IMG/VR virus record: IMGVR_UViG_3300018079_000001
Span: 37,822-101,821 of that record
Reading direction: 5' to 3' (one strand)
DNA: 64,000 nt
DNA from: a virus
Shown here: in pieces, positions 1-64,000 of the stretch
Layout of the letters: every line of letters begins with the position of its first letter
Numbering within the stretch: the first letter of the stretch is position 1
Position numbers and translations under genes: made by a program
The notes under the pieces: model-generated
What the model saw: the letters and a program-made list of their open reading frames with translations, nothing else
Told to the model about the DNA's origin: nothing
Database searches by the model: none

Positions 1-2
1 AG

Positions 3-113
3 GAATCGCCGTATCTCAAGGACCCGGCGACGCACCAGGCGAGCGAGACAACTGGACGCATGTACGACCGTGAAAGCAAACGCGGTCCGCAATCTGGACA
101 GTCAGTAGAATGA
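3..113 (+). CDS. C-terminal fragment of a protein cut by the window start
   Basis: This is an open frame from base 3 to a TGA at 111-113, giving 36 residues that end in GQSVE. The stop overlaps the next start as ATGA, the coupling style used throughout the window. The piece is hydrophilic and has no recognisable motif. It is probably the end of a tail or head-tail gene, judged only from the genes that follow. Confidence 0.55.
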   Translation, partial: ESPYLKDPATHQASETTGRMYDRESKRGPQSGQSVE

Positions 114-517
114 TCAAGACAATCGGCCGTGTGTTCATTGGTGGCAAGCAATTCACGACCGATCCGCATATTCAGCGGAGTTGGCCGTCGCGGCAGACTG
201 TTCTTACTGGCATTAGTGGTGCAAGCACCGTGCAAGACTTTAACCGCTACGCGAAGGACATGCGGCTCGCCCTCACGAGTAACGGACAGTTCATCAATCA
301 GGCATTCAAGGCTGTGCTTGAGGGGCTGTGTGCGGTACGTGGCGCGGTGTACGTTTACGTGGATTACCAAGGCATTGAAGGAACAGTGAAGATTCTTAGC
401 TTCGATGCACAACCGACGTTCATCCGTGACGGGGACGGTGTGTTGTTCGAGTACCAAATGGAATTGAAAATCATGACACTGACGAAGCTGGACTTCGCTT
501 CATACTCGGGGAGTTGA
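110..517 (+). CDS. putative tail structural protein
   Basis: This 135-aa protein is soluble, with mixed alpha/beta composition and no signal peptide or membrane segment. I do not recognise the family. The start is an ATG overlapping the upstream stop (ATGA). Only three bases separate its stop from the next start, so it belongs to the tail operon. A role in tail assembly or as a minor tail protein is inferred from position. Confidence 0.6.
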   Translation: MIKTIGRVFIGGKQFTTDPHIQRSWPSRQTVLTGISGASTVQDFNRYAKDMRLALTSNGQFINQAFKAVLEGLCAVRGAVYVYVDYQGIEGTVKILSFDAQPTFIRDGDGVLFEYQMELKIMTLTKLDFASYSGS

Positions 518-520
518 ACA

Positions 521-1312
521 ATGGCAGAGATTCGACACCTTAATGCGAACGGCTTCACGACGCAAGCGCAGCAGACCTGGGGGCCGTTTGTCTCCGGTAC
601 GATTGAGGTTCGTTCAGGTAAGGTGAAGTTCGGTATCGAAAACACAGGTACCCGCGTACTCGGTGCAACGCCGTTTGCAGCAATTGCTCTTGAGATTCAG
701 CAGACGGGTACGAACGATGGTTATACGTTCTACTACACGGCCGAAGATTCGGCCGGCACGCTTAGTCGTCCGTGGGGCAACACTGTGGATGGTGCGCCCA
801 CGTCTCTGTTGCTTGGTTCTGGCGGTGTGTTCGGCGCGATAGGCACATATGGCTACAAGGTGACGGCGACAAACGCGACGGGTGAGACCATCGGTTCCGT
901 CGAGGCAATCGCAGTCGTTACGGTCACGACGCAACGGGTTCAACTCACGTGGGTGCAAACACCAGGTGCGACGGGTTACAAGGTATATCGGACAGCAACC
1001 GCTGGCACGTATGGGGCAACAACACTGCGGGCTACCATTGTGGGCGGTGCGACAGTATCGTACATTGACGATGGTTCGGCGACCGCAGCCGGAACACCGC
1101 CGAGCGAGAACACGACCGCTGGCGTTGGTCCGACATACGGTACGGCGCCTGTTGATGGCAGTTTCAATCAGACGGATAAGGTGATCGCCGTTACTCCGGC
1201 CGGATTGGCGATTGGGCAACAGTGGTTCTATTGGGCGCAGATTCGTGTGCCCGCTGCGACGAGTGAAATCGGCAATCGGCGGACGTTGAACGTCACGCCC
1301 GTGGAGTCGTAA
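521..1312 (+). CDS. tail/appendage protein with Fn3-like domain
   Basis: A 263-aa protein rich in Gly, Thr, Ala and Val. Residues about 90-190 look like a fibronectin type III-like beta-sandwich, with a YKVTATNATGE strand and turn followed by VQLTWVQTPGATGYKVYR, the usual W...A..Y.VYR core. Such domains decorate phage tails and bind surface glycans or stabilise adhesins. The start ATG at 521 follows a GGGGAG ribosome binding site at about the right distance. Structural assignment comes from domain type and context. Confidence 0.7.
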   Translation: MAEIRHLNANGFTTQAQQTWGPFVSGTIEVRSGKVKFGIENTGTRVLGATPFAAIALEIQQTGTNDGYTFYYTAEDSAGTLSRPWGNTVDGAPTSLLLGSGGVFGAIGTYGYKVTATNATGETIGSVEAIAVVTVTTQRVQLTWVQTPGATGYKVYRTATAGTYGATTLRATIVGGATVSYIDDGSATAAGTPPSENTTAGVGPTYGTAPVDGSFNQTDKVIAVTPAGLAIGQQWFYWAQIRVPAATSEIGNRRTLNVTPVES

Positions 1313-1335
1313 AATGGAAAGGCTGAGGTAACATC

Positions 1336-1743
1336 ATGGCACTGCTAGTTCCGGACGTTGGCGAAGTTCAACTGCTCAGCTATGCGCTGAACAAGTTGAC
1401 GCCTGAAAATCAAATCATGCGTCTGTTCAAGAACGATTACACACCAGTCGAGGGCTCGGTGCTCGGCGACTTCACTGAAGCGACATGGACCGGATACGCG
1501 CAGAAGTCATTGACTGGCTCAAGCTGGACAGTTGCCACAGTAGCGGGAGTGACGACAGGGACGTTCGCGGTGCAGACGTTTACGTCCACGGCGAATCAAG
1601 CGGCAGAGTTGTCCTACGGATATTATGTCCTGGGCGCGACGAGCGGTATTTTGCTGTGGGCCGAACGGTTCACGGACGGACCGTACGCTATCGCTGTGCT
1701 CGGCGACAACATCGCAATCACTCCAAAGATTACAGGAGCGTAA
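1336..1743 (+). CDS. putative small tail structural protein
   Basis: A 135-aa protein with beta-rich, Gly/Thr-rich sequence typical of phage appendage proteins. No family is recognised. It lies between the Fn3-like protein and another short structural gene in the same orientation, and a GAGGT-type ribosome binding site precedes the ATG. It ends one base before the next gene's start region. Confidence 0.6.
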   Translation: MALLVPDVGEVQLLSYALNKLTPENQIMRLFKNDYTPVEGSVLGDFTEATWTGYAQKSLTGSSWTVATVAGVTTGTFAVQTFTSTANQAAELSYGYYVLGATSGILLWAERFTDGPYAIAVLGDNIAITPKITGA

Positions 1744-1744
1744 G

Positions 1745-2242
1745 ATGGCCAGGATCAAGGCCGAGTACGATTCAGAAGCCCAAGCGATCACGTGCACCCT
1801 CGCGTCGCTGGCGAACAACGCGGCGCGGGAGTCCACGGCGATCCTCAATACATCCGTGCTGCATCTCGATGATTTGGTACAGGTGCGAATCGACCTAGCA
1901 GACGGTGGTACGATCGCTTCAGACAAGAAGGTGTACGTGTACGCGTACGGTACCGTGGATTTGACTACCCCGATCTACCCGGACCGTGTGACCGGCACGG
2001 ACGCGGCAATCGTGCTCGACGCCCCGACGCAGTTGAAACTGATCGGCGTCATTGAGTGCGCCGCATATGTCACCGTCACGAAGACGATTTTTACGTCTGA
2101 GCCGCTATCGGTGGCAAAGGCGTTCGATGGTATCATGCCGCAGAAGTGGGGCATTGTCGTCGAGAACAAGACGAGCATTGCGTTTCGGGCTTCTGAAACG
2201 AACCAGAAAAAAATCTTTCAGGGCGTGTGGGCGCAGTCATAA
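1745..2242 (+). CDS. putative tail structural protein
   Basis: A 165-aa protein starting at the ATG just after the upstream TAA. Its N-terminal half is hydrophilic. The middle has alternating hydrophobic residues suggesting a beta-sandwich (VRIDLADGG, VYVYAYGTVD). No catalytic motif is visible. It is probably an accessory tail or baseplate component, by position only. An in-frame upstream extension is possible but would overlap the previous gene heavily and has no ribosome binding site. Confidence 0.6.
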   Translation: MARIKAEYDSEAQAITCTLASLANNAARESTAILNTSVLHLDDLVQVRIDLADGGTIASDKKVYVYAYGTVDLTTPIYPDRVTGTDAAIVLDAPTQLKLIGVIECAAYVTVTKTIFTSEPLSVAKAFDGIMPQKWGIVVENKTSIAFRASETNQKKIFQGVWAQS

Positions 2243-2243
2243 A

Positions 2244-2951
2244 ATGGCGATTAACGTTTGGCCGAAACATTGGGGTAGTAGTCCGGTATTGGGGATTCCC
2301 ATGCAGGGGCATCCTCTGACACCGCGCTACGGCTTCATCATGGACGGCTCCGTGGCAGATATCGTACGAAACGTTCGTGGCATTTTAATTGCAGGAACGT
2401 GGGCGCCGAATAGTGCTCGTGGTTACTCGGGGACGGCGCGGAAGCACACAGCGACGACGGACCGTGTAGACATTGGGCTCGATTCTGAACTTCTGACGAC
2501 AGGGCCGTGTTCTATCGTCCTGGGATATCAGAAAACAGACGCGGTTGCACGAGGCTCGGTGGCGTTTGGAACCACAACAGGCACCACGAGCACATGCGAC
2601 GCATATGTTCCGTTTTCGGACAACGTGGTCTATTGGGACTATGGTGGAACTGCCGGCGGTAGCACCAGACTTACTGCTAGCGGACTCACGTTCGGGGATG
2701 ATATTTGGGCGTTCACGCAAGGTCTGCGTGGCGCGGAGATTTGGCAAAACGGCATTCTGCGTGCAGCGAACGGTAGTAACAATGTAAGAGTCAATGCCGG
2801 CACCCAATTCATGCTAGGGAAAAACAACGCGGGGAGTGGACAGCTTTCTGACCTGGCATTGTGGAAATTCTTTTATATCTACCATCGTCAGATTCTTCGA
2901 AGTGAGATCAGTGATCTGGTACGGACGCCGTATTCGTGGGTTGAACGATGA
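2244..2951 (+). CDS. LamG/concanavalin-like tail protein
   Basis: A 235-aa protein whose C-terminal two thirds resembles a LamG or concanavalin A-like jelly roll: alternating strands, then a segment with IWAFTQGLRGAEIWQNGIL, the usual 'w.f......iy.nG.l' pattern. These domains bind carbohydrates or stabilise trimeric phage appendages. The start ATG at 2244 follows directly on the previous stop. Its stop overlaps the next ATG as ATGA, so translation is probably coupled. Confidence 0.65.
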   Translation: MAINVWPKHWGSSPVLGIPMQGHPLTPRYGFIMDGSVADIVRNVRGILIAGTWAPNSARGYSGTARKHTATTDRVDIGLDSELLTTGPCSIVLGYQKTDAVARGSVAFGTTTGTTSTCDAYVPFSDNVVYWDYGGTAGGSTRLTASGLTFGDDIWAFTQGLRGAEIWQNGILRAANGSNNVRVNAGTQFMLGKNNAGSGQLSDLALWKFFYIYHRQILRSEISDLVRTPYSWVER

Positions 2952-3409
2952 GACCACTGAGGATTTTTTTCACTCCTAGCAGCAGTTTTACTTATGTGGC
3001 GTCGGGCGGTGTTGTCTTCGGTGGTGCCGCTGACACAGAGAATAACCGTGATCCGATTACCTACTCGTACACACCTACAGGCGGGCTCGCCTTTGGTGGC
3101 TCTGCGCAGGTCCAAATCTCGAAGAACTACAACGCATCGGGCGGGTTCGTTTTCGGCGGCACAGCCGATATTGTGGCCGATGTCACGCAGATTGCCTTCG
3201 ACATCTTTCAAGCGTTGAATTCACCACGAACAATATTCTTTGACATCATCTCGTCGTTGGAACCGTTGAATGGGATCGAGGCGTCGTTCGACATATACGA
3301 AGGTGTTGCGGGTGCGATGATTTCGTTTGACATCTATTCCGAGCGTCTGCGGACGGCTCGATTCTCAGAGGACGTTCAAATGCCTGTGGCCGAAGTGGAG
3401 ATTTCATAA
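2948..3409 (+). CDS. Gly-rich repeat structural protein
   Basis: A 153-aa protein with three copies of a roughly 32-residue unit containing GG-x-x-FGG-x-A (SGGVVFGGAAD, TGGLAFGGSAQ, SGGFVFGGTAD), followed by several FDI segments. Such Gly/Phe repeats occur in phage tail and fibre accessory proteins. It overlaps the upstream gene (ATGA) and its TAA overlaps the next start (TAATG), which places it firmly in the tail operon. Function is inferred from repeats and neighbours. Confidence 0.65.
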   Translation: MRPLRIFFTPSSSFTYVASGGVVFGGAADTENNRDPITYSYTPTGGLAFGGSAQVQISKNYNASGGFVFGGTADIVADVTQIAFDIFQALNSPRTIFFDIISSLEPLNGIEASFDIYEGVAGAMISFDIYSERLRTARFSEDVQMPVAEVEIS

Positions 3410-6084
3410 TGGCTGAAGTTCTCATAAATCACGTCTTCAACAATCCGCAGCCGGACGATGTGGGGCCGCACACGTATGTGAAACCGACTGATTGGAATGC
3501 CTCTGAAGTGTTCGGTGGCGGCGGTACAGACGGTGACCTTGTCACGTGGAACCCGGCGTCTTCGACGAAAGCATCATTCCGTACAATCGTCGCGGGCACG
3601 GGTATTTCGGTCAGCATCACGGCTGGACAGATTCAAATTTCGACGACGGTCTCTGGGGTTGGTGGGACAGGTACGGCCGGGAAGTTGTCGAAGTGGACGG
3701 GTGTATCCTCACTCGGTGACTCTATGGTCATCGAAAGTGCAACCGGTCTCACGATCGGGGGTGTCGGACCGCACGCTTGGGGCGCAAGTACGAATGCTAA
3801 CGTACAGTTCTTGATTGCAGGGACATTCTCGCCTGCTGGCACAGGCAGAGCCTTCGAGGTTGGTTCGACTCTCAGCGGCGCCTCGGGGCAGGACGAATAT
3901 CTCGTCAACATCAACGGATCGGTTGTGGCTTTTGGCTCGCCCTCTCTCCTGGCGGGTTTGCGGGTCGCTCCGACCTTTAGTGGCGGTACCCCTGTCGATA
4001 CGGTCGGTATTCGAGTCGCATCCTTTACGGCGATCGGCACGGTGGCTTCGGGCATCAAACTAGACGCTCCGACTGGTGCTACTACTAACTACGCTCTGTG
4101 GGCGCCCACAGGAAACGTGCAGTTCGATGGTTCGATCGTTGCGGCCGGGAACGCGGCGAAGACTGTACGGACTGACTTCCAGATAGAGTCAAACTCCGGG
4201 CGCGGGAACTTCTTTGTTCAGGGTTCGGCGGACGGCGGCACCCACGCAGGCATTGGTCGAGCAGTGAAATTCATTGCGGCTGCTACGACCGCGTTCCCGT
4301 TTGTCATCTCTCACAGCGCGGCGCAGCCGGTCGTGTTCGGGACAAGCGACACAGAGAGAATGCGGATTGACAGCGCAGGGTCTTGGACCCTCAGCATTGC
4401 CGGGCCGCACGCCATCGGTGGCACTGTCGTTACTGGCACGCAGCTAACCTTGAAGGGTACATTTAGCCCGGGTGTCTTCGAGGTACGCGGACTAGAAGTA
4501 GCAATGTCACTCCAAGCAGCGTCAAATCTTGACGTATACGGATTGGTGCTGAGTCCTACCCTGATCGAATCGGGAGCAGGTACACACCCCAACCTTGCGG
4601 CTCTTAAAGTCGCTCCTTCTGTAACTGGCAATATTGCAAACGTCACCGATCTTTCTGGTATTTTGGTCAACACTTTCGTCGCCGGTTCAATCGGCACCAC
4701 CACCAACGCGTCTGGCATCAAGATCAACGCTGCTCCTACAGGCGCGACAAACAACCGCTCATTGTGGGTAGCGGCAGGTAGTGTTGAAATCACTTCAGCC
4801 GGATCGCACGCTATTGGTGGTGTGATTAACGATGGGGTTGGATTCTATATCAGAGGCACATTCGCGTCGGCGCAGTCCTTCGCGCGGGCTTTGCAAGTAG
4901 ATCAAACCCTAACCGCTACCGGGGACAACGGCAGCCTGGTTGGCCTCTATATAAATCCAGTGCTGACAGAACGAGCAGCCGGTACGCACCCAATTCTGGC
5001 GGGTATCTTCGTTCAACCGACCGTTATAGCCGGTGCCGCAGCAACAACTCTATTCGCGGGCATTCATGTCGCCGCCCTGGTAGCTCAAAGCGGGACGAGT
5101 GCCGCAGCCTCTCTGAATATCGACAGTGAACCGACCGGAGCTACTACCAACTATGCATTACGTGTCCAGTCCGGTAAGACTCTCCTAGTAGGTCAGACCG
5201 CCGTAGGGTCTCTTGGTGGTGGCGACGCGCAGTTTACACTCGCTGGTGCGTGGACCGGAACAACCCAAACAGAAATGATGCGAGCGTCTACAACGCTGAC
5301 TGCTGTAGTGGGGGCGGGGGCTTTCGGACTTATCTTCGTCCCAACATTCGTCGAGGCAGGCTCAGGCACACACAGTCAGCTTACCGGCATCTATGTGGCC
5401 CCGACGTTCACGAACGGTGCCGGAGCGACCACGAATATTTTCGGTATCAATATCGACATGGGCGCAGTCGGAGCGATTGCCCCGACTACCGCCGCTGCGC
5501 TGCGCATTGCGGCCCCGACCGGCGCGACGAACAACTATGCGATCCTGGTAGCATCGGGCCTCACCTTGCTTGGCGGCGACCTGACTATCACTAAGACTGC
5601 CCCGGTCCTGACGATCGAGGGCTCGGGCGTCACTTCGGCCTTCGAAGTTTGGCGGACGAACGGCACCGACCGCTGGTCTGTAGGAGTGGCTTCGGGAGCC
5701 ACCGACTTGTTATTTCAAGCGGGCAGCCCTGGCGCGACCGCCTTTCTGACATTGACGAATGCCGGTAACATCGCACTCTTCGCGGCCGGTTCGTTCGGTA
5801 GCGGCACCCTGGTGCTGTTTGTCGGCAACGCGACGACTGCACCGACGACAAATCCGACTAGCGGCGGCATCCTATACTCGGAGGCGGGCGCAGGGAAGTG
5901 GCGCGGTAGCGGCGGCACAGTGACAACCTTCGGCCCTGCCGAACCGCATTGTCCGACGTGCGGTAACGACTTTATGCATGAGTGGGAGAATGAGCGGACC
6001 GGCTACTTGGCGGTCTGCATGTCATGCTTGACTGACGAGATTGGCGCGCGGTCGTGGATCATCAAGCGCGCGGGAAGGGCATAA
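3409..6084 (+). CDS. large tail fibre with repeated modules
   Basis: An 891-aa protein made mainly of four to five repeats of about 110-140 residues. Each starts near G-[PS]-H-A-[WI]-G and ends in a recognisable P-T-G-A-T-x-N-Y-A-L segment, with T-H-x-x-L-x-G-I-x-V-x-P in the middle. This fits a fibrous adhesin built by module duplication. After the repeats, about residues 700-840 are Gly/Ala/Thr-rich. The C-terminus has a zinc-ribbon-like pair, CPTC and CMSC about 25 residues apart. No chaperone domain is evident. Receptor binding is likely but unproven. Confidence 0.75.
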   Translation: MAEVLINHVFNNPQPDDVGPHTYVKPTDWNASEVFGGGGTDGDLVTWNPASSTKASFRTIVAGTGISVSITAGQIQISTTVSGVGGTGTAGKLSKWTGVSSLGDSMVIESATGLTIGGVGPHAWGASTNANVQFLIAGTFSPAGTGRAFEVGSTLSGASGQDEYLVNINGSVVAFGSPSLLAGLRVAPTFSGGTPVDTVGIRVASFTAIGTVASGIKLDAPTGATTNYALWAPTGNVQFDGSIVAAGNAAKTVRTDFQIESNSGRGNFFVQGSADGGTHAGIGRAVKFIAAATTAFPFVISHSAAQPVVFGTSDTERMRIDSAGSWTLSIAGPHAIGGTVVTGTQLTLKGTFSPGVFEVRGLEVAMSLQAASNLDVYGLVLSPTLIESGAGTHPNLAALKVAPSVTGNIANVTDLSGILVNTFVAGSIGTTTNASGIKINAAPTGATNNRSLWVAAGSVEITSAGSHAIGGVINDGVGFYIRGTFASAQSFARALQVDQTLTATGDNGSLVGLYINPVLTERAAGTHPILAGIFVQPTVIAGAAATTLFAGIHVAALVAQSGTSAAASLNIDSEPTGATTNYALRVQSGKTLLVGQTAVGSLGGGDAQFTLAGAWTGTTQTEMMRASTTLTAVVGAGAFGLIFVPTFVEAGSGTHSQLTGIYVAPTFTNGAGATTNIFGINIDMGAVGAIAPTTAAALRIAAPTGATNNYAILVASGLTLLGGDLTITKTAPVLTIEGSGVTSAFEVWRTNGTDRWSVGVASGATDLLFQAGSPGATAFLTLTNAGNIALFAAGSFGSGTLVLFVGNATTAPTTNPTSGGILYSEAGAGKWRGSGGTVTTFGPAEPHCPTCGNDFMHEWENERTGYLAVCMSCLTDEIGARSWIIKRAGRA

Positions 6085-6090
6085 AAAGCC

Positions 6091-6456
6091 ATGGCTTCTC
6101 TGGATAGGAAAGTTGCAGCGCTTCAAACGACCGATGCCGTGCAGGTGAGTGCGTTCACGTTCGCGGTGGCTGATGACACTGTCGTTTCGATCACGGCCAA
6201 GGTGACAGCCCTGCAATCGGGACAGGGAACCGGAAAGTCCTTCTGGCTATTCGGCTCAGCCAGGAAGGCGGGGGCGGCGGCAGCGGTCTTGCTAGGAGCC
6301 GCCTTGGCTATCGTCACTGCGCAGGGAGACGCAGGGGCGGTGTTGTGGGATGCAGTCATCGACCTGAGTTCTCCTAACCTTAGGATTAGAGTCACAGGCG
6401 TAGCCGCGACCACGATCAATTGGTTGGTCAGCGTTGACATTCACGTCGCACCCTAA
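6091..6456 (+). CDS. putative small tail/baseplate protein
   Basis: A 121-aa protein with an Ala-rich central stretch (RKAGAAAAVLLGAALAIV) flanked by beta-type sequence. The central stretch could be a membrane segment, but its setting between beta strands argues for a buried core. It lies directly between the fibre and the baseplate-hub candidate, seven bases after the fibre stop. No family is recognised. Confidence 0.55.
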   Translation: MASLDRKVAALQTTDAVQVSAFTFAVADDTVVSITAKVTALQSGQGTGKSFWLFGSARKAGAAAAVLLGAALAIVTAQGDAGAVLWDAVIDLSSPNLRIRVTGVAATTINWLVSVDIHVAP

Positions 6457-6478
6457 AAAGTGAGGCCCTAGAGGCTCC

Positions 6479-8281
6479 ATGGCGACCGCATTTCAGTTAA
6501 ACGCATTCCAGAACCCGGAGACGTACGACCACTTTGGGTTTCAGGTTTCAGTCACGCCCATTGTAGGGCCTGATGGAATCGCCAGCGCGTTCACTATTGA
6601 CCAATCAGTACAGATGGCGTCTGACCAGTGGGAGTTGGCACTCACTTCTTCGGAGCAGTGGCGTGCCCGTTCACGAACGAATTCGGTTGATTTGTCCACC
6701 GGTCTGATCAACGCACTCGGCGACCCTGATCTAGTCAAGCACGTCAAGGAGGGCAAGACGGACGAGTGGGAGTTAGAGTTCTTGCCGGACAAGCTGATTG
6801 GTCGCATGCGTGGGCGCGATGCGATGGCGTTTGCACTCGACACCGCACTCTTCATCTCATACGTGAGCGGCGGTGTGGCTCCTCCGGCTATCGACCCTGC
6901 GCTTCTGCCGCCCGGTCTACAGCCTATATTGGGAGTGACAGAGCGGCTCTACCTGCCGGGTCATTGGCTTGCATCCACCATCTGCCGTGACCTGGCAACG
7001 CGAGTCGGACTCGACATAAGCTATCAGGCGCCGGAGTATGTGTTGCGGGAAGACGTGGAAGTCAACGGACCAGCCCTTGGGGCGATTCAGCAAATCATTG
7101 AGCCCTTTACCCACTTCGAGCCGTTCAAGGTTGACGTGTGGGTTGAAGGTAAGACGCTGATGATTCGTCAGCGGCAGGGACTCGTCGAGAGTCCTGGGCC
7201 GCTCGGTCCGCTGCCGGGCACGTTGAACACGGTTTCCATCGGTGATTTGCGGGCGAACAGTCTAACGATTCGTGCACACTTTCTCGACTACATCCGTATC
7301 TTTCGGGCACTTGGTGCCGTGTTGGATTGTAGTGCGAGTAGCGCGAACAGGACGATAGGCATAAGAGATCAATTCACGGCTGGTGACTTCCGCACTACCA
7401 TCGCCAAGGAAGTTCGTGTTCTTGACAAAGCGGACATGGGCTCGCAGACCGATGTTGTAGACCTGCGAAACGCCCACATGGTGTCCCGTGAAACTGTAGT
7501 GCATCTTCAGGACCCTTTGATTCTCGACGCGAATTGCCGCATCATAAACAGTCCACTAGACCGGGGCTCCCAAACACTGCTCGAAGAGGAAATCCAAGAG
7601 ACGTTTGAAGGGCTGACTACTACTGCCTTTCGACAGACGAAACGCATTACGGTGACTAACGTGTACGACAACAACAACTTCATGACCGGGCAGGACACCG
7701 TCACTGAGGAACGAGATGCGACCGATCCCGCGTCGCAGCTTCAGGTAACTAAGCGCGAAAGCCAAGTCTTCAGCGACAACGGTCCTAAAATGTGGGGGGC
7801 GCGTGCGACGAAATGGTCAATCGACAGCGACGGTACATCATCTGTTGATTCTGTGCAGTCGGCTCCTGGTAGCGGTGTTCGTCCTGGTGGTCCCGGTCGT
7901 GCACCCGTAGAGACAGCGACAGATTCACAGCGAGCGTTCAAGGCGGCGATCATTGACAATTTACCAGGGGCTAAGGATTTTTCCCTGAAGAACGACAACC
8001 TGAAGCAGGACCAAATCGACATGATCTATAATCAGGCGGTCGCGTCATCGGGGGCGCAGGAGTACGAAGTCCAGTTCGTCGCCGCGCAGATTCCCTGGAT
8101 CAAGAAAGGGCAGATGCTCAAGATCACCGGCCTGGTGTACGAAGACGGAGTGACGCCTGTGGATTTGCCTAACATGCTCGTTCTCGACACCAGAATTGTC
8201 CACACAGAAGAGTCGTCGAATCCGACTTCGCTTGTGCAAATAAAAGCGGTCTTTTGGTCGAAGACGTGGGGGCAGGGATAA
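6479..8281 (+). CDS. baseplate hub / tail-tip protein candidate
   Basis: A 600-aa protein with mixed alpha/beta sequence and no membrane segment. The N-terminal half, with its WELALTSSEQW and RDAMAFALD segments and an insertion before the LYLPGHWLASTICRDLA helix, resembles the hub domains of gp27/gpD-type baseplate proteins, which cap the tail tube and hold the cell-puncturing tip. The similarity is judged by pattern only. The stop overlaps the next start (TAATG), and two beta-rich proteins follow, as expected for a hub/spike cluster. Confidence 0.55.
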   Translation: MATAFQLNAFQNPETYDHFGFQVSVTPIVGPDGIASAFTIDQSVQMASDQWELALTSSEQWRARSRTNSVDLSTGLINALGDPDLVKHVKEGKTDEWELEFLPDKLIGRMRGRDAMAFALDTALFISYVSGGVAPPAIDPALLPPGLQPILGVTERLYLPGHWLASTICRDLATRVGLDISYQAPEYVLREDVEVNGPALGAIQQIIEPFTHFEPFKVDVWVEGKTLMIRQRQGLVESPGPLGPLPGTLNTVSIGDLRANSLTIRAHFLDYIRIFRALGAVLDCSASSANRTIGIRDQFTAGDFRTTIAKEVRVLDKADMGSQTDVVDLRNAHMVSRETVVHLQDPLILDANCRIINSPLDRGSQTLLEEEIQETFEGLTTTAFRQTKRITVTNVYDNNNFMTGQDTVTEERDATDPASQLQVTKRESQVFSDNGPKMWGARATKWSIDSDGTSSVDSVQSAPGSGVRPGGPGRAPVETATDSQRAFKAAIIDNLPGAKDFSLKNDNLKQDQIDMIYNQAVASSGAQEYEVQFVAAQIPWIKKGQMLKITGLVYEDGVTPVDLPNMLVLDTRIVHTEESSNPTSLVQIKAVFWSKTWGQG

Positions 8282-8547
8282 TGCCAGTCCCACGAGCTAC
8301 GACAGCAGTTACGAAAGCCGGGGCAATAGGGACCACCACGTTTTCCTCCGGTGGAGCGGGCTGGATACTGAAGGCTGTGATCGTGGGCAAAGTCAGCGAC
8401 CAGAACAACACGTACTATCTAAATCTGAACGGGTCCATCGTGCGCGCGGAAGCCTCGATCGACGCCCCCCTTGATGTCGGGCACACAGTATGGGTAGGAC
8501 CAGGACCTACCAAAGGCACGTATGTGATTCAAGGAACGGGTGCGTAA
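8281..8547 (+). CDS. small beta-rich baseplate/tail protein
   Basis: An 88-aa protein that starts at the ATG overlapping the hub stop and ends with TAATG into the next gene. The sequence looks like a small OB or beta-barrel fold (WILKAVIVGKV, YYLNLNGSIV, VWVGPGPTKGTYVIQ). It shares short segments and position with the N-terminus of the following protein. It may be a spike or hub adaptor; that is inference from fold type and order. Confidence 0.6.
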   Translation: MPVPRATTAVTKAGAIGTTTFSSGGAGWILKAVIVGKVSDQNNTYYLNLNGSIVRAEASIDAPLDVGHTVWVGPGPTKGTYVIQGTGA

Positions 8548-10781
8548 TGCCCGCGCCGAGAGCGATCACTCAGATACAGGAAGCCAGAGTTGGCACAAAG
8601 ATCACGAAGGAAGTGGTCGAAGGAGTGCAGGGCAACCGCTACCGCATACACGGTGTGTGGGTGCCTGGCGCAGATACGCAGGCAAAAGTAGGGGATGTTG
8701 TGCACGTGCAGTGGTTGACTCATACGCGTGAGCTGGATACCCCACTCAGGATCGTCAGCTACAATGTCAGACGCGGCAGTGTGTTCTTACCTTCGGAGGA
8801 GGGACTAGCACTCGTCGAAGAGTTGTTCGTGGACGTACCTACTGGAGAGGTTTACTTCAGGAACAGCAAACAAATCACAAAACTCAAAGTTCGTGAGTTG
8901 CTCCCGCGCGATCCCGACTACGTGCAGTTCGGAATTGACGGCGTGTATTTTGTTGTCAGAACTTCAACACCGTTTACGCCCGGCAGCTACACAATCGGGC
9001 AGACGCCTCTCTATCATATCTTCAAACTGAACCGAACAAGCGGTACAAAACACCTGTCTGCCACGGCCGTCGCGACGTTCGTGCGCACGGAGAGTCCCGT
9101 CGCGAGTAATCTGGCCTTAGTTGACGTACGTCTCGTCGGGGCAATGACCGGGTCGTCGAAATGGGCTCAGGGAACCACAGTCCATCCAGGCGGAATCGGG
9201 GATTCAACAGGGACCAGCATCAGCGATATATCCGCTTCGGCTTCGCAGGACATCACTCGAACCATCCATTTGAATGTAGCCAATCACGACGGAACCAGTC
9301 CGTTCTTCTTCAAAAGTCAAACTATTGACGAAGTGCATGTAAACGAGGCGGGGGATCTGCTCATTGTCTTGAGTGTTCAAGTAGACCTCTGCATGAACAA
9401 AGAACACGGCATTGGTATCATCAACCCGCTGACCGGCCTCGTCGGCACCCAAAAACTTTATGTAGAAGGCGCAGAGTGCGTCTTCACCCCAACACTAGAA
9501 GACTTCGGTGTCGCTGATTCTGATTTCTCGTACCCGATCGCCAGGTCTCATGTCTTCGTAATCAATAACACGCTTGGGGTCATTCTCTTCCGTTCCTGTC
9601 CGCCGATAATCACGAAAACCGTCACCTCAGAATACCACCAGTTTCGCGGAGCACAAACCCACCTTTTTGATTCACTAGGCGCGGAGTTGTGCGGAATAGC
9701 TCGTTTCGATCCGGAAGTTTGGACTGGAAGTGATGCAGGAGCACCCACAGTCGCTTTTGGAAACATTGGGGTTCACGGTCATCTTGGCAAGTCTATTGAT
9801 GGTTGGGATACGCGCTTAACCTTCATCGGAAACCCGGCGACCTTTTTCACCACGGTAGACATTGCTGACAGTAAATCTTTAGAAATGGCATACGGGCCAA
9901 GTGGCGCATTTCCTCAGGGAGGACTCAAAGTCACTTACAACCGCACTCTTCGACAAATCAATCACATTATCCAGTGGGAGATCGCCGGGAGGTTTATCCC
10001 TCGGCTCGTCAAGGACAAGGCGGGTGTCGGAACTGTCTTTCTCCGCGCGAGAAAGGTGATACAAGGGGTTGGAATCGCCTATGAGGTGGGCGCCTTTATG
10101 TTGGACCTAGAGACCAGTGTGCTCACCACCATCCACCCGATGACCGCCAGCCCGGTCGGAGGCCAGTTCATCGGCAGCGACATCAAAGTCGGGTTCGATG
10201 ACATAACATTCCCTTGGCTGGACTATGTTTCAGCACAGAACGCGACGGCGCACGAAATCCTGATGCGTGTACGGTACGCGCCGGACGCGACAAATGTGAC
10301 AGACGCGATCGAAGTATACAATCGCGACACAGAAGTTCTTCGAGTGTTGGACACGGTCACAACAGTGCAAGGAGACGAGACGCATCTACCACCAGACCCC
10401 GCGCTCGCTCCGATTCTGGCGTGGACCAAACGACAATTCGCGCTTCTACGTCCTGACTTTACGTTTTGGGCCGCTGACGCGGATATGGACCCGACTGAAC
10501 AAATCTTTCCTGCACCAGCCATAGATGCGGAGAAAGACGCGGACATTTTCCTGGACATCAAAAAAGCAAACGTACCAGGCTCGACTCTTACGATGGGAGT
10601 ACGACCGAAAGAGTTTCGTGATGGTTCAGTTCCTAGAACCGCTGGAAAGAGAAAAAAGCTACCGACGACAACGCCGCCTCCTCTTCTCGTACCGAAGAGG
10701 CAGAACGTCGTCAGAGACTCTAACGAGCAGCAGGAAATTTATCCTGGGCCGTCGTTCAGAACAACCAAAGCAGGGAGCTAA
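8547..10781 (+). CDS. large beta-rich tail-tip protein
   Basis: A 744-aa protein starting at the ATG overlapping the upstream TAA. The first 70 residues look like a small barrel domain (RYRIHGVWVPG, VGDVVHVQWL). The rest is beta-rich with repeated strand-turn units that could form a propeller or prism. The last 50 residues are basic and Pro-rich (KRKKLPTTTPPP). Base composition from about 9.3 kb onward is slightly richer in A/T than the flanks. Receptor binding or tail-tip closure is the likely role, from context only. Confidence 0.6.
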   Translation: MPAPRAITQIQEARVGTKITKEVVEGVQGNRYRIHGVWVPGADTQAKVGDVVHVQWLTHTRELDTPLRIVSYNVRRGSVFLPSEEGLALVEELFVDVPTGEVYFRNSKQITKLKVRELLPRDPDYVQFGIDGVYFVVRTSTPFTPGSYTIGQTPLYHIFKLNRTSGTKHLSATAVATFVRTESPVASNLALVDVRLVGAMTGSSKWAQGTTVHPGGIGDSTGTSISDISASASQDITRTIHLNVANHDGTSPFFFKSQTIDEVHVNEAGDLLIVLSVQVDLCMNKEHGIGIINPLTGLVGTQKLYVEGAECVFTPTLEDFGVADSDFSYPIARSHVFVINNTLGVILFRSCPPIITKTVTSEYHQFRGAQTHLFDSLGAELCGIARFDPEVWTGSDAGAPTVAFGNIGVHGHLGKSIDGWDTRLTFIGNPATFFTTVDIADSKSLEMAYGPSGAFPQGGLKVTYNRTLRQINHIIQWEIAGRFIPRLVKDKAGVGTVFLRARKVIQGVGIAYEVGAFMLDLETSVLTTIHPMTASPVGGQFIGSDIKVGFDDITFPWLDYVSAQNATAHEILMRVRYAPDATNVTDAIEVYNRDTEVLRVLDTVTTVQGDETHLPPDPALAPILAWTKRQFALLRPDFTFWAADADMDPTEQIFPAPAIDAEKDADIFLDIKKANVPGSTLTMGVRPKEFRDGSVPRTAGKRKKLPTTTPPPLLVPKRQNVVRDSNEQQEIYPGPSFRTTKAGS

Positions 10782-10783
10782 AT

Positions 10784-11254
10784 ATGGTCATCACAGCGCA
10801 AATTCCAAAGGACCGCATCGGACACGGCACGATCACCTGGGAAGGTGGCTTCGGCCGCTGTCGCGGCAAGGCCGACAATCAGAAAGCCTCCGAGCACGGC
10901 AACCCAACCCGTGACCCCCGACGCCCGTGGGGCGATCACCCTGCCGGCCACTATGTCGTGACTGGTGTTCGCACAGTCATCGTCGGACAGGATCACAGTT
11001 ACGGCCCGGTGAAGATCGACATTCAGCCTGCCGATCTGTCGAGTGACGACGAGTGCGCGACGCGCGAGAATGCCGAGGGCGGCGACGATGGTATTTTGAT
11101 TCACGGGGGCGACCCACAAGCTGATGGGGTTTCTCTCCGAGCGACCTACGGCTGCTTGCGTGTCTCGAATGAGACAGCCCGCGCGCTTGCTCTGGTGATC
11201 AAGGCCGCGATGGCAGCCGGCGAGCACGTCGAGTACAACTGCGAGGCAGCCTGA
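10784..11254 (+). CDS. L,D-transpeptidase (YkuD)-like protein
   Basis: A 156-aa protein with the signature of YkuD-type catalytic domains. An ILIHGG segment (His about 107) is followed after 13-15 residues by TYGCLRVSN, with the candidate nucleophile at Cys124. An upstream AGHYVVTG strand matches the family's first substrate-loop strand. The family forms or cuts peptidoglycan cross-links. No signal peptide is visible, so it may act as a virion-associated or lysis-time wall enzyme. It sits between the tail genes and the first replication gene. Confidence 0.65.
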   Translation: MVITAQIPKDRIGHGTITWEGGFGRCRGKADNQKASEHGNPTRDPRRPWGDHPAGHYVVTGVRTVIVGQDHSYGPVKIDIQPADLSSDDECATRENAEGGDDGILIHGGDPQADGVSLRATYGCLRVSNETARALALVIKAAMAAGEHVEYNCEAA

Positions 11255-11275
11255 CCACAAAAGCGAAGCAGCCCG

Positions 11276-11293
11276 TTGATCCTACTAAGTAGG
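11276..11293 (+). promoter_or_regulatory. start-associated palindromic element, copy 1
   Basis: TTGATCCTACTAAGTAGG, running into GAGGG, lies 12 bases upstream of the CTG codon proposed as start of the helicase gene. The CCTACT/AGTAGG arms form a 13-base palindrome whose 3' arm merges with the ribosome binding site. First of eleven copies; none occurs in the structural genes upstream. Confidence 0.85.
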
Positions 11294-11304
11294 AGGGCAC
11301 TACC

Positions 11305-12786
11305 CTGGACTCTTCTACTATTGAAGTCGGACCTGTGTGGGCTCGGTTGCGTGGACCTGTCGGACAGGTGAACTACGTCCGCGAGTCTCTGACGCTCGAC
11401 ACGCCCGGTGTCGAGTACATGCGATGGAAGGTCGGTGACGGCAAGACGCGCTTCCTGCGTCGCGGTGATGTTTTTCTGTCTGGCCTCACGTGGCGCGTGG
11501 CGCAGATTCTTGTCGGGGGCGGCTACCCGATGCCCACCGTGAAGTGGCCGCTTGTCATGGAGCGCAAACCGTGGACGCCAACACCGCTCGACACGCGCGG
11601 GTACCAGGAGCCCGCTGTCGTGAAGATGGTGCGAGCGCGTCGTATGGGTGTGCAATCACCAACTGGTTCGGGCAAGACGATGATTGGCGTCGAGGCTGCG
11701 CGTCGCATCGGGCACCGCACGCTGTGGCTCACACACCGAAAGGAACTGTTGGCGCAGACAGCCGACGTATTCCGTGACAGCCTCGGCATCGTGCCAGGTA
11801 TAGTTGGGGCGGGCAAGGATTTCGAAGGCGACGGCCGTCTCGTGATCGCATCGGTGCAGACGCTCGCGCGCATGCTCGATAAGAAGCGTGGGGCTCCTGA
11901 CACAGTAAAGCCGTGGCTCGCTGACTTCGGCTGCGTCATCGGAGACGAAGGGCACCACGCATCGGCGCCGACGTGGCAGGACATCTTCGAAGCATGCACG
12001 AACGCCAACTACCGTTTCGTTCTCTCCGCGACACTCGACACCGGCAATGAAGTGAGCAACTGGAAGATCGAGGGTGCGACCGGACCGACATACATCGTCG
12101 CCGAGACAGCGGACCTGGCAAGGCAAGGCTTCCTCGCCATGCCCCACGTGATCGTTCTTCGAGTGCCCACTGACACTTACCCGTCATACGAAGAGATCAG
12201 GGATGTTGTCTGCCCTGGCTGGCAAGCCAACCCTCGCGCCTTGCGCTCCCTTGGGGCCAGGCTATTCACCGAGACGTACGAACGTGGCATCATGAACAAT
12301 GGAGCCCGCAACAGCATGGTCGTTCTAACGGCTGTTCAGCACGCGACTAGACAGGAAAAAGTTCTCGTGCTATGCTCAAGGGTTCCCCATGCGGCGGCTC
12401 TCATGGACGATGCACGACGCCTGAACCCCTGCCCCGTGTATGTACTCGACGGCGGGTGTAACGACCTGACACGACAGGCGACCCTGAACCTGTTCAAGCG
12501 TGGAGCCGGCGCAATCCTGTTCGCCACACCGTTTTTCCGAGAGGGAGTTGACATACCACAGATCGACGTGGGGGTACTGGCAGGTGGTGGGCTCTCCGAC
12601 GTGGCCGTGACTCAGGGGCTCGGGCGGGTGCTTCGACCACGACCCGACAAGGCTGAGGTTCTCTGGTACGACTTCATGGACGGCGGGGCTCTGACCGACC
12701 GCCCCGAGAAGGACTACCTTCGGGTACACTCCGAGTCGCGCCTGGCACTCTACACAACTTCAGGCTTCAAGGTGGAGACTCGCTAA
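11305..12786 (+). CDS. DEAD/DEAH-box superfamily 2 helicase
   Basis: A 493-aa SF2 helicase. Motif I is SPTGSGKTMIG near residue 120, motif II DEGHH near 214, motif III SATLD. The C-terminal RecA domain has motif VI as QGLGRVLRPR. An N-terminal region of about 85 residues precedes the helicase core. The start-associated element places a strong GGAGGG seven bases before CTG at 11305, in frame; the alternative GTG at 11335 has no ribosome binding site. Likely role: unwinding during replication, repair or recombination, as with the phage UvsW type. It opens the replication block. Confidence 0.85.
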   Translation: MDSSTIEVGPVWARLRGPVGQVNYVRESLTLDTPGVEYMRWKVGDGKTRFLRRGDVFLSGLTWRVAQILVGGGYPMPTVKWPLVMERKPWTPTPLDTRGYQEPAVVKMVRARRMGVQSPTGSGKTMIGVEAARRIGHRTLWLTHRKELLAQTADVFRDSLGIVPGIVGAGKDFEGDGRLVIASVQTLARMLDKKRGAPDTVKPWLADFGCVIGDEGHHASAPTWQDIFEACTNANYRFVLSATLDTGNEVSNWKIEGATGPTYIVAETADLARQGFLAMPHVIVLRVPTDTYPSYEEIRDVVCPGWQANPRALRSLGARLFTETYERGIMNNGARNSMVVLTAVQHATRQEKVLVLCSRVPHAAALMDDARRLNPCPVYVLDGGCNDLTRQATLNLFKRGAGAILFATPFFREGVDIPQIDVGVLAGGGLSDVAVTQGLGRVLRPRPDKAEVLWYDFMDGGALTDRPEKDYLRVHSESRLALYTTSGFKVETR

Positions 12787-12799
12787 TGATCGGAAGAGC

Positions 12800-13672
12800 A
12801 TGACCCGCTACTTCTGCAAGGACTGCGGTGCACGTCAGGGAAGCAAGCGCGAGTTGAATGAGCACGTGTGTCGAAAGCGGGTCAGGAATGAGATACCCGA
12901 GGGTCAGGAACTACCGCCAGTTGGGGTCAGGAATTTGACCCAACCACTACAGGAGGGGGTCAGGAACCTGACCCTTGGTGGGTCAGGAATCGGGTCAGGA
13001 AATGAAATCCTGACCCGAGAATTATCTAATGAAGACGATACGTTGTCTAATGGCGCGGGGGTCAGGAATGATGAAAGTCGTTGTCCTCCTCTTCTTGATC
13101 TCTCTAAAGAGAGAGGAACGCACACGGGTCAGGAGTGGTGTGCGATCTCTGATCCTGAGCCGATCAAAAGTGCCCACGCCCGAGAGCAGGAAGCCATCGC
13201 ATACGTCTCGTCTCGGACGGAGTACCTGACAGCGTGGGAGAGATCATTCTTTATTGGGGTTCAATTCACAAACCAGACTCTATCGAGCAAGCAGAAGTTG
13301 ACCCTGTTCGAGATCGAAGCCAAGATCAAGAGTCATGAGCATGGACTCGAAGAGTGGCGTGAGGCTGACGCACGGGCTCAGCACCCTCTGAAGAAGCTAC
13401 AGCCCGATCACCCGAAGGCTGACTGCAAGTATTGCCAGGCCGAGGCTGAATCAGCCGTTCAGGCCAAAGCCGATTTCGAGGAAGACATGGCCGAGTTGCT
13501 TGTGCTCGGGGAAGAGATCAAGGTCCGTCGTGCCCGTGAGGCCCTACAAGCCTCTAGGACGCGTCCAGGACACCGACCCGCTGGTAGGACCCTCCTGGAC
13601 TCCTCAAAGCGGCGCATTACCCCCAATCCGCCCCGATTTGCCCCCAAGGAAGAGGGACCCGCCAATGCCTGA
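12800..13672 (+). CDS. putative replication initiator, gene contains iterons
   Basis: A 290-aa protein. The N-terminus has a C2HC-type zinc finger (YFCKDCGARQ ... HVC). Residues about 27-115 are low-complexity and encoded by the iteron array. The C-terminal half is helical and charged with another CKYC pair. It ends in an 8-base overlap with the DnaB-like helicase gene. Position just before the helicase and primase, and an origin-like array inside the gene, parallel lambda O and similar initiators. No sequence similarity to O is claimed; function is inferred. Confidence 0.6.
   Translation: MTRYFCKDCGARQGSKRELNEHVCRKRVRNEIPEGQELPPVGVRNLTQPLQEGVRNLTLGGSGIGSGNEILTRELSNEDDTLSNGAGVRNDESRCPPLLDLSKERGTHTGQEWCAISDPEPIKSAHAREQEAIAYVSSRTEYLTAWERSFFIGVQFTNQTLSSKQKLTLFEIEAKIKSHEHGLEEWREADARAQHPLKKLQPDHPKADCKYCQAEAESAVQAKADFEEDMAELLVLGEEIKVRRAREALQASRTRPGHRPAGRTLLDSSKRRITPNPPRFAPKEEGPANA
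12879..13136 (+). repeat. iteron array, candidate replication origin
   Basis: Eight direct copies of GGGTCAGGA(A/G) start at 12879, 12901, 12924, 12957, 12980, 12992, 13059 and 13126. Inverted copies are at 12967-12974 and 13008-13016. The pair at 12957-12974 is a perfect 8-base inverted repeat around AA. The copies fall in different codon frames of the host gene, encoding VRN, GQE or GSG, so selection is on DNA and not on peptide. AT-richer DNA lies at about 13003-13050. Confidence 0.7.
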
Positions 13673-15044
13673 TCGACAGTTCACGGACGGAATCGCCCGG
13701 CTGGTCCTGGTCGCAGCGGTCTATGGCGACCTGTTGACTGCCCTGCCAGGAGCCTTCGCCCCGGACCTGTTCGGGGAGTCGAGTGCCCGCCAGAGGATCG
13801 CGGAAGCCGTCGCGCGGTACGCTGAGCAGTACCCTGGCACCCGGCCGGCGCCGGAGTTCATCGACGACCTGATCAGTAAGGATATGGCGAACCGGAGCGA
13901 AGCCGAGCAGGATGCCGTCGCTGACGAGTGGGGCTTTGTCCAGGCGGCAGACCTGCCCGAAGACACGGGCTACCTGTATCAGCAAGTCAGGGAGTGGATC
14001 GAGTTTAGGCGGACCCGAGACGCTCTTATAGCCGCCCGGGAAGTGATGGACAAGGACGGTGGGCTCGAAGAAGCCCGGGAGATTCTAGCGAAGGTCGAGC
14101 CGCTGAAGCCGCGTATCGAGATCAAGCAGGAGATTTTCTGGCTCCGCGACGCCGAGGAACGGCTGACCCTGTGGCGCGAGGGTATCACGATGGGGGAGCG
14201 CATCCCGACCCGAATGTCAGCGTTCGATGCAGCGGTGAGCGGTGGACCGACGAAGAAAGAGGCGTGGTATTTCCTGGCCCCGCCGAAGGGGGGCAAGACG
14301 ACGTTCCTGCTGAACGTCGCACGCGGTGCTGCGCGTGGTGGTTACGGGGTGTACTACAACACGTTCGAGATGCAGGGCATGCGCACCGCGCTCCGCTTCG
14401 ATCAGATGATGGCGAAGTCAAGACGCGAAGAATTGGCAGGCAAGGATGGTGAGATTGGGAACATCGCCCCCCTCGAAGCGGCGATCAAGGGCATGACGGC
14501 AATCGGGAGCGGAGAGATCGTGTTCACTCGCCGCGCAACGCAGGCGAAGAGCAGCGTGCGGCAGACGGCGCAGGACATCAAGCGGCTACGGAACGATGGC
14601 GTGCAAATCGACGTGGTCGTCTTCGACTATCTGAACATCATGGGTGGCTCGAAGAACGAGTCGGAGCTACGACGCGAGTTGTTCGGCATCTCGTATGAGA
14701 TCGCGGACCTGGCGCAAGAACTGGACGTGCTTGTGTGGTCGGCGGCCCTCGTGACCCGGCAAGCCGTGGACAAGTATCCTATCCGCAAGACAGACATCGC
14801 CGAGGCGTTCGGTGTGATCGCAGCACTCGATGGTGCCGTCGCCATTTGCTCCCCGCCTATCCTCGTGGCGAACAACTTCCGCCGACTGTACATCGCAGCA
14901 GCGCGTGAAGAGCGTGACGAAGTGATGGCGGGTGACTATCTGGTCGAGTTCGATCGAATGCGTATTCGACCCGCCGACTCGCAGCGCGTGGATCAGCTAC
15001 TCGAATCGACACGCAAGCGGAAGAACGGGGAGGAAACGGAATGA
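13665..15044 (+). CDS. DnaB-like replicative helicase
   Basis: A 459-aa RecA-fold helicase. The P-loop is APPKGGKTTFLLN near residue 207. It is followed by a YYNTFEMQ segment typical of DnaB motif H1a and a Walker B strand VVVFDYLNIM near 315. The N-terminal 180 residues are helical, like the DnaB N-terminal and linker region. It lies between the iteron gene (8-base overlap) and the primase gene (ATGA overlap), so loader, helicase and primase functions are co-translated. It should be the 5'-3' fork helicase. The ATG at 13665 has an AAGGAAGAGGG ribosome binding site upstream. Confidence 0.85.
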   Translation: MPDRQFTDGIARLVLVAAVYGDLLTALPGAFAPDLFGESSARQRIAEAVARYAEQYPGTRPAPEFIDDLISKDMANRSEAEQDAVADEWGFVQAADLPEDTGYLYQQVREWIEFRRTRDALIAAREVMDKDGGLEEAREILAKVEPLKPRIEIKQEIFWLRDAEERLTLWREGITMGERIPTRMSAFDAAVSGGPTKKEAWYFLAPPKGGKTTFLLNVARGAARGGYGVYYNTFEMQGMRTALRFDQMMAKSRREELAGKDGEIGNIAPLEAAIKGMTAIGSGEIVFTRRATQAKSSVRQTAQDIKRLRNDGVQIDVVVFDYLNIMGGSKNESELRRELFGISYEIADLAQELDVLVWSAALVTRQAVDKYPIRKTDIAEAFGVIAALDGAVAICSPPILVANNFRRLYIAAAREERDEVMAGDYLVEFDRMRIRPADSQRVDQLLESTRKRKNGEETE

Positions 15045-16060
15045 CCGACGACCGCCGACGTATCGACCTGGATAAGTGGCTTCGCACTCGCGTCAAGATT
15101 TTGAATGATTCTGGTGGGCGCGGCTTCGACACAGGAGTGCGCACGTACAATTGCCCGCTGTGCCGTGACACGAAAGGACGCGGCTGGTCGAACGTCGCGT
15201 ACTGGACGACGGGCTGTTTCAACATCGGATGCGTGGCGTGCGAGCGGCTGGAGGGTGGCGCCCTGGAATTGGCGCGACGGCTCGAAGGCATCCGTATGCG
15301 CGCCGACACGTTCATCTTGCTCAAGAACAAATTCGGTGTCGCGCGCCCGATCGAGTACAAGCCGCTCCCGCGACAGGGTGACGATTTCGTGCGCTGGCCC
15401 GAAGGCATGAAGCCGCTGGCCGGCCCTGCTGATCCGTGGCGACGAACCTATCTGAAGTTTATCGAGAAGCAGTGGGGTATCAGTGAGGCTGACGCGGAGA
15501 CGTGGGGCCTGGGCTACTGCCTGACGGGTTACTACGCGAACCGCGTCATCATCCCGATTGTGATGGACGGCGAGCCCGTCGCATTTCAGGCGCGGGCAAT
15601 TGTGGACGTGAAGCCAAAGCCAAAGTACCTCACGAGCCGGCACGGCGCACAGGACGACCCGAAAGCTGAGTGCTTCAGGAGCGCGAGCGCAATCCTGTTC
15701 AACTACGATCGCGTGAACGAAGGCGATGAAGTCCTGCTAGTCGAGGGGGTGGGCGACGTGATGGGCTGGCATCGGGGCAAGCCTGATCGTAAGCCCGTGG
15801 CCGTCGCGATGCTCGGTATCAGCCTGACTCCCGAGAAGCTGAGCCTGCTCGCGGCGAAAAGCCCGAGCCGCATCATTCTCGCGGTGGACGCCGAGCCTGC
15901 CGCGCAGAAGCAAGCTGACGAGATGTTCTCGACGCTTCTCGATAATGACTTGCCCGTGGTGCTCGCGACCTGGCAGGGCGGGAAAGACGCGGGCTCAGGT
16001 GCCCTGCCAGTCGAGCGCGCGGCAACACTTCGAGACGCGGACTTGAACCGACTGCGGTAG
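15041..16060 (+). CDS. DNA primase with zinc-binding and TOPRIM domains
   Basis: A 339-aa primase. The N-terminus carries a zinc ribbon (CPLC ... GCVACE, residues about 38-68). The C-terminal half has the TOPRIM signature LLVEGVGDVMGW near 231 and the ILAVDAEP acidic motif near 279. This matches DnaG/gp4-type enzymes that make RNA primers on the lagging strand. It overlaps the helicase stop as ATGA. It is the last gene before a 360-base non-coding stretch, so it probably ends the replication operon. Confidence 0.85.
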   Translation: MTDDRRRIDLDKWLRTRVKILNDSGGRGFDTGVRTYNCPLCRDTKGRGWSNVAYWTTGCFNIGCVACERLEGGALELARRLEGIRMRADTFILLKNKFGVARPIEYKPLPRQGDDFVRWPEGMKPLAGPADPWRRTYLKFIEKQWGISEADAETWGLGYCLTGYYANRVIIPIVMDGEPVAFQARAIVDVKPKPKYLTSRHGAQDDPKAECFRSASAILFNYDRVNEGDEVLLVEGVGDVMGWHRGKPDRKPVAVAMLGISLTPEKLSLLAAKSPSRIILAVDAEPAAQKQADEMFSTLLDNDLPVVLATWQGGKDAGSGALPVERAATLRDADLNRLR

Positions 16061-16112
16061 AAGTGCCTGTTAAATAAGCGAAATCCCCTTCCGGAAACCC
16101 TAAAGATTTTTC

Positions 16113-16140
16113 TTGTTCCCCGCCCCCACTATGCTATTAT
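16113..16140 (+). promoter_or_regulatory. candidate sigma70-type promoter
   Basis: TTGTTC at 16113-16118 and TATTAT at 16135-16140 are separated by 16 bases. They sit in an AT-rich dip right after the primase gene and before a hairpin-rich non-coding stretch. It is the best-placed conventional promoter I see in the window. It would drive the structured RNA and the small-gene operon that begins at 16423. Confidence 0.5.
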
Positions 16141-16415
16141 GAGTGTGTAGTCAGAGCAGCAAGACGCCAAGTAGGTGGCAGAGGCGATCGAAAGTACGAA
16201 GCAAGCCACCGAGTAGCGTAGAGCGCAGAGGGCGCGGCACAGATCCCCTCAGACGCGGCTCTGGCTAAAGTCACGCGGCCAACCTCTAGGGCACCGGGCG
16301 TGACAGCGCATGCCGCCACGAGATGCGCAACCGGGGGCGATAACAGGGACCCAAACCCTGCTAACCGCGAGGGGTCTTAACCCGGACGATCTAACAAAAT
16401 TGAAATTAAGGGGGA
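16141..16415 (+). ncRNA. structured non-coding RNA or long 5' leader
   Basis: No gene is visible in these 275 bases, but perfect inverted repeats are frequent. They are GGTGGC/GCCACC (16174-16179 with 16205-16210), GTCACGC/GCGTGAC (16270-16276 with 16298-16304), GCGCAT/ATGCGC (16306-16311 with 16323-16328) and GACCC/GGGTC (16348-16352 with 16372-16376). The stretch follows a promoter-like sequence and ends at the ribosome binding site of the next gene. I match it to no known RNA family. It could be a stand-alone RNA or a leader. Confidence 0.45.
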
Positions 16416-16422
16416 GCAACCC

Positions 16423-16668
16423 ATGAGATGCGACGATGGCAAAGCAACGGCGATCAAAGACACGTTCGTGGTCGAAGGCAAGCGGGACGAGCGCGGCGAG
16501 AGTTTCATCTCTATCGCAATCGACCCGGCTGATCCTTACGGTTCGTTCAAGCGTCTGCCTGCGGGCGTAGAGTTTGAGGGCAAGACGTACGGCAAGACAG
16601 GCTACGACAGCGACAAGAACCTGGCCTACTACGCGACGAGCGCCCCAATAGCGCGCGGGAGAAAGTAA
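16423..16668 (+). CDS. hypothetical 81-aa protein
   Basis: A small hydrophilic protein with a beta-rich N-terminal half (DTFVVEGKRDERG, FISIAIDPADP). It has an AAGGGGGAG ribosome binding site five to ten bases before the ATG. It is the first gene after the structured leader. Its TAA overlaps the next start. No family is recognised. Confidence 0.65.
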   Translation: MRCDDGKATAIKDTFVVEGKRDERGESFISIAIDPADPYGSFKRLPAGVEFEGKTYGKTGYDSDKNLAYYATSAPIARGRK

Positions 16669-16895
16669 TGCTGATCAACGGGAACGACCTGAACCAAACG
16701 CAGCGAGCGCAGGTGCTTGCCGTATTCATCTATCGGCACCACGCAATCGGCGCGGGCCTGTACTACGCCACTGAGCGGGCGTGGCTGACCGACCATGCGT
16801 TTCACTTCATTAAGAGTGGTGCGCGCCTGGCGTTGAATAAGCGGTATGCCGAGTGCCCGACGACAACCGCCGCATCGCGGCGAAAGGGGAACTGA
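16668..16895 (+). CDS. hypothetical 75-aa protein
   Basis: The start overlaps the upstream stop (TAATG). The sequence is mostly helical, with a Gln/Arg-rich first turn and an aromatic middle (YYATERAWL). No metal-binding or membrane pattern is present and no family is recognised. It is part of the 16.4-18.4 kb small-gene operon. Confidence 0.6.
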   Translation: MLINGNDLNQTQRAQVLAVFIYRHHAIGAGLYYATERAWLTDHAFHFIKSGARLALNKRYAECPTTTAASRRKGN

Positions 16896-16956
16896 CATGG
16901 ACAACATGCACCCGGTGGTGATGATCAAAACAAGGGGAAATGACATGGACAATATG
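16884..16956 (+). repeat. duplicated ribosome-binding site and start
   Basis: A 25-base unit at 16884-16908 recurs at 16932-16956 with two differences. Each copy holds an AAGGGG ribosome binding site, a GACATGGACAA start context and an ATG (16897 and 16945), 48 bases apart and in the same frame. The gene can therefore start at either ATG. Confidence 0.75.
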
Positions 16957-17151
16957 CTCACGGTCGAAGAGGTTGGTCTGATCATGCAGGGTAAGCCGAT
17001 CCTGGCGATCAAGTCTGTGCGCACCAGGCTCGCCCTGGACCTTCGTGACGCGAAATACCTGGTCGATTCGTACGCAATCGCGATGGGCAAGCGGGTCGAA
17101 GACGTTTGCCACTATTGCGGCGGCGCAGGCAAGGTCGGTCGTTACATCTGA
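16897..17151 (+). CDS. ribosomal bL12 C-terminal domain-like protein
   Basis: An 84-aa protein, or 68 aa from the second start at 16945. The segment ILAIKSVRTRLALDLRDAKY lines up with the bL12 (L7/L12) C-terminal core, which has the pattern VIK.VR...GLGLKEAK.LV. In bacteria this domain recruits translation factors to the ribosome. The C-terminus adds CHYCGGAGKVG, a DnaJ-like CxxCxGxG half zinc site. Whether it contacts the host ribosome is unknown. The stop overlaps the next ATG. Confidence 0.6.
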   Translation: MDNMHPVVMIKTRGNDMDNMLTVEEVGLIMQGKPILAIKSVRTRLALDLRDAKYLVDSYAIAMGKRVEDVCHYCGGAGKVGRYI

Positions 17152-17315
17152 TGCGAGTGAACATCAAGGCGATCCTGGCCGACCCGGCGAAGCGGCGTGA
17201 GTTGATGGTCAGAGCGATCATCTCGACGCAGGCGGTAGAGGGCATCGTCACAACGCGAGAGCAAGCCGAGCACGCGTACGATACGGTGCAGGCTGAGAGA
17301 AAGGCAAAACGATGA
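17151..17315 (+). CDS. hypothetical 54-aa helical protein
   Basis: It starts at the ATG overlapping the upstream TGA (TGATG) and ends in ATGA overlap with the next gene. It is charged, with two predicted helices and a basic C-terminus (ERKAKR). No family is recognised. Confidence 0.6.
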   Translation: MRVNIKAILADPAKRRELMVRAIISTQAVEGIVTTREQAEHAYDTVQAERKAKR

Positions 17316-17569
17316 ACTGCCCAACAGTCGGTTGTCCTAAAACGCTTCCTTATGGGGAGCCCGGTCACACGATATGCTGGACTCCAGTGCTCGACGTAGA
17401 GGCAACCTACGCGGTTGTGCCGTGCCCTGACTACGGCAGACCGTTTGCGGTAGTGGACCTGAATCGCGACCTGGTCATCAGCAAGCACAGTGATCAGTTG
17501 ACCGCGATTCGAGCAGCGAACATCCTTAACAGGAAGGGGAACCTACTCTTCCCCGAGAGAGGAATCTAA
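17312..17569 (+). CDS. hypothetical 85-aa Cys-containing protein
   Basis: It begins MNCPTVGCP, with further Cys at about 22 and 38, a spacing compatible with a small metal site. The C-terminal part looks like an alpha/beta unit ending in NLLFPERGI. The start overlaps the previous stop. No family is recognised. Confidence 0.6.
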   Translation: MNCPTVGCPKTLPYGEPGHTICWTPVLDVEATYAVVPCPDYGRPFAVVDLNRDLVISKHSDQLTAIRAANILNRKGNLLFPERGI

Positions 17570-17572
17570 CCC

Positions 17573-17866
17573 ATGCACTCACTCGAAACGATCATTGCCC
17601 GCAACGCCAAAGCGGCTGGACGCGAGGGCGCCCACGCTGACAGCGACGGCGACGACAGGTTAGCGTCGGCGATTCATGCCGCCGCGACCGAGCACGGCGC
17701 GTCCGCGTTCTGCGGCGTGTGCGTGTATCCTATGATTGACCACGCGGGAGCCGACCACGATTTTGTGGTTGTCGCCCACGACCCAACAGTAGACAAGCCG
17801 GACCTGAATGACGAGAGCTACCCTTGGTTCGCCACTGGCTACCTCGACGGTCGCAAAGACGGCTGA
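17573..17866 (+). CDS. hypothetical 97-aa protein
   Basis: An acidic protein with several His and Asp residues and one FCGVC pair. A GAGAGGAAT ribosome binding site lies before the ATG. It closes this block: the next 80 bases are a hairpin leader. No family is recognised. Confidence 0.6.
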   Translation: MHSLETIIARNAKAAGREGAHADSDGDDRLASAIHAAATEHGASAFCGVCVYPMIDHAGADHDFVVVAHDPTVDKPDLNDESYPWFATGYLDGRKDG

Positions 17867-17881
17867 GCCGAGCGAGCAGTG

Positions 17882-17934
17882 AACCTTAAACGAGCGGACG
17901 GTCAAAGGCGAGTAAGTGCTGGCTCGCCCCGCTC
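17882..17934 (+). promoter_or_regulatory. AACCTTAAAC box with nested hairpin
   Basis: AACCTTAAAC at 17882-17891 is followed at once by a two-tier hairpin. The outer stem is GAGCGG/CCGCTC (17892-17897 with 17929-17934). The inner stem is GGCGAG/CTCGCC (17907-17912 with 17923-17928). It lies in the leader of the gene at 17950. Similar boxes precede four other places. Confidence 0.55.
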
Positions 17935-17949
17935 ACAAAGGAAACAACA

Positions 17950-18114
17950 ATGCCACGTATCGCGTACGCGAACATTCTCAGAGAGTGCCAGTGCGGTGCC
18001 CCCGCCACGGCGGGTCGCTACTGCCACGAGTGCAGAGACAACGTGAGAGAGCAGGACACCTACAACGGCCGCGTGGTTGCCACGCTGGTCGAGCAAGGTG
18101 GAGGGCAAGCGTGA
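17950..18114 (+). CDS. 54-aa zinc-knuckle-like protein
   Basis: A small gene with an AAAGGAAAC ribosome binding site. The product carries ECQCG and CHEC, the spacing of a four-Cys zinc ribbon, at residues about 12-28, then a short charged helix. Its TGA overlaps the GTG start of the next gene. No specific function can be read. Confidence 0.6.
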   Translation: MPRIAYANILRECQCGAPATAGRYCHECRDNVREQDTYNGRVVATLVEQGGGQA

Positions 18115-18386
18115 GCAAACATGTTCAGGATGTGATGGACGCATTGAAGCTAGCGCTCGAAGCCAAGCCGTTTCCAGACAGCGCGGCGTTGTCTGCTGAG
18201 CGGACGTTAGAAGCCAGGTGGTGTGGTCGCTGGCGGCTGGTGCAGGCGGGCATCACGTTCAAGGTTACAGCGGTGCGCACTGGCAATGTGCACTGTCACT
18301 CGCGTGTCGGTGGACCGGCGACGATCAAGGTTGCTGACATGGAGTTTCTGACAGCGAGCGGCGAGTTGCAGTTCATCGGGAAATAA
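18111..18386 (+). CDS. hypothetical 91-aa protein
   Basis: The start is GTG at 18111, overlapping the upstream TGA as GTGA. An N-terminal helix is followed by a beta-rich part (RWRLVQAGITFKVTAVRTG). No family is recognised. The stop is followed by a CCTAGTAGG half-palindrome and then the second start-associated element. Confidence 0.6.
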   Translation: MSKHVQDVMDALKLALEAKPFPDSAALSAERTLEARWCGRWRLVQAGITFKVTAVRTGNVHCHSRVGGPATIKVADMEFLTASGELQFIGK

Positions 18387-18399
18387 CCCTAGTAGGCTG

Positions 18400-18417
18400 T
18401 TGATCCTACTAAGTAGC
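18400..18417 (+). promoter_or_regulatory. start-associated palindromic element, copy 2
   Basis: TTGATCCTACTAAGTAG, then CGGGAGGG. This is the only copy with a C in place of the first G after AGTAG, which breaks the last base pair of the palindrome. It lies 11 bases upstream of the ATG at 18428. A partial half-site, CCTAGTAGG, precedes it. Confidence 0.8.
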
Positions 18418-18427
18418 GGGAGGGACT

Positions 18428-18634
18428 ATGGCTGAACTGAAGCATTGCGAGAAGTGCCGCATGAGCACCGCGCACGTTGACGGTGCCTGTCAGCGTTGTG
18501 TCTTCCAAAAGACAAAGGGCAAGAAAAAGCCGATGTCGGCTGAGGCAAAGTCGAAGCTGAAAGCATTGCGGGAGTGGCGCGCGGGGAAGCGTGACACGGA
18601 CCCGAGACTTGAACCCAACAACGGAGGGAGCTAG
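18428..18634 (+). CDS. 68-aa zinc-ribbon protein
   Basis: Two Cys pairs, CEKC and CQRC, about 16 residues apart form a probable zinc ribbon. The rest is Lys/Arg-rich with a helix (AEAKSKLKALREWRAGK), so nucleic-acid binding is plausible. It is directly under a start-associated element and three bases before the AAA ATPase gene, suggesting they are made together. Confidence 0.65.
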   Translation: MAELKHCEKCRMSTAHVDGACQRCVFQKTKGKKKPMSAEAKSKLKALREWRAGKRDTDPRLEPNNGGS

Positions 18635-18637
18635 ACC

Positions 18638-20272
18638 ATGGAACTGCTGAAAGCATTCAAGGCCGCCCGCGTGGCGGCGGTGCCGATTGTCGCCGTGTCG
18701 TGCTTCGACCCGGCCGACGTGATCAAGAAGATTCGCGCGTCGAACGAAGAGGGCGCGAAGACGCCGATCCCGCTTGTGCAGTGGGATGCAATGGACGGAA
18801 TGAAGGGCCTGAACACGGCGGGCAAGGCGGCGGTAGCTGCCGTGCTGAAGGGTGACGAGAAAGACTGGCCGGGCATGACGAGCAACCCAGGTGCCGCGCT
18901 CGGGTTCATGAGCGAGCTACCCGGCGAGCAACGCGAGGGCGGTCGGCCGGACGGTGCCATTCAAATGCGCGGTACGATCGTGTTCGCCCTGAACCTGCAC
19001 AACTACTTCGAGGATCGGCCGAGCAAGGAAAACGCGCCGATCGTGCAGGGCGTGTGGAATCTGCGGGACCGGTTCAAGGCCAACCGGCGCACGCTCGTGG
19101 TGCTCGGGCCTGGCTTCAAATTTCCGGCTGAGATCGCGAATGACGTGATCAGCCTGGACGTGCCGATGCCGACCGACGAGGAACTGACCGCGATCATCGC
19201 CAAGGAAGTTTCGGGTGTCGCGGGCCTCGCTGCGCTGGACGAGAAGACGATGCAGTCCGCCGTTGATGCGGTGCGCGGGCTGCCGAGCGCGTTCACGGTC
19301 GAGCAGGTATCGCGGATGTCCATGACGAAAGAGGGCATCGCGATCGACGAGTTGTGGGAGCGGAAGATCAGTACGATGGAGATGACTTCGGGCCTGAGCG
19401 TGGACCGGGGAACCGAGACGTTCGATGATGCAGGCGGGCTGGACCAGTTTAAGACGTTCGGTCTGCGGCTGGTCAAGAGCGAGAAGTCGCCGCTTCTGTA
19501 CGTGCGCATTGACGAGATCGAGAAGTTTCTCGGTGGACTCGGTGGTGGCGGTAACGCGGGCGACAACACGGGCGTGTCTCAGGATGCGCTCGGGGTGTTC
19601 CTGCGCGAGATGGAAGACAACGGCTGGAATGGCCTGATCGCACTCGGCCATGCCGGCGCGGGAAAGTCGCTGATCACGAAGGGCCTCGCGAATACCGCCT
19701 CGAAGCTGACCGGGCGGCGGGTCCTGAGTGTGGCTCTGGACCTGGGTGCGACGAAGAACAGCCTGCTCGGTAAGAGTGAAGAGAGGTTGCGCACTCTATT
19801 CAAGGTGCTCAAGGCGGTCGGGGGTAAGCGCGTGTGCTTCATCGCCACGTGTAACGACCTGGACGTGATGCCGCCTGCTCTGCGTCGGCGGTTCAAACTC
19901 GGTATGTGGATGTTCGACTTGCCGACCCGCCCGCAGAAAGACGCAATCTGGAAGATCAACCTGACGAAGTTTGGTCTGAAGAAGCCGGCACGGCTGCCGG
20001 ACGATACGGACTGGACTGGCGCAGACATTCGTAACGTGTGTGAGCAGGCCGATCTGCTTGGTTGCTCGCTGGACGAGGCGTGCAACTACGTCGTATTCGT
20101 CGCGAAGAACGACCCGGACAGCATCTCGCGTCTTCGGGCCAAGGCGGACGGGAAGTACCTGGACGCCAACCGGCCTGGTGTGTATCGGGCCGCGCGACAG
20201 GAAGAGCTAGTGCCGAGCCTGGACGCTCCAACGCAGGGGCGAGCCAAGGTGAGCACGGACGAGGAAGTCTAA
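18638..20272 (+). CDS. Ycf46-like AAA ATPase with permuted motif order
   Basis: A 544-aa protein. Residues 1-250 match the inactive N-terminal domain of Ycf46-type ATPases (VPIVAVSCFDPADV; RTLVVLGPGFKFPAE; ISLDVPMPTDEEL). The catalytic domain starts with TFDDAGGLDQ near 261. Its Walker B-type strand LLYVRIDEIEKF (286-297) comes before the Walker A GHAGAGKS (337-344). Sensor 1 (CFIATCND, 400-407) and an arginine-rich LRRRF follow. No Walker B lies between Walker A and sensor 1. The C-terminus ends STDEEV, a member of the shared tail family. Partners downstream resemble DUF2997 and DUF1257. It is likely a remodelling ATPase; the substrate is unknown. Confidence 0.75.
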   Translation: MELLKAFKAARVAAVPIVAVSCFDPADVIKKIRASNEEGAKTPIPLVQWDAMDGMKGLNTAGKAAVAAVLKGDEKDWPGMTSNPGAALGFMSELPGEQREGGRPDGAIQMRGTIVFALNLHNYFEDRPSKENAPIVQGVWNLRDRFKANRRTLVVLGPGFKFPAEIANDVISLDVPMPTDEELTAIIAKEVSGVAGLAALDEKTMQSAVDAVRGLPSAFTVEQVSRMSMTKEGIAIDELWERKISTMEMTSGLSVDRGTETFDDAGGLDQFKTFGLRLVKSEKSPLLYVRIDEIEKFLGGLGGGGNAGDNTGVSQDALGVFLREMEDNGWNGLIALGHAGAGKSLITKGLANTASKLTGRRVLSVALDLGATKNSLLGKSEERLRTLFKVLKAVGGKRVCFIATCNDLDVMPPALRRRFKLGMWMFDLPTRPQKDAIWKINLTKFGLKKPARLPDDTDWTGADIRNVCEQADLLGCSLDEACNYVVFVAKNDPDSISRLRAKADGKYLDANRPGVYRAARQEELVPSLDAPTQGRAKVSTDEEV

Positions 20273-20379
20273 CCGAGTGGAGGGTGCCCGGGCGCAAGGC
20301 AGGTAACGCGGACACCGCTGAAGGCCGAAAGCCTGAAGGCGACTAGGTGCCGCCCCGTAAACTCACAACGGAGGGAAAC
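20273..20379 (+). promoter_or_regulatory. structured intergenic leader, three hairpins
   Basis: There is no gene in these 107 bases. The candidate stem-loops are TGCC/GGCA, GCGG-ACA-CCGC and AGGC-CGAAA-GCCT, in that order. They end before a GGAGGG ribosome binding site for the gene at 20380. The role could be translation control or processing between the ATPase and its small partner. Confidence 0.4.
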
Positions 20380-20586
20380 ATGGCAGACAGTTTCGAGATT
20401 CAGATTCTCGATGACGGCACGATCAAGAGCACGACGGGTAAGGTTGGCGCGCAGAACCACCAGAGTGCCGAGGGCTTCTTCGGGATGCTGGCCCGCGTGA
20501 TGGGCGGCAAGACGACCCGTAACCGTCGCGGCGAACACGCTCACGTGCACTCGCACGGTGAGGGCGAGCAACACGAGCACGCGTAA
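20380..20586 (+). CDS. DUF2997-like small protein, His-rich tail
   Basis: A 68-aa protein. The N-terminal half (FEIQILDDGTIKSTTGKVG followed by an AEGFFGMLARVMGG helix) resembles DUF2997, a family found beside Ycf46-like ATPases and DUF1257 proteins; similarity is by pattern. The C-terminus is His-rich (HAHVHSHGEGEQHEHA), so it may bind metal. The start was chosen at the ATG with a GGAGGG ribosome binding site. It lies between the AAA ATPase and a 314-aa helical protein. Confidence 0.5.
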   Translation: MADSFEIQILDDGTIKSTTGKVGAQNHQSAEGFFGMLARVMGGKTTRNRRGEHAHVHSHGEGEQHEHA

Positions 20587-20620
20587 CCTTTAACCGGGCG
20601 AGAGCCTGAGACAGGAGCCA
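20585..20620 (+). promoter_or_regulatory. AACCTTTAACC box with competing hairpins
   Basis: The box at 20585-20595 is followed by two mutually exclusive stems: GGC-GAGA-GCC (20597-20606) and CCTG-AGA-CAGG (20605-20615). The second takes in part of the CAGGAG ribosome binding site of the gene at 20624. This arrangement suits a translational switch. Confidence 0.45.
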
Positions 20621-20623
20621 CAT

Positions 20624-21568
20624 ATGAGCACGATCCCAACAACGGCAACGGTCATGGAGCAGAGCGTCGCGTTTGTCCTGGCCTTCTCACGCCCCGGCGT
20701 CAAGCGGGTCGTGCGGAAGTCGCAGGTGTCCGAGAAGAGCGAGGGCACCGACAACGCGGTTGTCGTGGATGCCGACAAGAGCATGATCAACGTCGGCAAG
20801 GAAATCATTGACTCCCCGCAACTGCGGGCGATCATCTCGCGCGATGGCGCGGTCCGCCAGTGGGTGAAGGCGCGCAGTCTGCCGAGTCCGCTGTTCAAGT
20901 CGGGTACGACGATCGTGCCGACTGTGCTCGTCGAGGCGGTGTACGAGTACCTCGAAAAGTCGAAGGCTGATCGGGACGCCGACATCGCGACGTTCCTTGA
21001 AGCCTACCCTGGCCTGGTCGAGGAAGCGAAGACGAAACTAGGGCCGCTGTTCGACGCTCGTCAATACCCCGCCGCGACGGCACTCAAAGGCGCGTTCGAG
21101 ATGCGGTGGAACATCATCGAATTCGGGACGCCCGGCAAGCTGAAGACTATCAGCAAGGCTCTGTACGATAAAGAGCGCGCCAAGGCCGAGGCCGAGTGGG
21201 CGGACGCCACGTCGCAGATTCGCAACGCGCTTCGCGTGGCGATGGCGGAACTGGTCGAGCACATGATCGAGAAGCTGTCGTCGGACAACGACGGCAAGGC
21301 GAAGACGTTCCGCGATAGCATGGTCAAGAACCTGACCGAGTTTTCCGATTTGTTCAACGCACGCAACCTGACGGGCGACTCGGAGTTGGCAGCACTCGTC
21401 GAGAAGGCGCAGAAGGTCATGAGCGGCGTGGACGCGAAGTCACTGCGGACTGACGCCGACATCAAGCAGCGTGTGGCTGATGGTTTCGCGGAGATCAAGG
21501 CGAACCTCGACACGATGGTGATTGACCGCCCGACGCGGGCGTTGACGATCGCTGACGAGGAAGTCTAA
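20624..21568 (+). CDS. helical protein with shared C-terminal tail
   Basis: A 314-aa mostly alpha-helical, soluble protein with long charged helices in residues 90-300. I cannot assign a family with confidence. It ends RALTIADEEV, the tail shared by eleven other frames in the window. It is encoded just after the AAA ATPase and its DUF2997-like partner, so a role in the same complex is plausible. Its leader has competing hairpins. Confidence 0.7.
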   Translation: MSTIPTTATVMEQSVAFVLAFSRPGVKRVVRKSQVSEKSEGTDNAVVVDADKSMINVGKEIIDSPQLRAIISRDGAVRQWVKARSLPSPLFKSGTTIVPTVLVEAVYEYLEKSKADRDADIATFLEAYPGLVEEAKTKLGPLFDARQYPAATALKGAFEMRWNIIEFGTPGKLKTISKALYDKERAKAEAEWADATSQIRNALRVAMAELVEHMIEKLSSDNDGKAKTFRDSMVKNLTEFSDLFNARNLTGDSELAALVEKAQKVMSGVDAKSLRTDADIKQRVADGFAEIKANLDTMVIDRPTRALTIADEEV

Positions 21569-21577
21569 CAGCGGGAC

Positions 21578-21632
21578 GGGCGGGGGTTCCTGGGCACCAG
21601 GTTCAGAGACGGGCACCGTCTCGCCCCCGCCC
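21578..21632 (+). promoter_or_regulatory. three-way-junction RNA element
   Basis: A closing stem GGGCGGGGG/CCCCCGCCC (21578-21586 with 21624-21632) encloses two perfect hairpins. They are CCTGG-GCA-CCAGG (21589-21601) and GAGACGG-GCA-CCGTCTC (21606-21622), both with GCA loops. It lies between a stop and a GGAGGG ribosome binding site. The fold looks like a compact ligand- or protein-binding RNA. Confidence 0.6.
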
Positions 21633-21651
21633 GGTACTCATGGAGGGAACA

Positions 21652-21837
21652 ATGGCAGCGAAAGATCGGACGCGAGCAGGCGCGTACATGATCGCAACAC
21701 CTTCGGTGCGAATTGCGCATCGACACTACACGCATCTGTGTCCTGCAACGGGGAGGCCGTTGACGTTGTCGTGGTTTGATTCGCCGTGGTTTGAGATGAT
21801 GCGGCGCATGGTGAAGGGTCTGAGACGATCTAACTGA
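21652..21837 (+). CDS. hypothetical 61-aa protein (paralogue pair, first)
   Basis: It starts at an ATG after TGGAGGGAACA. The N-terminus, M-A-x-x-D-[RK]-T-x-x-G-A-Y-x-I, is shared with the product at 21893, so the two are probably a duplicated pair. It has an aromatic and basic C-terminal half. No family is recognised. Confidence 0.6.
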   Translation: MAAKDRTRAGAYMIATPSVRIAHRHYTHLCPATGRPLTLSWFDSPWFEMMRRMVKGLRRSN

Positions 21838-21850
21838 GAACGAAAACGAG

Positions 21851-21873
21851 ACGGGCAGCATGGCGTTGCCCGT
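21851..21873 (+). promoter_or_regulatory. leader hairpin
   Basis: ACGGGCA at 21851-21857 pairs perfectly with TGCCCGT at 21867-21873 over a 9-base loop, in the leader of the gene at 21893. It is one of several distinct hairpin leaders in this operon. Confidence 0.45.
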
Positions 21874-21892
21874 TCACAAATGGAGATGACCT

Positions 21893-22066
21893 ATGGCAGT
21901 GAGTGACAAGACAGTCCGGGGCGCGTACGAGATACCGGCCGCGCAGGTTGCGCTACAGCATTACGCGCCGTGGTTCGAGTTGCTGCGAGCGGGCGAGGCT
22001 TTGGTTCAAGGGGGTAAACATTTACTCCGGGCGTTGCGCGCCTGGCGAAAGAGGGAGGGTGTCTGA
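21893..22066 (+). CDS. hypothetical 57-aa protein (paralogue pair, second)
   Basis: It shares its first 14 residues in pattern with the product at 21652 (D-K-T-V-R-G-A-Y-E-I). The rest is a single basic amphipathic helix ending RAWRKREGV. The stop overlaps the next start (TGATG). Confidence 0.6.
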   Translation: MAVSDKTVRGAYEIPAAQVALQHYAPWFELLRAGEALVQGGKHLLRALRAWRKREGV

Positions 22067-22386
22067 TGCCGTGTGATAGCGTCGTCCTGAACACAGTCGA
22101 ATTGGACAAGGTCGGTGACCACGATCTACTCGAAAAGGCTCTGGCTGGAGAATTCGGCACCGTGCGCCGCAACGGTACGACGATGACGTTCACGTACCAG
22201 GGACGCACAGTCACGATCCGCAACGGCCGCGCCGAGTCGAGCCTGAGCGAGAGCACGCTGCAACAATTGGTCGGCCAGGTGAAGCAGGCGTACAGCCGCG
22301 AGGCCGTGCACATGGCGGCGAAGCGGTTCGGGTGGATGATCAAACCCGGCAGGGACAAGAACAACTTCACGGTTGTGAAGAACTAG
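22066..22386 (+). CDS. DUF1257 (Ycf35)-like protein
   Basis: A 106-aa protein. Its C-terminal half (LQQLVGQVKQAYSREAVHMA followed by AKRFGWMIKP) resembles the DUF1257/Ycf35 pattern of a Y-rich helix and a G-[FW] strand. The N-terminal half holds a two-strand unit (TMTFTYQGRTVTIRNG). In other genomes DUF1257 proteins occur with Ycf46-like AAA ATPases and DUF2997 proteins, the set seen here. The assignment is by pattern only. Confidence 0.45.
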   Translation: MPCDSVVLNTVELDKVGDHDLLEKALAGEFGTVRRNGTTMTFTYQGRTVTIRNGRAESSLSESTLQQLVGQVKQAYSREAVHMAAKRFGWMIKPGRDKNNFTVVKN

Positions 22387-22387
22387 C

Positions 22388-22882
22388 ATGTGGCCGGGCG
22401 AGTTTCCTGACGATGCGGGTAGTGCCAGTGGTGACTGGACTGTCCGCCTGGTTGGCCGTGCGCTGATTGAAGCCACGGCGGCGAGCACGGGTAAACCGTT
22501 CATGGCGCGGATTGTAGGACGTGACAATACGTACACGTGGCAGCGTCAGTGGCTCAAGCCGAAGTGGGAGTTTCCCGCGCGCAACGCGAACCCCGCCGCG
22601 ATCGTGCGGCTGGTCCTGCCTGTGTCTGCTGTCGGCAAGTTGCCGGCTGCTCTGGACATACGGTGGGGGCCAGCGACGGGCGGCACGGGTATCGACGTGA
22701 AGAACGGACAGGCGTTTCGCTACTGCGGGTATCGTAGTCTGTTTATCCTGGACGCGGCTGGCTTGCGGCAGGCGACTGAGCAGCACGTGACGTGGCTGCT
22801 CGACGAGGGCATCGTGGTTTCCGGACCACCACGTCGTGAGCCGGGCTCGCGCCCGGTGCTGAGGTTCGATGAAGAAGTTTGA
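22388..22882 (+). CDS. hypothetical protein with shared C-terminal tail
   Basis: A 164-aa protein with a mixed fold (WTVRLVGRALIEA, IVRLVLPVSAVG). It starts one base after the previous stop and ends SRPVLRFDEEV, a clear member of the tail family. No catalytic motif is visible. Confidence 0.65.
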   Translation: MWPGEFPDDAGSASGDWTVRLVGRALIEATAASTGKPFMARIVGRDNTYTWQRQWLKPKWEFPARNANPAAIVRLVLPVSAVGKLPAALDIRWGPATGGTGIDVKNGQAFRYCGYRSLFILDAAGLRQATEQHVTWLLDEGIVVSGPPRREPGSRPVLRFDEEV

Positions 22883-22911
22883 CGGGCCAGCGGCCTGAGA
22901 AAGGGACGGCA

Positions 22912-23478
22912 ATGGCGACAACGGTAGAAAAACGACAATTCAAAAGCAGCCGCCCCGGATCGGCGGCACTGTATACCGCCGTCGTGTACGACGACGGCAC
23001 CGCGTCCTGCGACTGCCCTGGCTGGCGGTTCCAGCGTTCAGGCCAGCCGCGAGGCTGCAAGCACACCGCCACCATGTTGACCGGCACAACGGTCAAGGTG
23101 GTGACGAACGCCGAGATGGCGCGCATGGCGTTGCGTGGTGAGCAGTTCAACGTGATCAAGCGGTGGACGATTGCGCAGAGCGGCGCACAGATGGTGAGCC
23201 TGCGTATGGGGGAGAGCGCGTCTGCCGAGCAGACGGTGCGTCGGATCATGAAAGAGGATAACGCACCGCAGTCTTACCCGGCGCGACGGGATCGCTGGTC
23301 GCAGGCTGAGGGGAAGTGGGTGTCGGTGCCGAAGAAGATGACGCCCGAGATGCGCACGCCTGATCCACTGGCGGCGCGGGACTTCTTTCCGTCGAAACCG
23401 AAGCCGCAGACGACGCGGCGTGCAGAGCAGATCGAACAACCAACACGAGCACGCCTAGCGTTCGATGAAGAGGTATAG
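22912..23478 (+). CDS. SWIM zinc-finger protein with shared tail
   Basis: A 188-aa protein. A SWIM-type finger CDCPGW ... GCKHT (CxC-x(n)-CxH) spans residues about 33-55. SWIM fingers bind DNA or proteins, for example in Rad51-paralogue and helicase partners. A flexible region follows, then the C-terminus ARLAFDEEV. The start was chosen at the ATG following GAAAGGGACGGCA. Likely a nucleic-acid-associated adaptor. Confidence 0.7.
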   Translation: MATTVEKRQFKSSRPGSAALYTAVVYDDGTASCDCPGWRFQRSGQPRGCKHTATMLTGTTVKVVTNAEMARMALRGEQFNVIKRWTIAQSGAQMVSLRMGESASAEQTVRRIMKEDNAPQSYPARRDRWSQAEGKWVSVPKKMTPEMRTPDPLAARDFFPSKPKPQTTRRAEQIEQPTRARLAFDEEV

Positions 23479-23480
23479 TC

Positions 23481-23729
23481 ATGATAGTTCTGAAAGAGAT
23501 GGACCCGTTCAAGCTGAAAGAGTACGTGCACGCTATTCAGCGGTGCGGTGATCACCCGTTGCCGGGTCTGACCGACAGTGACGTGCTCGACAAGGTTGTT
23601 GAAATTCTCGACTGCTACATCGAATCGGCCGAGACGTACGAAGACACGTCGTCGAAGATCATCTTCCTGCTCGACGATGGGCGGGTCGGTGTGTTCGAAG
23701 AGTGGTCCGACTCGTCGGGTCACGGCTGA
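23481..23729 (+). CDS. hypothetical protein, frame continues past TGA
   Basis: An 82-aa acidic protein starting at ATG 23481, two bases after the SWIM gene. It ends in SSGHG at TGA 23727-23729. The same frame continues open for 44 codons to a second TGA and there ends in APIAFDEEV, the shared tail. The short form is therefore either a truncated gene, or the major product with a tailed minor form made by readthrough of TGA-C. Confidence 0.65.
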   Translation: MIVLKEMDPFKLKEYVHAIQRCGDHPLPGLTDSDVLDKVVEILDCYIESAETYEDTSSKIIFLLDDGRVGVFEEWSDSSGHG

Positions 23730-23864
23730 CAGTGCGGCGCATCGTGGGGGCTGTATGCTTCCAAAGACGCAGCATGCACTGAGGGCAAGCTGGTATGGGA
23801 TGAAACCGCGACGCTAATCGAGCGGCTGCAACGGGCGCCGATTGCGTTCGATGAAGAGGTATGA
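23730..23864 (+). other. in-frame tail extension beyond TGA
   Basis: An open frame without an in-frame ATG, GTG or TTG, lying directly behind the TGA at 23727 in the same frame. It encodes 44 residues with ordinary composition, ending ERLQRAPIAFDEEV. The tail signature makes chance unlikely. Readthrough, a nonsense mutation or a sequencing error are the options. Confidence 0.6.
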
Positions 23865-23915
23865 TACAGCGGGAGCCGTGGGTGTACGGCTTGGCGGGAG
23901 CCTGGCTGTCAGGCA

Positions 23916-23925
23916 AACCTTAACC
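23916..23925 (+). promoter_or_regulatory. AACCTTAACC box before tRNA-Glu
   Basis: The AACCTTAACC copy lies 20 bases upstream of tRNA-Glu and not before a protein gene. That hints that the box may be a DNA-level or RNA-processing signal and not only a translational element. Confidence 0.4.
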
Positions 23926-23945
23926 CTGCCCGCACCGCTGGTTTT

Positions 23946-24022
23946 CGGGGAATCGTCTAGCGGCCAAGGATGCCGGTCCTTCAAACCGGAAGACGCGGGT
24001 TCGAATCCCGCTTCCCCGACCA
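23946..24022 (+). tRNA. tRNA-Glu (anticodon TTC)
   Basis: The acceptor CGGGGAA pairs with TTCCCCG. The anticodon stem CCGGT/ACCGG holds the loop CCTTCAA, giving TTC. The T-arm has GGTTCGAATCC, and CCA is encoded. It starts the first of two tRNA clusters. Confidence 0.92.
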
Positions 24023-24023
24023 C

Positions 24024-24113
24024 GTAAGCGATGGGCGAATTGGCTGAGCCCGCCTGTCTGTAAAACAGGCGCAGTGACCCTGCATGGAGGTTCGATTCCT
24101 CCCGCTTGCACCA
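24024..24113 (+). tRNA. tRNA-Tyr (anticodon GTA)
   Basis: The acceptor GTAAGCG pairs with CGCTTGC, with one G-U. The anticodon loop CTGTAAA lies in a CCTGT/ACAGG stem. The long class II variable arm is as expected for bacterial tRNA-Tyr. The T-loop is TTCGATT, and CCA is encoded. It lies one base after tRNA-Glu. Confidence 0.92.
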
Positions 24114-24303
24114 TTCGGACGGGCGTCGTGTGAACGTCGGCTAGCAGGAGTACAGGCCGAGCAGCCGCGATGAAAAGATCGTGAGGCAGTAGGGAGCAGC
24201 GTTGCCGATAACGACCCGTTAGACACTCGTTCGTCGGTCGGCGAGTGGTTGTACAACATAGTACGGCGTGCAAGGCCGACTCCAAAAAAAGGGAGGATCA
24301 ACA
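24114..24303 (+). other. gene-free stretch after tRNAs, with hairpins
   Basis: No gene is visible in 190 bases. Candidate stems are TCGGC/GCCGA shortly after tRNA-Tyr and CACTCG/CGAGTG (24224-24229 with 24242-24247). A 10-base palindrome GTTGTACAAC follows. It may be a processing or leader region of the tRNA transcript. A GGGAGG ribosome binding site for the next gene closes it. Confidence 0.4.
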
Positions 24304-24582
24304 ATGGACATTGAACTGGACAAACCTGGCGACCCTCACTGGCTCTCAAAGCCAAAACCACCCGTGTGCTCGTGCGAGTTGGACCGCGCACCGACGTGGC
24401 GTGACGGCAAGCGGCTGGACCGTACACCGATCGCGAAGTTGTGCCCGATGCACGCGGCGGCACCGCGAGCGCTCAAGCTGCTCGCTGAGGTTCCAGCACT
24501 GGAGTCTGATTTGTCAGGGTGCGATGTTGCCTGGCAGAAGAAGGTGCGGGACCTGTGGCGCGACTTGGGGGTGACACAATGA
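24304..24582 (+). CDS. hypothetical 92-aa Cys-containing protein
   Basis: It has a CSCEL pair and a later LCPMH, a possible C-x-C ... C-x-x-H metal site at residues about 22-50. A helical C-terminus follows. The ribosome binding site is GGGAGGATCAAC. The stop overlaps the next ATG (ATGA). Confidence 0.6.
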   Translation: MDIELDKPGDPHWLSKPKPPVCSCELDRAPTWRDGKRLDRTPIAKLCPMHAAAPRALKLLAEVPALESDLSGCDVAWQKKVRDLWRDLGVTQ

Positions 24583-25046
24583 AAATCCTCAAGGGGTCGA
24601 TCACGACGCTGATGTCCGAGGGTTACATGACGTTGCAGGTGCCAACTATCGCGCTGTCGCTCGACGGCATCAAGGCAGAGATGGCTGAGGCACCGGACGA
24701 TTGGTTCATGTTCGTGACGCGCGAGCGACTGGCCGTGGGCAGAGAGCAGGGCTTCCTGCATCTGTCGCCGAAGGGTTACCGCGCCAATCTCGACGCCATC
24801 AAGGCGGCGTGGGAAGCCTGCCCACTGGATCGGCGCCGCTCTGGTCGCTACACGTCGGGCCGGGAGTGGGATGGTAACGCGAAGGGCTGGCAAGTCGTGT
24901 CGTGGGCTGCGTTCCAAGCCGAAGCTGAGATGTTCTTCGCCGTTATCCAGAAGGGCACCGAGGCCGAAGAGATCAAGACGCGCGTGCGGACGCAAAAGCT
25001 GTATACGGCCGTCGCGACGATCCGCGATCAACGGAGAGGAAAATGA
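24579..25046 (+). CDS. hypothetical 155-aa protein
   Basis: A mixed alpha/beta soluble protein with many Trp residues in the middle (DDWFMFVTRERL, GWQVVSWAAFQ). The start is the ATG in ATGA overlap. No family is recognised. Confidence 0.6.
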   Translation: MKILKGSITTLMSEGYMTLQVPTIALSLDGIKAEMAEAPDDWFMFVTRERLAVGREQGFLHLSPKGYRANLDAIKAAWEACPLDRRRSGRYTSGREWDGNAKGWQVVSWAAFQAEAEMFFAVIQKGTEAEEIKTRVRTQKLYTAVATIRDQRRGK

Positions 25047-25228
25047 CACGAACAATTCCGACGCACGTTCAGGTCAGTCAGTGTGACCACCGGACTCTTG
25101 GGGTGTGCTGCTCCGCGTGTCGTGCAGGCTACGTTCAGTACATGGACACAGCCTTGTGGGACCCGGAGCTAATCGAGCGGTACATCATCTGGCCCGCGCT
25201 CTATGACGAGCGCGGAGGGGAGGCTTAA
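25043..25228 (+). CDS. 61-aa zinc-ribbon-like protein
   Basis: CDHRTLGVCCSAC gives a C-x(n)-CCxxC metal-site pattern at residues 14-26. The rest is short and acidic. It starts in ATGA overlap. No family is recognised. Confidence 0.6.
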   Translation: MTRTIPTHVQVSQCDHRTLGVCCSACRAGYVQYMDTALWDPELIERYIIWPALYDERGGEA

Positions 25229-25231
25229 TAC

Positions 25232-25306
25232 ATGGAACTAGGAAAGCGTCAAGCCTGGGAGATCGTGATTCTCATTCTGCTCGGTATCGTGTGGGCCTCG
25301 CTCTGA
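25232..25306 (+). CDS. 24-aa single-span membrane peptide
   Basis: The ATG at 25232 opens a 24-codon frame ending in TGA. Residues 8-24 are hydrophobic (WEIVILILLGIVWASL), a single transmembrane segment. A GAGGGGAGG ribosome binding site overlaps the end of the upstream gene. Small phage membrane peptides of this kind are often regulators or toxins; nothing more specific can be said. Confidence 0.5.
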   Translation: MELGKRQAWEIVILILLGIVWASL

Positions 25307-25313
25307 GGGAGGA

Positions 25314-25363
25314 AACCTTAACCGGGGCGGGATCGCCAACCCTCCGTTTTATCAGGAGAGAGA
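25314..25363 (+). promoter_or_regulatory. AACCTTAACC box with ribosome-site hairpin
   Basis: The box at 25314-25323 is followed by GGCG-GGAT-CGCC. Then CTCC (25342-25345) can pair with GGAG (25355-25358) of the ribosome binding site for the gene at 25367. This would hide the site until released. Confidence 0.5.
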
Positions 25364-25366
25364 GCC

Positions 25367-25546
25367 ATGAACAACATAGACCTGATTTTCGTGGATGATT
25401 TCGAGATTGTGGAACGGCGGGAGGTAATCGAGGCTCTGGACTTCAACGGTGATGACGACAGTGAGGGTGCTTTGCGTGAGGTAGCGGAGAGGATCAAAAA
25501 TCCTGGTAGGGGGCTAGTCGGGGGTCGTGCGCGGGTGGTAAAATAA
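25367..25546 (+). CDS. hypothetical 59-aa acidic protein
   Basis: It is acidic in the middle (DFNGDDDSEG) and basic at the end (GGRARVVK). The final codons and TAA overlap the GTGGTAAAATAAAA motif. The ribosome binding site is AGGAGAGAGAGCC. No family is recognised. Confidence 0.55.
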   Translation: MNNIDLIFVDDFEIVERREVIEALDFNGDDDSEGALREVAERIKNPGRGLVGGRARVVK

Positions 25547-25548
25547 AA
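25535..25548 (+). promoter_or_regulatory. extended -10 promoter motif, copy 1
   Basis: GTGGTAAAATAAAA contains TGG-TAAAAT, an extended -10 (TGn-TATAAT type). It overlaps the stop of the upstream gene and has no good -35. Identical motifs occur at 49781 and 58329. It would drive the gene at 25613. Confidence 0.55.
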
Positions 25549-25560
25549 GAGTAGACAATC

Positions 25561-25600
25561 AACCTTTAACAGGCCGCTAGGCGCAAGCCGTATAGGCCAG
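25561..25600 (+). promoter_or_regulatory. AACCTTTAAC box with GNRA-capped hairpin
   Basis: AACCTTTAAC at 25561-25570 is followed by GGCC ... GGC-GCAA-GCC ... GGCC, a hairpin with a GCAA tetraloop. It ends just before the GGGAG ribosome binding site of the gene at 25613. Confidence 0.5.
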
Positions 25601-25612
25601 GGAGAATGAATA

Positions 25613-26239
25613 ATGGCTCAGCTATCCCCCGAGCAAGAAGTCCGTTTCGAGCAGTTTCTCATGTCTTACGAGTTGCAGATGCGACTGCGCCGCATCGTCA
25701 AGGCGCGGACTTACCGTCACGGTCAGGGACCACGCCGCAATCGGCACGTCTACCTGGACCCCGATGATCTTCAGGCTGTTGCGCACGCCGCCGCGTACGA
25801 GATTTTCTCGAAGTATGATGGTCAGGTTCCCGAGGCTGAGTTGCTGCCGCTCACGGTCACCGCTGTAGTTCGTCGTCTAACTAACGAGTCAATTCGGGCG
25901 CAACGTCACGGTGACGCGGATGGCATTGTGTATGCGTTCATCGACGCCTTGTACGGTGGTGCGGGTACCTATACCGGGGATGAAATGTCGATCAGCGGGC
26001 GGGTGAACGCCGGACGCGATGACGAGCAGGACACGGAAACGCTAGCCGGTGACATTGCTCAAGCTGTTGGCGAGCCTGACGCGTTGACTAGACTTGTCGT
26101 GCGAGAGCGCATTGACGCGGCTGTCGCCGCGATGACGCCGTCAGAGCAGACCTTCTTCAAGAAGGCGGTTAAGGCGGGCGGAATCGGCGGACGTGGACGC
26201 CCGACCACGGTTGAAAGGAAAATGCGGTCAATCCGCTGA
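25613..26239 (+). CDS. possible divergent sigma factor-like protein
   Basis: A 208-aa helical protein. The middle helices (DDLQAVAHAAAYEIFSKYD, LTVTAVVRRLTNESIRAQRH) and a C-terminal helix-turn-helix-like segment (RIDAAVAAMTPSEQTFFKKA) loosely follow sigma70 regions 2 and 4. The evidence is weak: no canonical motif is exact. It has its own leader and upstream -10 motif, as a regulator might. Its stop is embedded near the third start-associated element. An alternative is a structural helical protein. Confidence 0.35.
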   Translation: MAQLSPEQEVRFEQFLMSYELQMRLRRIVKARTYRHGQGPRRNRHVYLDPDDLQAVAHAAAYEIFSKYDGQVPEAELLPLTVTAVVRRLTNESIRAQRHGDADGIVYAFIDALYGGAGTYTGDEMSISGRVNAGRDDEQDTETLAGDIAQAVGEPDALTRLVVRERIDAAVAAMTPSEQTFFKKAVKAGGIGGRGRPTTVERKMRSIR

Positions 26240-26253
26240 TCCTACTAAGTAGG
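26236..26253 (+). promoter_or_regulatory. start-associated palindromic element, copy 3
   Basis: CTGATCCTACTAAGTAGG, with C for the first T, then AGATAG. It is the copy with the weakest ribosome binding site and no obvious long gene. The next sizeable gene starts 120 bases further on. It overlaps the stop of the upstream gene. Confidence 0.8.
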
Positions 26254-26264
26254 AGATAGTATCA

Positions 26265-26309
26265 GTGCCCCGCCACGGCGCAACCGGAGCGGGCGCGTGC
26301 AGCCAGTAA
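26265..26309 (+). other. possible 14-codon leader peptide
   Basis: GTG at 26265, nine bases after AGGAG of the third element, opens 14 codons ending in TAA. An overlapping frame encodes a short basic peptide ending GKSGRGIAY. Either could be a leader. The rest to 26374 shows nothing else until the AGGAGG of the next gene. Confidence 0.25.
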
Positions 26310-26374
26310 GGTTGCTCAAGGGCGGCAAGTCTGGCCGGGGCATCGCGTACTAAAATTCAAAACAGGAGGATTCT

Positions 26375-27343
26375 ATGACTACACGGACTAAGATCATCGC
26401 GGTTGTTGGTGCGGTTGTGCTTCTGGCTGTATCAGTAGCAAGTGCTTACCTCAAGGGTCAGACAGTTGGTGTCGAGCAGGGTCAGGCGTCCGCTGTTGCG
26501 CAGGTGAAGCAAGCGGACGCACTCGAAACCCGTATCATGGATTATGTGCTGAAGCGGAACCCGGACGCGACGATTCGGGACTTCTCTGACTTCCCGCGTA
26601 TTCTGCTCGCGGAGAGCGCGGCGGCAGGCTTCGACTTTCGCATCGTCATGGCACTGATCGACAAGGAAAGCCAATTCAATCCGCGCGCCATTGGCAAGGC
26701 GGGGGAGATCGGTTTGATGCAGGTGCTACCCGCGACTGGTGCGCTTGTGGCGAAGAGCGTCGGGCTGTCGTATGAGCCCGCGAAGGGCACCAATCTTGGA
26801 ACGCTCGGGGTGCCGCGCTACAATCTGCGCATCGGGGTCAAGTTCCTGAAGGATCGTGTGGACGAGTTTGGCGGTGTGAACGCGACTGCTCTGCGCGCGT
26901 ACAACCGTGGTAGCATGACGGCGCGCGAGCATCGACCGCTGGATCGCTACGCTGAAGACATTGCGATCACGCACCTGATGATAACGCAGAAGATACCGCA
27001 GGCTTCGGCACCCGCGCCCGTAACGGCTCCGGCTCCGGTGCTTCCAGCACCGGCACCCGTACCTATCGCGCCGACATCGCCGTCTGTGGCTGCGGAGTCA
27101 CAATACACTCTCGTCGCTCGGACGAGTGAGAAGACCTGGATGCGCGTCCAGACCAGCGGTAAGATCACGGATGAAATCGTTCCGGCCAATGCAATCAGGG
27201 AGTGGAAGTCGAACAACCCGATCGTCGTCTCGGTTGGCAACGCTGGCGGTGTCAGCTTGGAGTTGAACGGTAAAACACTTCCGCGTCTTGGTGAGCGGGG
27301 GCAGGTTGTATCGAAACTAACTCTGCCCGAGATGGCCCGGTGA
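26375..27343 (+). CDS. membrane-anchored lytic transglycosylase (SLT domain)
   Basis: A 322-aa protein. Residues 7-25 form a transmembrane or signal-anchor segment. Residues about 75-205 are an SLT lysozyme-like domain, with catalytic Glu98 in IDKESQFNP and the partner motif GLMQVLPAT at 113-121. A Pro/Ala-rich linker (about 210-235) leads to a C-terminal beta domain. It cuts the glycan strands of peptidoglycan. With a membrane anchor it could be the phage endolysin (SAR type) or an entry enzyme. The ribosome binding site is AGGAGG. Confidence 0.8.
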   Translation: MTTRTKIIAVVGAVVLLAVSVASAYLKGQTVGVEQGQASAVAQVKQADALETRIMDYVLKRNPDATIRDFSDFPRILLAESAAAGFDFRIVMALIDKESQFNPRAIGKAGEIGLMQVLPATGALVAKSVGLSYEPAKGTNLGTLGVPRYNLRIGVKFLKDRVDEFGGVNATALRAYNRGSMTAREHRPLDRYAEDIAITHLMITQKIPQASAPAPVTAPAPVLPAPAPVPIAPTSPSVAAESQYTLVARTSEKTWMRVQTSGKITDEIVPANAIREWKSNNPIVVSVGNAGGVSLELNGKTLPRLGERGQVVSKLTLPEMAR

Positions 27344-27576
27344 GAAAGGTGAGCGGTGGCGTCAACGGTCCGGTGCGACCACCACAGCCGCCGACTATCG
27401 TCACGGTCAACCGTGGCGTGATCGACAGCAACCGCAAGCGCGGCAAGAACGAGCCGCCTGTACGCGCGGCTCGGGGTAAGTATGGCCGCGTGGTCTACGG
27501 GCACGTCATCAAGCTGAACACCCACGGGGCGCGGGTATGGGTCGAAACTACTGCGCGGGCCGAAGTGGTCCGTTGA
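27340..27576 (+). CDS. hypothetical 78-aa basic protein
   Basis: It starts at GTG overlapping the transglycosylase stop (GTGA). It is Pro- and Arg-rich at the N-terminus, with a beta-type C-terminus (RVVYGHVIKLNTHGARVWV). Tight coupling to the lytic enzyme suggests a shared context. No family is recognised. Confidence 0.55.
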   Translation: MRKVSGGVNGPVRPPQPPTIVTVNRGVIDSNRKRGKNEPPVRAARGKYGRVVYGHVIKLNTHGARVWVETTARAEVVR

Positions 27577-27589
27577 AGGGAGGAAGTCA

Positions 27590-28396
27590 ATGAAACAGTT
27601 AGACAGATTGGCTATTGCCTGGATTAGAAGCAACCCCGGTCAAGAAGTCAAGGACGGAGATAGAGAGAGGATTGAATCTTTTGGTGTAGAGCGCGGTATT
27701 CTGTCGCCGGATTTCCTTCCATTGACGATGACATCGTTCACTGCAAACCTGACTGCGTTGAGAAGCAAGGGTGTTATCAAGCATCCTTTTGGTAGTAGTC
27801 GTGGGTGGTACATGGCCGATGCGTCGGATGCTGCAATCGAGGATGCTTTGTTACCAACAAAGCAAAAACGAGCGAAGACGTTGGGAGCGTTCAGTCCTGC
27901 CCTTCTTGAACTGTTCGAGGAGTCTGAAAAGAACAGAAGACTCTTTGCCAATCCTACTACCCCACGTCCAGACACTACAAAAGAGCGTGAGGATATTTTC
28001 AAACAGTACGGCGGTGTGTCCGCCATTGGCGACTACAGCGGCAACACGCTGCGTTACGCGGAGCGTTCTCATTTAGCAGCCGTGGGAGACTACAACCTGA
28101 CGGGACTGCCAGTGAACAACAGTCCTGCTAACGTGTTGCCTGAACCAACCGAAGTGAATCAAGCCCGCTATTATGGGGGTATCGTCCTTGAAGAAACAGA
28201 AAATGGTGGTTTGATTTATAGGGTGCTTGACGCTGCGGCCCCGGAGCATATTCGGGCTTATTATGACGGCGAGCGACCTCGACTGCCCAAATTTTTCATC
28301 ACTAAAAAGGATGAAAGAGTTCCAGCTTTGCCGTTGGTTCTAGTTCAAGTACGGTTTGCGGCTGCGCTGCGTAATTTCATTAAAGGCCCCCGATGA
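27590..28396 (+). CDS. AT-richer cargo gene, function unknown
   Basis: A 268-aa soluble protein. The first 90 residues look like a winged-helix or small helical domain (LDRLAIAWIRSNPG; LTALRSKGVIKHP). The rest is unassigned. Codon choice is more A/T-ending than in neighbours (AGA, TTA and AAA are frequent), suggesting recent acquisition. It has its own GGGAGG ribosome binding site and overlaps the next start as ATGA. I do not recognise the family. Confidence 0.65.
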   Translation: MKQLDRLAIAWIRSNPGQEVKDGDRERIESFGVERGILSPDFLPLTMTSFTANLTALRSKGVIKHPFGSSRGWYMADASDAAIEDALLPTKQKRAKTLGAFSPALLELFEESEKNRRLFANPTTPRPDTTKEREDIFKQYGGVSAIGDYSGNTLRYAERSHLAAVGDYNLTGLPVNNSPANVLPEPTEVNQARYYGGIVLEETENGGLIYRVLDAAAPEHIRAYYDGERPRLPKFFITKKDERVPALPLVLVQVRFAAALRNFIKGPR

Positions 28397-29616
28397 AGTT
28401 GAAGGCGAAGACGCCAGCGCTACCGTGCGAGGGCTGCCCGTACGAGTCGAGGCGGTGCAAGATTACGCCCGTGATCCCCTCTGCTCCTCGTCTGCTAGTG
28501 GTCGGTGACGCGCCTGACGAGGGCTCGGAATTCACCATGACCCCCTTTTCCGGACCTGAACAGGAATTGATCACTTCTGCCCTGGCTGCCGTGGGGTACG
28601 GTGAGGCGGATGTGGCCTACCTGAACCTGACGCGCTGTAGGGCGGCAGGTGATGACTTGACCGGGCCGGTGCACCTGAAGGCCGAGAAGCGTTGCCGGAA
28701 ATTCCTGGAGCCTGACCTGACCCGCACAGAGGTTTCCGGAATACCCCTACTTTTGCTCGGGGAACGTGCCCTACACCGTTTCTGGAAAGAGGAGGGCCGC
28801 AAGCCGACCGTGGGCGCCTACCGTGGACTGTGGATCGAGGCCAAGCAAATCACGCCTGGGCGTAAGGCGTTCGTGGCGCGGCATCCGCGCGAGGTTCTGC
28901 GCGACCGCGCAATCGACGCACGTTCTGCGGAGTTTAAGGCTGATATTCGCCGCATGGCTGTCAGCCTGACTGACGCACCGCTGGCCCTGATCAAGCGTGA
29001 AGTCTATGCGACCGTCCGCGAAGCGCGTGAGGCTGGTTTCTTCGAGCGTCTTGCTGCTTTGACTACACCGTGGGCGTTCGACATCGAGGCGTACGACGCC
29101 GTCGAGTTCCCGTCCCGCAAATTCGTGTCCACCGATCCCTGTCACCCGGACTTTCGTTTGCGTGGTATCGCGTTCGCGTGGGCGACCGACGAGGGCGCGT
29201 ATGTGGACCTGAAGGAAGCCTCTGAGAGCGGCGATCTGCTCGAAGCATCTGAGGCACTGACACCGTGCTTCGCTAGCGATGCCGATAAGTGGGCGTTCTC
29301 CGGGCACTACGATGAAGAGGGTGTGGTCTACACGAAGGTCGCGGCGGACGGTGTGCACAACCGGGCTGGCGATGGCATGCTCGCCATGATCGCGCTCGGC
29401 GACGGTACGCACGATTCTCTACGCCTAGAGAAAGCCGTGGTAGACGTGCTTGGGAAGCCTCAGTATTGGCAGGGCTTCGATAAGTCCATGATGCGTGATG
29501 TATCGCTGGCAGACGTGGCTGATGGAGCGATCGGCGACGCCTGCTACACGTTCGAGTTGTGCACTGATCTTCACGACCGCATCCGTCGCGAAGACTATCT
29601 GCTATGGGGGAACTGA
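28393..29616 (+). CDS. uracil-DNA glycosylase fused to 3'-5' exonuclease
   Basis: A 407-aa fusion. Residues 1-190 look like a family 4/5 uracil-DNA glycosylase: CEGCPYESRRC for the iron-sulphur ligands, VVGDAPDEGSE for the active-site loop, and ARHPREVLR for the HPS-type motif. Residues about 225-400 resemble the DnaQ-like exonuclease domain of DNA polymerase I: AFDIEAY (Exo I), DGMLAMIALGDGTHDSLRLE (Exo II region) and the FELCTDLHDRI helix (Exo III region). The polymerase domain is a separate gene at 30271. Together they would excise uracil and proofread. Confidence 0.75.
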   Translation: MKLKAKTPALPCEGCPYESRRCKITPVIPSAPRLLVVGDAPDEGSEFTMTPFSGPEQELITSALAAVGYGEADVAYLNLTRCRAAGDDLTGPVHLKAEKRCRKFLEPDLTRTEVSGIPLLLLGERALHRFWKEEGRKPTVGAYRGLWIEAKQITPGRKAFVARHPREVLRDRAIDARSAEFKADIRRMAVSLTDAPLALIKREVYATVREAREAGFFERLAALTTPWAFDIEAYDAVEFPSRKFVSTDPCHPDFRLRGIAFAWATDEGAYVDLKEASESGDLLEASEALTPCFASDADKWAFSGHYDEEGVVYTKVAADGVHNRAGDGMLAMIALGDGTHDSLRLEKAVVDVLGKPQYWQGFDKSMMRDVSLADVADGAIGDACYTFELCTDLHDRIRREDYLLWGN

Positions 29617-29618
29617 CT

Positions 29619-30125
29619 GTGGCTGACACGACAAATCCGAAGGACTTGCTCGGCGTGAAGAAGACACCGCTCCGTCTCGTACCGCCCGCGCTGAGCATCT
29701 GGACTGCGGGTGTGATGGCGACCGGCAAATCGAAGTACGGGGAACTGTACGACGTGTGGGGCTATGACGGCATGAACTGGCGCATGAAGGCCGTTCGCCT
29801 GTCGGTGTACCTCGAAGCGATCGAGCGACACCTGAACGCCACGAAAGACGGGCAGTGGTTCGACGAGGAAGACGGCATGCCGCACGTGGCGCATATCTCG
29901 GCGTGCGTGTGCATCATCCTTGACGCCTGGGCATGCGAGCAATTGATCGTTGACCTACCGCCGCGTGGCACAGCAGCCGAGCAGATGAAGCTGGTCGAGA
30001 AGATTCTCGCCGAGCATGCGGACATCCTGACTGCGCACGAGACGAAGCAACGGGAGCGTAAGAAGAACGAACCGAAGCCTGACATCGAACACGAAGAGCA
30101 CGACGGCGTCGAGCAGAACGCATGA
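29619..30125 (+). CDS. dATP/dGTP diphosphohydrolase-domain (DUF5664)-like protein
   Basis: A 168-aa protein. The segment NPKDLLGVKKTPLRLVPPA and a later KYGELY ... NWR match the DUF5664 pattern (NPKD.lG.kk..l.lvP, KYG..NWR), annotated as a dNTP diphosphohydrolase domain. The C-terminus is charged and flexible. The GTG start at 29619 has GGGGGA seven bases upstream. It sits between the exonuclease and polymerase genes, fitting a role in trimming the dNTP pool. Confidence 0.6.
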   Translation: MADTTNPKDLLGVKKTPLRLVPPALSIWTAGVMATGKSKYGELYDVWGYDGMNWRMKAVRLSVYLEAIERHLNATKDGQWFDEEDGMPHVAHISACVCIILDAWACEQLIVDLPPRGTAAEQMKLVEKILAEHADILTAHETKQRERKKNEPKPDIEHEEHDGVEQNA

Positions 30126-30274
30126 AAAAGAAAACGCATCGGAAGGTGCGCTGCTGGACCTGTCGTCGCATGATCCGACGCTATAATGGAAACTGGTGCT
30201 ACGGGTGTTTGCATTATCAGTGTGTGACGTGTGCAGGTGCGGGACGCGGGCACGCTCGGGGGCTTATGCAGTGA
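30122..30274 (+). CDS. 50-aa zinc-ribbon protein
   Basis: Three Cys pairs (CWTC, CYGC, CVTC) in 27 residues and a very basic N-terminus (KKKTHRKVR) suggest a small nucleic-acid-binding zinc protein. It overlaps both neighbours (ATGA upstream, GTGA into the polymerase). Confidence 0.65.
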   Translation: MKKKTHRKVRCWTCRRMIRRYNGNWCYGCLHYQCVTCAGAGRGHARGLMQ

Positions 30275-31995
30275 AGCTGGACACGTACTATCGCCAAATC
30301 CTAGTGCCGGCGAACGTCGCCATCTCGGCGATCCGGCGCGCAGGTCTGCCGATTGACGTGGAGCGCACACGTGAGCTACGCGCCACGTGGACGAAAGAGT
30401 TGGAGATCGAGAAACGGTTCGTCGAGGGCGAGGCTGCGAAGCGTGGCGTTGTGTTGAAGTACAGCGACGACAAGCACGGCATCGCAGCGAAAAAACTCTC
30501 GGACTTCCTGTTCAAGAAGCCGGGGCTCGGGCTCGACTTCCCGGAGCAGATGAAATCTTGGGAGATGCGGCAGATGTTGATGGAGGGCCAGAAGTACGAC
30601 TTCTCGACGGGCGCGGAAGTGCTCGCGTGGTTCGCGTCGCTGTCGGTGCCGAAGCCGGATGACAACCCGGTGGTGCGCTCGGTCCTTCGTGTGCGCTCGC
30701 TGGCGGGCTCCATCTCGAAGTATATGGACAAGTTCGAGCGGATGCAGCGCGCGGACGGTGCCGTGCATGCGTCGTTCAATTGGGCACTCCGCACGTCGCG
30801 CATCTCGGCGTCGAATCCTCCGATCCACGGCATCACAGAGCGGTCGGATGCGTACGTCGCGGCAGGTATCAAGTCGTGCATTGTGCCGCGCGTCGCACCG
30901 TACCGCGTCCGTGAGTGGGACCCGAAGAAAGGCAACTTCGGTGGATGGGACCCGCGCAAGCACGGGTGGTGCGGTCGGTGGGACATCAGCGGAGCCGAGG
31001 CGGCGATCCGTGCCGGCGTGCTCACGTTCCGATACTGTGAGCAGCCGGAGCCGATCGCGTGGGAGTACATTCGCCTGGGTAAGGACATTCACGGCAAGAC
31101 GGCGAGCCTGATCTATAACGTACCGGACGGGACGTATGCGAAGGGCTCGTACGAACGCGATGCGGTTGGCAAGCAGACGTTCTTTGCTAAAATCTTCGGG
31201 GCCAACTGGCGCACTGTGCAGGGCACCATCTGGAAGAAGGCTCGGCTGTGGCTCCCTGACGATCAGGCGCAGAAGACAGACACCAACTTCGATAAGGGCT
31301 ACCCTGGCCTGGTCGAGCTATACAACTACGACAAGATCACCCTTGGGCAACGGGCTGCTGACTCGCCTAACAATGTCGGCTGGTGCGTGGACGCATACGG
31401 TCGTCGTCGCTCAATCCCCCTTCCGGAGGGGGTTTCGTTCGACGAAGCCTACGCGGGTGCGTGGGGTGCGGACCCGAAGTTCCCTGGCTATTCGTTTGAT
31501 ACGGGGAACGAGCGGACCGAGAAAGAGATGAAGCGGCAACTGAACCACGCCTTTCACGTCATGGCGAATACGCCGACACAATCAATGAATGCCACGGACA
31601 ATTTTTGGATGTTGGCTTTGGCGTACCACGGTGAGGGCCTGGTCGAGGAGATGGGCGGGCTACAGGTGCCGTCTATGTGGGCCGCCGAGGGTGTGCAGTT
31701 CCCCGAGGCTGCCGGCTGGCAGATGCACGAGGGGGCCGGTCCTGGCGGGCGCCCGCTCATGGCGTGGCACAACAACACGGTGCATGACTCGGGCTGGTTC
31801 GACGGGGCTCCGGGGCATATTGAGCCGACTATGATGCTCCTGTGGCGTCGTTGCCACGCGTTGCCGCTCGACTGGCGGCTCGAAGCTGATGTGCCCTACC
31901 GGATCGACCTGAGCGTCGGACCGGACATGGCGAACCTCTGTGACTACAATCTCGTGGCGAAAGAATTTGGTCTGACGCCCATGCCGAAAAGGTGA
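30271..31995 (+). CDS. family A DNA polymerase, polymerase domain only
   Basis: A 574-aa protein starting at GTG in overlap with the upstream TGA. Motif A is WDISGAEAA (Asp238). The finger helix (motif B) is RDAVGKQTFFAKIFGANW. Motif C is NNTVHDSGWF (Asp506). It lacks the exonuclease domain, which is in the gene at 28393. It should be the replicative or repair polymerase. With helicase, primase, SSB and recombinase in the same 25 kb, the phage carries most of a fork. Confidence 0.85.
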   Translation: MKLDTYYRQILVPANVAISAIRRAGLPIDVERTRELRATWTKELEIEKRFVEGEAAKRGVVLKYSDDKHGIAAKKLSDFLFKKPGLGLDFPEQMKSWEMRQMLMEGQKYDFSTGAEVLAWFASLSVPKPDDNPVVRSVLRVRSLAGSISKYMDKFERMQRADGAVHASFNWALRTSRISASNPPIHGITERSDAYVAAGIKSCIVPRVAPYRVREWDPKKGNFGGWDPRKHGWCGRWDISGAEAAIRAGVLTFRYCEQPEPIAWEYIRLGKDIHGKTASLIYNVPDGTYAKGSYERDAVGKQTFFAKIFGANWRTVQGTIWKKARLWLPDDQAQKTDTNFDKGYPGLVELYNYDKITLGQRAADSPNNVGWCVDAYGRRRSIPLPEGVSFDEAYAGAWGADPKFPGYSFDTGNERTEKEMKRQLNHAFHVMANTPTQSMNATDNFWMLALAYHGEGLVEEMGGLQVPSMWAAEGVQFPEAAGWQMHEGAGPGGRPLMAWHNNTVHDSGWFDGAPGHIEPTMMLLWRRCHALPLDWRLEADVPYRIDLSVGPDMANLCDYNLVAKEFGLTPMPKR

Positions 31996-32002
31996 AGTAT
32001 CA

Positions 32003-32020
32003 TTGATCCTACTAAGTAGG
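32003..32020 (+). promoter_or_regulatory. start-associated palindromic element, copy 4
   Basis: TTGATCCTACTAAGTAGG, then GGGA, nine bases before the GTG at 32030. It fixes GTG as the start; an ATG upstream would lie inside the element. Confidence 0.85.
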
Positions 32021-32029
32021 GGGACGAAC

Positions 32030-32560
32030 GTGTCTGACATCAAGCCAGTACCAGTGACCGTGAACACGAAAGGGTTCGACTACGACCTGTCCAAGCAGGC
32101 CGAGATCGCAACCAACTACGACGCCTTGAATGAGGCCCTGGCGACCAACCCCGGCCGCTACGCCGTGTGGGGTGTGCTCGAAGCGAGTGCCCGCAAGGTG
32201 CACGAGGCCCTGGAAAGCAAGCTGGACATCCTCGAAGCGGAACTGTTCGAGGAGTATCGCGCGTCGATCGGCTCACCTGTGGACGCCATCAAAGCGAACG
32301 TCAAGAAGGACCCACGCCGGGTGAAGCTGCAAGAAGATGTCCTCGAAGCCAAAGCCAATGTGGAACTACTTCTCGTCGGTCGCAAGACAATCGGCGAGCA
32401 GAAGAAGGATTCATTGCTCGCTCTAGCCTCGAATATCCGCGCGGAGATGCAAAGCCGCATCGGGAACATAGGCTACGTGAGCGAGCGACAGAAGCGCGAC
32501 CTGGAAGAGCGCGCACGGGGAAGTCGTGGACCCGCAAGCCCACGGCGCAGCGGTAACTAA
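32030..32560 (+). CDS. hypothetical helical protein upstream of SSB
   Basis: A 176-aa mostly alpha-helical protein with probable coiled-coil stretches (RKVHEALESKLDILEAELFE, LQEDVLEAKANVELLL). The basic C-terminus ends GPASPRRSGN. It is controlled by the fourth start-associated element and precedes the gp32-like gene. It may be a recombination mediator or SSB partner, but no motif supports that. Confidence 0.6.
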   Translation: MSDIKPVPVTVNTKGFDYDLSKQAEIATNYDALNEALATNPGRYAVWGVLEASARKVHEALESKLDILEAELFEEYRASIGSPVDAIKANVKKDPRRVKLQEDVLEAKANVELLLVGRKTIGEQKKDSLLALASNIRAEMQSRIGNIGYVSERQKRDLEERARGSRGPASPRRSGN

Positions 32561-32604
32561 AGCCCGATAGGCCGCAAGGCATAGGGGCAGAGGGGAAACG
32601 AGTC

Positions 32605-33615
32605 ATGGCAGGTTTGAGTGCGGCAGTCAAAGCGGAGATGCAGAAGCGGGCGCAGGAAGTGAAGGACCGCCAAGCGGCGGGTACATTCACGAAGAACTTC
32701 TCACTCACCGGCAAGAACGCGATCGTCGAGCCGGGCGGGGAAGTGATTGTTCGGTTCGGTCCACGGTGGACCATCGCACTCCTGGTCAACGGAAAGCTGG
32801 CGATGAACCCGGAGTACAAGTCCGGCGAAGAGCCGATCTTTGTCGGGGCGTGGGAACACTGGTGGGACACGGCGGATGGCAAGACCACGCACGAGTGGTG
32901 CCCGAAGACGATCAACCGTGAGGCCGAGTGCCCGGTGTGCATCGCGGCGTCGATCCTCATGAAGAGTGCCGAGGAGAGCGAGCGCAAGTATGGCAAGCGC
33001 ATCGCGGCGAAGGAAGTGTTCATCTTCAACGCGGTGGTTGGTGTGCCCCGCAAGCTGGCGGACGGCAAGGCCGACCTTCGCACCATCTCGGTGCCTGGCA
33101 CCGTCTATACTCAAGTGTCGGACATCATGACAGGTGGCGAGACGGAGTCGTTCGCTCGCGGCAACGTGGGCGATCACGCCGAGGGTTACGACCTGAAGTT
33201 CACGCGTCCCCGCAAGGACGGCAACGACAGATGGGCTGTCACGTGCGCGCCGAATCCGTCGCCGCTGTACGACGCGAAGCAGGCGCAAGCGTTCGCGGGC
33301 TGGCCGGGCATGCTGGTCAACCTCGAAGAGATGCTGACGAAGGAAACGAAGACGGGCCTGGAACTGTTCAAGGCGTACTACGGCCGGGACCCCGAGGGCG
33401 ACGAAGTAACCCCGGGCCTGGCGTCCGGTGCTCCTGCTCCCGAAGTCGAGCCCGAAGCAGAGGCTCAGCAGGAAGCCGCGCCCGAGCCAATTCTCGACGA
33501 GTTCATGCCGAAGCCGGCAGGGATTCAGACTCCCCGTAGCACACCGCCCGTGCCGACGCCACCGAAGGCGACGCCACCGGCTCGGTCGGCTTCGCGTACA
33601 GGAGGTAGACGGTAA
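32605..33615 (+). CDS. gp32-like single-stranded DNA-binding protein
   Basis: A 336-aa protein. A zinc-type cluster H-x-x-W-C ... ECPVC (residues about 92-113) is followed by an OB-type core (EVFIFNAVVGVPRKL; VYTQVSDIM; YDLKFTRPRKDG), the layout of T4 gp32-family SSBs. The C-terminal 70 residues are acidic and Pro-rich, as expected for a protein-interaction tail. It would coat single strands and recruit polymerase and recombinase. The leader (32561-32604) has a GCC-GCAA-GGC hairpin. Confidence 0.7.
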   Translation: MAGLSAAVKAEMQKRAQEVKDRQAAGTFTKNFSLTGKNAIVEPGGEVIVRFGPRWTIALLVNGKLAMNPEYKSGEEPIFVGAWEHWWDTADGKTTHEWCPKTINREAECPVCIAASILMKSAEESERKYGKRIAAKEVFIFNAVVGVPRKLADGKADLRTISVPGTVYTQVSDIMTGGETESFARGNVGDHAEGYDLKFTRPRKDGNDRWAVTCAPNPSPLYDAKQAQAFAGWPGMLVNLEEMLTKETKTGLELFKAYYGRDPEGDEVTPGLASGAPAPEVEPEAEAQQEAAPEPILDEFMPKPAGIQTPRSTPPVPTPPKATPPARSASRTGGRR

Positions 33616-33845
33616 CAGTCGCCAGCCGTGGGGCCACGGGGCGTCTGCGATAGCCCCGTGAAAAATACCACGGCCCGGTTCAAATGCGTGACCTGACTGA
33701 TACGTCAGCCAGCCGGGTTTTCCCCGGGGTCCGGTTGACGTAGTGACCGAAGCGCAGAGGCAAGACATCATCCGGGGCGGGAGTGGGGTCAGGCGCCCTT
33801 GCGGTGGTGCTGTTCACGAAACGTGAAAAAGGGAGAAAGCTGAAC
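33616..33845 (+). ncRNA. structured leader upstream of recombinase
   Basis: There is no gene in 230 bases. The strong stems are CACGGGGC/GCCCCGTG (33635-33642 with 33653-33660) and TACGTCAGCC/GGTTGACGTA (33701-33710 with 33733-33742, one G-U) around an inner CCGGG/CCCGG hairpin. CCGTGG-GG-CCACGG competes with the first. A GGGAG ribosome binding site follows at about 33831. It is a candidate regulatory RNA for the recombinase gene. Confidence 0.45.
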
Positions 33846-35006
33846 ATGAGCGCAGACGAGAGAAAAGCACTGATCAAACTCGGCGTCGCTGCCGTGAAGA
33901 GATCGTACAAGGGTTCCACCATCGACATCGCCACGCGAGCGCTCGAATACCCGAGCGTGTTCGTGAGTACGGGTGCGTTATCGCTGGACCGTCTGTTCTC
34001 GGGGCGCAACCCTGGCGGTGTGCCGATCGGCCCACGGTTCGGGCGCACGGTGCACATTGCGGGTGAGTGGTCCACCGCGAAGTCACTGATTCTTGACCAT
34101 CTGTTCCGCTCTGTCATTGTGGACCTGAAAGGGCTCGCGGTGTGCACGGAGACGGAAGGCACACGCGACCCGCACTTCGCCGACGCGATCAAGTTGCCGC
34201 TCGACTTGCTGACGATGCAGCGGCCGAAGTCGTTCGAGGAGGGCTTCGACATCTTCGAGGCTTGGCACGACGCGATTCGTAAGGAAGACGAGGGCATTCC
34301 GATCCTGTGGGGTTGGGACTCACTGGACTCGACGGAGTCCGAGAAGAGTGCGGGCAAAGCGTTCACCGATAGTGGCGGCTGGCACTACGGTGGCGGACGT
34401 GCGGAGATGTTGGGTGCTGGCCTGCGACGGTTCTCGGGCATCTCGTCGAAGTACCCGACGACTCTGGTCATGCTCAATCAGACGCGTGACAACGTCGGCG
34501 TGATGTTCGGACCGAAGAAGCGAACCCCGGGCGGCAACCCGCCGCACTTCTATGCGACGCTGGAAATCATGCTCAAGGGCTCGCCCCGTCCAGACGGCGG
34601 TTTCGTCCGTGACGCGGTGAAAGAGATGGGTCTGACGAAGGAAGCCGAGAAGCGCTTGGGCTTGGCGTATATCAAGGACGCGGGGCGGGTACGTGGTCGG
34701 TACATTCAGGCGAAGGTCACGAAGACGAAGATGGCGTTGACGTTCGACACGACGGCGGACTTCTACGTGGACTTTCAGAAGGGCATGAATCCGTGGGAGG
34801 GCCTGCAAGAGCGGCTGATGTTCGAGGGTCTGCTCGGCACTGGATCGGACGGTATGTCGGACTTCGATATGGCCGGCAAGAAGTTCTCCAACAAGACGGA
34901 TTGGCTGAAGTGGCTTTCCGAGCGACTGAACAAAGGTGAGTACGAGGAAGTGGGCCTCGGGGTCCGTGAAGAGGAGAAGCCAGATGCAGCGGTGCTCGAA
35001 GCGTAG
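33846..35006 (+). CDS. RecA/UvsX-like recombinase
   Basis: A 386-aa protein. The Walker A is GEWSTAKS at residues 73-80, the GExxxxKS form of RecA and UvsX. A Walker B-type strand ILWGWDSLDS lies near 140. An MLNQTRDNVG segment corresponds to the L2 region and NQ.R motif. It should catalyse strand exchange for repair and recombination-dependent replication. It sits with SSB and SbcD/SbcC homologues, a T4-like recombination set. The ATG at 33846 follows AGGGAGAAAGC. Confidence 0.8.
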   Translation: MSADERKALIKLGVAAVKRSYKGSTIDIATRALEYPSVFVSTGALSLDRLFSGRNPGGVPIGPRFGRTVHIAGEWSTAKSLILDHLFRSVIVDLKGLAVCTETEGTRDPHFADAIKLPLDLLTMQRPKSFEEGFDIFEAWHDAIRKEDEGIPILWGWDSLDSTESEKSAGKAFTDSGGWHYGGGRAEMLGAGLRRFSGISSKYPTTLVMLNQTRDNVGVMFGPKKRTPGGNPPHFYATLEIMLKGSPRPDGGFVRDAVKEMGLTKEAEKRLGLAYIKDAGRVRGRYIQAKVTKTKMALTFDTTADFYVDFQKGMNPWEGLQERLMFEGLLGTGSDGMSDFDMAGKKFSNKTDWLKWLSERLNKGEYEEVGLGVREEEKPDAAVLEA

Positions 35007-35169
35007 TCTGACGTTCTGCCGCAATCGTGTGGGCCAGAACCGCTACTGTGTGTGCGGGAAGCCTGAAGGTCATGGTCTATCGCGCGACGAGCGTGATCCT
35101 CAATTGCACGCGTGTGCGTGGTGTGAGGGTGACTTCGTTCAGGCACAGACGAGCGAGGGCGGCGCATGA
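34984..35169 (+). CDS. 61-aa Cys-rich protein
   Basis: It overlaps the recombinase gene by 23 bases in another frame. Cysteines occur as CVC and CAWC plus two earlier single Cys, a possible zinc site. The start at ATG 34984 follows GAAGAGGAG. Its stop overlaps the next ATG. No family is recognised. Confidence 0.5.
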   Translation: MQRCSKRSLTFCRNRVGQNRYCVCGKPEGHGLSRDERDPQLHACAWCEGDFVQAQTSEGGA

Positions 35170-36137
35170 AGGTGCCACGCCGGGGTAGTGTAAGAGCACG
35201 CGCCCGTTCCACGGGTGTAGAGACGGTTTCGCCCGTTCCCCCGGCTCCAATTTCAACTCCGCTGTTTGAAATAGACCCAATGAAAATTCGTATTGTGGCT
35301 GCGCCAACTTCTGAAGTAGCAAAGCTCCAGCCGCTTATGTCGAAGGCGATCTGGCGTCCGTACGGGAGAAGGCTTGCTTTCAAGGTCGTCTATGACGATG
35401 CGCTTTTGGGTATAGTGTTTCTTACGTGTCCAGTTATTCAATTGACAGCTCGTGACCAAGCATTTGCATTTGCTACTAACGGGATGCTTCCGCTCCCCGG
35501 AAAAGGACAGCGAGATTCTAAAGGCCGAAAGCGCACAGATATTCTGAAGCACTATGCAGAAATGTCGATCTGTGTAGGAGCGCAGCCGATCGGGTGGTAT
35601 TGGAATTTGGGGAAGTTATGCGCCATGCTTGCGACCACTTTATCGGATGAATGGCGAGAACATCTGTGGGCAAACGCCCCGCATCATGTTGATCTATACG
35701 GAATCACGACTACATCTCTGAATGGAGGAAAGTGGAGCGGACGCGGGACTCAGTACAGTAGGATTTATAAATACCTCGGAGAAACCAAAGGCTTCGGCCA
35801 TGAACACATTTCGGAGGAACGCTATCAAGGCATGCTCCAGTGGATGCGCGATAATCGCGTAGAAATTCCTAGTTCAAAATTCGGTGCTGGTAGTAACCCT
35901 CGGATGCGGCGTATTCTAGCGTACCGCAGGGCGAGTGGGGATAACGAGGTTACTCTGAAGCATGGTAAGAAGCGTGGTGTTTATTATGCTCAAGCGCGTC
36001 CTACGTCGGAGCGTCCACTGGTCATTAAGGAGTGGTACGAACGTTGGGGAAAGCCGCGCTATGATCGGACCAAGAATCTTACGGCTCCGTATCAAGATGG
36101 AAAAAGTACCCGACAATCTACTGGAGACAAAGTATGA
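35166..36137 (+). CDS. DUF4338 (DruA)-like protein, AT-richer gene
   Basis: A 323-aa protein. From residue about 50 it follows the DUF4338 layout: LGIVFLTCPVIQLTARDQ, then IGWYWNLGKLCAML, and a closing GRGTQYSRIYKYLGETKGFG that matches the GT.Y.AANW..lGeT.G.G signature. DUF4338 includes DruA of the Druantia defence system; phage members have no established function. From about 35.27 kb the gene is clearly richer in A/T than its neighbours, so it is probably recent cargo. A modification-enzyme relative is an alternative. Confidence 0.5.
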   Translation: MKVPRRGSVRARARSTGVETVSPVPPAPISTPLFEIDPMKIRIVAAPTSEVAKLQPLMSKAIWRPYGRRLAFKVVYDDALLGIVFLTCPVIQLTARDQAFAFATNGMLPLPGKGQRDSKGRKRTDILKHYAEMSICVGAQPIGWYWNLGKLCAMLATTLSDEWREHLWANAPHHVDLYGITTTSLNGGKWSGRGTQYSRIYKYLGETKGFGHEHISEERYQGMLQWMRDNRVEIPSSKFGAGSNPRMRRILAYRRASGDNEVTLKHGKKRGVYYAQARPTSERPLVIKEWYERWGKPRYDRTKNLTAPYQDGKSTRQSTGDKV

Positions 36138-37228
36138 AGATCGTCGTTACGGCAGACGTGCATGTGCATCCCTACCCTATCTGTTCCCGTGACCACGGCG
36201 CGGATCGTTTGCGTGATGGGCTTGCGACGCTTCGACAGTCGCTTGATTTAGCGATGAAGCACGACGCGCTCTGGATCATGGCGGGCGACTTCAAGATGCC
36301 GAAGACAAACTGGCCGCAAGAGGCCCTGACGGGGGCGCACGAAATCCTTCGCGAGTATCACCTGGTCGCAAAGTACATGATCGCAGGGAATCACGACGCA
36401 CTCGGGCTCGGTGGTTCGGGTCTGTCGCCGTTCATGGACTGTGTGACGGTTATTGAGCGGGAGGCTGAGGAACATCGCGGCATTTTGTTCGTGCCATACG
36501 GTGCGGACCTGACTCCGGTGAAGAAGAACAAGCACCTGCCAATCGTGTCGCACGGGTTCATCAAGGGCGTGTTCCTGGGTCCGGAAGACGTGAGGAAGCC
36601 AGACAAGGGTGTGGACATCGAAGACTACGGTCCATTCCCGGTAGCGTTCTTCGGTGACATTCACAAGGCGCAGTACCGTGTGCCTGCTGATCCGACAATC
36701 GGTCGCAACGCGGCGTGGTTGCCGATCAGCAAAGCCGGGCTCGTGCGTGGTAAGGGCCTGGGCGGTCCAGGATGGAAGGGTGAAGTGTTCTACCCTGGCT
36801 CGCCCTACATGCAAAATTGGGGTGAACGCAACGACGGTGTGAAGGGTTTCCTGGTCGCAGACCTGAAGACGGGCCAGGTGGACATGGTCGAGTCCAACGC
36901 GCCGCGCTTTCTGCACGTCGAGCTAGTTGACTGCGAGATGCTGCCGAATGACCTGATCAACGCTGGTACGGAGAACTTCGTGCGCATCATCACTGATTCC
37001 GCGAAGTGGACACAGCAGGCTCTCGAAGCAAAGGGTCTGACGTTCCGCTCGCTGCAAGTCATCGAGCGTCCACGCGCCGAGAAGCGGACAACACGGCCAG
37101 TGATTCACGCGGGCATGGACTTCGACGAGATGATGTCCGGTTACATGAAGGCGCACCCGGTGCCGGCTGGTGTGGACGAGGCGCAAGTGGTGAACGCGAT
37201 GCGCAATCTCTACAGGGGCGAAGCATGA
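36134..37228 (+). CDS. SbcD/gp47-like nuclease subunit
   Basis: A 364-aa metallophosphoesterase with the family's metal ligands in order: ADVHVH (Asp8, His10), GDFK, GNHD and FGDIHK. With the following SbcC-like ATPase it forms the Mre11/Rad50-type complex that processes double-strand ends and hairpins (T4 gp47/gp46). It starts in ATGA overlap and ends in ATGA overlap with its partner. Confidence 0.85.
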   Translation: MKIVVTADVHVHPYPICSRDHGADRLRDGLATLRQSLDLAMKHDALWIMAGDFKMPKTNWPQEALTGAHEILREYHLVAKYMIAGNHDALGLGGSGLSPFMDCVTVIEREAEEHRGILFVPYGADLTPVKKNKHLPIVSHGFIKGVFLGPEDVRKPDKGVDIEDYGPFPVAFFGDIHKAQYRVPADPTIGRNAAWLPISKAGLVRGKGLGGPGWKGEVFYPGSPYMQNWGERNDGVKGFLVADLKTGQVDMVESNAPRFLHVELVDCEMLPNDLINAGTENFVRIITDSAKWTQQALEAKGLTFRSLQVIERPRAEKRTTRPVIHAGMDFDEMMSGYMKAHPVPAGVDEAQVVNAMRNLYRGEA

Positions 37229-39144
37229 TTCGACGCGTGATCGGGAAGAATTTCCTCCCGTTTCGGAACCAATTCGAGTTCCCACTCGACAACCTTGGGC
37301 TCGTCGTGGTGCGCGGTGACAATCGCATAAGTGCCGCCGCGAACGACAACGGCTCTGGCAAGACGAGCATCCTGCACGCAATCGCCTGGGCAACCTGGGG
37401 CGAAGACTTGCTCGGGCGCAAGGCGGATGCCGTCGCGAATCGCTTCACCGACGACCTATGCTACGTGACGGTCGAGCATGTGGACTCGTTCGGTGAGTGG
37501 GGGTATACACGGACCCGGCGACCTGGCGGGCTCGAAGCCTACGGGCTCAATCTGCCCGAGGGTTCGGACATGCCCGTCGTCCAGGCGGCAATCGACTCTC
37601 GCCTGGGCTTCGGGTTTCGCACGTTCTGCAATGCGGTCGTGTTTGGCCAGGGCGCGTTCGAGCGCTTCGCTCACGCGGATCAGGCTGAGCAGATTCGGAT
37701 GCTCGACGAGATTCAGGGGATCGACTTCAGTGACGCTCGCAAGCGCACAAAAGCATGGCGTGACAAGATTGTCGTGCAGATGGGCGAGATCGAGAACGGT
37801 CTGCGGATGGACTCAGAGGCTCTTATCGGGGCGCGCAGCAACGTCACAACACTGAGCATGCTTCGTGATTCGTACGAAAACACGAAGTGGCTGGCGGTTA
37901 GTGGTCTGAAGGTGAGGATGCTCACCGCCGTGGACGCGACGGCTCGGGCTGAAGCCGACGCGAAGGCGATTGACGAGAGCGGGCGTCTTCTGGCAAAACT
38001 GCGGATCGCGGATGCGAAGTGCACGGAACTGGAAACTGTGTTGACGCAGGCGCACAATGACGAGAATTTCAAGGGTGCGATGCAGGACGAGGCCGGTCGG
38101 GACCTGCGGAAATTCGATGATGCCCTAGAAGTTCTGTTCGGTAACGCCGTGTGCCCGGTATGTCGTGCCAAGGTGGACAACGCGCCGAAGATCAAAGAAC
38201 GGTTTGCCAAGGATCGTGCTGCTCTGAGCCGCGCCGCTGAGCGTACAGCGAAGGACTATAAGGCAGCACTCGGGGTGACCGCCAAGGCACTTGAGGCACT
38301 TGAAGCGGAGCAGGCGGTACGGGCGCGGGTAGCCGGCATTGAGCCTAACCCGTTTGGTGCGGACGTGGACGTGTCGAGGCTGATCATGCGGCTGGAAGTC
38401 GAGACGACTCCGATCGCCCGCAAGAGGCTGGTGGGTGTGGCTGAGCAAGCCCGCCGCGATGTGCTTACCCTGGGCGAGAACATCAGGAAAGCCGAGGCTG
38501 AGAAGTGGGACGGTGCTGACAAGTTGCAAAAGGTCGAGGAGTCTGTCGTTGCCCTGACGGTGCGAATCGCACGGGAGCAGAGCCGCATGGACCGGGCCGG
38601 TGTGGCGGTCGATATAGCCGAATATGCGACTGAGGCGTTCTCCGATCGGGGCATCCGTTCGATGCTGGCAGACGGTGTAGCCGACTACCTGAACGAGCGC
38701 ATGGCCGAGCACCTGGGGGTGCTGACAGCCGGCGAGGCGAAGAATGTCATGTCGTCACAGACGGCTCTGAAGAAGGGCGGCGCCCGTGAGCGCATTTCGT
38801 TCACGCCGACCTGGGCGTGGGGCGGTGATGGGGTGGACACTGGCTCGTCAGGGCAGGACCGCCGTGTGGACTTGGCGACGTTTGCGGCTGTCCAGGACTT
38901 GTCTGAGAGCCGGAGTGCCCGACCGTTCCCGTTCAAGGCGTACGACGAGCCGTTTGACGCGCTCGACAGTCGGGGCAAGGAAATGGCGTGTGCCTGGCTG
39001 AGGGCTCAGGCAAAAGAGCGGACGGTGTTCCTTATCACGCACTCTGAAGAGTTGGCAACGCTAGCCGAGCCGGATCAGGTGTGGACGATCGTGCACGATG
39101 ACAATGGCGCAAAAATCGAAACAACCGTTGATCCTACTAAGTAG
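37225..39144 (+). CDS. SbcC/gp46-like SMC-type ATPase
   Basis: A 639-aa protein. The Walker A is NDNGSGKTS (residues 40-48), and the zinc hook CPVC lies near 310 between coiled-coil arms. The signature region near 610 has FKAYDEPFDALDS, the Walker B/D-loop. It is the ATPase partner of the nuclease at 36134. The stop TAG lies inside the fifth start-associated element, so the protein ends TVDPTK. Short arms are as in gp46. Confidence 0.85.
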   Translation: MIRRVIGKNFLPFRNQFEFPLDNLGLVVVRGDNRISAAANDNGSGKTSILHAIAWATWGEDLLGRKADAVANRFTDDLCYVTVEHVDSFGEWGYTRTRRPGGLEAYGLNLPEGSDMPVVQAAIDSRLGFGFRTFCNAVVFGQGAFERFAHADQAEQIRMLDEIQGIDFSDARKRTKAWRDKIVVQMGEIENGLRMDSEALIGARSNVTTLSMLRDSYENTKWLAVSGLKVRMLTAVDATARAEADAKAIDESGRLLAKLRIADAKCTELETVLTQAHNDENFKGAMQDEAGRDLRKFDDALEVLFGNAVCPVCRAKVDNAPKIKERFAKDRAALSRAAERTAKDYKAALGVTAKALEALEAEQAVRARVAGIEPNPFGADVDVSRLIMRLEVETTPIARKRLVGVAEQARRDVLTLGENIRKAEAEKWDGADKLQKVEESVVALTVRIAREQSRMDRAGVAVDIAEYATEAFSDRGIRSMLADGVADYLNERMAEHLGVLTAGEAKNVMSSQTALKKGGARERISFTPTWAWGGDGVDTGSSGQDRRVDLATFAAVQDLSESRSARPFPFKAYDEPFDALDSRGKEMACAWLRAQAKERTVFLITHSEELATLAEPDQVWTIVHDDNGAKIETTVDPTK

Positions 39145-39145
39145 G
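39128..39145 (+). promoter_or_regulatory. start-associated palindromic element, copy 5
   Basis: TTGATCCTACTAAGTAGG, overlapping the SbcC stop. AGGAG follows, but no ATG lies in range; the nearest conventional gene starts at 39211 with its own ribosome binding site. A CTG 10 bases after AGGAG opens only a short frame. Confidence 0.8.
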
Positions 39146-39210
39146 AGCAGTTAATCACTGCACGGGGCCGCGCCGATCAGCGGTAATGGTCAAAAAATGG
39201 AGGGGTGAAC

Positions 39211-39360
39211 ATGGCGAAGACGGGCAGAGGCAAGAAGGCTGCGAAGCGTGGCGCGAAGGCGAGCCGCAAGATCGGACGGGGCGGCAAGCTGGTCAAGGCT
39301 CCGAGAACGGGGCCTGGTGTCGGCATCGAAATCGTCGGTGTCGAGCGAATCGAGAGCTAG
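39211..39360 (+). CDS. 49-aa Lys/Arg-rich basic protein
   Basis: The first 34 residues are almost all Lys, Arg, Gly and Ala (KTGRGKKAAKRGAKASRKIG), like a histone tail. The last 12 are hydrophobic/acidic. It may bind nucleic acid or act as a scaffold. The ribosome binding site is GGAGGGG. Confidence 0.6.
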   Translation: MAKTGRGKKAAKRGAKASRKIGRGGKLVKAPRTGPGVGIEIVGVERIES

Positions 39361-39380
39361 CCAGAACGCCGACTGGAGAA

Positions 39381-39405
39381 GCCCCGGCCTGACCTGGGCC
39401 GGGGC
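39381..39405 (+). terminator. strong GC hairpin, terminator-like
   Basis: GCCCCGGCC (39381-39389) pairs with GGCCGGGGC (39397-39405) over 7 bases. Only AACTATATC follows, not a T-run, so it is a weak intrinsic terminator or an mRNA-stabilising hairpin between the recombination block and the next operon. Confidence 0.45.
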
Positions 39406-39414
39406 AACTATATC

Positions 39415-40014
39415 ATGAAACCGTGGCGAATCCTGCGAGAGCAGATGGAAGCGCGGAGACGCGCGGAGGGGAAAACTGTGACACTGTACCTGGACCTACC
39501 GTACCGGACGAAGAAGGGCGAAGAGCAAAACTTCCTGGAGCCGTTCGAGATCGAGGAAGTGAACGACAAGATCAAGGCGATGGCGACGCTGGTCGGCCCG
39601 GACCAACTGGACGAGGCCAAGCGCAGAGCGCGGGAGATCAAAGACGAGTACATCGCGGCCATCGGTTCATTCGCGCCGCGTATCACGTCTTACCTGCTCC
39701 GCACGGCGGTCGAGCTACGCTACCGCAAGGATACGCAACAGGGACCACGTGTCGAGGTTCCGCGCAAGGGACCCGAGAAGACGAAGCCTGGTGTGTGGTG
39801 GGGAGAGTTACAGGTGCAACTAGAAGATTACCCCGCCGAGATCGACGTGCCTGTCGTAGTCGCGCAGTGGCTTGTGGCGACCTGGCAGGACGACAAGGTG
39901 CAGAACGGTCTGAACGAGAAGGTGCAGGCGTGGGCGAACGTGTTCGACGCCGAGATCGAGCGGCTGAGCACGGAACTGACGGCGAAGAAGCCGGAGCCGG
40001 CGAAGGCCGAGTAG
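39415..40014 (+). CDS. hypothetical 199-aa protein
   Basis: A charged soluble protein. The middle is helical (DQLDEAKRRAREIKDEYIAA), and Trp-rich segments follow. I recognise no family. It follows the strong hairpin and precedes a nuclease-like gene by one base. Confidence 0.6.
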   Translation: MKPWRILREQMEARRRAEGKTVTLYLDLPYRTKKGEEQNFLEPFEIEEVNDKIKAMATLVGPDQLDEAKRRAREIKDEYIAAIGSFAPRITSYLLRTAVELRYRKDTQQGPRVEVPRKGPEKTKPGVWWGELQVQLEDYPAEIDVPVVVAQWLVATWQDDKVQNGLNEKVQAWANVFDAEIERLSTELTAKKPEPAKAE

Positions 40015-40015
40015 C

Positions 40016-40453
40016 GTGTCACGCACCAACTGGAAGCAGATCGAGCGGGATGCGGCGAGTCTATTCGGGCTCGCCCGCTTCCCCGCGAACATGGGTGGGC
40101 GGATTGATTTCGGTCCGCGTCACCCACAGCATGCGCCGTTTATCGGCCAGGTGAAGAATCCGAAGGTGCAATCGTTGAATGTGCTGACGAAGCTGGTCGA
40201 GGAGATGGATGCCATTGCGGCGAAGGAAGCCTACTCGTACTCGGCGAGCGATCTGGACGGGCGTGAGCATTTCGGTGTGGTCGTGGTAAAGTTGTCGAAT
40301 AAGCGGCCGACGCCGAAACTGGTCGTGTTCAGCGAAGATACGTGGCTGCGAATTCGTGCGATGCTTCCGTTCGATTGGGAGATCGGACTGCCGAGAAAGG
40401 TGGAGGGCGATGGGCAAGAATCCCGGATCGAAGCAGAGCAGCAAGCCGGTTAG
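40016..40453 (+). CDS. possible PD-(D/E)XK-type nuclease
   Basis: A 145-aa protein starting at GTG. It begins with an ER-x-A-A-x-L-F-G helix, then NMGGRIDFGP with a candidate catalytic Asp, and FIGQVKNPK in place of the usual E-x-K. This order fits small PD-(D/E)XK nucleases such as phage Holliday-junction resolvases, but Gln replaces the Glu, so activity is uncertain. Its place among recombination genes supports the idea. Confidence 0.4.
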   Translation: MSRTNWKQIERDAASLFGLARFPANMGGRIDFGPRHPQHAPFIGQVKNPKVQSLNVLTKLVEEMDAIAAKEAYSYSASDLDGREHFGVVVVKLSNKRPTPKLVVFSEDTWLRIRAMLPFDWEIGLPRKVEGDGQESRIEAEQQAG

Positions 40454-40574
40454 TCGAGCGGGTTTCAGCAAGCCCGCATGTCCGGTGTGTGGGGCGGACA
40501 CGCGCCGTCTGCGTAAGCCGAAATGGTCGGTCTGCGAGACGGGGCACCGGCTCTACAAACTCAAGGGGAGATAG
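40410..40574 (+). CDS. 54-aa zinc-binding protein
   Basis: A basic protein with CPVC and a later C-x(n)-GH pair. It overlaps the upstream gene by 44 bases in another frame and has an AAGGTGGAGG ribosome binding site. A small nucleic-acid-binding protein is likely. Confidence 0.55.
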   Translation: MGKNPGSKQSSKPVSRAGFSKPACPVCGADTRRLRKPKWSVCETGHRLYKLKGR

Positions 40575-40576
40575 TT

Positions 40577-41092
40577 ATGAGCGAGCAAGTGCTGAGCATG
40601 TACCTGGCCGGCGCGATCCGTGACGGGCGCAAGGAAGACATCGAGTGGCGTGAGCAGGTGATCGACGCTCTCAAGGGTCTGCCTGTCCGCATCATAAACC
40701 CGATCGCTGGCAAGACGTACGAAGACGGGAAGTGGACCGTGTCGGGTGTGTCGTCCGGGGCGAAGTTCATCACGAAGCACGATCAGTTCTATGTCCGCCA
40801 AGCGGACATCGGGCTGTTCAACTTCCGTGCGCTCAGTCAGGGCTACCCTAACATTGGCACCCTGGTCGAGTTCGGGTGGGCCTCGAACAACGTCAAGCCG
40901 ACTCTGATCTACGCTATCGTGGACCCCGACTATGCGGGGCACGACAGCAAGAAGATGTACAACCTGCACCCGTTCATCGAGCAGTTCGCGGCACAGGTAT
41001 TCGACACGACGGAGCAGGCGATCGAATTCCTGAAGCGGCACGTGCCAGTGATGACCGGGCTCGCGCCTTCCTTCCCGGCGTATCGGGCGTGA
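40577..41092 (+). CDS. nucleoside 2-deoxyribosyltransferase-like protein
   Basis: A 171-aa protein with the fold pattern of the family: MYLAGAIRDG at the first strand, a DIGLFNFRALSQGYPNIGTL helix-loop, and FGWA at the catalytic Glu region (E in LVEFGWA). These enzymes swap bases on deoxynucleosides or hydrolyse them. It could serve base salvage or modified-nucleotide supply. A second relative is at 42323. The start at 40577 has AAGGGGAGA. Confidence 0.65.
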   Translation: MSEQVLSMYLAGAIRDGRKEDIEWREQVIDALKGLPVRIINPIAGKTYEDGKWTVSGVSSGAKFITKHDQFYVRQADIGLFNFRALSQGYPNIGTLVEFGWASNNVKPTLIYAIVDPDYAGHDSKKMYNLHPFIEQFAAQVFDTTEQAIEFLKRHVPVMTGLAPSFPAYRA

Positions 41093-41229
41093 ACTGGTTC
41101 ATGGTAACGTCGGGGTTGTTGAACCTCGGCGCGGGTGTGTGGGCGGTGCTTCAGAGTCACGACTGGAAGCTAGCGGCGGTCTATACAATGTGGGGCGTGG
41201 GCAACATCATCATGGCGAGCAAGGGTTGA
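41089..41229 (+). CDS. 46-aa membrane protein
   Basis: It starts at GTG overlapping the upstream TGA. Two hydrophobic stretches (MVTSGLLNLGAGVWAVL and AAVYTMWGVGNIIMA) suggest two membrane spans. Its role is unknown; a small holin-like protein is possible but not supported by context. Confidence 0.5.
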   Translation: MNWFMVTSGLLNLGAGVWAVLQSHDWKLAAVYTMWGVGNIIMASKG

Positions 41230-41230
41230 C

Positions 41231-41491
41231 ATGCGCTACGAATTGCACATGGCGACGGGTGATCATCGGAGCAATGTCGCACTGCACAAGTACGCGCACC
41301 CGTGCGTGTGCATCGCGGCCCGGAACGAAGACGGCACGAAGGCTTTCGATCGCAAAGTGTTCGAGGCTAGGTGGTGCGGGCGCAATGGCTCGGCAGTGTA
41401 TGACTTGAATGCAGGCGGGCGGGCCATGTGGGTAGTCATCGAGGGACCAATCGAAGTGCGAACCGAGAAAGGATGGGAGGAGCTACCGTGA
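41231..41491 (+). CDS. hypothetical 86-aa protein
   Basis: A small protein with HPCVCIAARNED and a beta-rich C-terminus (AMWVVIEGPIEVRTEKGW). Its stop overlaps the GTG of the MazG gene. No family is recognised. Confidence 0.6.
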   Translation: MRYELHMATGDHRSNVALHKYAHPCVCIAARNEDGTKAFDRKVFEARWCGRNGSAVYDLNAGGRAMWVVIEGPIEVRTEKGWEELP

Positions 41492-41895
41492 CCGACAATC
41501 AAGCTGCAATCGACATGGTACAGCGCATTCCAGCGTTCGAGCAGGATTTCACGCTGAACCACTACCAGGACATCATCAAGGCGACCGATCGTCCGGGCTT
41601 GGAAAGTTTCGGCGCAGACGGCACCACGCCGCTGTGGTACTACGCGCTCGGGCTCGGTGGTGAGTCGGGGGAGTTCGTGGACAAGGTCAAGAAGGTCTAC
41701 CGCAACAGCCAAGGTGAGTTGGACTCTTCTGCGACCTTGGCCCTGGCGTATGAGCTAGGCGACGTGCTGTGGTATCTCAGTCGTGCTGCTGCGAAGCTGA
41801 ATCTGACGCTGGCACAGGTGGCGAAGCTGAACATCTTTAAGCTGTCCGACCGTGCTAAACGTGATGTGATCCGGGGCGAGGGAGACAACCGATGA
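41488..41895 (+). CDS. MazG-type nucleotide pyrophosphohydrolase
   Basis: A 135-aa protein. GLGGESGEFVDKVKKVYR supplies the ExxE metal-binding helix and ELGDVLWYLSRAA the ExxD helix, both diagnostic of MazG. It hydrolyses NTPs or dNTPs, removing non-canonical ones or signalling nucleotides. It starts at GTG in GTGA overlap and runs into the dCMP deaminase by ATGA overlap, giving a nucleotide-metabolism operon. Confidence 0.8.
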   Translation: MTDNQAAIDMVQRIPAFEQDFTLNHYQDIIKATDRPGLESFGADGTTPLWYYALGLGGESGEFVDKVKKVYRNSQGELDSSATLALAYELGDVLWYLSRAAAKLNLTLAQVAKLNIFKLSDRAKRDVIRGEGDNR

Positions 41896-42326
41896 ACAAG
41901 TGGGACGCGCGCTTCATGGACATGGCGAAGCTGGTGTCTTCGTTCTCTAAGGACCCAAGCACACAAACGGGCGCGGTCATCGTGGACCCGCGCAATCGGG
42001 TTGTGTCGGTGGGCTTCAACGGTTTCCCGCAAGGTATCGCGGATACGCCCGAGCGGCTGAATGATCGTGAGACGAAGTACGCTCTGATCCTGCATTGTGA
42101 GCATAACGCTGTCCTGCTCGCGGGCAAGTCGGTCGAGGGGTGCACGCTGTACACGTATCCCTTCGGCTCCTGCACGCGGTGCGCGGTGACAATGATCCAG
42201 GCTGGCATCAAGCGTGTAGTCTTCCCGCCATGCCCGGCTGATAAGATGGATCGGTGGGGACCAGACCTGATCAGGGCCGAGAACCTGTACCGTGAGGCTG
42301 GCATCGAGGTAGTGCCGCTGTCATGA
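41892..42326 (+). CDS. dCMP deaminase
   Basis: A 144-aa zinc deaminase. HCE at residues 68-70 is the H-[AC]-E motif with catalytic Glu70. SCTRC gives the two Cys ligands (94 and 97). An N-terminal DPSTQTGAVIVD strand is typical of the family. It makes dUMP from dCMP for dTTP synthesis. A uracil-DNA glycosylase elsewhere in the genome fits control of uracil levels. Confidence 0.85.
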   Translation: MNKWDARFMDMAKLVSSFSKDPSTQTGAVIVDPRNRVVSVGFNGFPQGIADTPERLNDRETKYALILHCEHNAVLLAGKSVEGCTLYTYPFGSCTRCAVTMIQAGIKRVVFPPCPADKMDRWGPDLIRAENLYREAGIEVVPLS

Positions 42327-42760
42327 AGGTCATCTACCTTGTCGGTTCACTTCGCAATCCCAAGGTGCCAGAGCTAGCAGCCGCTCTGCGTGCTGAGGGG
42401 TACGACGTGTTCGACGATTGGTTTGCCGCTGGATTTGAGGCAGATTTGTGGTGGCAGAGGTACGAGAAGGCACGCGGTAAGACGTACTCCGAGGCACTCG
42501 ACGGCTACCCCGCGTGGCACGTGTTCAACTACGACAAGACGCACCTGGACCGTTGCGACGCCACTGTTCTGCTCATGCCAGCGGGGAAGTCGGGACACAT
42601 GGAGTTTGGTTACGTGATCGGTCAAGGTAAGCCGGGGTTCATTCTATTGCCCGAAGAGCCAGGAGCAGACGCGTCATGGGATGTAATGTATCGGTTTGCG
42701 ACGAGGGTTGTGTATGACGTGCCGACGCTCGTTATGGAATTGAAGCGTGCCATCGGGTGA
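42323..42760 (+). CDS. nucleoside 2-deoxyribosyltransferase-like protein, second
   Basis: A 145-aa protein: IYLVGSLRNPKVPELA at the first strand-loop, a YDVFDDWFAAG segment, and PAGKSGHMEFGYVIGQGKPG carrying the candidate catalytic Glu. This is the short single-domain form of the family. It starts in ATGA overlap with the deaminase and its end overlaps a small zinc gene. Confidence 0.7.
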   Translation: MKVIYLVGSLRNPKVPELAAALRAEGYDVFDDWFAAGFEADLWWQRYEKARGKTYSEALDGYPAWHVFNYDKTHLDRCDATVLLMPAGKSGHMEFGYVIGQGKPGFILLPEEPGADASWDVMYRFATRVVYDVPTLVMELKRAIG

Positions 42761-42917
42761 TCATCGCCGCTGCTACAAGTGCGGCGATGAATTCTTGCTG
42801 TTAGACATAGTTCTTGAAGCGGCAGACGGACGCACGTCGCACTGGTGCTACTGTCCGAAAGAGCATTGGGCGTGGTGGGCGAAGTTTCAACAAAAGTACA
42901 TGGGGAGAAACATGTGA
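42747..42917 (+). CDS. 56-aa zinc-finger protein
   Basis: It starts at GTG inside the end of the upstream gene. CYKCG and HWCYCPKEHW give four Cys plus His ligands. The C-terminus is Trp-rich (WAWWAKF). Overlaps at both ends (14 and 4 bases) support translation coupling. Confidence 0.5.
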   Translation: MPSGDHRRCYKCGDEFLLLDIVLEAADGRTSHWCYCPKEHWAWWAKFQQKYMGRNM

Positions 42918-43507
42918 CACTTGGCAATATCCTCTCGCACGCTCGTGGCATCGTGACGGCTCGCACTGGCACGCCGATTGTCCATGAAAACGGTTTTATT
43001 CAGTTGCCGCTCGACGCTCGGACGCGCCTGCATGTGTGGCCGGACGGCCCGCTGAACCATCAGAAGACAAGCAGTCCGATTCACGACCACCGCTTCGCAT
43101 TCGAGAGCTACGTGATCAGGGGCATGCTGCAACACATCGAGTATGAGTGGTGGCAGGACAAGACGAAGCCGACGCACCGTCTGCATCAGGTGGTGCAGAA
43201 GGTGAACGCCGAAGGTCGAATGGGTTGGGGCATACTAACTGCAACGGACGAGACAGGCTTTGTGAAGATTCACAGTCAGTACAAGCTGGTCGAAGGGGGG
43301 AGTGCCTATACGTTCGGGTCGCGGCGTTTTCATGAGAGCATCGGTATCGGGCTGACTGCCACGGTGATGTTCAAGACGAAGAACTACCCGGAGTATACGC
43401 CGCGCGTGTTGGCGCCGCTCGGGCAGGTGCCCGACAACGATTTCAGCCGCGAGAGTATGAACGATCCTAAACTGTTGTGGGACTACCTGGAAAGGGCGGT
43501 GCGGTGA
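42914..43507 (+). CDS. cupin-like protein
   Basis: A 197-aa protein starting at GTG in GTGA overlap. PIHDHRFAFESYVIRG and FHESIGIGL look like the two cupin motifs (H-x-H ... E, then H), suggesting a metal-dependent beta-barrel. Phage members of this fold have no fixed function; dioxygenase-like or binding roles are possible. Confidence 0.5.
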   Translation: MTLGNILSHARGIVTARTGTPIVHENGFIQLPLDARTRLHVWPDGPLNHQKTSSPIHDHRFAFESYVIRGMLQHIEYEWWQDKTKPTHRLHQVVQKVNAEGRMGWGILTATDETGFVKIHSQYKLVEGGSAYTFGSRRFHESIGIGLTATVMFKTKNYPEYTPRVLAPLGQVPDNDFSRESMNDPKLLWDYLERAVR

Positions 43508-43824
43508 ACACCGCAGTAGGACGCTGGCGGCTGATCGTCCGCGACGCCGGCACGGCCGCCAGCGCGATCGAGAACCTACACCGTTGCCTCGCCAAGATCG
43601 AGGAGCGGGCAGAGAAGCTGCCGTTCGTTGACGACGTATGGTTTAATGAAGTGCGCACCGAGTGCTGCCGTGAGCTAGAGCAGGCGAAGCTGAGTCTCGG
43701 CAAGGCCCTGGCCTCACTTGATATTGTCGGAAGCCGTGAGCGTCAGTGGTGGGCTCGTGTCCGGAAACGTGTGGAGGCAAAGGATCGCGAGCGACGGCTC
43801 AAGCTGGACGCGCCAAATATCTAA
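43504..43824 (+). CDS. hypothetical 106-aa helical protein
   Basis: It starts at GTG in GTGA overlap. It is nearly all helix, with charged heptad-like stretches (ENLHRCLAKIEERAEKL; VRKRVEAKDRERRLKLD). It is probably a coiled-coil protein. No family is recognised. Confidence 0.6.
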   Translation: MNTAVGRWRLIVRDAGTAASAIENLHRCLAKIEERAEKLPFVDDVWFNEVRTECCRELEQAKLSLGKALASLDIVGSRERQWWARVRKRVEAKDRERRLKLDAPNI

Positions 43825-43840
43825 AAAAGGCGAAGGCTCG

Positions 43841-43858
43841 TTGATCCTACTAAGTAGG
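43841..43858 (+). promoter_or_regulatory. start-associated palindromic element, copy 6
   Basis: TTGATCCTACTAAGTAGG followed by GGGAGGG, then eight bases to the ATG of rtcB. It is the clearest case where the element supplies the ribosome binding site of a well-known gene. Confidence 0.88.
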
Positions 43859-43873
43859 GGGAGGGACAACGCC

Positions 43874-45085
43874 ATGCAAGTCTTCGCTGAGCAGGGACGC
43901 GCACCGATCAAATCCTGGACGGATGGGGTAGAGTTGGACCCTAACGCGCTCGGGCAGCTTCGCAATACGGCCAGCCTACCGTTCATTTTCAAGCACGTAG
44001 CCGTTATGCCCGACGTGCACCTGGGTATCGGTGCCACGGTGGGCAGTGTCATACCCACAAAGGGTGCGATCATACCCGCTGCGGTGGGTGTGGACATTGG
44101 CTGCGGTATGATCGCGGCCCGGACCCCACTGACGGCGAGCGACCTACCCGACAGCCTCGCGGCACTTCGGACCAACATCGAATGGGCGGTGCCGCACGGG
44201 CAGAACCAATACAAGCACGCGGTGGCCCCGATTGGCGAGCAGAACGCAATCATGGATGCGTACAAGATCATCTATGACAGACACAAGGGCTTGCCGAATC
44301 CGGGGACCGATTGGGCCGGGAAGATCGTGCGGCAACTAGGGACACTCGGCGGCGGAAACCACTTCATCGAAGTGTGCCTCGACGAAGAGCAGCGTGTGTG
44401 GGTGATGTTGCACTCGGGCTCGCGCGGTATCGGCAACAAGATCGGCAGCTACTTCATTGAGCTAGCCCGCAAAGACATGCGACTGCATTTCATCAACCTG
44501 CCCGACCGCGACCTAGCGTACCTGAGCGAGGGCACGCAGTATTTCCTCGACTACTGGAACGCGGTGAAGTGGGCGCAGAACTACGCGCTCGTGAACCGTC
44601 GCATCATGCTCGAACGTACGCTGGATCAGGTGCAGCGGGCACTGTGGAAGACGTGGGAGACGGAGCCGATGCCGGTAGAGATCGCGGCTAACTGTCACCA
44701 CAACTACGTGGAGCGCGAGAACCACTTTGGCGAGAACATCCTCGTCACGCGCAAGGGTGCGGTACGCGCCCGCCTGGGTGACATGGGCATCATTCCCGGT
44801 AGCATGGGCGTGCGTTCGTACATCGTGCGCGGCCTGGGTAACGCCGAGTCGTTTCAGTCCTGCTCGCACGGAGCGGGACGCCGTATGTCGAGAACCGCCG
44901 CACGGAACACATTCAGCGTCGAAGATCACGTGCAGGCGACGGCCGGCGTCGAATGCCGTAAGGACGTGGGTGTGATCGACGAAACGCCGGGGGCCTACAA
45001 GGACATCGAAGCGGTCATGGCAGCGCAGACGGACCTGGTCGAGATCGTGCACACGCTCAAAGGTGTGCTGTGTGTGAAGGGTTGA
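43874..45085 (+). CDS. rtcB: RtcB RNA ligase
   Basis: A 403-aa protein with all RtcB landmarks: MPDVHLGIGATVG, VDIGCG (Asp74 and Cys77, Mn ligands), LGGGNHFIE, LHSGSRGIGN, and QSCSHGAGR with the His that becomes guanylylated. It joins RNA 2',3'-cyclic phosphate or 3'-phosphate ends to 5'-OH ends using GTP. In phages it probably repairs tRNAs cut by host anticodon nucleases. The ATG at 43874 is set by the sixth start-associated element. Confidence 0.92.
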   Translation: MQVFAEQGRAPIKSWTDGVELDPNALGQLRNTASLPFIFKHVAVMPDVHLGIGATVGSVIPTKGAIIPAAVGVDIGCGMIAARTPLTASDLPDSLAALRTNIEWAVPHGQNQYKHAVAPIGEQNAIMDAYKIIYDRHKGLPNPGTDWAGKIVRQLGTLGGGNHFIEVCLDEEQRVWVMLHSGSRGIGNKIGSYFIELARKDMRLHFINLPDRDLAYLSEGTQYFLDYWNAVKWAQNYALVNRRIMLERTLDQVQRALWKTWETEPMPVEIAANCHHNYVERENHFGENILVTRKGAVRARLGDMGIIPGSMGVRSYIVRGLGNAESFQSCSHGAGRRMSRTAARNTFSVEDHVQATAGVECRKDVGVIDETPGAYKDIEAVMAAQTDLVEIVHTLKGVLCVKG

Positions 45086-45312
45086 TGCTCGGCTGGTATT
45101 TCGCGTGGATTGCGCTCATGTCAGTGGTAGGCACGGACGTGATGGGGCCGTACCCGACGCAGGCCGTGTGCATCGCAGCGCGTGATGGCGCGAAGGACTT
45201 CGGTGGTGTGACGACGACGCAGTGCACGAACGACGCGCGGTTGTACGATGACATGCTGTTTTGGGAGTTGGAACTGGAAGAGATGATTGCTAACAGTGGA
45301 GGGCCGACATGA
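45085..45312 (+). CDS. 75-aa exported or membrane-anchored protein
   Basis: The first 18 residues (LGWYFAWIALMSVVGTDV) are hydrophobic, like a signal peptide or anchor. The rest is hydrophilic with two Cys that could form a disulphide. It starts in TGATG overlap with rtcB and its stop overlaps the RNA ligase start. Function unknown. Confidence 0.55.
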   Translation: MLGWYFAWIALMSVVGTDVMGPYPTQAVCIAARDGAKDFGGVTTTQCTNDARLYDDMLFWELELEEMIANSGGPT

Positions 45313-46355
45313 GCGTAGAGATCAACGAATACACGTCCTGGCACAGCTATCCGGACTCGAACGCACTCGGGCACAAGTATCTGACCGAGCTATTCTTCGA
45401 TGCCGTGACGGTCGAGGAAAAGGTGGATGGCTCACAGTTCTCGTTCGGCGTGTTCGGTGACTTGCCGAGCGATATGCGTTTCCGCTCAAAGGGCGCGCAG
45501 ATTTTCGTCACCGATGATGGGCACTCGTCCGAGAAGATGTTCGATAAGGCGGTGCAGTCGGTCATCAAGCGGCAGTACCTTTTGCACGAGGGCTGGACCT
45601 ACCGTGCCGAGTACCTGCCGAAGCCGAAGGCCGTGACGCTAACGTACGATCGGGTGCCGCGTGACCTGTTCGACAATACGGACGCGTACCTGATCGGTTA
45701 CGACGTGGAGATTGCCGACGAAGTGTTTCTTAGCCCGGACGAGAAGCGCGAAGAATTTGCGCGTATCGGCCTGGAGTGCGTGCCGTGCTTCATGAACGAA
45801 GAGACGATAACGGACATCGAAGCGATCAAGGCACTGCTCGCGGAGACGAGCATCCTGGGCGGGCAATTGATCGAGGGCGTGTGCATCAAGAACTATCACC
45901 GCTGTACGCCAGACAAGAAAATCCTGATCGGCAAGTACGTGTCCAAGACGTTCAAGGAATTGCACGGGCGGGATTGGGCAAAGGGAAACCCGAAGTCGGG
46001 AGACATCGTGCAGACGATCATAGAAGACATCCGGACTCCGGCTCGGTGGGCGAAGGGGGTTCAGCACCTTCGCGAGGCGGGGAAGTTGACTGACAGCAAC
46101 CAGGACATCGCGCTTCTGTTTCAGGAGATACCCGCTGACATCAAGAAGGAACTGGAAGGCAGGATCAAGGACGAGTTGTTCAAGTGGGCGTGGCCGAAGA
46201 TCAGTCGAGGCGCGATGGCTGGTATGCCCGAGTGGTACAAGGAACTGCTCGCGGCGGGCCAGCCGATGCCAGAGGGCCACGAGCCAAAGGGACCGGATTA
46301 TCAGCCGCAAGGTATGAATCCATATGACCACGCCGAAGAGGGAGGGCAAAGCTGA
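45309..46355 (+). CDS. Rnl2-type RNA ligase
   Basis: A 348-aa nucleotidyltransferase. Motif I is EKVDGS with Lys38 as the AMP-accepting residue. A YRAEYL strand, GQLIEGVCIKN (motif IV) and IGKYVSK (motif V) follow in order. It seals 3'-OH/5'-phosphate RNA ends, complementing the chemistry of RtcB two genes upstream. Together they cover both common break types. The start is ATG in ATGA overlap. The C-terminal 60 residues are a Pro-rich extension. Confidence 0.8.
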   Translation: MSVEINEYTSWHSYPDSNALGHKYLTELFFDAVTVEEKVDGSQFSFGVFGDLPSDMRFRSKGAQIFVTDDGHSSEKMFDKAVQSVIKRQYLLHEGWTYRAEYLPKPKAVTLTYDRVPRDLFDNTDAYLIGYDVEIADEVFLSPDEKREEFARIGLECVPCFMNEETITDIEAIKALLAETSILGGQLIEGVCIKNYHRCTPDKKILIGKYVSKTFKELHGRDWAKGNPKSGDIVQTIIEDIRTPARWAKGVQHLREAGKLTDSNQDIALLFQEIPADIKKELEGRIKDELFKWAWPKISRGAMAGMPEWYKELLAAGQPMPEGHEPKGPDYQPQGMNPYDHAEEGGQS

Positions 46356-46639
46356 TGGCAAGACACGCGCATCAAGATTGGGGTCTGAACGTCGCGTACA
46401 CGTACAACGACATACAGTGTGCGCTGCTCATGGACATCCGTGAGATTCTGAACAAGATCGCGGCGAACACGTCGCCGCTGATCTGTTACAACGCTCGGCG
46501 CATTCCGACGTTGCTCACGAAGATCGCGAGCAACACGGATCGGTTCAAGTGCCACCATCATCCGCGCTACAAGGCGATACTGCCGCCACGCACGGATTGC
46601 AAGGATTGTCGGAGAATGTTTCGAAGGCGCCACGCCTAG
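46355..46639 (+). CDS. 94-aa protein with His/Cys cluster
   Basis: It is helical at the N-terminus and has CHHHPRYK ... CKDC near the C-terminus, a possible zinc site, with a basic end (RRMFRRRHA). It starts in TGATG overlap with the RNA ligase. The position hints at an RNA-binding helper, unproven. Confidence 0.6.
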   Translation: MARHAHQDWGLNVAYTYNDIQCALLMDIREILNKIAANTSPLICYNARRIPTLLTKIASNTDRFKCHHHPRYKAILPPRTDCKDCRRMFRRRHA

Positions 46640-46652
46640 AAAGGGGCACTCT

Positions 46653-47033
46653 ATGGCTGAAAGACAGCGCGCAGTGGACAAACTGAAAGAAGGCGAGGGT
46701 GACTATCAGTCCGAAGCTAACCTCGAACATCTCGCAACGGGGCAAGGACTCGGCGACCTGGGTGAAGGCTCGGGCGACAACCGCAGGGCTGCGGCGTTCA
46801 GCGAGATCAAGGGCCTGTGCCGTACGTGCGTGCACGCGCATATCACGAAGCGCGGGTCGGTCGAGCACACCGAGACGACGATCCGATGCGGCGAGATTGG
46901 CAAGGTGATGCCGCCCGACATCATGGAGTGTTCGGCGTACTGGAAGATCGGGCAGATGTCCCTGCGCGACATGCACGAGATCGCGTGGTACGTGGACAAC
47001 CGCGAGCCGACTGGCGGCGGAGGGTACAGATGA
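46653..47033 (+). CDS. 126-aa Cys-containing protein
   Basis: The N-terminal half is acidic and flexible. The C-terminal half has LCRTCVHAH and later CGE and CSAYW, a possible four-ligand zinc site. The ribosome binding site is AAAGGGGC. It overlaps the next ATG (ATGA). Confidence 0.6.
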   Translation: MAERQRAVDKLKEGEGDYQSEANLEHLATGQGLGDLGEGSGDNRRAAAFSEIKGLCRTCVHAHITKRGSVEHTETTIRCGEIGKVMPPDIMECSAYWKIGQMSLRDMHEIAWYVDNREPTGGGGYR

Positions 47034-47278
47034 AACGCGGCGATCGTGTGATCCTGACCGACGAGGCAATCAAGTGGGTTGACCTGAAGCACGCGCCCAC
47101 GGTGAAATCGCGGGTGATCACAGGCACGGTTGTGCGTGTGCTGCATCCCGAGGGGCACCCGAAGAAACCATACTGCATCGTTGTGCTCCGTGACGAGCAC
47201 AGGATGCCTGAGTCGTGGGCGTATCACTTCTGGCGCCCAACGCGCGGTAAGCTGGTCCGGACATGTGGCCGATCGTGA
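47030..47278 (+). CDS. 82-aa SH3-like basic protein
   Basis: It is beta-rich (GDRVILTDEA, SRVITGTVVRVLHP, YCIVVLRDE), resembling small SH3-type barrels of the KOW or tudor kind. It is basic overall. Its end overlaps a lipoprotein gene by 16 bases. Confidence 0.5.
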   Translation: MKRGDRVILTDEAIKWVDLKHAPTVKSRVITGTVVRVLHPEGHPKKPYCIVVLRDEHRMPESWAYHFWRPTRGKLVRTCGRS

Positions 47279-47394
47279 GATGGCTCGTGTTCGTGTTCGG
47301 CGGTATGTGTCTCTTGGGTCTGCTCTTCGGTTGCTCGACGGTCGAACAGATACACGACGTAGACTCCCCGCTCGACGAAGCACATCGGTTCTGA
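47263..47394 (+). CDS. 43-aa lipoprotein
   Basis: A hydrophobic stretch (WLVFVFGGMCLLGLLFGC) ends in a lipobox LLFGC-S with the lipidated Cys near 24. The mature peptide is about 20 residues and acidic. It could be a small o-spanin-like or exclusion lipoprotein. The next ATG overlaps its stop. Confidence 0.55.
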   Translation: MWPIVRWLVFVFGGMCLLGLLFGCSTVEQIHDVDSPLDEAHRF

Positions 47395-47744
47395 TGGACC
47401 TGTCGTCTATCGAGGCCGTGAAGGCGAAGGCGGCTCGGGCCAAGGCGCGTCGAGCGCGCACGAGGAGGGAGCAATTTTCAAGCTGTAGCGGCTGCGGACG
47501 GTTCGGCCTGGTCCTCAAGAAGAGTTTGTGCTCGGAGTGCATTCGCGTAAATGAAATCATGGAGAGAGACATGGCACAGAAGAAGCTGAGTGGAGGATCA
47601 TCGCGCGGAGACAAGCTGCCGACCGTGGGCAAGTTGTTCCTGCTCCCGAAGCGCGAAGCGAAGACTCCCGATAAGCCAATCGAGTCACCTAAGCCACAAC
47701 TCGAAGGCAGAGCACCGCGCCCGCAAGACGGGGAAGAAGTATAG
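47394..47744 (+). CDS. zinc-ribbon protein with shared C-terminal tail
   Basis: A 116-aa protein. A basic helix (KAKAARAKARRARTRR) precedes a CSGC ... CSEC zinc ribbon. A linker follows, then the tail LEGRAPRPQDGEEV, nearly the same as in the protein ending at 52825. It starts in TGATG overlap. The basic/zinc part suggests nucleic-acid binding; the tail marks it as a member of the shared-tail set. Confidence 0.65.
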   Translation: MDLSSIEAVKAKAARAKARRARTRREQFSSCSGCGRFGLVLKKSLCSECIRVNEIMERDMAQKKLSGGSSRGDKLPTVGKLFLLPKREAKTPDKPIESPKPQLEGRAPRPQDGEEV

Positions 47745-48259
47745 TGCCTTCGCTCGGTGACGGATTCAGCATGGACACAGCGAATGTTTGCCTCTGTGGT
47801 CATTGGAGCGCGTCGCATCGTGGTGGTGGTAAGGCAACGTGCGAGGGTATGCGCTGTGGCTGTTACACGTTCAGGCAATTGACCACGGAGAACTGCGGGG
47901 TCGGGGTGAACCTGCCCAAGTGCCCGAAGTGCGGGTCAGTGCTCACGGGCCGGACCGTGACGCTCGGAGCGCGCGGTATGACACTGATCGTAGAATGGAA
48001 GCACCTGATGGGTAACTCGTGCAAGACGATCGAGCAAGTCAAGATGGACGAAGAAGCGGCAGAGCGGATCAAGGCTGAAGCACGTCAGCGCAACACATTT
48101 GGTGACGCCGGGGCGTTCGATGAAGACGAGTTCGAGTACGAGTACACACTGGACGATCCGGTAGGAGCGAAAGCCAAGGCGCGGGCCGTCCCGAAGCCTG
48201 AGCCGCCAAAGCCTGAACTGACTGGACGCGCCCCGCTGGCGTTGGAGGAAGAGGTATGA
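47744..48259 (+). CDS. CxCGH zinc protein with shared tail
   Basis: A 171-aa protein starting at GTG that shares one base with the upstream TAG. Residues about 16-42 carry CLCGHWSASH ... CEGMRCGC, the same ligand layout as in two other tailed proteins (52125 and 59948). A second Cys pair, CPKCG, lies near 60. A Pro/Lys linker leads to LTGRAPLALEEEV. Confidence 0.65.
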   Translation: MPSLGDGFSMDTANVCLCGHWSASHRGGGKATCEGMRCGCYTFRQLTTENCGVGVNLPKCPKCGSVLTGRTVTLGARGMTLIVEWKHLMGNSCKTIEQVKMDEEAAERIKAEARQRNTFGDAGAFDEDEFEYEYTLDDPVGAKAKARAVPKPEPPKPELTGRAPLALEEEV

Positions 48260-48435
48260 CCGAATATGTGAAGATGTACGCGTGGCTCATGCGTCGGGTG
48301 TTCAAGACGAAGAATTTTTACGTCGCCTGGGATCGGTCGAAGAGCCCGGCCGGTGAGCATAGGCTGGACGAGTTCGACTTCTGGCTGACGTTCTATCAAC
48401 TACTCGCATATGACATGGAGGGAGAAAATGGCTGA
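48256..48435 (+). CDS. hypothetical 59-aa protein
   Basis: An aromatic, charged protein (KNFYVAWDRSK; FDFWLTFYQLLAYD). It overlaps its upstream neighbour as ATGA and the next gene by 8 bases. No family is recognised. Confidence 0.5.
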   Translation: MTEYVKMYAWLMRRVFKTKNFYVAWDRSKSPAGEHRLDEFDFWLTFYQLLAYDMEGENG

Positions 48436-48595
48436 GCAAGAGATCAAGACTGTGACGTTCAGCGTGGACGTTACCGAGGCTCTGCTGGCGACGATGCAGG
48501 GCAGCGACATAGCCCGCGAGAACGTACGGAACATCCTGTACAAGCGGGTCGATGACTTCATCGCCGAGGCCCTGGCGCGGACCTACTCGTCATGA
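48428..48595 (+). CDS. hypothetical 55-aa protein
   Basis: It has a GGAGGGA ribosome binding site inside the upstream gene. The sequence is one strand plus a helix pair (TVTFSVDVTEALLATMQ; VRNILYKRVDDFIAEAL), perhaps a small ribbon-helix-helix-like fold. The stop overlaps the next ATG. Confidence 0.5.
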   Translation: MAEQEIKTVTFSVDVTEALLATMQGSDIARENVRNILYKRVDDFIAEALARTYSS

Positions 48596-48912
48596 TCACC
48601 TGGCGTAAGGGCTACAGATCGGTGGGCAACCCGCCACACAGCACGGTCGAAGTCGAGGAGGGGATCATCGAGCGGACTGAGTACGAGACACTGCTCCGCG
48701 CGATCGAGATACTAGCGAAGGGTTTGGGCATGAACCCCGAGCACTTGGCTGAAGTTCGAGCACTCGGCAAGGTGGAGCCGAAGCCGACCCCGAAGCGGTA
48801 TCAGGATCGACCGCATCCGTCAGCCTGTGAGCGGTATGACCCGATCATGATGTGCGATTGCTGGCCGACTCGCATGGAAGCCGAGATTGCTGAGTGGAGG
48901 GTACGAGGCTGA
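48592..48912 (+). CDS. hypothetical 106-aa protein
   Basis: It is helical in the middle (YETLLRAIEILAKGLG), with a Pro-rich linker and a C-terminal MCDCW pair. It starts in ATGA overlap and stops in TGATG overlap. No family is recognised. Confidence 0.55.
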   Translation: MITWRKGYRSVGNPPHSTVEVEEGIIERTEYETLLRAIEILAKGLGMNPEHLAEVRALGKVEPKPTPKRYQDRPHPSACERYDPIMMCDCWPTRMEAEIAEWRVRG

Positions 48913-49151
48913 TGGACACCAACAAACGCCTGAAGCTGATAGACATAGGCTACCGTATCCTGAACACGTGCGGCTCGTGTGTGTCGTTCAGGACGAACGG
49001 TGTAATGGGCTCGGGGTTTGGGTCCTGCACGCGCTACCAGTACATGCACCTGAAGCAAGGCAGGAAAGACTTGAGCGTACATCGGTCGGGCACCTGCCCC
49101 GAGTTCGAGGCCAAAGCGAGCCTGGAAGGCTTCGAGGAGTTCAGGCGGTGA
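48912..49151 (+). CDS. 79-aa Cys-containing protein
   Basis: TCGSCVSF, GSCTRYQY and TCPEF give four or five Cys at spacing compatible with a zinc or iron-sulphur site. It starts in TGATG overlap. No family is recognised. Confidence 0.6.
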   Translation: MDTNKRLKLIDIGYRILNTCGSCVSFRTNGVMGSGFGSCTRYQYMHLKQGRKDLSVHRSGTCPEFEAKASLEGFEEFRR

Positions 49152-49366
49152 TGGACAGCCGAGAGTGGCAGTTCAAGGACAGATTCATCGCAGCGTTCCT
49201 GGCGGGGATGGCGGCAAACCAGTTCGAGCAAGCGTGTCAGGACGGATGGTCAGCAGCCGCCTACAAGCGGATGTTCCCGATCGAGGACGCTGAGCAATTG
49301 GCGAATGAAGCCTGGCGACGCTACCGTGACGAGAGCTATCCGGCCCGTAACCTGGTGCCTCGATGA
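49151..49366 (+). CDS. hypothetical 71-aa protein
   Basis: A helical, charged protein. GTG at 49148 is an alternative start one codon earlier. It overlaps the next frame as ATGA. No family is recognised. Confidence 0.5.
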   Translation: MDSREWQFKDRFIAAFLAGMAANQFEQACQDGWSAAAYKRMFPIEDAEQLANEAWRRYRDESYPARNLVPR

Positions 49367-49737
49367 TGGGCCGAGGGGTTGGGCGAACCTGTGCGCGCTG
49401 TGAGAAGTCGTGGGAAGGCTGAGCGGTCGAGACGACGTGCCCGCGTTGCGGGTACTGCAATGAGCCTGAGTCGCATAGCCCGAGCGACTGCCTGGCCGAT
49501 CACAGTACCGGGCTGGCTCAAGGGGAGTGGTCGGACGACGGAGCCGAGTATTTCCCTACCCTGGCTGAAATCGAGGCGTCGGTGGGGTTTGCGAAGGGGG
49601 TAAATCGGGGCGATTTGGGGGTGCGCTGGCGATATCGGGGGCTCGGGAGTGGTAAGACAGCGGGAAGCCGACCCTCGCCGATCCTGGGGCATCGTAGGCG
49701 ACGTAGGCACAACACGTGTGTGCTAATCACGTGTTAA
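49363..49737 (+). pseudogene. zinc-ribbon gene interrupted by in-frame TGA
   Basis: From ATG 49363 the frame encodes GRTCARCEKSWEG, then TGA at 49420-49422, and continues open to TAA at 49735. The continuation starts AVETTCPRCGYC, so the two halves together make a normal CxxC ... CxxC ribbon. Composition remains gene-like to about 49600 and then becomes Arg/Gly-rich. It is either a nonsense mutation or readthrough. No other gene explains the 314-base stretch after the TGA. Confidence 0.5.
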
Positions 49738-49780
49738 GTAGTGTAGGTTCAACGCTGAACACTTACTCAACGTCTGTTGA

Positions 49781-49794
49781 GTGGTAAAATAAAA
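49781..49794 (+). promoter_or_regulatory. extended -10 promoter motif, copy 2
   Basis: GTGGTAAAATAAAA with TGG-TAAAAT. Directly upstream a 6-base inverted repeat CTCAAC/GTTGAG (49766-49771 with 49776-49781) abuts the -10 and could be an operator. The downstream gene starts at 49811. Confidence 0.6.
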
Positions 49795-49810
49795 TGGTAG
49801 GGGGGACAAG

Positions 49811-50314
49811 ATGGCAGAGGGCGGCGCGACAGGTAAGGGCTTCAAGAAGGGCAAGAGCGGCAATCCAGGCGGCAAGTTTAAGGCTACGGGTTTGTCGTCA
49901 CGCACGGAAGAGGCTGTACGCAAGGCTCAAGCCATCGAAGCGTTCGGCAATGCGCTGATGACCGAGACAGCGACTAGCCTGAGCCTGGCCCCGCTGCGCC
50001 CGCTGCGCAAGGGTGAGAAGTACACGATCGAAGAGTTGCTGATGTCTCGCCCGTACATGGAAGGTGTGGTCATGCGCATGCGCCTGGGCACGGCGCCTCA
50101 CCTTGAGAAGTTCGTGTGGGAGCACGTGTTCGGCAAGGCGATTCAAACGCTGAGGATCGAGAAGCCGCCCGAGTCACCTATGGCGAAGGCCATGAAGGAA
50201 CTGAAGCCCGAGGAAATCAGGGTGCTTGCGCAAGCCGCTGCCCGAGTGATCGAGCTACGCAAAGCAGCAGTGATCGAAGTGAAAGCCTTACCGTCTGCTG
50301 ATCCTACTAAGTAG
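49811..50314 (+). CDS. DUF5681-type protein, possible small terminase
   Basis: A 167-aa protein. The N-terminal GFKKGKSGNPGGK is the hallmark of DUF5681, often next to phage packaging genes. The rest is helical with a basic middle. It ends in SADPTK because its TAG lies inside the seventh start-associated element. It is 8 kb from the large terminase; the packaging role is plausible but not shown. It has its own promoter motif. Confidence 0.5.
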   Translation: MAEGGATGKGFKKGKSGNPGGKFKATGLSSRTEEAVRKAQAIEAFGNALMTETATSLSLAPLRPLRKGEKYTIEELLMSRPYMEGVVMRMRLGTAPHLEKFVWEHVFGKAIQTLRIEKPPESPMAKAMKELKPEEIRVLAQAAARVIELRKAAVIEVKALPSADPTK

Positions 50315-50315
50315 G
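50298..50315 (+). promoter_or_regulatory. start-associated palindromic element, copy 7
   Basis: CTGATCCTACTAAGTAGG, then GAGGG, 13 bases before the ATG at 50328. It overlaps the stop of the upstream gene, so it encodes DPTK and the TAG. Confidence 0.85.
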
Positions 50316-50327
50316 GAGGGCCAAACC

Positions 50328-50471
50328 ATGAGTGACCGACACCTGATCATGAGTGAGATCGAGAAGAGCGATGACGGTCGGCAGACGATTGATCAGACAG
50401 CCGACGCCATTGCCCGCATCCTGAGCTTGGGGCCGGAGGATCCGTGCCGAGGTTCGTATGCTCGTGGGTGA
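50328..50471 (+). CDS. hypothetical 47-aa protein
   Basis: It sits under the seventh start-associated element. The sequence is a single acidic helix with a short basic end. A second ATG at 50349 is possible. It overlaps the next gene by 14 bases. Confidence 0.5.
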   Translation: MSDRHLIMSEIEKSDDGRQTIDQTADAIARILSLGPEDPCRGSYARG

Positions 50472-50577
50472 GTCGGGCCTGGACAACGCTGACCTGGCTG
50501 ACGAAATCCTCGATACGTTCGACTTCGACGATGACTTCGAAGACGACGACTACGACGAAGAGGACGACCAGGATTGA
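50458..50577 (+). CDS. 39-aa extremely acidic protein
   Basis: Residues 19-39 are almost all Asp, Glu and Phe/Tyr (DTFDFDDDFEDDDYDEEDDQ), giving a large negative charge in a tiny protein. This is like DNA-mimic inhibitors of phages. GAGG lies just before the ATG. Function is inferred from charge only. Bases 50578-50664 hold no convincing gene. Confidence 0.5.
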   Translation: MLVGESGLDNADLADEILDTFDFDDDFEDDDYDEEDDQD

Positions 50578-50664
50578 TGTTCGAGTGGCTGACGGGTGTC
50601 TGACCACATTGCTTGGTGACCTGGGCTCAGGTCGCATGGGAGTTCATCACAAGGGGAGGGTTTG

Positions 50665-51234
50665 ATGGGAGTCAAAGGCGTTCTGACATCGAAAATGCGT
50701 GAAGCCGCTAAGGGCATCCGTGCCCCTGGACGTGAGAATGGGCCGACACTCGCCAACATGGGCGAGCCGCGTGCTCGCAAGGCGAAGCTGCGCGACGAGA
50801 CACGCCAGTATACGGTCGAGGCGGTGGACCTGGCTGAGTGGGTGAGCGGTGAGAGCCGCTTCAACGTGGTCGAGATCGTGTACGACAACGCCGAGGATGC
50901 CTTCGTGGTGACGCTATCGTCGGCGAAGCAAGCCGAGCAGCCGAGGATAACGAAGCGCGACGCGTTTGTGGACAGAGACACCGAAGCACGGTTGACGAGT
51001 GGCCCACAGGTTTCGGATGACGATGCAGGCGACATGGGCACGGCTGACGCGGTGCCTGCTATCGCATCTCGGGGTGAGCGTGACAGATTGCGCAAGCACG
51101 TGCGCTCCCGGCGTGAAATCCTGATCGAAGCGCAGAAGCAGGGAAAGCCGGCACCGGCCGCGAGGATCACGCATCGGGAGACGGACGAAGACGATCCGGT
51201 TCCGAGCGCGCTTCCGGACCATATCAATCGGTGA
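50665..51234 (+). CDS. hypothetical 189-aa protein
   Basis: A charged soluble protein. The first 60 residues are basic, then a mixed domain (FNVVEIVYDNAEDAFVVTL). The C-terminal 90 residues are probably disordered. The ribosome binding site is AAGGGGAGGG. No family is recognised. Confidence 0.6.
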   Translation: MGVKGVLTSKMREAAKGIRAPGRENGPTLANMGEPRARKAKLRDETRQYTVEAVDLAEWVSGESRFNVVEIVYDNAEDAFVVTLSSAKQAEQPRITKRDAFVDRDTEARLTSGPQVSDDDAGDMGTADAVPAIASRGERDRLRKHVRSRREILIEAQKQGKPAPAARITHRETDEDDPVPSALPDHINR

Positions 51235-52112
51235 TGACTGGCCTCGAAGCGCAGATCGAGGTAGCGGTCGGCATCGGCATCAGTGCGCTGACCATTGGGG
51301 GTGTGTTTGGGTGGTGCTCGTTCAAGCACCGCATGCAGCCGAGTGGCACGCGCAAGTATGGCATCGTGTACACGTGCCTGAAGAATGCACCGACGTATGA
51401 CATGGCGGGCAAGTTCCCGCCCGAGTCGCGCATGCCTGACCTGTACTGGCACACGCGTGCAGCGTGGGGTTGCAGAGAAACGTCGCTTGCATGGTGGGGT
51501 TGCAAGGAACCGACGCTCTTGCCGCATCCGCTCGTGTACGTGAATAAGGACGGCGAGAGCGTGACCTGTCACTGTGGCAGGCTCGTCGGTCAGTACGTGG
51601 TGACTCGCGACGCGCAGAACGTATGGTTCCGCGCCACGGGCGAGCTAAACTGGCTGACGAGTGCAGGGCGTTCGCTGAGCGATGACGAGGCGGCTCTGGT
51701 CACCCGCAGGCAGTACGAGGCTGAGTCGATCAGGCTCAGCGGTGGACGCTTTGTGGGACCGAATGAAGAGGGGGCTCGACGATGGGAGCCCACGCCGAAG
51801 TTTACAGTCGAGACGGCTGGAATGGCGATGGGAACACGGAAAGTGATACGTTCCGAGCAAGGTGACGTGTATACACAGATCACGTGCACACGGTGTGCGA
51901 GGCAGATGTCCGAAGATGAGTTCTATACTCAGCATTTCGTGGGTACGCCCGCGACGCTGAAGTGTGAGTCAGCACTCGGGGGAATGACTACGTGGGAGCG
52001 TCTTAACGGTGTGGACCGCAAACGGCCCAAGGCTCCCGATGCGCGCGTGGTCCTGGCTGAAGCGATCGAGGCCGGCGTGCGAGCACCGTTGTCCTTCGAT
52101 GGGGAAGTGTGA
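51234..52112 (+). CDS. membrane-anchored zinc protein with shared tail
   Basis: A 292-aa protein. Residues 5-25 are hydrophobic (IEVAVGIGISALTIGGVFGW), a likely membrane anchor. VTCHCGRL and ITCTRCARQM supply two Cys pairs in the soluble part. The C-terminus is RAPLSFDGEV, a tail-family member with G for E. A tail-bearing membrane protein is notable because it would bring the tail's partner to the membrane. Confidence 0.6.
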   Translation: MTGLEAQIEVAVGIGISALTIGGVFGWCSFKHRMQPSGTRKYGIVYTCLKNAPTYDMAGKFPPESRMPDLYWHTRAAWGCRETSLAWWGCKEPTLLPHPLVYVNKDGESVTCHCGRLVGQYVVTRDAQNVWFRATGELNWLTSAGRSLSDDEAALVTRRQYEAESIRLSGGRFVGPNEEGARRWEPTPKFTVETAGMAMGTRKVIRSEQGDVYTQITCTRCARQMSEDEFYTQHFVGTPATLKCESALGGMTTWERLNGVDRKRPKAPDARVVLAEAIEAGVRAPLSFDGEV

Positions 52113-52124
52113 TGGGTCAAGGAT

Positions 52125-52349
52125 GTGGCACCACGCGACGCGGACGAGCCTGGACCACGCTGCACGTGTAGGCATACGAAGGCGCGGCATGCGAGTCCGG
52201 GATGTCTCGTGTACCTGGAAGACGCGTCTGAGTTCTGTCCATGCGCCGTGTACACGAAGCCTGGCTCACCCAAGGCGAAGGCTAGGGCGAAGACACTAGC
52301 CGACTTCTTCCCGGTGCGGGCCAGGCTCGCGTTCGACGAGGAAGTGTGA
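52125..52349 (+). CDS. CxCxH zinc protein with shared tail
   Basis: A 74-aa protein starting at GTG, 12 bases after the upstream stop. CTCRHTKARH ... CLVYLEDASEFCPC follows the ligand layout of the 47744 and 59948 products. Most of the remainder is linker, then ARLAFDEEV. The three relatives suggest a small zinc module repeatedly joined to the tail. Confidence 0.6.
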   Translation: MAPRDADEPGPRCTCRHTKARHASPGCLVYLEDASEFCPCAVYTKPGSPKAKARAKTLADFFPVRARLAFDEEV

Positions 52350-52825
52350 TGGGCAGCATCGAAATACCTTTGACCGCGCTCCGTGAATGGGTGGCTACGG
52401 GCAAGAAGATCAGAGAGGTTGCTCCTATGGCAGCGATGACGACGGCAGTGAAGCAAGCGCAGGACCGCGCTATCCGTGTGCGTCGCGTGCAGCAAGTGCA
52501 GACTCTTGACGGCCGCGTGATCATGCAGGACTTCGACTTCGAGTCGCCACGGATCATGACGACGAACGGCACCAACCTCGACGTGCCGGTGACGGCGCAG
52601 AAGCAGAAGCCGAGCGTGGCGACCGTGATGGCTGACGAGGACTTTAAGCTAGCGTGCCTGGCAGCAGGTGTCGAAATATCCAGGCGGCAGGCGTCGAAGT
52701 TCCGCAAGGGACACGGTGCAGCGTTCGCGGCACAGGAGAAGCGTAGGCTGGCAGCACTCGCATATGATCCGACACCTGTGCTCGAAGGACGCGCGCCGAG
52801 GCCCCGCGACGGCGAGGAAGTATGA
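52349..52825 (+). CDS. hypothetical protein with shared tail
   Basis: A 158-aa protein with basic helical segments (AVKQAQDRAIRVRRVQQVQ; EISRRQASKFRKGHG) and the tail LEGRAPRPRDGEEV. It starts at ATG in TGATG overlap. The residues before the tail are nearly identical to those of the 47394 product. No catalytic motif. Confidence 0.6.
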   Translation: MGSIEIPLTALREWVATGKKIREVAPMAAMTTAVKQAQDRAIRVRRVQQVQTLDGRVIMQDFDFESPRIMTTNGTNLDVPVTAQKQKPSVATVMADEDFKLACLAAGVEISRRQASKFRKGHGAAFAAQEKRRLAALAYDPTPVLEGRAPRPRDGEEV

Positions 52826-52831
52826 AGTCTG

Positions 52832-52849
52832 TTGATCCTACTAAGTAGG
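52832..52849 (+). promoter_or_regulatory. start-associated palindromic element, copy 8
   Basis: TTGATCCTACTAAGTAGG, then AAGGG, 13 bases before the ATG at 52863, itself the start of another tailed protein. Confidence 0.85.
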
Positions 52850-52862
52850 AAGGGTAAAGCCT

Positions 52863-53144
52863 ATGCCGGGATTTGCTGAGCAATTGGACGAATCGCGCCT
52901 GGACGACGTGCTGACCTTCGAGGGCCAGTCGGTGACTCGGCGTGACGCACAAGTGCTCCTGGCGCAGATGGTGCCGGGCTCCGACCTGGTGGACGCCGTC
53001 AAGCGGATCGCACGAGCGCGCAACATGGGGTTTTCGCAGTTCGGGAGTGAGTCTCCGATTGTACCCGTTCCGCCACTGTTCGAGCCGATGCCGCTGCCCT
53101 ATCCTGATAAGCGGGCGCCGCTCGACTTCGACGAGGATGTGTGA
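52863..53144 (+). CDS. 93-aa protein with shared tail
   Basis: A helical N-terminus (DVLTFEGQSVTRRDAQVLL) and Pro-rich linker precede the tail KRAPLDFDEDV, the only member with EDV. It is directly controlled by the eighth start-associated element and is followed by tRNA-Pro. Confidence 0.65.
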   Translation: MPGFAEQLDESRLDDVLTFEGQSVTRRDAQVLLAQMVPGSDLVDAVKRIARARNMGFSQFGSESPIVPVPPLFEPMPLPYPDKRAPLDFDEDV

Positions 53145-53168
53145 ACGGTTGAAGTGTCGTGGATACTG

Positions 53169-53244
53169 AGGGCGGTACGTCAGCGGCCAGACTTCTGGTG
53201 TCGGAAACCAGAGGACGGAGGTTCGACTCCTCCCCGCCCTACCA
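53169..53244 (+). tRNA. tRNA-Pro (anticodon CGG)
   Basis: The acceptor AGGGCGG pairs with CCGCCCT. The anticodon stem CTGGT/ACCAG holds the loop GTCGGAA, giving CGG. The T-arm is GGAGG-TTCGACT-CCTCC, and CCA is encoded. Confidence 0.9.
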
Positions 53245-53281
53245 TTTCGGTGAGATGTTAAAACGAAGACAGGAGGCGCAT

Positions 53282-53704
53282 ATGGGTATGTATGACGATG
53301 GTGGCAGTTCAGTGATTCTCGAAACTGCGCCGGACCGTGACGAGCGCAGACGGCGTGAGTACGAGGCGTGGATCGTGGCGAGCCGCAAGCAGGCACGACG
53401 CGAGCGCATCTACAAGCGTGTGACCTGGGGCGTAGCTATACTGATCACGCTCGGGTTACTGTTCGGCCTGATGGTCTACGTGAATCAGGCTACTGCGGCA
53501 CCACCGCCACAGGAGCGCGAGCTACGGCCCAAACCCCGCGCGAGGCAGGGTGTGCCGGTCGAGCAGTCCCCGCGAAGCCTGAAGGCCGCAGAGGCGTACT
53601 GCGAGAAGGCGGGCGGATTCTGGTGGGTGGACATGGACCCCGATGGCTTGCCTGGCATGAAGGTCGTCGGGTGCCTCTGGCCTGTGCCAAAGGGGATGAA
53701 GTGA
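53282..53704 (+). CDS. single-span membrane protein
   Basis: A 140-aa protein. The N-terminal 50 residues are charged and cytoplasmic-looking. Residues about 52-72 are a membrane span (VAILITLGLLFGLMVYV). The outer part has two Cys (YCEKAGGFWW, VVGCLWP) that could pair. The ATG at 53282 follows AGGAGGC. Function unknown; an envelope role is likely. Confidence 0.6.
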   Translation: MGMYDDGGSSVILETAPDRDERRRREYEAWIVASRKQARRERIYKRVTWGVAILITLGLLFGLMVYVNQATAAPPPQERELRPKPRARQGVPVEQSPRSLKAAEAYCEKAGGFWWVDMDPDGLPGMKVVGCLWPVPKGMK

Positions 53705-53892
53705 TGCTGACGCCGGTCATGGAAGGTGGCACGCGGTACAAGGCCGAGCGTGATCTCCGTAAGGCAACGCTGGTCGAAGTGGACAAGCGTATGGCGATGG
53801 CGAAGAGTTCGAGCGGCGTTGACAGCGTGGGGCACAGTCTGTATGCGCTGCTCCTGATCGCGCGGCTGCACGAGAGTGTCTATGATGACTGA
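53704..53892 (+). CDS. hypothetical 62-aa protein
   Basis: A charged helical protein starting in TGATG overlap with the membrane protein. It overlaps the next gene by about 11 bases. No family is recognised. Confidence 0.55.
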   Translation: MLTPVMEGGTRYKAERDLRKATLVEVDKRMAMAKSSSGVDSVGHSLYALLLIARLHESVYDD

Positions 53893-54151
53893 TACCATTG
53901 ACCTGAACGGTGCAGCCCTGAAACAGGTTGCGCTGGCGTGGTACGAGTACGTGGTGAATGTCGCCGGCTATACCGAAGCCAAGTGGAAGGCAGCCGAGTC
54001 GCGCTGTCTGGCCGAGTACCGTACGTTCACGCACAAGGAATGGAACGGTAAGCAGGCGAAGAACATCATTGTCGAGACACAGCGGTGGGTGCTGACCGAC
54101 AACGGCATTGACCTTTACATCGAGGGACGCAAAAATAGCCTGGCAGGCTAA
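53882..54151 (+). CDS. hypothetical 89-aa protein
   Basis: An alpha-rich protein with a Trp/Tyr-rich middle (VALAWYEYVVNVAGYTEAKW). Start at ATG 53882 or 53885. The 3' end is part of a long perfect hairpin. No family is recognised. Confidence 0.55.
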   Translation: MMTDTIDLNGAALKQVALAWYEYVVNVAGYTEAKWKAAESRCLAEYRTFTHKEWNGKQAKNIIVETQRWVLTDNGIDLYIEGRKNSLAG

Positions 54152-54163
54152 CTTTTGCGTCCC
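54124..54163 (+). terminator. long perfect hairpin at operon end
   Basis: GGGACGCAAAA (54124-54134) pairs with TTTTGCGTCCC (54153-54163). Inside lies TAGCC-TGGCA-GGCTA. The stop codon of the upstream gene is in the loop side. The A-run/T-run arms resemble a bidirectional terminator, placed just before the tRNA array. Confidence 0.6.
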
Positions 54164-54185
54164 TGAGATACGAGATAGTTCGAGC

Positions 54186-54253
54186 GGCGGCGTGGCCGAG
54201 AGGCATCCTCGCGGGATGGGCTGAGCCTGGCCCCCAAATCCTCGTCGCCGCCA
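54186..54253 (+). other. degenerate tRNA-like element
   Basis: GGCGGCG (54186-54192) pairs with CGCCGCC (54246-54252) as an acceptor-like stem. GCC-GAGA-GGC resembles a D-arm, and CATC-CTCGCGG-GATG an anticodon arm with CGC. But no T-arm (TTCGA) is present and CCA is missing. It is probably a decayed tRNA or a tRNA-like RNA. Confidence 0.3.
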
Positions 54254-54262
54254 GTTTTCTTT

Positions 54263-54335
54263 GCGGCTATAGCTCAAGGAAGAGCACGTCCCTCGTAAGG
54301 ACGGAGATGGTGCCTCGAAACACCTGGCCGCGCCA
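54263..54335 (+). tRNA. tRNA-Thr (anticodon CGT)
   Basis: The acceptor GCGGCTA pairs with TGGCCGC (one G-U). The D-arm is GCTC/GAGC, and the anticodon arm CGTCC-CTCGTAA-GGACG gives CGT. The T-loop CTCGAAA is slightly unusual. GCCA closes it with encoded CCA. Confidence 0.82.
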
Positions 54336-54711
54336 GTTTGTAGAGGCCCGAGGAGAGACAAGTTCTTGGGAGCAATGGCAGGGCGTAATCTCCCCTGATC
54401 CCCTCACTGTTGAAAGGCGGTGCAACATGCGATGAAATAGGGAAAGGCCGAAAGGCTCCGGAAGAAAACTTTGTGAAATGTGGTTTTTATAAAGGTAATA
54501 GGCTGAACGAAGGGAGCCCTGCCCGGTGTTTGGGTTAGCGACAGGTGCGGGCGAGGCCGGGAAGATTCTGTGGTAAGCCTGGCGTCACGGCGGGGCATAA
54601 GAACGAGGCGACACCCAAGACGCGCCTACTCCCTTCTATTGATCGAGAGGCCGAGCGGGAACGCTGCTCGGGGAATACGGTCAGGCGGTTTGACCCTGAC
54701 CCCTCGTGACT
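54336..54711 (+). ncRNA. structured gene-free stretch in tRNA array
   Basis: 376 bases without a convincing gene. Stems include GGGAG/CTCCC near 54368-54394, GGCC-GAAA-GGCT (GNRA loop) near 54450, CCGAGC/GCTCGG (54651-54656 with 54666-54671) and GGTCAGG/CCTGACC (54679-54685 with 54695-54701). It could be a large phage RNA of the kind found near tRNAs, or spacer of the tRNA precursor. I match it to no known family. Confidence 0.4.
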
Positions 54712-54785
54712 GTGACGCTGGCCGAGTGGCAAGGCAGCGGGTTGTGGACCCGCGCAGCGGGGTTCGACTCCCCGGCGTCACCCCA
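54712..54785 (+). tRNA. tRNA-His (anticodon GTG)
   Basis: The acceptor GTGACGC pairs with GCGTCAC, with C73 and CCA encoded (CACCCCA, as in bacterial tRNA-His). The anticodon arm is GCGGG-TTGTGGA-CCCGC. The T-arm is CGGGG-TTCGACT-CCCCG. Confidence 0.9.
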
Positions 54786-54789
54786 ATGT

Positions 54790-54862
54790 GCCGCCTTAGC
54801 TCAGTTGGCAGAGCATCGGTTTTGTAAACCGAGGGTCCGTGGTTCGATCCCACGAGGCGGCT
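54790..54862 (+). tRNA. tRNA-Thr (anticodon TGT)
   Basis: The acceptor GCCGCCT pairs with AGGCGGC. The anticodon arm TCGGT-TTTGTAA-ACCGA gives TGT, and the T-loop is TTCGATC. The three bases after the discriminator are CCG, so CCA must be added. It is the second Thr tRNA. Confidence 0.92.
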
Positions 54863-55077
54863 CCGTGCGCACGCCCTGCGAGCCGACCGGCAGGGGGAAG
54901 GAAGAGTCAGCGGGGAACTTGGTGCAAGCAGGGGAAACGCTGGCGAGGTTGGCGCGCTTCACGTCGGACTGCGACCGACGCTAAGACGACTATTTCGCGG
55001 TGGTACCCGTGTGAGCACGGCGCAACGCTGTGTGTCTCGAAGCTACGTGGACCGGGCTGGTCGGTCCCCTACCTCAC
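54863..55077 (+). ncRNA. hairpin-rich gene-free stretch between tRNAs
   Basis: 215 bases without a gene hold four perfect hairpins: CCCTGC/GCAGGG (54874-54879 with 54890-54895), CGTCGG/CCGACG (54962-54967 with 54975-54980), CCGTG-TGAG-CACGG (55007-55020) and GGACCG/CGGTCC (55049-55054 with 55062-55067). Two have 7-base loops. It is a candidate structured RNA co-transcribed with the tRNAs. Confidence 0.42.
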
Positions 55078-55151
55078 TCCGGTGTCAGCCAATGGTAGGC
55101 TAACGGACTGTTAATCCGTCAATCGTGGTTCGAGTCCACGCACCGGAGCCA
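55078..55151 (+). tRNA. tRNA-Asn (anticodon GTT)
   Basis: The acceptor TCCGGTG pairs with CACCGGA. The anticodon arm ACGGA-CTGTTAA-TCCGT gives GTT. The T-arm is CGTGG-TTCGAGT-CCACG, and CCA is encoded. Last tRNA of the array. Confidence 0.92.
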
Positions 55152-55166
55152 AATTCTCTACGTCTG

Positions 55167-55184
55167 TTGATCCTACTAAGTAGG
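55167..55184 (+). promoter_or_regulatory. start-associated palindromic element, copy 9
   Basis: TTGATCCTACTAAGTAGG, then GAGG, 12 bases before the ATG at 55197. It lies 15 bases after tRNA-Asn. Confidence 0.85.
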
Positions 55185-55196
55185 GAGGACAGCCAA

Positions 55197-55373
55197 ATGG
55201 AAAAGGACAGAGGCAGCATGCAGAAGCCGGTATGGGTAACGCTCGGCATGGCGACGCACTTCGGCGTCGGCATCGCGGCTGGCAAGGCGTTCGGATTCTG
55301 GTGGGGCGTGTTTTACGGTGCCTTTGCCGAGACGTGGCTGGTCTATCGGCTCGCCGCGTGGATACTCGCATGA
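55197..55373 (+). CDS. 58-aa membrane protein
   Basis: The C-terminal 40 residues are hydrophobic with Gly and aromatic residues (VWVTLGMATHFGVGIAAGKA; YGAFAETWLVYRLAAWILA), two likely spans. The start is set by the ninth start-associated element. Confidence 0.6.
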   Translation: MEKDRGSMQKPVWVTLGMATHFGVGIAAGKAFGFWWGVFYGAFAETWLVYRLAAWILA

Positions 55374-55435
55374 TCAACATTCTGTGCATGATGTTGGCCT
55401 TGCGGTATTCATGATCGCCATTTCGGTTGCGCCTG

Positions 55436-55756
55436 GTGAGTAAGCGTTTCCGTTGGCGCATGGACAAGCAGTGCGACAACTGCCCCTTCGCCTCGAAGGG
55501 TGCGGGGCTTGCGCTGCGCCGGTCACTCAAGCCTGGCCGATGGGCTGAGATCACACAGTCAATCAGAGACGGCGCACCGTTCCATTGTCACAAGACGACT
55601 CAGGACATGGTCGAGGATGACGACGGCGACGTGCTCGACGTGGGCGCGAAGGCACTCATGTGCGCCGGGGCACTCGCCTACGCTGAGAAGCGCGGCGTGT
55701 CGAGCCAACTGCAACGGGTGTGCGAGCGGCTGGACTCCATGAGGAAGAGAGTGTGA
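55436..55756 (+). CDS. DUF6283-like Cys protein
   Basis: A 106-aa protein. QCDNCPFASKG, PFHCHKTT and MCAGALAYAEK follow the pattern of phage DUF6283 proteins (CPF ... G.PF.CH.T ... CAG). The start is uncertain: GTG 55436 or ATG 55460, neither with a good ribosome binding site. Two tiny frames between 55370 and 55440 are not convincing. Metal binding is likely; the biochemical role is unknown. Confidence 0.6.
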   Translation: MSKRFRWRMDKQCDNCPFASKGAGLALRRSLKPGRWAEITQSIRDGAPFHCHKTTQDMVEDDDGDVLDVGAKALMCAGALAYAEKRGVSSQLQRVCERLDSMRKRV

Positions 55757-55929
55757 TGGGCGCGGCCAAGCAGAAGGCACTCGCACTCGCGGAGGGCCGC
55801 ACATACATCGAAGTCAAGGACATGCGCGGGCTGATGTTCCCGGTCACTGAGACTCCCGAGGGCGACTTGCTCGTGACGGACGGGCTGTACAAAGGCTTCA
55901 AAATTCGCACAAAGGGAGGCGCATCATGA
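55756..55929 (+). CDS. hypothetical 57-aa protein
   Basis: A small beta-rich protein (TYIEVKDMRGLMFPVTETP; GLYKGFKIRTKGG), starting in TGATG overlap and ending in ATGA overlap. No family is recognised. Confidence 0.55.
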   Translation: MGAAKQKALALAEGRTYIEVKDMRGLMFPVTETPEGDLLVTDGLYKGFKIRTKGGAS

Positions 55930-56036
55930 AACTAGCAATCATCGCGGTGGGAACTGTGGTGGTATTCTTGGCGCAGCTTGCTCTGCTGGCCGGGGCAATA
56001 TACGTTGTAGTTCACTTCGCCGTGAAGTTCTGGTGA
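55926..56036 (+). CDS. 36-aa single-span membrane peptide
   Basis: Almost the whole peptide is hydrophobic (IIAVGTVVVFLAQLALLAGA). It starts in ATGA overlap with the upstream gene and ends in TGATG overlap. Function unknown. Confidence 0.5.
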   Translation: MKLAIIAVGTVVVFLAQLALLAGAIYVVVHFAVKFW

Positions 56037-56257
56037 TGCAAGCCTTTGCCAAGCAAGTCAGTGTGTGGGGTGAGGAGTTCGAGGCGGTAGCAAAAGCCCT
56101 CAAGGACAAGGGCAAGCCGCAAGGTCGCATGCAGACCTGGTACTGCCACGAAGACAAGGGCTTTCATAACCTGCTCGGCAAGGTTGGTTGTGGCACATGC
56201 GCATTCTACGAAGAGCGGGTCGAATTGGACGAACCTAAACAGGAGGGAACATCATGA
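56036..56257 (+). CDS. 73-aa Cys/His protein
   Basis: A helical N-terminus, then TWYCHEDKGFHN and VGCGTCAFYEE, a C-H-H-C-x-x-C type metal site. It starts in TGATG overlap. No family is recognised. Confidence 0.55.
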   Translation: MQAFAKQVSVWGEEFEAVAKALKDKGKPQGRMQTWYCHEDKGFHNLLGKVGCGTCAFYEERVELDEPKQEGTS

Positions 56258-56640
56258 GAAATCTGTTGCTCGCGCTACTGTCGGTGGTTTTTCTGGTCGG
56301 ATGTCAGAGCGATGCGGACATCGCGTCGTACAACACGTCCAAGGCTGCGGACATGTTCGAGGTTGAACGCCGCGTGATCTTCTACAACGGCATCACTGGC
56401 GAGTACATCCTCGTCATCGAGGGTCGGTGCTCGCTCGGCAACAACGACACGGCACTCCGTATGAGTGTCACGTGCAAGACCGGAGATGGTGCGTACAAGA
56501 AACATTTCCTCGGCCTGTCCGACAACGTGACGTTTTTCGTCGAGCAGGTGGAGTCGAAGAAGGTGGGCGCGTACCACTATCGGGTGATCTTCAAGCCACA
56601 GACCGTTATCCCGGACATCGACGTGCGGATTGAGAGATGA
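56254..56640 (+). CDS. beta-sandwich lipoprotein
   Basis: A 128-aa protein. A signal peptide ends in the lipobox LVGC with lipidated Cys17. The rest follows a phage lipoprotein family common in actinophages: SYNTSKAADMFEV, VIFYNGITGEYILVIEGRCS, KKHFLGLSDNVTFFVEQ, YHYRVIFKPQT. Members are thought to sit on the cell surface and may block superinfection; that role is not proven. It starts in ATGA overlap. Confidence 0.75.
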   Translation: MRNLLLALLSVVFLVGCQSDADIASYNTSKAADMFEVERRVIFYNGITGEYILVIEGRCSLGNNDTALRMSVTCKTGDGAYKKHFLGLSDNVTFFVEQVESKKVGAYHYRVIFKPQTVIPDIDVRIER

Positions 56641-56783
56641 TCAAGCGGTGGCGCGAGCGTGACGCATGGGCGCAGTGGCACTTTGGCCTGGTCGTATGGG
56701 CCAGTCCAGAGCGATCGTGGGGTATCCGTGCGTGGTTCGGTCCGTGGTCGTGGGTAGTGAAGCGGGTGCCCCGTGGTCGGTAA
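56637..56783 (+). CDS. 48-aa Trp-rich protein
   Basis: An exceptionally aromatic protein with about ten Trp in 48 residues (WRERDAWAQWHF; IRAWFGPWSWVV) and a basic C-terminus. It follows the lipoprotein gene in ATGA overlap. It may bind membranes or pack against envelope components; function unknown. Confidence 0.5.
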   Translation: MIKRWRERDAWAQWHFGLVVWASPERSWGIRAWFGPWSWVVKRVPRGR

Positions 56784-56967
56784 GACAGGCAAGGCACGAC
56801 TCGAAGCCGCGATGAAACGGGTGTTCTCGGCTGTGCTCGACTACGACGGCGTTCGACCCGAGTTCGTCACGCTGCGGCAGGACGACATGGAGGCCCTGTT
56901 GATTGTGTTCAAAGAGAAGGCGATGGTCCTGGTCACTGCGCCCGATATGCACCCGGAGCAGCGGTGA
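56773..56967 (+). CDS. hypothetical 64-aa protein
   Basis: It starts at GTG inside the end of the Trp-rich gene. An alpha/beta protein with ALLIVFKEKAMVLVTAP strands. It ends in TGATG overlap. No family is recognised. Confidence 0.5.
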   Translation: MVGKTGKARLEAAMKRVFSAVLDYDGVRPEFVTLRQDDMEALLIVFKEKAMVLVTAPDMHPEQR

Positions 56968-57302
56968 TGTCGGCGCCAGTGAACACGCCGAAGACGGGGC
57001 AGATAGTCTACAAGAACTACACGCCCGCTGTCGTGGGCACGATCATCGCGGTGCTGAGCGAAGGTGATGACGATGCCCGTTGGCCCCGCGTCCAGGTGAA
57101 GTGGGACAACAAGAAGCGCGGGACGACCGAGGAGACGACGCTCGGCCTGGCAGACTACGAAAGCCTGGTCGAGGAGCACGAGCGCAAGGCGAAGAATCAT
57201 CGAGCGACCCTGGCCCGGATTCAGCGTGAGCGGGTGCGTGAGGTACTGGCGACAACGGATGGCCTGAGCCGGTTGGTTCAGGAGAAAATGGGGAGGGCAT
57301 AA
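56967..57302 (+). CDS. hypothetical 111-aa protein
   Basis: The N-terminal half is SH3-like (GQIVYKNYTPAVVGTIIAVL; RVQVKWDNKKRGT). The C-terminal half is a charged helix. It starts in TGATG overlap and ends in TAATG overlap. Nucleic-acid or protein binding is possible. Confidence 0.55.
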   Translation: MSAPVNTPKTGQIVYKNYTPAVVGTIIAVLSEGDDDARWPRVQVKWDNKKRGTTEETTLGLADYESLVEEHERKAKNHRATLARIQRERVREVLATTDGLSRLVQEKMGRA

Positions 57303-57484
57303 TGCCAATGTATAGCATCGAGTTTGGGTTCGATGATGACATTTCGTTTGCCAAGGAGATCGTTGCTGACTCCTTCGAGGATGCGCTGAAGAAGGCGCGT
57401 GACATGTCCACCAGGAAGTTGCTGGCGAAGGACGTGGAGTGGTTCGACGGGCACGCGATTGTCAAGGGGGTGCACCTGCGATGA
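57302..57484 (+). CDS. small paralogue, first of pair
   Basis: A 60-aa protein with a strand followed by a helix, FAKEIVADSFEDALKKARD, a pattern repeated in the next gene (VKAESYEEAFAKALD). Both look like small calcium-free 'strand-ESYEEA-helix' proteins common in phages. Starts in TAATG overlap. Confidence 0.55.
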   Translation: MPMYSIEFGFDDDISFAKEIVADSFEDALKKARDMSTRKLLAKDVEWFDGHAIVKGVHLR

Positions 57485-57690
57485 TCACGTACAGAATCGT
57501 GTCTGGCGACATGGACGAGAAAGTGAAGGCAGAGAGTTACGAGGAGGCATTCGCCAAGGCACTCGACGCTGCTGAACGTAAAGGCAAGGCGAAGAATCTC
57601 GGGTTGCTGTTCGAGATAATCGTCAAGGGCGAGCCAACACGATACGCGGACACAAGCAAGCAACTGAAACAAATGGGGAGGATGGAATGA
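57481..57690 (+). CDS. small paralogue, second of pair
   Basis: A 69-aa protein related in layout to its upstream neighbour: YRIVSGDMDEKVKAESYEEA, helix, then a LLFEIIVKGE strand. Starts in ATGA overlap and ends in ATGA overlap with the phosphatase gene. Confidence 0.55.
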   Translation: MITYRIVSGDMDEKVKAESYEEAFAKALDAAERKGKAKNLGLLFEIIVKGEPTRYADTSKQLKQMGRME

Positions 57691-58340
57691 TCTACACATT
57701 CAGCCGTGAGATGGTCGAGTTCGGGTTGGACCTGACTGAGCCGTACGCTCTGATCAGCATTTCGACTCCAGCCGTGTACGGGCCAAAGGGAAATGCACAA
57801 GGCTTCAACATGGACGATCATGCTGCCGCCCTGCCAGCAGACGAGTTCCGTCTGGACATTCTGCGGCTGGCGTTTTGGGACGTGGATGAAAGCGATCTCA
57901 GGAGCCTGGGGAGCGACAAGTGGCAGGCACAGGTGCGGCTGTACTCGCCCGAGGATGCGCGCAGGGTTGCGGCGTTTGTGCGGGCCTGGGCGGTCAACCT
58001 GGTCATTCACTGTGATGCCGGTATCAGCCGCTCGCAGGGTATGGCGGCTGCGATCAGTGATCATCTGGACGTGCCTGTGAAGCACTCGACGCCGGGTATG
58101 CCCAACCGTCACGTGTACCGCATAACCTGGGAAGCCCTGCGACCGCGTGTGCTGTCATCGAAGCTGGCTCCGAATTCGCCCGCGCTCGTGCCGTTCAAGT
58201 ACGAAGACGCACCTGTCATCCCGCAGACGCGTCCGCTGAGAGAGTCAACTCGCCGAGACCCGTACAAGATCAGATTCACGAAGGACGGCGCGGTCGAGAG
58301 GTACGAGCGACAAGACAAGGGGGTAAAGGTGGTAAAATAA
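57687..58340 (+). CDS. protein tyrosine/dual-specificity phosphatase
   Basis: A 217-aa protein. VIHCDAGISRSQGMAAAI is the CX5R phosphatase loop, with nucleophile Cys and Arg in HCDAGISRS. The surrounding alpha/beta layout (ALISISTPAV strand, LRLAFWDVDE, RRVAAFVRAW helix) fits a cysteine phosphatase. It could remove phosphates from proteins or RNA 5' ends. The end overlaps the third extended -10 motif, so the protein terminates KVVK. Confidence 0.75.
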   Translation: MIYTFSREMVEFGLDLTEPYALISISTPAVYGPKGNAQGFNMDDHAAALPADEFRLDILRLAFWDVDESDLRSLGSDKWQAQVRLYSPEDARRVAAFVRAWAVNLVIHCDAGISRSQGMAAAISDHLDVPVKHSTPGMPNRHVYRITWEALRPRVLSSKLAPNSPALVPFKYEDAPVIPQTRPLRESTRRDPYKIRFTKDGAVERYERQDKGVKVVK

Positions 58341-58342
58341 AA
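58329..58342 (+). promoter_or_regulatory. extended -10 promoter motif, copy 3
   Basis: GTGGTAAAATAAAA, identical to copies at 25535 and 49781. It lies 5 bases before the terminase ATG. A transcript started from it would have almost no leader, so the terminase might be leaderless or also made from upstream. Confidence 0.5.
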
Positions 58343-58347
58343 GAGAC

Positions 58348-59898
58348 ATGCGGCTGATCAATCAGCTTGACCCGATTCAATCTGTCGAGGAGAGCCCGGA
58401 CGAAATCCTCACGCTCGGGTGTCAGAACGATCTTGAGACGTTTGTCGAATTCGCCTGGCCTACCGTCGTTCGTGCCGCGAAGTTTCAGAACAACTGGCAT
58501 ATCGGGGCAATCTGCGAACACTTGACCGCGCTCTACAAGTTGGATTTCAAGAACCTCCTGATCAACGTCCCGCCCCGGTTCGGCAAGTCGGTCATCTCGT
58601 CGGTGATGTTCCCTGCGTGGCTGTGGCTTCAGGACCCGAAGCTGCGCATGCTCTACTCGTCCTACTCACAACCGCTCGCGACGCGTGACTCGCTGTACAC
58701 GCGGCAATTGATTCAGAGTCCGTGGTATCAGGGGCAGTGGGCAGATCGCTTTACGATTGCCGGCGATCAGAACGAGAAAATGCGCTTCGAGAACACCGAC
58801 AAGGGCTATCGGCTCGCCACGTCGGTTGCGGGTGCCAACACTGGAGAGGGTGGCGACCTGATCGTCTGCGACGACCCACACAACGTGGCCGAGGCTGAGT
58901 CAGACCTGAAACGGGAAGAGGCCGTACGGTGGTGGAACGAAGTCATGAGCACCCGAGGCAACGACCCACGCACCGCTCGACGCGTGGTCATCGCGCAGCG
59001 CGCCCACTTCGCCGATCTGTCACAGGACATCCTGGACAAGGGCGAGTACGTGCACTTGAATCTGGCGATGGAGTTCGAGAAGGGTGCAAAGCTAATCAGC
59101 GTCCCCTCGGGGGTGCAATGGCTGCCAACCGAGGTAGACGAACGCGTAGAAGACGGCGAGTTACTGTGGCCGGCGCGCTACGATACTGCGTGGGTTGCAG
59201 CGCAGAAGATCGCGATGGGCAGCTACGCCTACGCTGCGCAGTTCCAACAGCGTCCGACCCCGCGTACGGGCGGCATGTTCAGCCGCGACAAGATCGTCAT
59301 TGATACCCTGCCCCTGGAGCTACGCCTGGAAAAGGGATGGGACGACGCGGTGTGGTCCTGGGATATGTCGTTCAAAGACTTGGCGGACTCAGACTATGTG
59401 GTCGGTCAGTGCTGGATTCGAAAAGGCGGCATGTTCTACCTGATCCACCAGACACGAGCGCGTATGGCGTTCTCAGCCACGAAGGCGGCTGTGCGCACGA
59501 CCCGAGCGAAGTTCACGAGGATCACCCGTATCCTCGTCGAGGACAAGGCGAACGGCACCGCCGTGATTGATGACCTGCGTACGACCATCCCTGGCCTGAC
59601 CCCTGTCGAGCCGATGGGCGGCAAGGAAAGCCGAGCGTCCACGGTCGAGCCGCTGTGGGAGTCGGGCTGTATCGTCCTGCCGATGGGCGCCCCGTGGGTA
59701 GAGGACTTCATTCAGGAGTGCGCTGAGTTCCCTCGGGGAGCCTACGACGACCAGGTGGACGCTATGTCACAGGCCCTTGTGTGGCTCTTAAACCGATACA
59801 ACATGCCGGGCGGGGCGTCGGTCGGTAGCTTCACGAAAAGCACGCTCCCCTGGCAGCGAGGCCCACAACAGGGGTACAAGGACCCCCGAGGCGAGTGA
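58348..59898 (+). CDS. terL: terminase large subunit
   Basis: A 516-aa packaging motor. The ATPase Walker A is PPRFGKS at residues 75-81, and a GGDLIVCDDPHN strand supplies Walker B and the following acidic pair. The C-terminal RNase H-like nuclease has WSWDMSFKD and YDDQVDAMSQ as metal-binding acidic positions. It cuts and pumps DNA into the prohead. It lies far from the structural genes in this window, which is consistent with a circular map whose head genes are outside it. Confidence 0.9.
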   Translation: MRLINQLDPIQSVEESPDEILTLGCQNDLETFVEFAWPTVVRAAKFQNNWHIGAICEHLTALYKLDFKNLLINVPPRFGKSVISSVMFPAWLWLQDPKLRMLYSSYSQPLATRDSLYTRQLIQSPWYQGQWADRFTIAGDQNEKMRFENTDKGYRLATSVAGANTGEGGDLIVCDDPHNVAEAESDLKREEAVRWWNEVMSTRGNDPRTARRVVIAQRAHFADLSQDILDKGEYVHLNLAMEFEKGAKLISVPSGVQWLPTEVDERVEDGELLWPARYDTAWVAAQKIAMGSYAYAAQFQQRPTPRTGGMFSRDKIVIDTLPLELRLEKGWDDAVWSWDMSFKDLADSDYVVGQCWIRKGGMFYLIHQTRARMAFSATKAAVRTTRAKFTRITRILVEDKANGTAVIDDLRTTIPGLTPVEPMGGKESRASTVEPLWESGCIVLPMGAPWVEDFIQECAEFPRGAYDDQVDAMSQALVWLLNRYNMPGGASVGSFTKSTLPWQRGPQQGYKDPRGE

Positions 59899-59920
59899 TC
59901 GGCAGAATGTCACTGTTCTG

Positions 59921-59938
59921 TTGATCCTACTAAGTAGG
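59921..59938 (+). promoter_or_regulatory. start-associated palindromic element, copy 10
   Basis: TTGATCCTACTAAGTAGG, then GGGAG, nine bases before the ATG at 59948, the start of a tailed zinc protein. Confidence 0.85.
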
Positions 59939-59947
59939 GGGAGTCTT

Positions 59948-60439
59948 ATGGGTGTAAGCGACGGCGGTGAGGGGTGGGTGTTTCAGGCTCCTTGGGCGCC
60001 TTGGGATGCCGCGCAGCCGAAGCCAACCACGCGCCAGCCGATCGACCAGGACATGTGCAAGTGCGGACACGCATACCCCGAGCACAAAGCCAACGGGTGC
60101 AGCTTCCGCGAGACGGTGTTTGCGGACATTGCGCGGAACGGTCCTTCGGGGCCGCAGTGCGAGTGCAAGAAGTTCGAGTTCCGGTACGGGACGGACATGG
60201 CCCGTCTGGAAAAGGTGATGAAGGACATCATGGCCTTGACGTTGGCGAAGCAGGACGTGACGTTGCAGGACATCGAGAACATTTTGCGCCCGGTGCTTGT
60301 GGGAGAGCCGAAGCCGATTTACGTGGATCGACCCGTGCCAGCGCCGGCTGAGCCAGTGCAGAAGGTGGTCGATCGGTTGTTCTCGGTCAAGCCGACACTC
60401 GAAGGACGCGCATCGTTTAACCTGGACGAAGAGGTATGA
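59948..60439 (+). CDS. CxCGH zinc protein with shared tail
   Basis: A 163-aa protein. CKCGHAYPEH ... C ... CECKKFEF, residues about 37-75, matches the zinc layout of the 47744 and 52125 products. A helix (MARLEKVMKDIMALTLAKQD) and Pro-rich linker lead to LEGRASFNLDEEV. It is directly under the tenth start-associated element, linking both special features of the genome. Confidence 0.7.
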   Translation: MGVSDGGEGWVFQAPWAPWDAAQPKPTTRQPIDQDMCKCGHAYPEHKANGCSFRETVFADIARNGPSGPQCECKKFEFRYGTDMARLEKVMKDIMALTLAKQDVTLQDIENILRPVLVGEPKPIYVDRPVPAPAEPVQKVVDRLFSVKPTLEGRASFNLDEEV

Positions 60440-60570
60440 ACGACACGACGCGGCAGCATCCGAAGCACAGGGTCCTGGCCGAGGTTCAAGGCTGTAGCAA
60501 GTGCATGGAGCGGTTTTGGACTGCGATAGAGAAACTAAAGAGGCTGGACGCAAAGGACAAGCAATGCTAA
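60436..60570 (+). CDS. 44-aa protein with CxxC
   Basis: It starts in ATGA overlap. A GCSKCMERFW segment and a charged helix follow. It overlaps the next gene by 7 bases. No family is recognised. Confidence 0.5.
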   Translation: MNDTTRQHPKHRVLAEVQGCSKCMERFWTAIEKLKRLDAKDKQC

Positions 60571-60902
60571 CACTTCAGGTGTGGAACGTGAGTGATCTTG
60601 CCCCGGTGTCAGACTACCACTACGCGGTGTACATCGGACGCGAGCGCATCGCGACGGGCTCAGTCAACGGGCATCGACGCGATGATGGTTGGCCTGCACT
60701 CGTCAAGCAGATTGCCGAGGCGCACACCAAGGCGTGTCTGCCGAAGACACCTGCCGCTGAGTGGTTCGAGGCTTTCGTCAAGGCTGAGCCGCTCGCCTGC
60801 GGGCTTCTACGCGAGCGCGATGGTGCAATCTGCTGCAAGCCGAAGAGCATCTACCCGGACGGCACGCACCGGCACAAGTTCGTCAAGATCAGGCCGGCAT
60901 GA
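60564..60902 (+). CDS. hypothetical 112-aa protein
   Basis: An alpha/beta protein (YHYAVYIGRERIATGSVNG). A Cys pair ICCK and later His residues (TGHRHK-type end) could bind metal. It ends in ATGA overlap. Confidence 0.55.
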   Translation: MLTLQVWNVSDLAPVSDYHYAVYIGRERIATGSVNGHRRDDGWPALVKQIAEAHTKACLPKTPAAEWFEAFVKAEPLACGLLRERDGAICCKPKSIYPDGTHRHKFVKIRPA

Positions 60903-61144
60903 GTACCTCACGCTGTCCGTGCAGAGAGACAGGGTGCACTCGGATTGTGAAGTTGTATCTCGAAGGTAGGCTGACTGACGATCAAGCAATCAATCTGCAT
61001 CGTTTACCAGTGACCTTGCGAGAGATGATCACACCGGATGACGGCATGCGGGTACGCAACGTAGTGTTTGATGAAGACTTGGAGAAACAAGTCAAGGAAT
61101 ACGAGCAGGCGTTGCGCGAGCGCGTCGAGGAAGGCACGAAGTGA
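60899..61144 (+). CDS. 81-aa protein with N-terminal Cys cluster
   Basis: RCPCRETGCTR gives three Cys near the N-terminus. The C-terminus is a charged helix (EKQVKEYEQALRERVEEG). An internal VVFDED stretch resembles the shared tail by chance but is not terminal. No family is recognised. Confidence 0.55.
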   Translation: MSTSRCPCRETGCTRIVKLYLEGRLTDDQAINLHRLPVTLREMITPDDGMRVRNVVFDEDLEKQVKEYEQALRERVEEGTK

Positions 61145-61153
61145 TATTATATC

Positions 61154-61354
61154 ATGATCATCGGCCGGGTGCCCGCGTGGCTCTGTCGGTGGCTTCATCG
61201 AAGGCACCGTGTCATGGAGCCGTTCGACGAATTTGGTGCAATGTGGTGCGAGCACTGTCGGGTGAGACGATGGCCGCGATCTGTGTCAACATCTTCGTCC
61301 TCTTGCTCGTCCTGCTACACACGATGCGCGCATTGCAACAAGCCACGTGCGTGA
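61154..61354 (+). CDS. hypothetical 66-aa basic Cys protein
   Basis: It starts at ATG 61154 in an AT-rich junction without a clear ribosome binding site. WCEHC and CYTRCAHC give two Cys pairs. The C-terminal part is Ser/Cys-rich and may reflect overlap with the next frame. Confidence 0.35.
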   Translation: MIIGRVPAWLCRWLHRRHRVMEPFDEFGAMWCEHCRVRRWPRSVSTSSSSCSSCYTRCAHCNKPRA

Positions 61355-61389
61355 TAGGAGGGGCGGACCTATTTCAATGTCTGAGATGA
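61270..61389 (+). CDS. 39-aa membrane peptide
   Basis: ATG 61270 opens a peptide whose first 20 residues are hydrophobic (ICVNIFVLLLVLLHTM). It overlaps the previous frame by 85 bases; one of the two may be spurious. The membrane-like composition favours this one. Confidence 0.45.
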   Translation: MAAICVNIFVLLLVLLHTMRALQQATCVIGGADLFQCLR

Positions 61390-61574
61390 AACCGTTCTCC
61401 GTGTCCGTGACCATGCGACCCGAGTCACCGCTGAAGCAGATCATCCTGCACGGTGCGGTGATGGAAACAGGCTTTGCTGCGCAGGGGCTCATGTACTGGA
61501 TCAGGACGGACGAGGGAAAGACGTACCGTTACCCGGTGGATCAAATCACGAGCATCATAGAGGATCGTTCGTGA
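61377..61574 (+). CDS. hypothetical 65-aa protein
   Basis: A beta-rich protein (FSVSVTMRPESPLKQIILHG; GKTYRYPVDQITSII), perhaps a small SH3-like fold. The start is ATG 61377, or 61386 with the ribosome binding site further away. It ends in TGATG overlap. Confidence 0.5.
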   Translation: MSEMKPFSVSVTMRPESPLKQIILHGAVMETGFAAQGLMYWIRTDEGKTYRYPVDQITSIIEDRS

Positions 61575-61873
61575 TGCCAAACGACCCAAACGACACCACG
61601 AGCGTGTTCATTCCACGGACGCCGTCCATTCCAGACTCGCCAGACTTGTCACGGACGCACTGCTATGGTTGTGACCCCGCGCCGGACCCGAAGCTGATTC
61701 TACGCCCGTTCCCGTGCATACTGCATAGCAAGAAAGTGGAGGGCACGGACGACGAGGCAGCTACGACAAGTGACGGGATACCGTCTGGCTCTGGAGCAGC
61801 AGACGGAAACGAATCCAACCGAGCAGCGTGTGAGATCGTTCACAGGGAGAGGAAAGCACATGACGACGAATAA
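61574..61873 (+). CDS. hypothetical 99-aa protein
   Basis: Hydrophilic, Pro/Asp-rich, probably disordered, with an HCYGCDP pair and a lone PCILH. It overlaps the next gene by 14 bases. No family is recognised. Confidence 0.45.
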   Translation: MPNDPNDTTSVFIPRTPSIPDSPDLSRTHCYGCDPAPDPKLILRPFPCILHSKKVEGTDDEAATTSDGIPSGSGAADGNESNRAACEIVHRERKAHDDE

Positions 61874-62561
61874 GGACTACACTGAGCACACCTGTTACTT
61901 CAACACGGCGGGGTACTGCCCGACATGTGGGACACGTGTTGCCATTCCGCAACCGAGTACAACCGCGCCGGAGCCTGTGTTGATTCTCACACCATTCACC
62001 CTGCCAGTGCCGCCCGTCGTTGTGATTGATTTCCTGCCTGAGCCACCGAAGGCTGGTAAGGACCCGATCGAAGTAGTTCGCGAGTACCACATGGGCGAGA
62101 AGGGCCGCGACAAGATCAACGGCGGCTCGCCTGTGGGACCGGGCTTTGTAGTGTTCGAGCGCGCGGCTGGTGAGTACGGCTACGATGTGAAGATGGCGAA
62201 GGCATCTATTGGGCCAGGCTGGCAGCATCTCGTGCAAGCACTCTTCGACCACGTCGAGCACGACAAGAAGTGGAATCCAAAGTCGGGCTTTGCGCACCTG
62301 GTCGTCACTCAGGTGAAAGAGAAGTTCGGCGACCTACGCATCTACTTCCACACGAAAGGTGCAGGGCAAGGCGGGTACGACCGTGTCGAGGGCTTCGTGG
62401 ACGCGCTCTGTGCCATCTCGCGGCGGACGTGCGAAGCGTGCGGGGCTCGGGGTCGGACTCGCAACGACCGAGGATGGATACTGACGCTCTGTGACGTGTG
62501 CGACGGCAAGGACCGGAACGAGCTACGCACCCTCTTCGAGACGGAGCAGACCGCGTGCTAG
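61860..62561 (+). CDS. protein with zinc ribbons at both ends
   Basis: A 233-aa protein. GYCPTCGTRV near residue 20 and CEACGARG ... CDVCDG near 195-220 flank a Pro-rich linker and a central alpha/beta domain (KFGDLRIYFHTKG). The ATG at 61860 follows AGGGAGAGGAAAGC. No catalytic motif is recognised. Confidence 0.6.
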   Translation: MTTNKDYTEHTCYFNTAGYCPTCGTRVAIPQPSTTAPEPVLILTPFTLPVPPVVVIDFLPEPPKAGKDPIEVVREYHMGEKGRDKINGGSPVGPGFVVFERAAGEYGYDVKMAKASIGPGWQHLVQALFDHVEHDKKWNPKSGFAHLVVTQVKEKFGDLRIYFHTKGAGQGGYDRVEGFVDALCAISRRTCEACGARGRTRNDRGWILTLCDVCDGKDRNELRTLFETEQTAC

Positions 62562-62680
62562 CCTGGTGGTGGGATTGCATCGACTACTGGTTTTACTCCC
62601 TCGGGCTCAAGCTGCGCGGCCGGTGGTGCTATGACTGCGAGGCTCCCGTTTTCTGCTGCGCGTGTTCGAAGGGGAATTAG
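62555..62680 (+). CDS. 41-aa Trp/Cys-rich peptide
   Basis: It starts at GTG overlapping the upstream stop. An aromatic N-terminus (LAWWWDCIDYWFYSLGL) and CYDC ... CCAC could make a small zinc knuckle beside a membrane-facing helix. Function unknown. Confidence 0.5.
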   Translation: MLAWWWDCIDYWFYSLGLKLRGRWCYDCEAPVFCCACSKGN

Positions 62681-62689
62681 TGCATTTCG

Positions 62690-62707
62690 TTGATCCTACT
62701 AAGTAGG
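62690..62707 (+). promoter_or_regulatory. start-associated palindromic element, copy 11
   Basis: TTGATCCTACTAAGTAGG, then GAGGG, 11 bases before the ATG at 62719. Last copy in the window. Confidence 0.85.
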
Positions 62708-62718
62708 GAGGGTGACAA

Positions 62719-62892
62719 ATGGACACTTTGATACTGGTAATCGACAAGTCGTTGGCGTACCTGACGAAACCACGGCTACGTCCCGAGTGCATGATCGAAA
62801 GCCCCGATAAGTTCGAACGCGAGGCCGAGTTACGGGAGCAGCGGGAGCTGGTCAAAATCGTGACGCCGAGCGAGTCGGACTCGTCGTACTAA
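62719..62892 (+). CDS. hypothetical 57-aa protein
   Basis: A helical, charged protein with a Ser/Asp-rich end (SESDSSY). The start is set by the eleventh start-associated element. No family is recognised. Confidence 0.55.
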   Translation: MDTLILVIDKSLAYLTKPRLRPECMIESPDKFEREAELREQRELVKIVTPSESDSSY

Positions 62893-62893
62893 C

Positions 62894-63190
62894 ATGGACC
62901 CACACGACGGCAGCATGGCCGAGATTCCGGAATTGTACGCGGTGGCGGACCCGGATACGAACGTGACACAGCCAACCCGCGCCGAGCGCGAAGCAGCGTA
63001 CAACCCTGGCCCGCCGAGCACGAGCCGCAAGGCACGCCGCAAGATCGGCGCTAGGGACGCTCGACCGATGGTCAACAAGACGATCAAGCCGAGCAAGCGG
63101 AAGTCTCGGCGCAAGGCTGACAACAAGCGACGCCGGGCAATCGGTGCACGTGGAGCGAAGACGAACAGCATTCGCTCAGGGAGGAACTGA
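62894..63190 (+). CDS. 98-aa very basic protein
   Basis: The C-terminal 55 residues are dense in Lys and Arg (KPSKRKSRRKADNKRRRA), like a DNA- or RNA-binding tail. The N-terminal part is acidic. It starts one base after the previous stop. Confidence 0.55.
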   Translation: MDPHDGSMAEIPELYAVADPDTNVTQPTRAEREAAYNPGPPSTSRKARRKIGARDARPMVNKTIKPSKRKSRRKADNKRRRAIGARGAKTNSIRSGRN

Positions 63191-63191
63191 C

Positions 63192-63503
63192 ATGACAATC
63201 GAGAAAGACACAGCACTAGGCGGCGGACTGTACGCGATCATGGTCGAGCAGGCGGCGCAACTGATCGAGCCCGACGACACGATCCACGACAACCCCGAGT
63301 ACATCCGAGGCATGTGTGAGTTGATCGCGTCGGCGTTCCCGCGTCGCGGCATGTACACGGCCGAGACAGCGAAGATGGTCGCAGGCGACATGGGCATCAA
63401 GCAGGACATCTACGTGGCGTGCGACAAGTGGCGCGAAGACAACGTGCTAGACGAAGTCGAGCCCCGAGATGACTTGGCCTACGGGCCGGATGGTGGGCTG
63501 TGA
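63192..63503 (+). CDS. hypothetical 103-aa acidic protein
   Basis: A mostly helical protein with a YIRGMCELIASAFPRRG segment. The ribosome binding site is GGGAGG. It ends in TGATG overlap with the next gene. No family is recognised. Confidence 0.6.
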   Translation: MTIEKDTALGGGLYAIMVEQAAQLIEPDDTIHDNPEYIRGMCELIASAFPRRGMYTAETAKMVAGDMGIKQDIYVACDKWREDNVLDEVEPRDDLAYGPDGGL

Positions 63504-64000
63504 TGCGCTGGAGTGTGTTCCTGTGCGCGCTCTTGATGCTCGCGGTTTCTCCAGTGTTCGCAGCCTGTCCGATCTCGTGCGTAGCGTCGTGGAGTGAGCC
63601 GACGACCAACACAGACGGCTCGCCTCTGACTGACCTGGCAGGCTACCGTGTGTATGTGGATGGCATCGTGACGGTGGACACCCCTGCTCCGAGCGCGGCT
63701 CCGATCCCTGGGTCTAGGATCGACGCTATCCTGCCGTCGCTGGCAGTGGGTACTCATGGTGTTGATGTGACTGCGTACGATCTGACTTTTAACGAGTCAG
63801 TGCACAGTATGTCGGTGCTCGTTACCGTGGCCCCACCGTCATCGGACGTTACCGCTCCAACGGTGCAGATCGGTACAATCACGCCGAATCGCTCGAAGCG
63901 AACGGTTGTGGTATCGGCGACTGACGAAACGGCTCTGGCCCGAGTCGAGATTACTGTCAACGGAACCACGACAGTGTATCTCATGAACAGCATGACATGG
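63503..64000 (+). CDS. exported Fn3-like protein, cut by window end
   Basis: An open frame of 166 codons to the last base, with no stop. A signal peptide (VFLCALLMLAVSPVFA) is followed by a fibronectin type III-like domain: ASWSEPTTNTDGSPLTDLAG then YRVYVDG, with closing strands in HGVDVTAYD. A second beta domain begins near residue 115. It is probably displayed on or secreted from the cell, or is a virion decoration. It starts in TGATG overlap. Confidence 0.7.
   Translation, partial: MRWSVFLCALLMLAVSPVFAACPISCVASWSEPTTNTDGSPLTDLAGYRVYVDGIVTVDTPAPSAAPIPGSRIDAILPSLAVGTHGVDVTAYDLTFNESVHSMSVLVTVAPPSSDVTAPTVQIGTITPNRSKRTVVVSATDETALARVEITVNGTTTVYLMNSMTW

Follow-up and report, generated by a model that had tools for sequence, protein, structure and literature searches.

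A Ycf46-type AAA ATPase of a tailed phage in which the Walker B unit precedes the P-loop

Background

AAA+ domains are among the most studied protein folds, and the order of Walker A followed by Walker B is treated as fixed both in motif searches and in classification. Ycf46-like AAA ATPases of ordinary element order are found in phages, plasmids and bacteria; they include phrog_8638, gp026 of Pseudomonas phage SM1, gp95 of mycobacteriophage Bora, and Planctomycetota proteins (L104 and L106). The two-domain AAA unfoldases p97/Cdc48, Rix7 and NVL combine an AAA catalytic domain carrying a lid with a second AAA-like domain, and both domains have the ordinary order. Circularly permuted GTPases of the YlqF/YjeQ kind are P-loop NTPases whose motif order departs from the norm; their orders are cyclic rotations.

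We describe here P0001, a Ycf46-type AAA ATPase with two domains that is encoded by a tailed phage. The gene lies in the window, the whole stretch of 64,000 nucleotides that was analysed, which comes from a virus record of 101,821 bases (IMGVR_UViG_3300018079_000001). The record contains genes for a DnaB-like helicase and a Toprim primase as well as further helicase, DNA polymerase and terminase genes, and the virus is therefore a tailed phage. P0001 and its close relatives share the two-domain plan, linker, catalytic elements, lid and C-terminal region of the ordinary Ycf46-like proteins, with which they align piecewise, and their genes sit in a similar module with DUF1257, DUF2997 and DUF3150. 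They differ in the position of Walker B: it lies 53-55 aa past the P-loop, which has a standard GK, in the ordinary proteins, and 42-51 aa before it in the transposed ones. P0001 shares the general architecture of p97/Cdc48, Rix7 and NVL but only ~14% identity. Its motif order is as unusual as that of the permuted GTPases; unlike theirs, it is no rotation. The part from sensor 1 to the lid also matches the anti-phage ATPase IteA (NF042959) weakly (E 5e-4; 19 bits against a cut-off of 510).

The preliminary description of this DNA knew of no AAA+ protein with such an order. We found no described transposed AAA+ domain either in the open-access literature, a scope that leaves out most subscription papers; the term 'inverted walker' had only unrelated uses there among the matches listed.

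Element order in the catalytic domain

P0001 consists of a degenerate N-terminal AAA-like domain followed by an AAA domain with catalytic motifs, as in Ycf46-like proteins; the plan is seen in both sequence and model, and activity is inferred. The features typical of AAA proteins are present: Walker A, Walker B, sensor 1, an arginine after sensor 1 (its role inferred) and a C-terminal helical lid (Table 1). Their order is not typical. The open reading frame translation bears out the motif positions first reported: LLYVRIDEIEKF occupies residues 286-297 and is followed by GVSQDALGVFLREMED, the Walker B motif YVRIDEIE spans residues 288-295, and GHAGAGKS stands at 337-344. The helix LGKSEERLRTLFKVLKAVGG then joins the sensor 1 sequence CFIATCND without an intervening Walker B. 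The catalytic domain has the order 3-1-2-4-5, with the beta3-alpha3 unit (residues ~285-329) ahead of the P-loop, and does not meet the linear order beta1-beta2-beta3-beta4-beta5 of AAA ATPases. This domain descends from AAA but is not of canonical order. Circular permutation was considered and rejected, as 3-1-2-4-5 is not a rotation of 1-2-3-4-5 and the cyclic order of elements is not kept.

Table 1. Features of the transposed ATPase gene and of its module in the window
Feature	Position	Strand	Evidence
Transposed-order Ycf46-type AAA ATPase gene (P0001, 544 aa)	18638..20272	+	ORF; 148 transposed homologues; phrog_8638 matched in four parts
Degenerate AAA-like domain at the N-terminus, residues 1-250; elements in ordinary order, P-loop motif absent	18638..19387	+	Unbroken match to ordinary-order profile; strand/helix order of model
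Moved unit, residues ~285-329: beta3 with Walker B, a variable loop, alpha3	19490..19624	+	Profile positions 332-367; sub-profile match
Walker B acidic pair D292-E293	19511..19516	+	Invariant in 82 relatives
beta1-P-loop-alpha1-beta2-alpha2, residues 330-396	19625..19825	+	Profile positions 269-326; model strand 331-337, helix 343-358, strand 363-367, helix 377-395
Walker A GHAGAGKS, residues 337-344	19646..19669	+	G337, G340 and K343 invariant in 82 relatives; Pfam AAA E 2e-7
beta4/sensor 1 strand KRVCFIATCN, residues 397-406, joined directly to alpha2	19826..19855	+	T404 and N406 invariant; profile position 370 onward
Candidate arginine finger R417-R418	19886..19891	+	R418 invariant, R417 at least 90%; role inferred from position after sensor 1
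Helical lid at the C-terminus, residues 431-503	19928..20146	+	Model helices 431-444, 461-474, 478-482, 488-491, 493-503
C-terminal tail QGRAKVSTDEEV, of a type common to other proteins of the same phage	20234..20269	+	Tail comparison
DUF2997-like small protein, His-rich tail, same gene module as ATPase	20380..20586	+	blastp E down to 2e-18 against neighbours of other transposed ATPases
DUF3150-like partner, 314 aa	20624..21568	+	Same family adjoins ATPase in 92 loci
DUF1257/Ycf35-like small protein (tentative)	22066..22386	+	Resembles members (e.g. L001) of a cluster near the ATPase in 29 loci

The homology of each piece was established with a profile built from 20 ordinary-order relatives. 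Native P0001 matches this profile in four pieces that are out of order: residues 6-277 match positions 10-251, residues 290-328 match 332-367, residues 331-394 match 269-326, and residues 398-531 match 370-518. The first of these is one continuous match; the N-terminal half is in ordinary order and serves as an internal control. When residues 285-329 are moved behind residue 396, at the end of alpha2, the protein gives a single match over positions 10-518, and the best domain score rises from 78.9 to 221.7 bits. Restoring the order improved the match in all 115 homologues tested; random moves (300 in each of nine proteins) never reached the restored-order score. The PHROG library behaves in the same way: phrog_8638 aligns without a break to L104 and L106, which have the ordinary order, and matches transposed proteins in three or four pieces (four in P0001). 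A continuous full-length match to the ordinary-order Ycf46-like family is obtained only after the order has been restored. The order of the profile pieces is exactly that expected from the swap proposed at the outset, a transposition of beta3-alpha3 to the front of the domain.

It might be objected that residues 286-297 are an unrelated insertion resembling Walker B, the true Walker B lying elsewhere or being lost in a dead ATPase. Degenerate AAA domains are indeed common, and the N-terminal domain of P0001 is one. We nevertheless judge this highly improbable. A sub-profile of beta3-alpha3 made from ordinary relatives matches the 148 transposed proteins with a median E of 2e-11 (P0001 residues 291-327, E 5e-6), and D292, E293 and K296 are invariant; close homologues thus show the segment to be a homologous, conserved beta3-alpha3 unit whose acidic pair does not vary. 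Nothing downstream of the P-loop offers an alternative Walker B, the presence of which would have overturned the original proposal. Between alpha2 and sensor 1 there is no candidate, and D368 aligns with the ordinary beta2 region, in which an Asp is present in ordinary relatives too.

Distribution and origin of the transposed order

Relatives were gathered from viral contigs, bacterial genome bins, plasmids and cultured phages. Motif searches with loosened regular expressions produced spurious double hits, and the proteins were therefore reclassified with regex-free sub-profiles built from ordinary-order relatives: X (beta1 to alpha2), Y (beta3-alpha3) and Z (beta4 onward). The set comprised 181 distinct proteins no shorter than 400 aa, of which 148 have the order Y-X-Z and 33 the order X-Y-Z; no other order, and no second copy of a piece, was found in this set. 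Motif spacing also falls into two separate groups, the first 116 transposed homologues having Walker B first at the distance given above. Scans with the single proteins P0004 and P0006 yielded nothing new.

The window is metagenomic, and an assembly or frame artefact had to be considered. This is refuted: the same order occurs, in intact reading frames, in independent contigs from many metagenomes, in MAGs and in gp103 of the isolated, cultured phage Tunturi_3. The paper on the Tunturi viruses says nothing of an ATPase in its text. One copy binned as Acidobacteria (L088, JABCZL010000017.1) appears identical to a viral IMG/VR contig of 123,707 bases (L293); at least some of the genome-bin copies are therefore phage sequence.

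The transposed proteins form one clade (SH-aLRT 100) in a tree of full restored sequences, and the clade persists with the same support in a quick tree from which the whole moved region and the P-loop core were omitted. Its sister group comprises ordinary-order proteins from Planctomycetota (L104, L106, L127) and viral contigs (L151, L155, L156). This pattern fits a single change from the ordinary order, apparently one ancient event. The cuts lie in loops at both sites, as a tandem duplication followed by loss of the first X and the second Y would predict. This route is likely but inferred; none of the 181 relatives is an intermediate carrying either piece twice.

Predicted structure and residue couplings

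An AlphaFold2 monomer model was built with 82 relatives (pLDDT 92.6, pTM 0.87). The blocks covering residues 271-290 average 97-98, and block 281-290, next to the start of the strand, averages 97. The C-terminal domain is modelled with five strands and a helical lid; its elements are, in chain order, strand 287-291, helices 294-302 and 313-328, strand 331-337, helix 343-358, strand 363-367, helix 377-395, strand 399-405, helix 413-418 and strand 423-426. In Foldseek searches the nearest PDB folds are p97, Rix7 and NVL, and the nearest viral models in BFVD are phage ycf46 proteins, which supports the Ycf46-type assignment made from the sequence. Foldseek alignments follow chain order, and the rmsd is large.

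Residue couplings were calculated from the 148 transposed proteins. By parallel register, beta3-beta4 is the strongest of ten strand pairs and beta1-beta4 the second, as a strand order of 1-4-3 requires. The top coupled pairs include 287-395, 286-396, 291-401 and 295-344. This is only a modest signal: among random segment pairs, 1.9% score at least as high as beta3-beta4, and the count of top couplings that join the moved unit to the rest of the protein is about chance level.

AAA ATPases assemble into rings and the modelling was confined to monomers, which leaves room for the moved unit to act in trans, domain-swapped into the sheet of a neighbouring subunit. We consider this very improbable. 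In the model alpha3 runs to residue 328 and beta1 begins at 331, which leaves too little linker for swapping; most of the domain is modelled with confidence in the monomer, and the spacing between Walker B and the P-loop is held within narrow bounds across the family.

Conservation and catalysis

Nine residues (D292, E293, K296, G337, G340, K343, T404, N406 and R418) are invariant in the 82 aligned relatives, where mean column identity is 38%. Compared with L001 the gene has a dN of 0.19 and a dS of 0.86; it is under purifying selection.

Catalysis itself is inferred. The fold could be as proposed and yet lack ATP hydrolysis, regulation being by nucleotide binding alone. In 81 of 140 transposed family members A, S or C stands in place of the glycine that precedes the P-loop lysine, commonly as GPPGAAKS, which would suit such a protein; among the matches listed, ordinary-order relatives have glycine there. 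P0001, however, keeps the standard GK, and binding alone does not require the invariant lysine, Walker B glutamate, sensor 1 Asn and arginine that are found. Loss of hydrolysis is thus very improbable.

Gene module and partner proteins

The ATPase sits in a conserved gene module. Its neighbours are DUF3150-like in 92 loci, DUF2997-like in 90 and DUF1257-like in many. All three partners are present in the window, where the DUF2997-like protein is divergent and His-rich and the DUF1257-like one is tentative. A similar module with an ordinary-order ATPase occurs on plasmids, annotated as AAA - DUF1257 - DUF2997 - DUF3150, and cyanobacteria have a DUF2997 - ycf35 - ferredoxin 7 arrangement (PMC4284462). 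No known function was found for the ATPase/DUF module.

A member of the DUF3150-like family (L091) matches PF11348 (E 1.5e-9); the window's DUF3150-like protein gives a confident model, for which the fold search returned no significant PDB match. A search of the virus with the DUF2997 model PF11211 was negative, and the divergent copy was found by blastp. The DUF1257-like protein has no Pfam match.

Many of the DUF2997-like proteins next to transposed ATPases have lost the cysteine of GxGC and acquired a His-rich tail (HAHVHSHGEGEQHEHA in the window's copy); L003, L005, L009, L010 and L012 are such loci. The tail suggests metal binding. A gene for a radical-SAM or 4Fe-4S activase-like protein is found in or near the module at 14 loci (L086 and 13 others), and also in plasmid versions (L148, L149, L150); this hints at an iron-sulphur link of the module.

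C-terminal tails

In at least eight proteins of this phage, whose bodies are otherwise unrelated, the C-terminus is a variant of RAxLxFDEEV; two more end in GRAPRPxDGEEV (ORF ends at 20272, 21568, 22882, 23478, 47744, 48259, 52349, 52825, 53144 and 60439). Across 47 phages, an R-x-hydrophobic pattern is found in 81% of ATPase tails and 94% of DUF3150 tails, against 25% of internal stretches. The tails of the ATPase and DUF3150 proteins are more alike within a phage than between phages (0 of 5000 permutations). They look like a phage-specific C-terminal tag, the function of which is unknown. The ATPase may drive a phage system that has gone unrecognised, with the peptide labelling its components or clients, among them the ATPase itself, its DUF3150 partner and several further proteins of the phage; this is speculative, and we think it unlikely as it stands.

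Proposed fold and mechanism

It is very probable that P0001, which we read as an active AAA ATPase of the Ycf46 kind, has undergone an internal, non-circular transposition of the beta3-alpha3 unit with its fold preserved. The element order, the homology of the individual pieces, their conservation, the single clade and the gene module are established by the data; sheet position, catalysis and ring formation are inferred parts of this reading, without biochemistry. The unit, comprising Walker B, loop and helix, now follows the N-terminal linker in the chain and precedes beta1. Once folded, it most likely occupies, in cis, the position in the sheet that it has in ordinary proteins (strand order 5-1-4-3-2). 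Three connections are joined anew (linker-beta3, alpha3-beta1 and alpha2-beta4); all of them would be at the sheet edge from which the parallel strands start, so that only loops would have been rewired. D292 and E293 are expected to meet K343 and S344 of the P-loop and T404 and N406 of sensor 1 as in other AAA ATPases. R417/R418 may reach the neighbouring subunit, the protein working as a ring. Protein clients might be remodelled together with the DUF3150-, DUF2997- and DUF1257-like partners; both the clients and this role are inferred, and the role is possible rather than probable.

Significance

Annotation tools see only pieces of the transposed proteins, because the order of elements has been rearranged. 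Here a strand-helix unit has been relocated non-circularly inside a catalytic core, with the catalytic residues under strong selection in about 150 proteins. The family is a natural test of how important chain connectivity is for a motor, and its ordinary-order sisters allow the two arrangements to be compared side by side.
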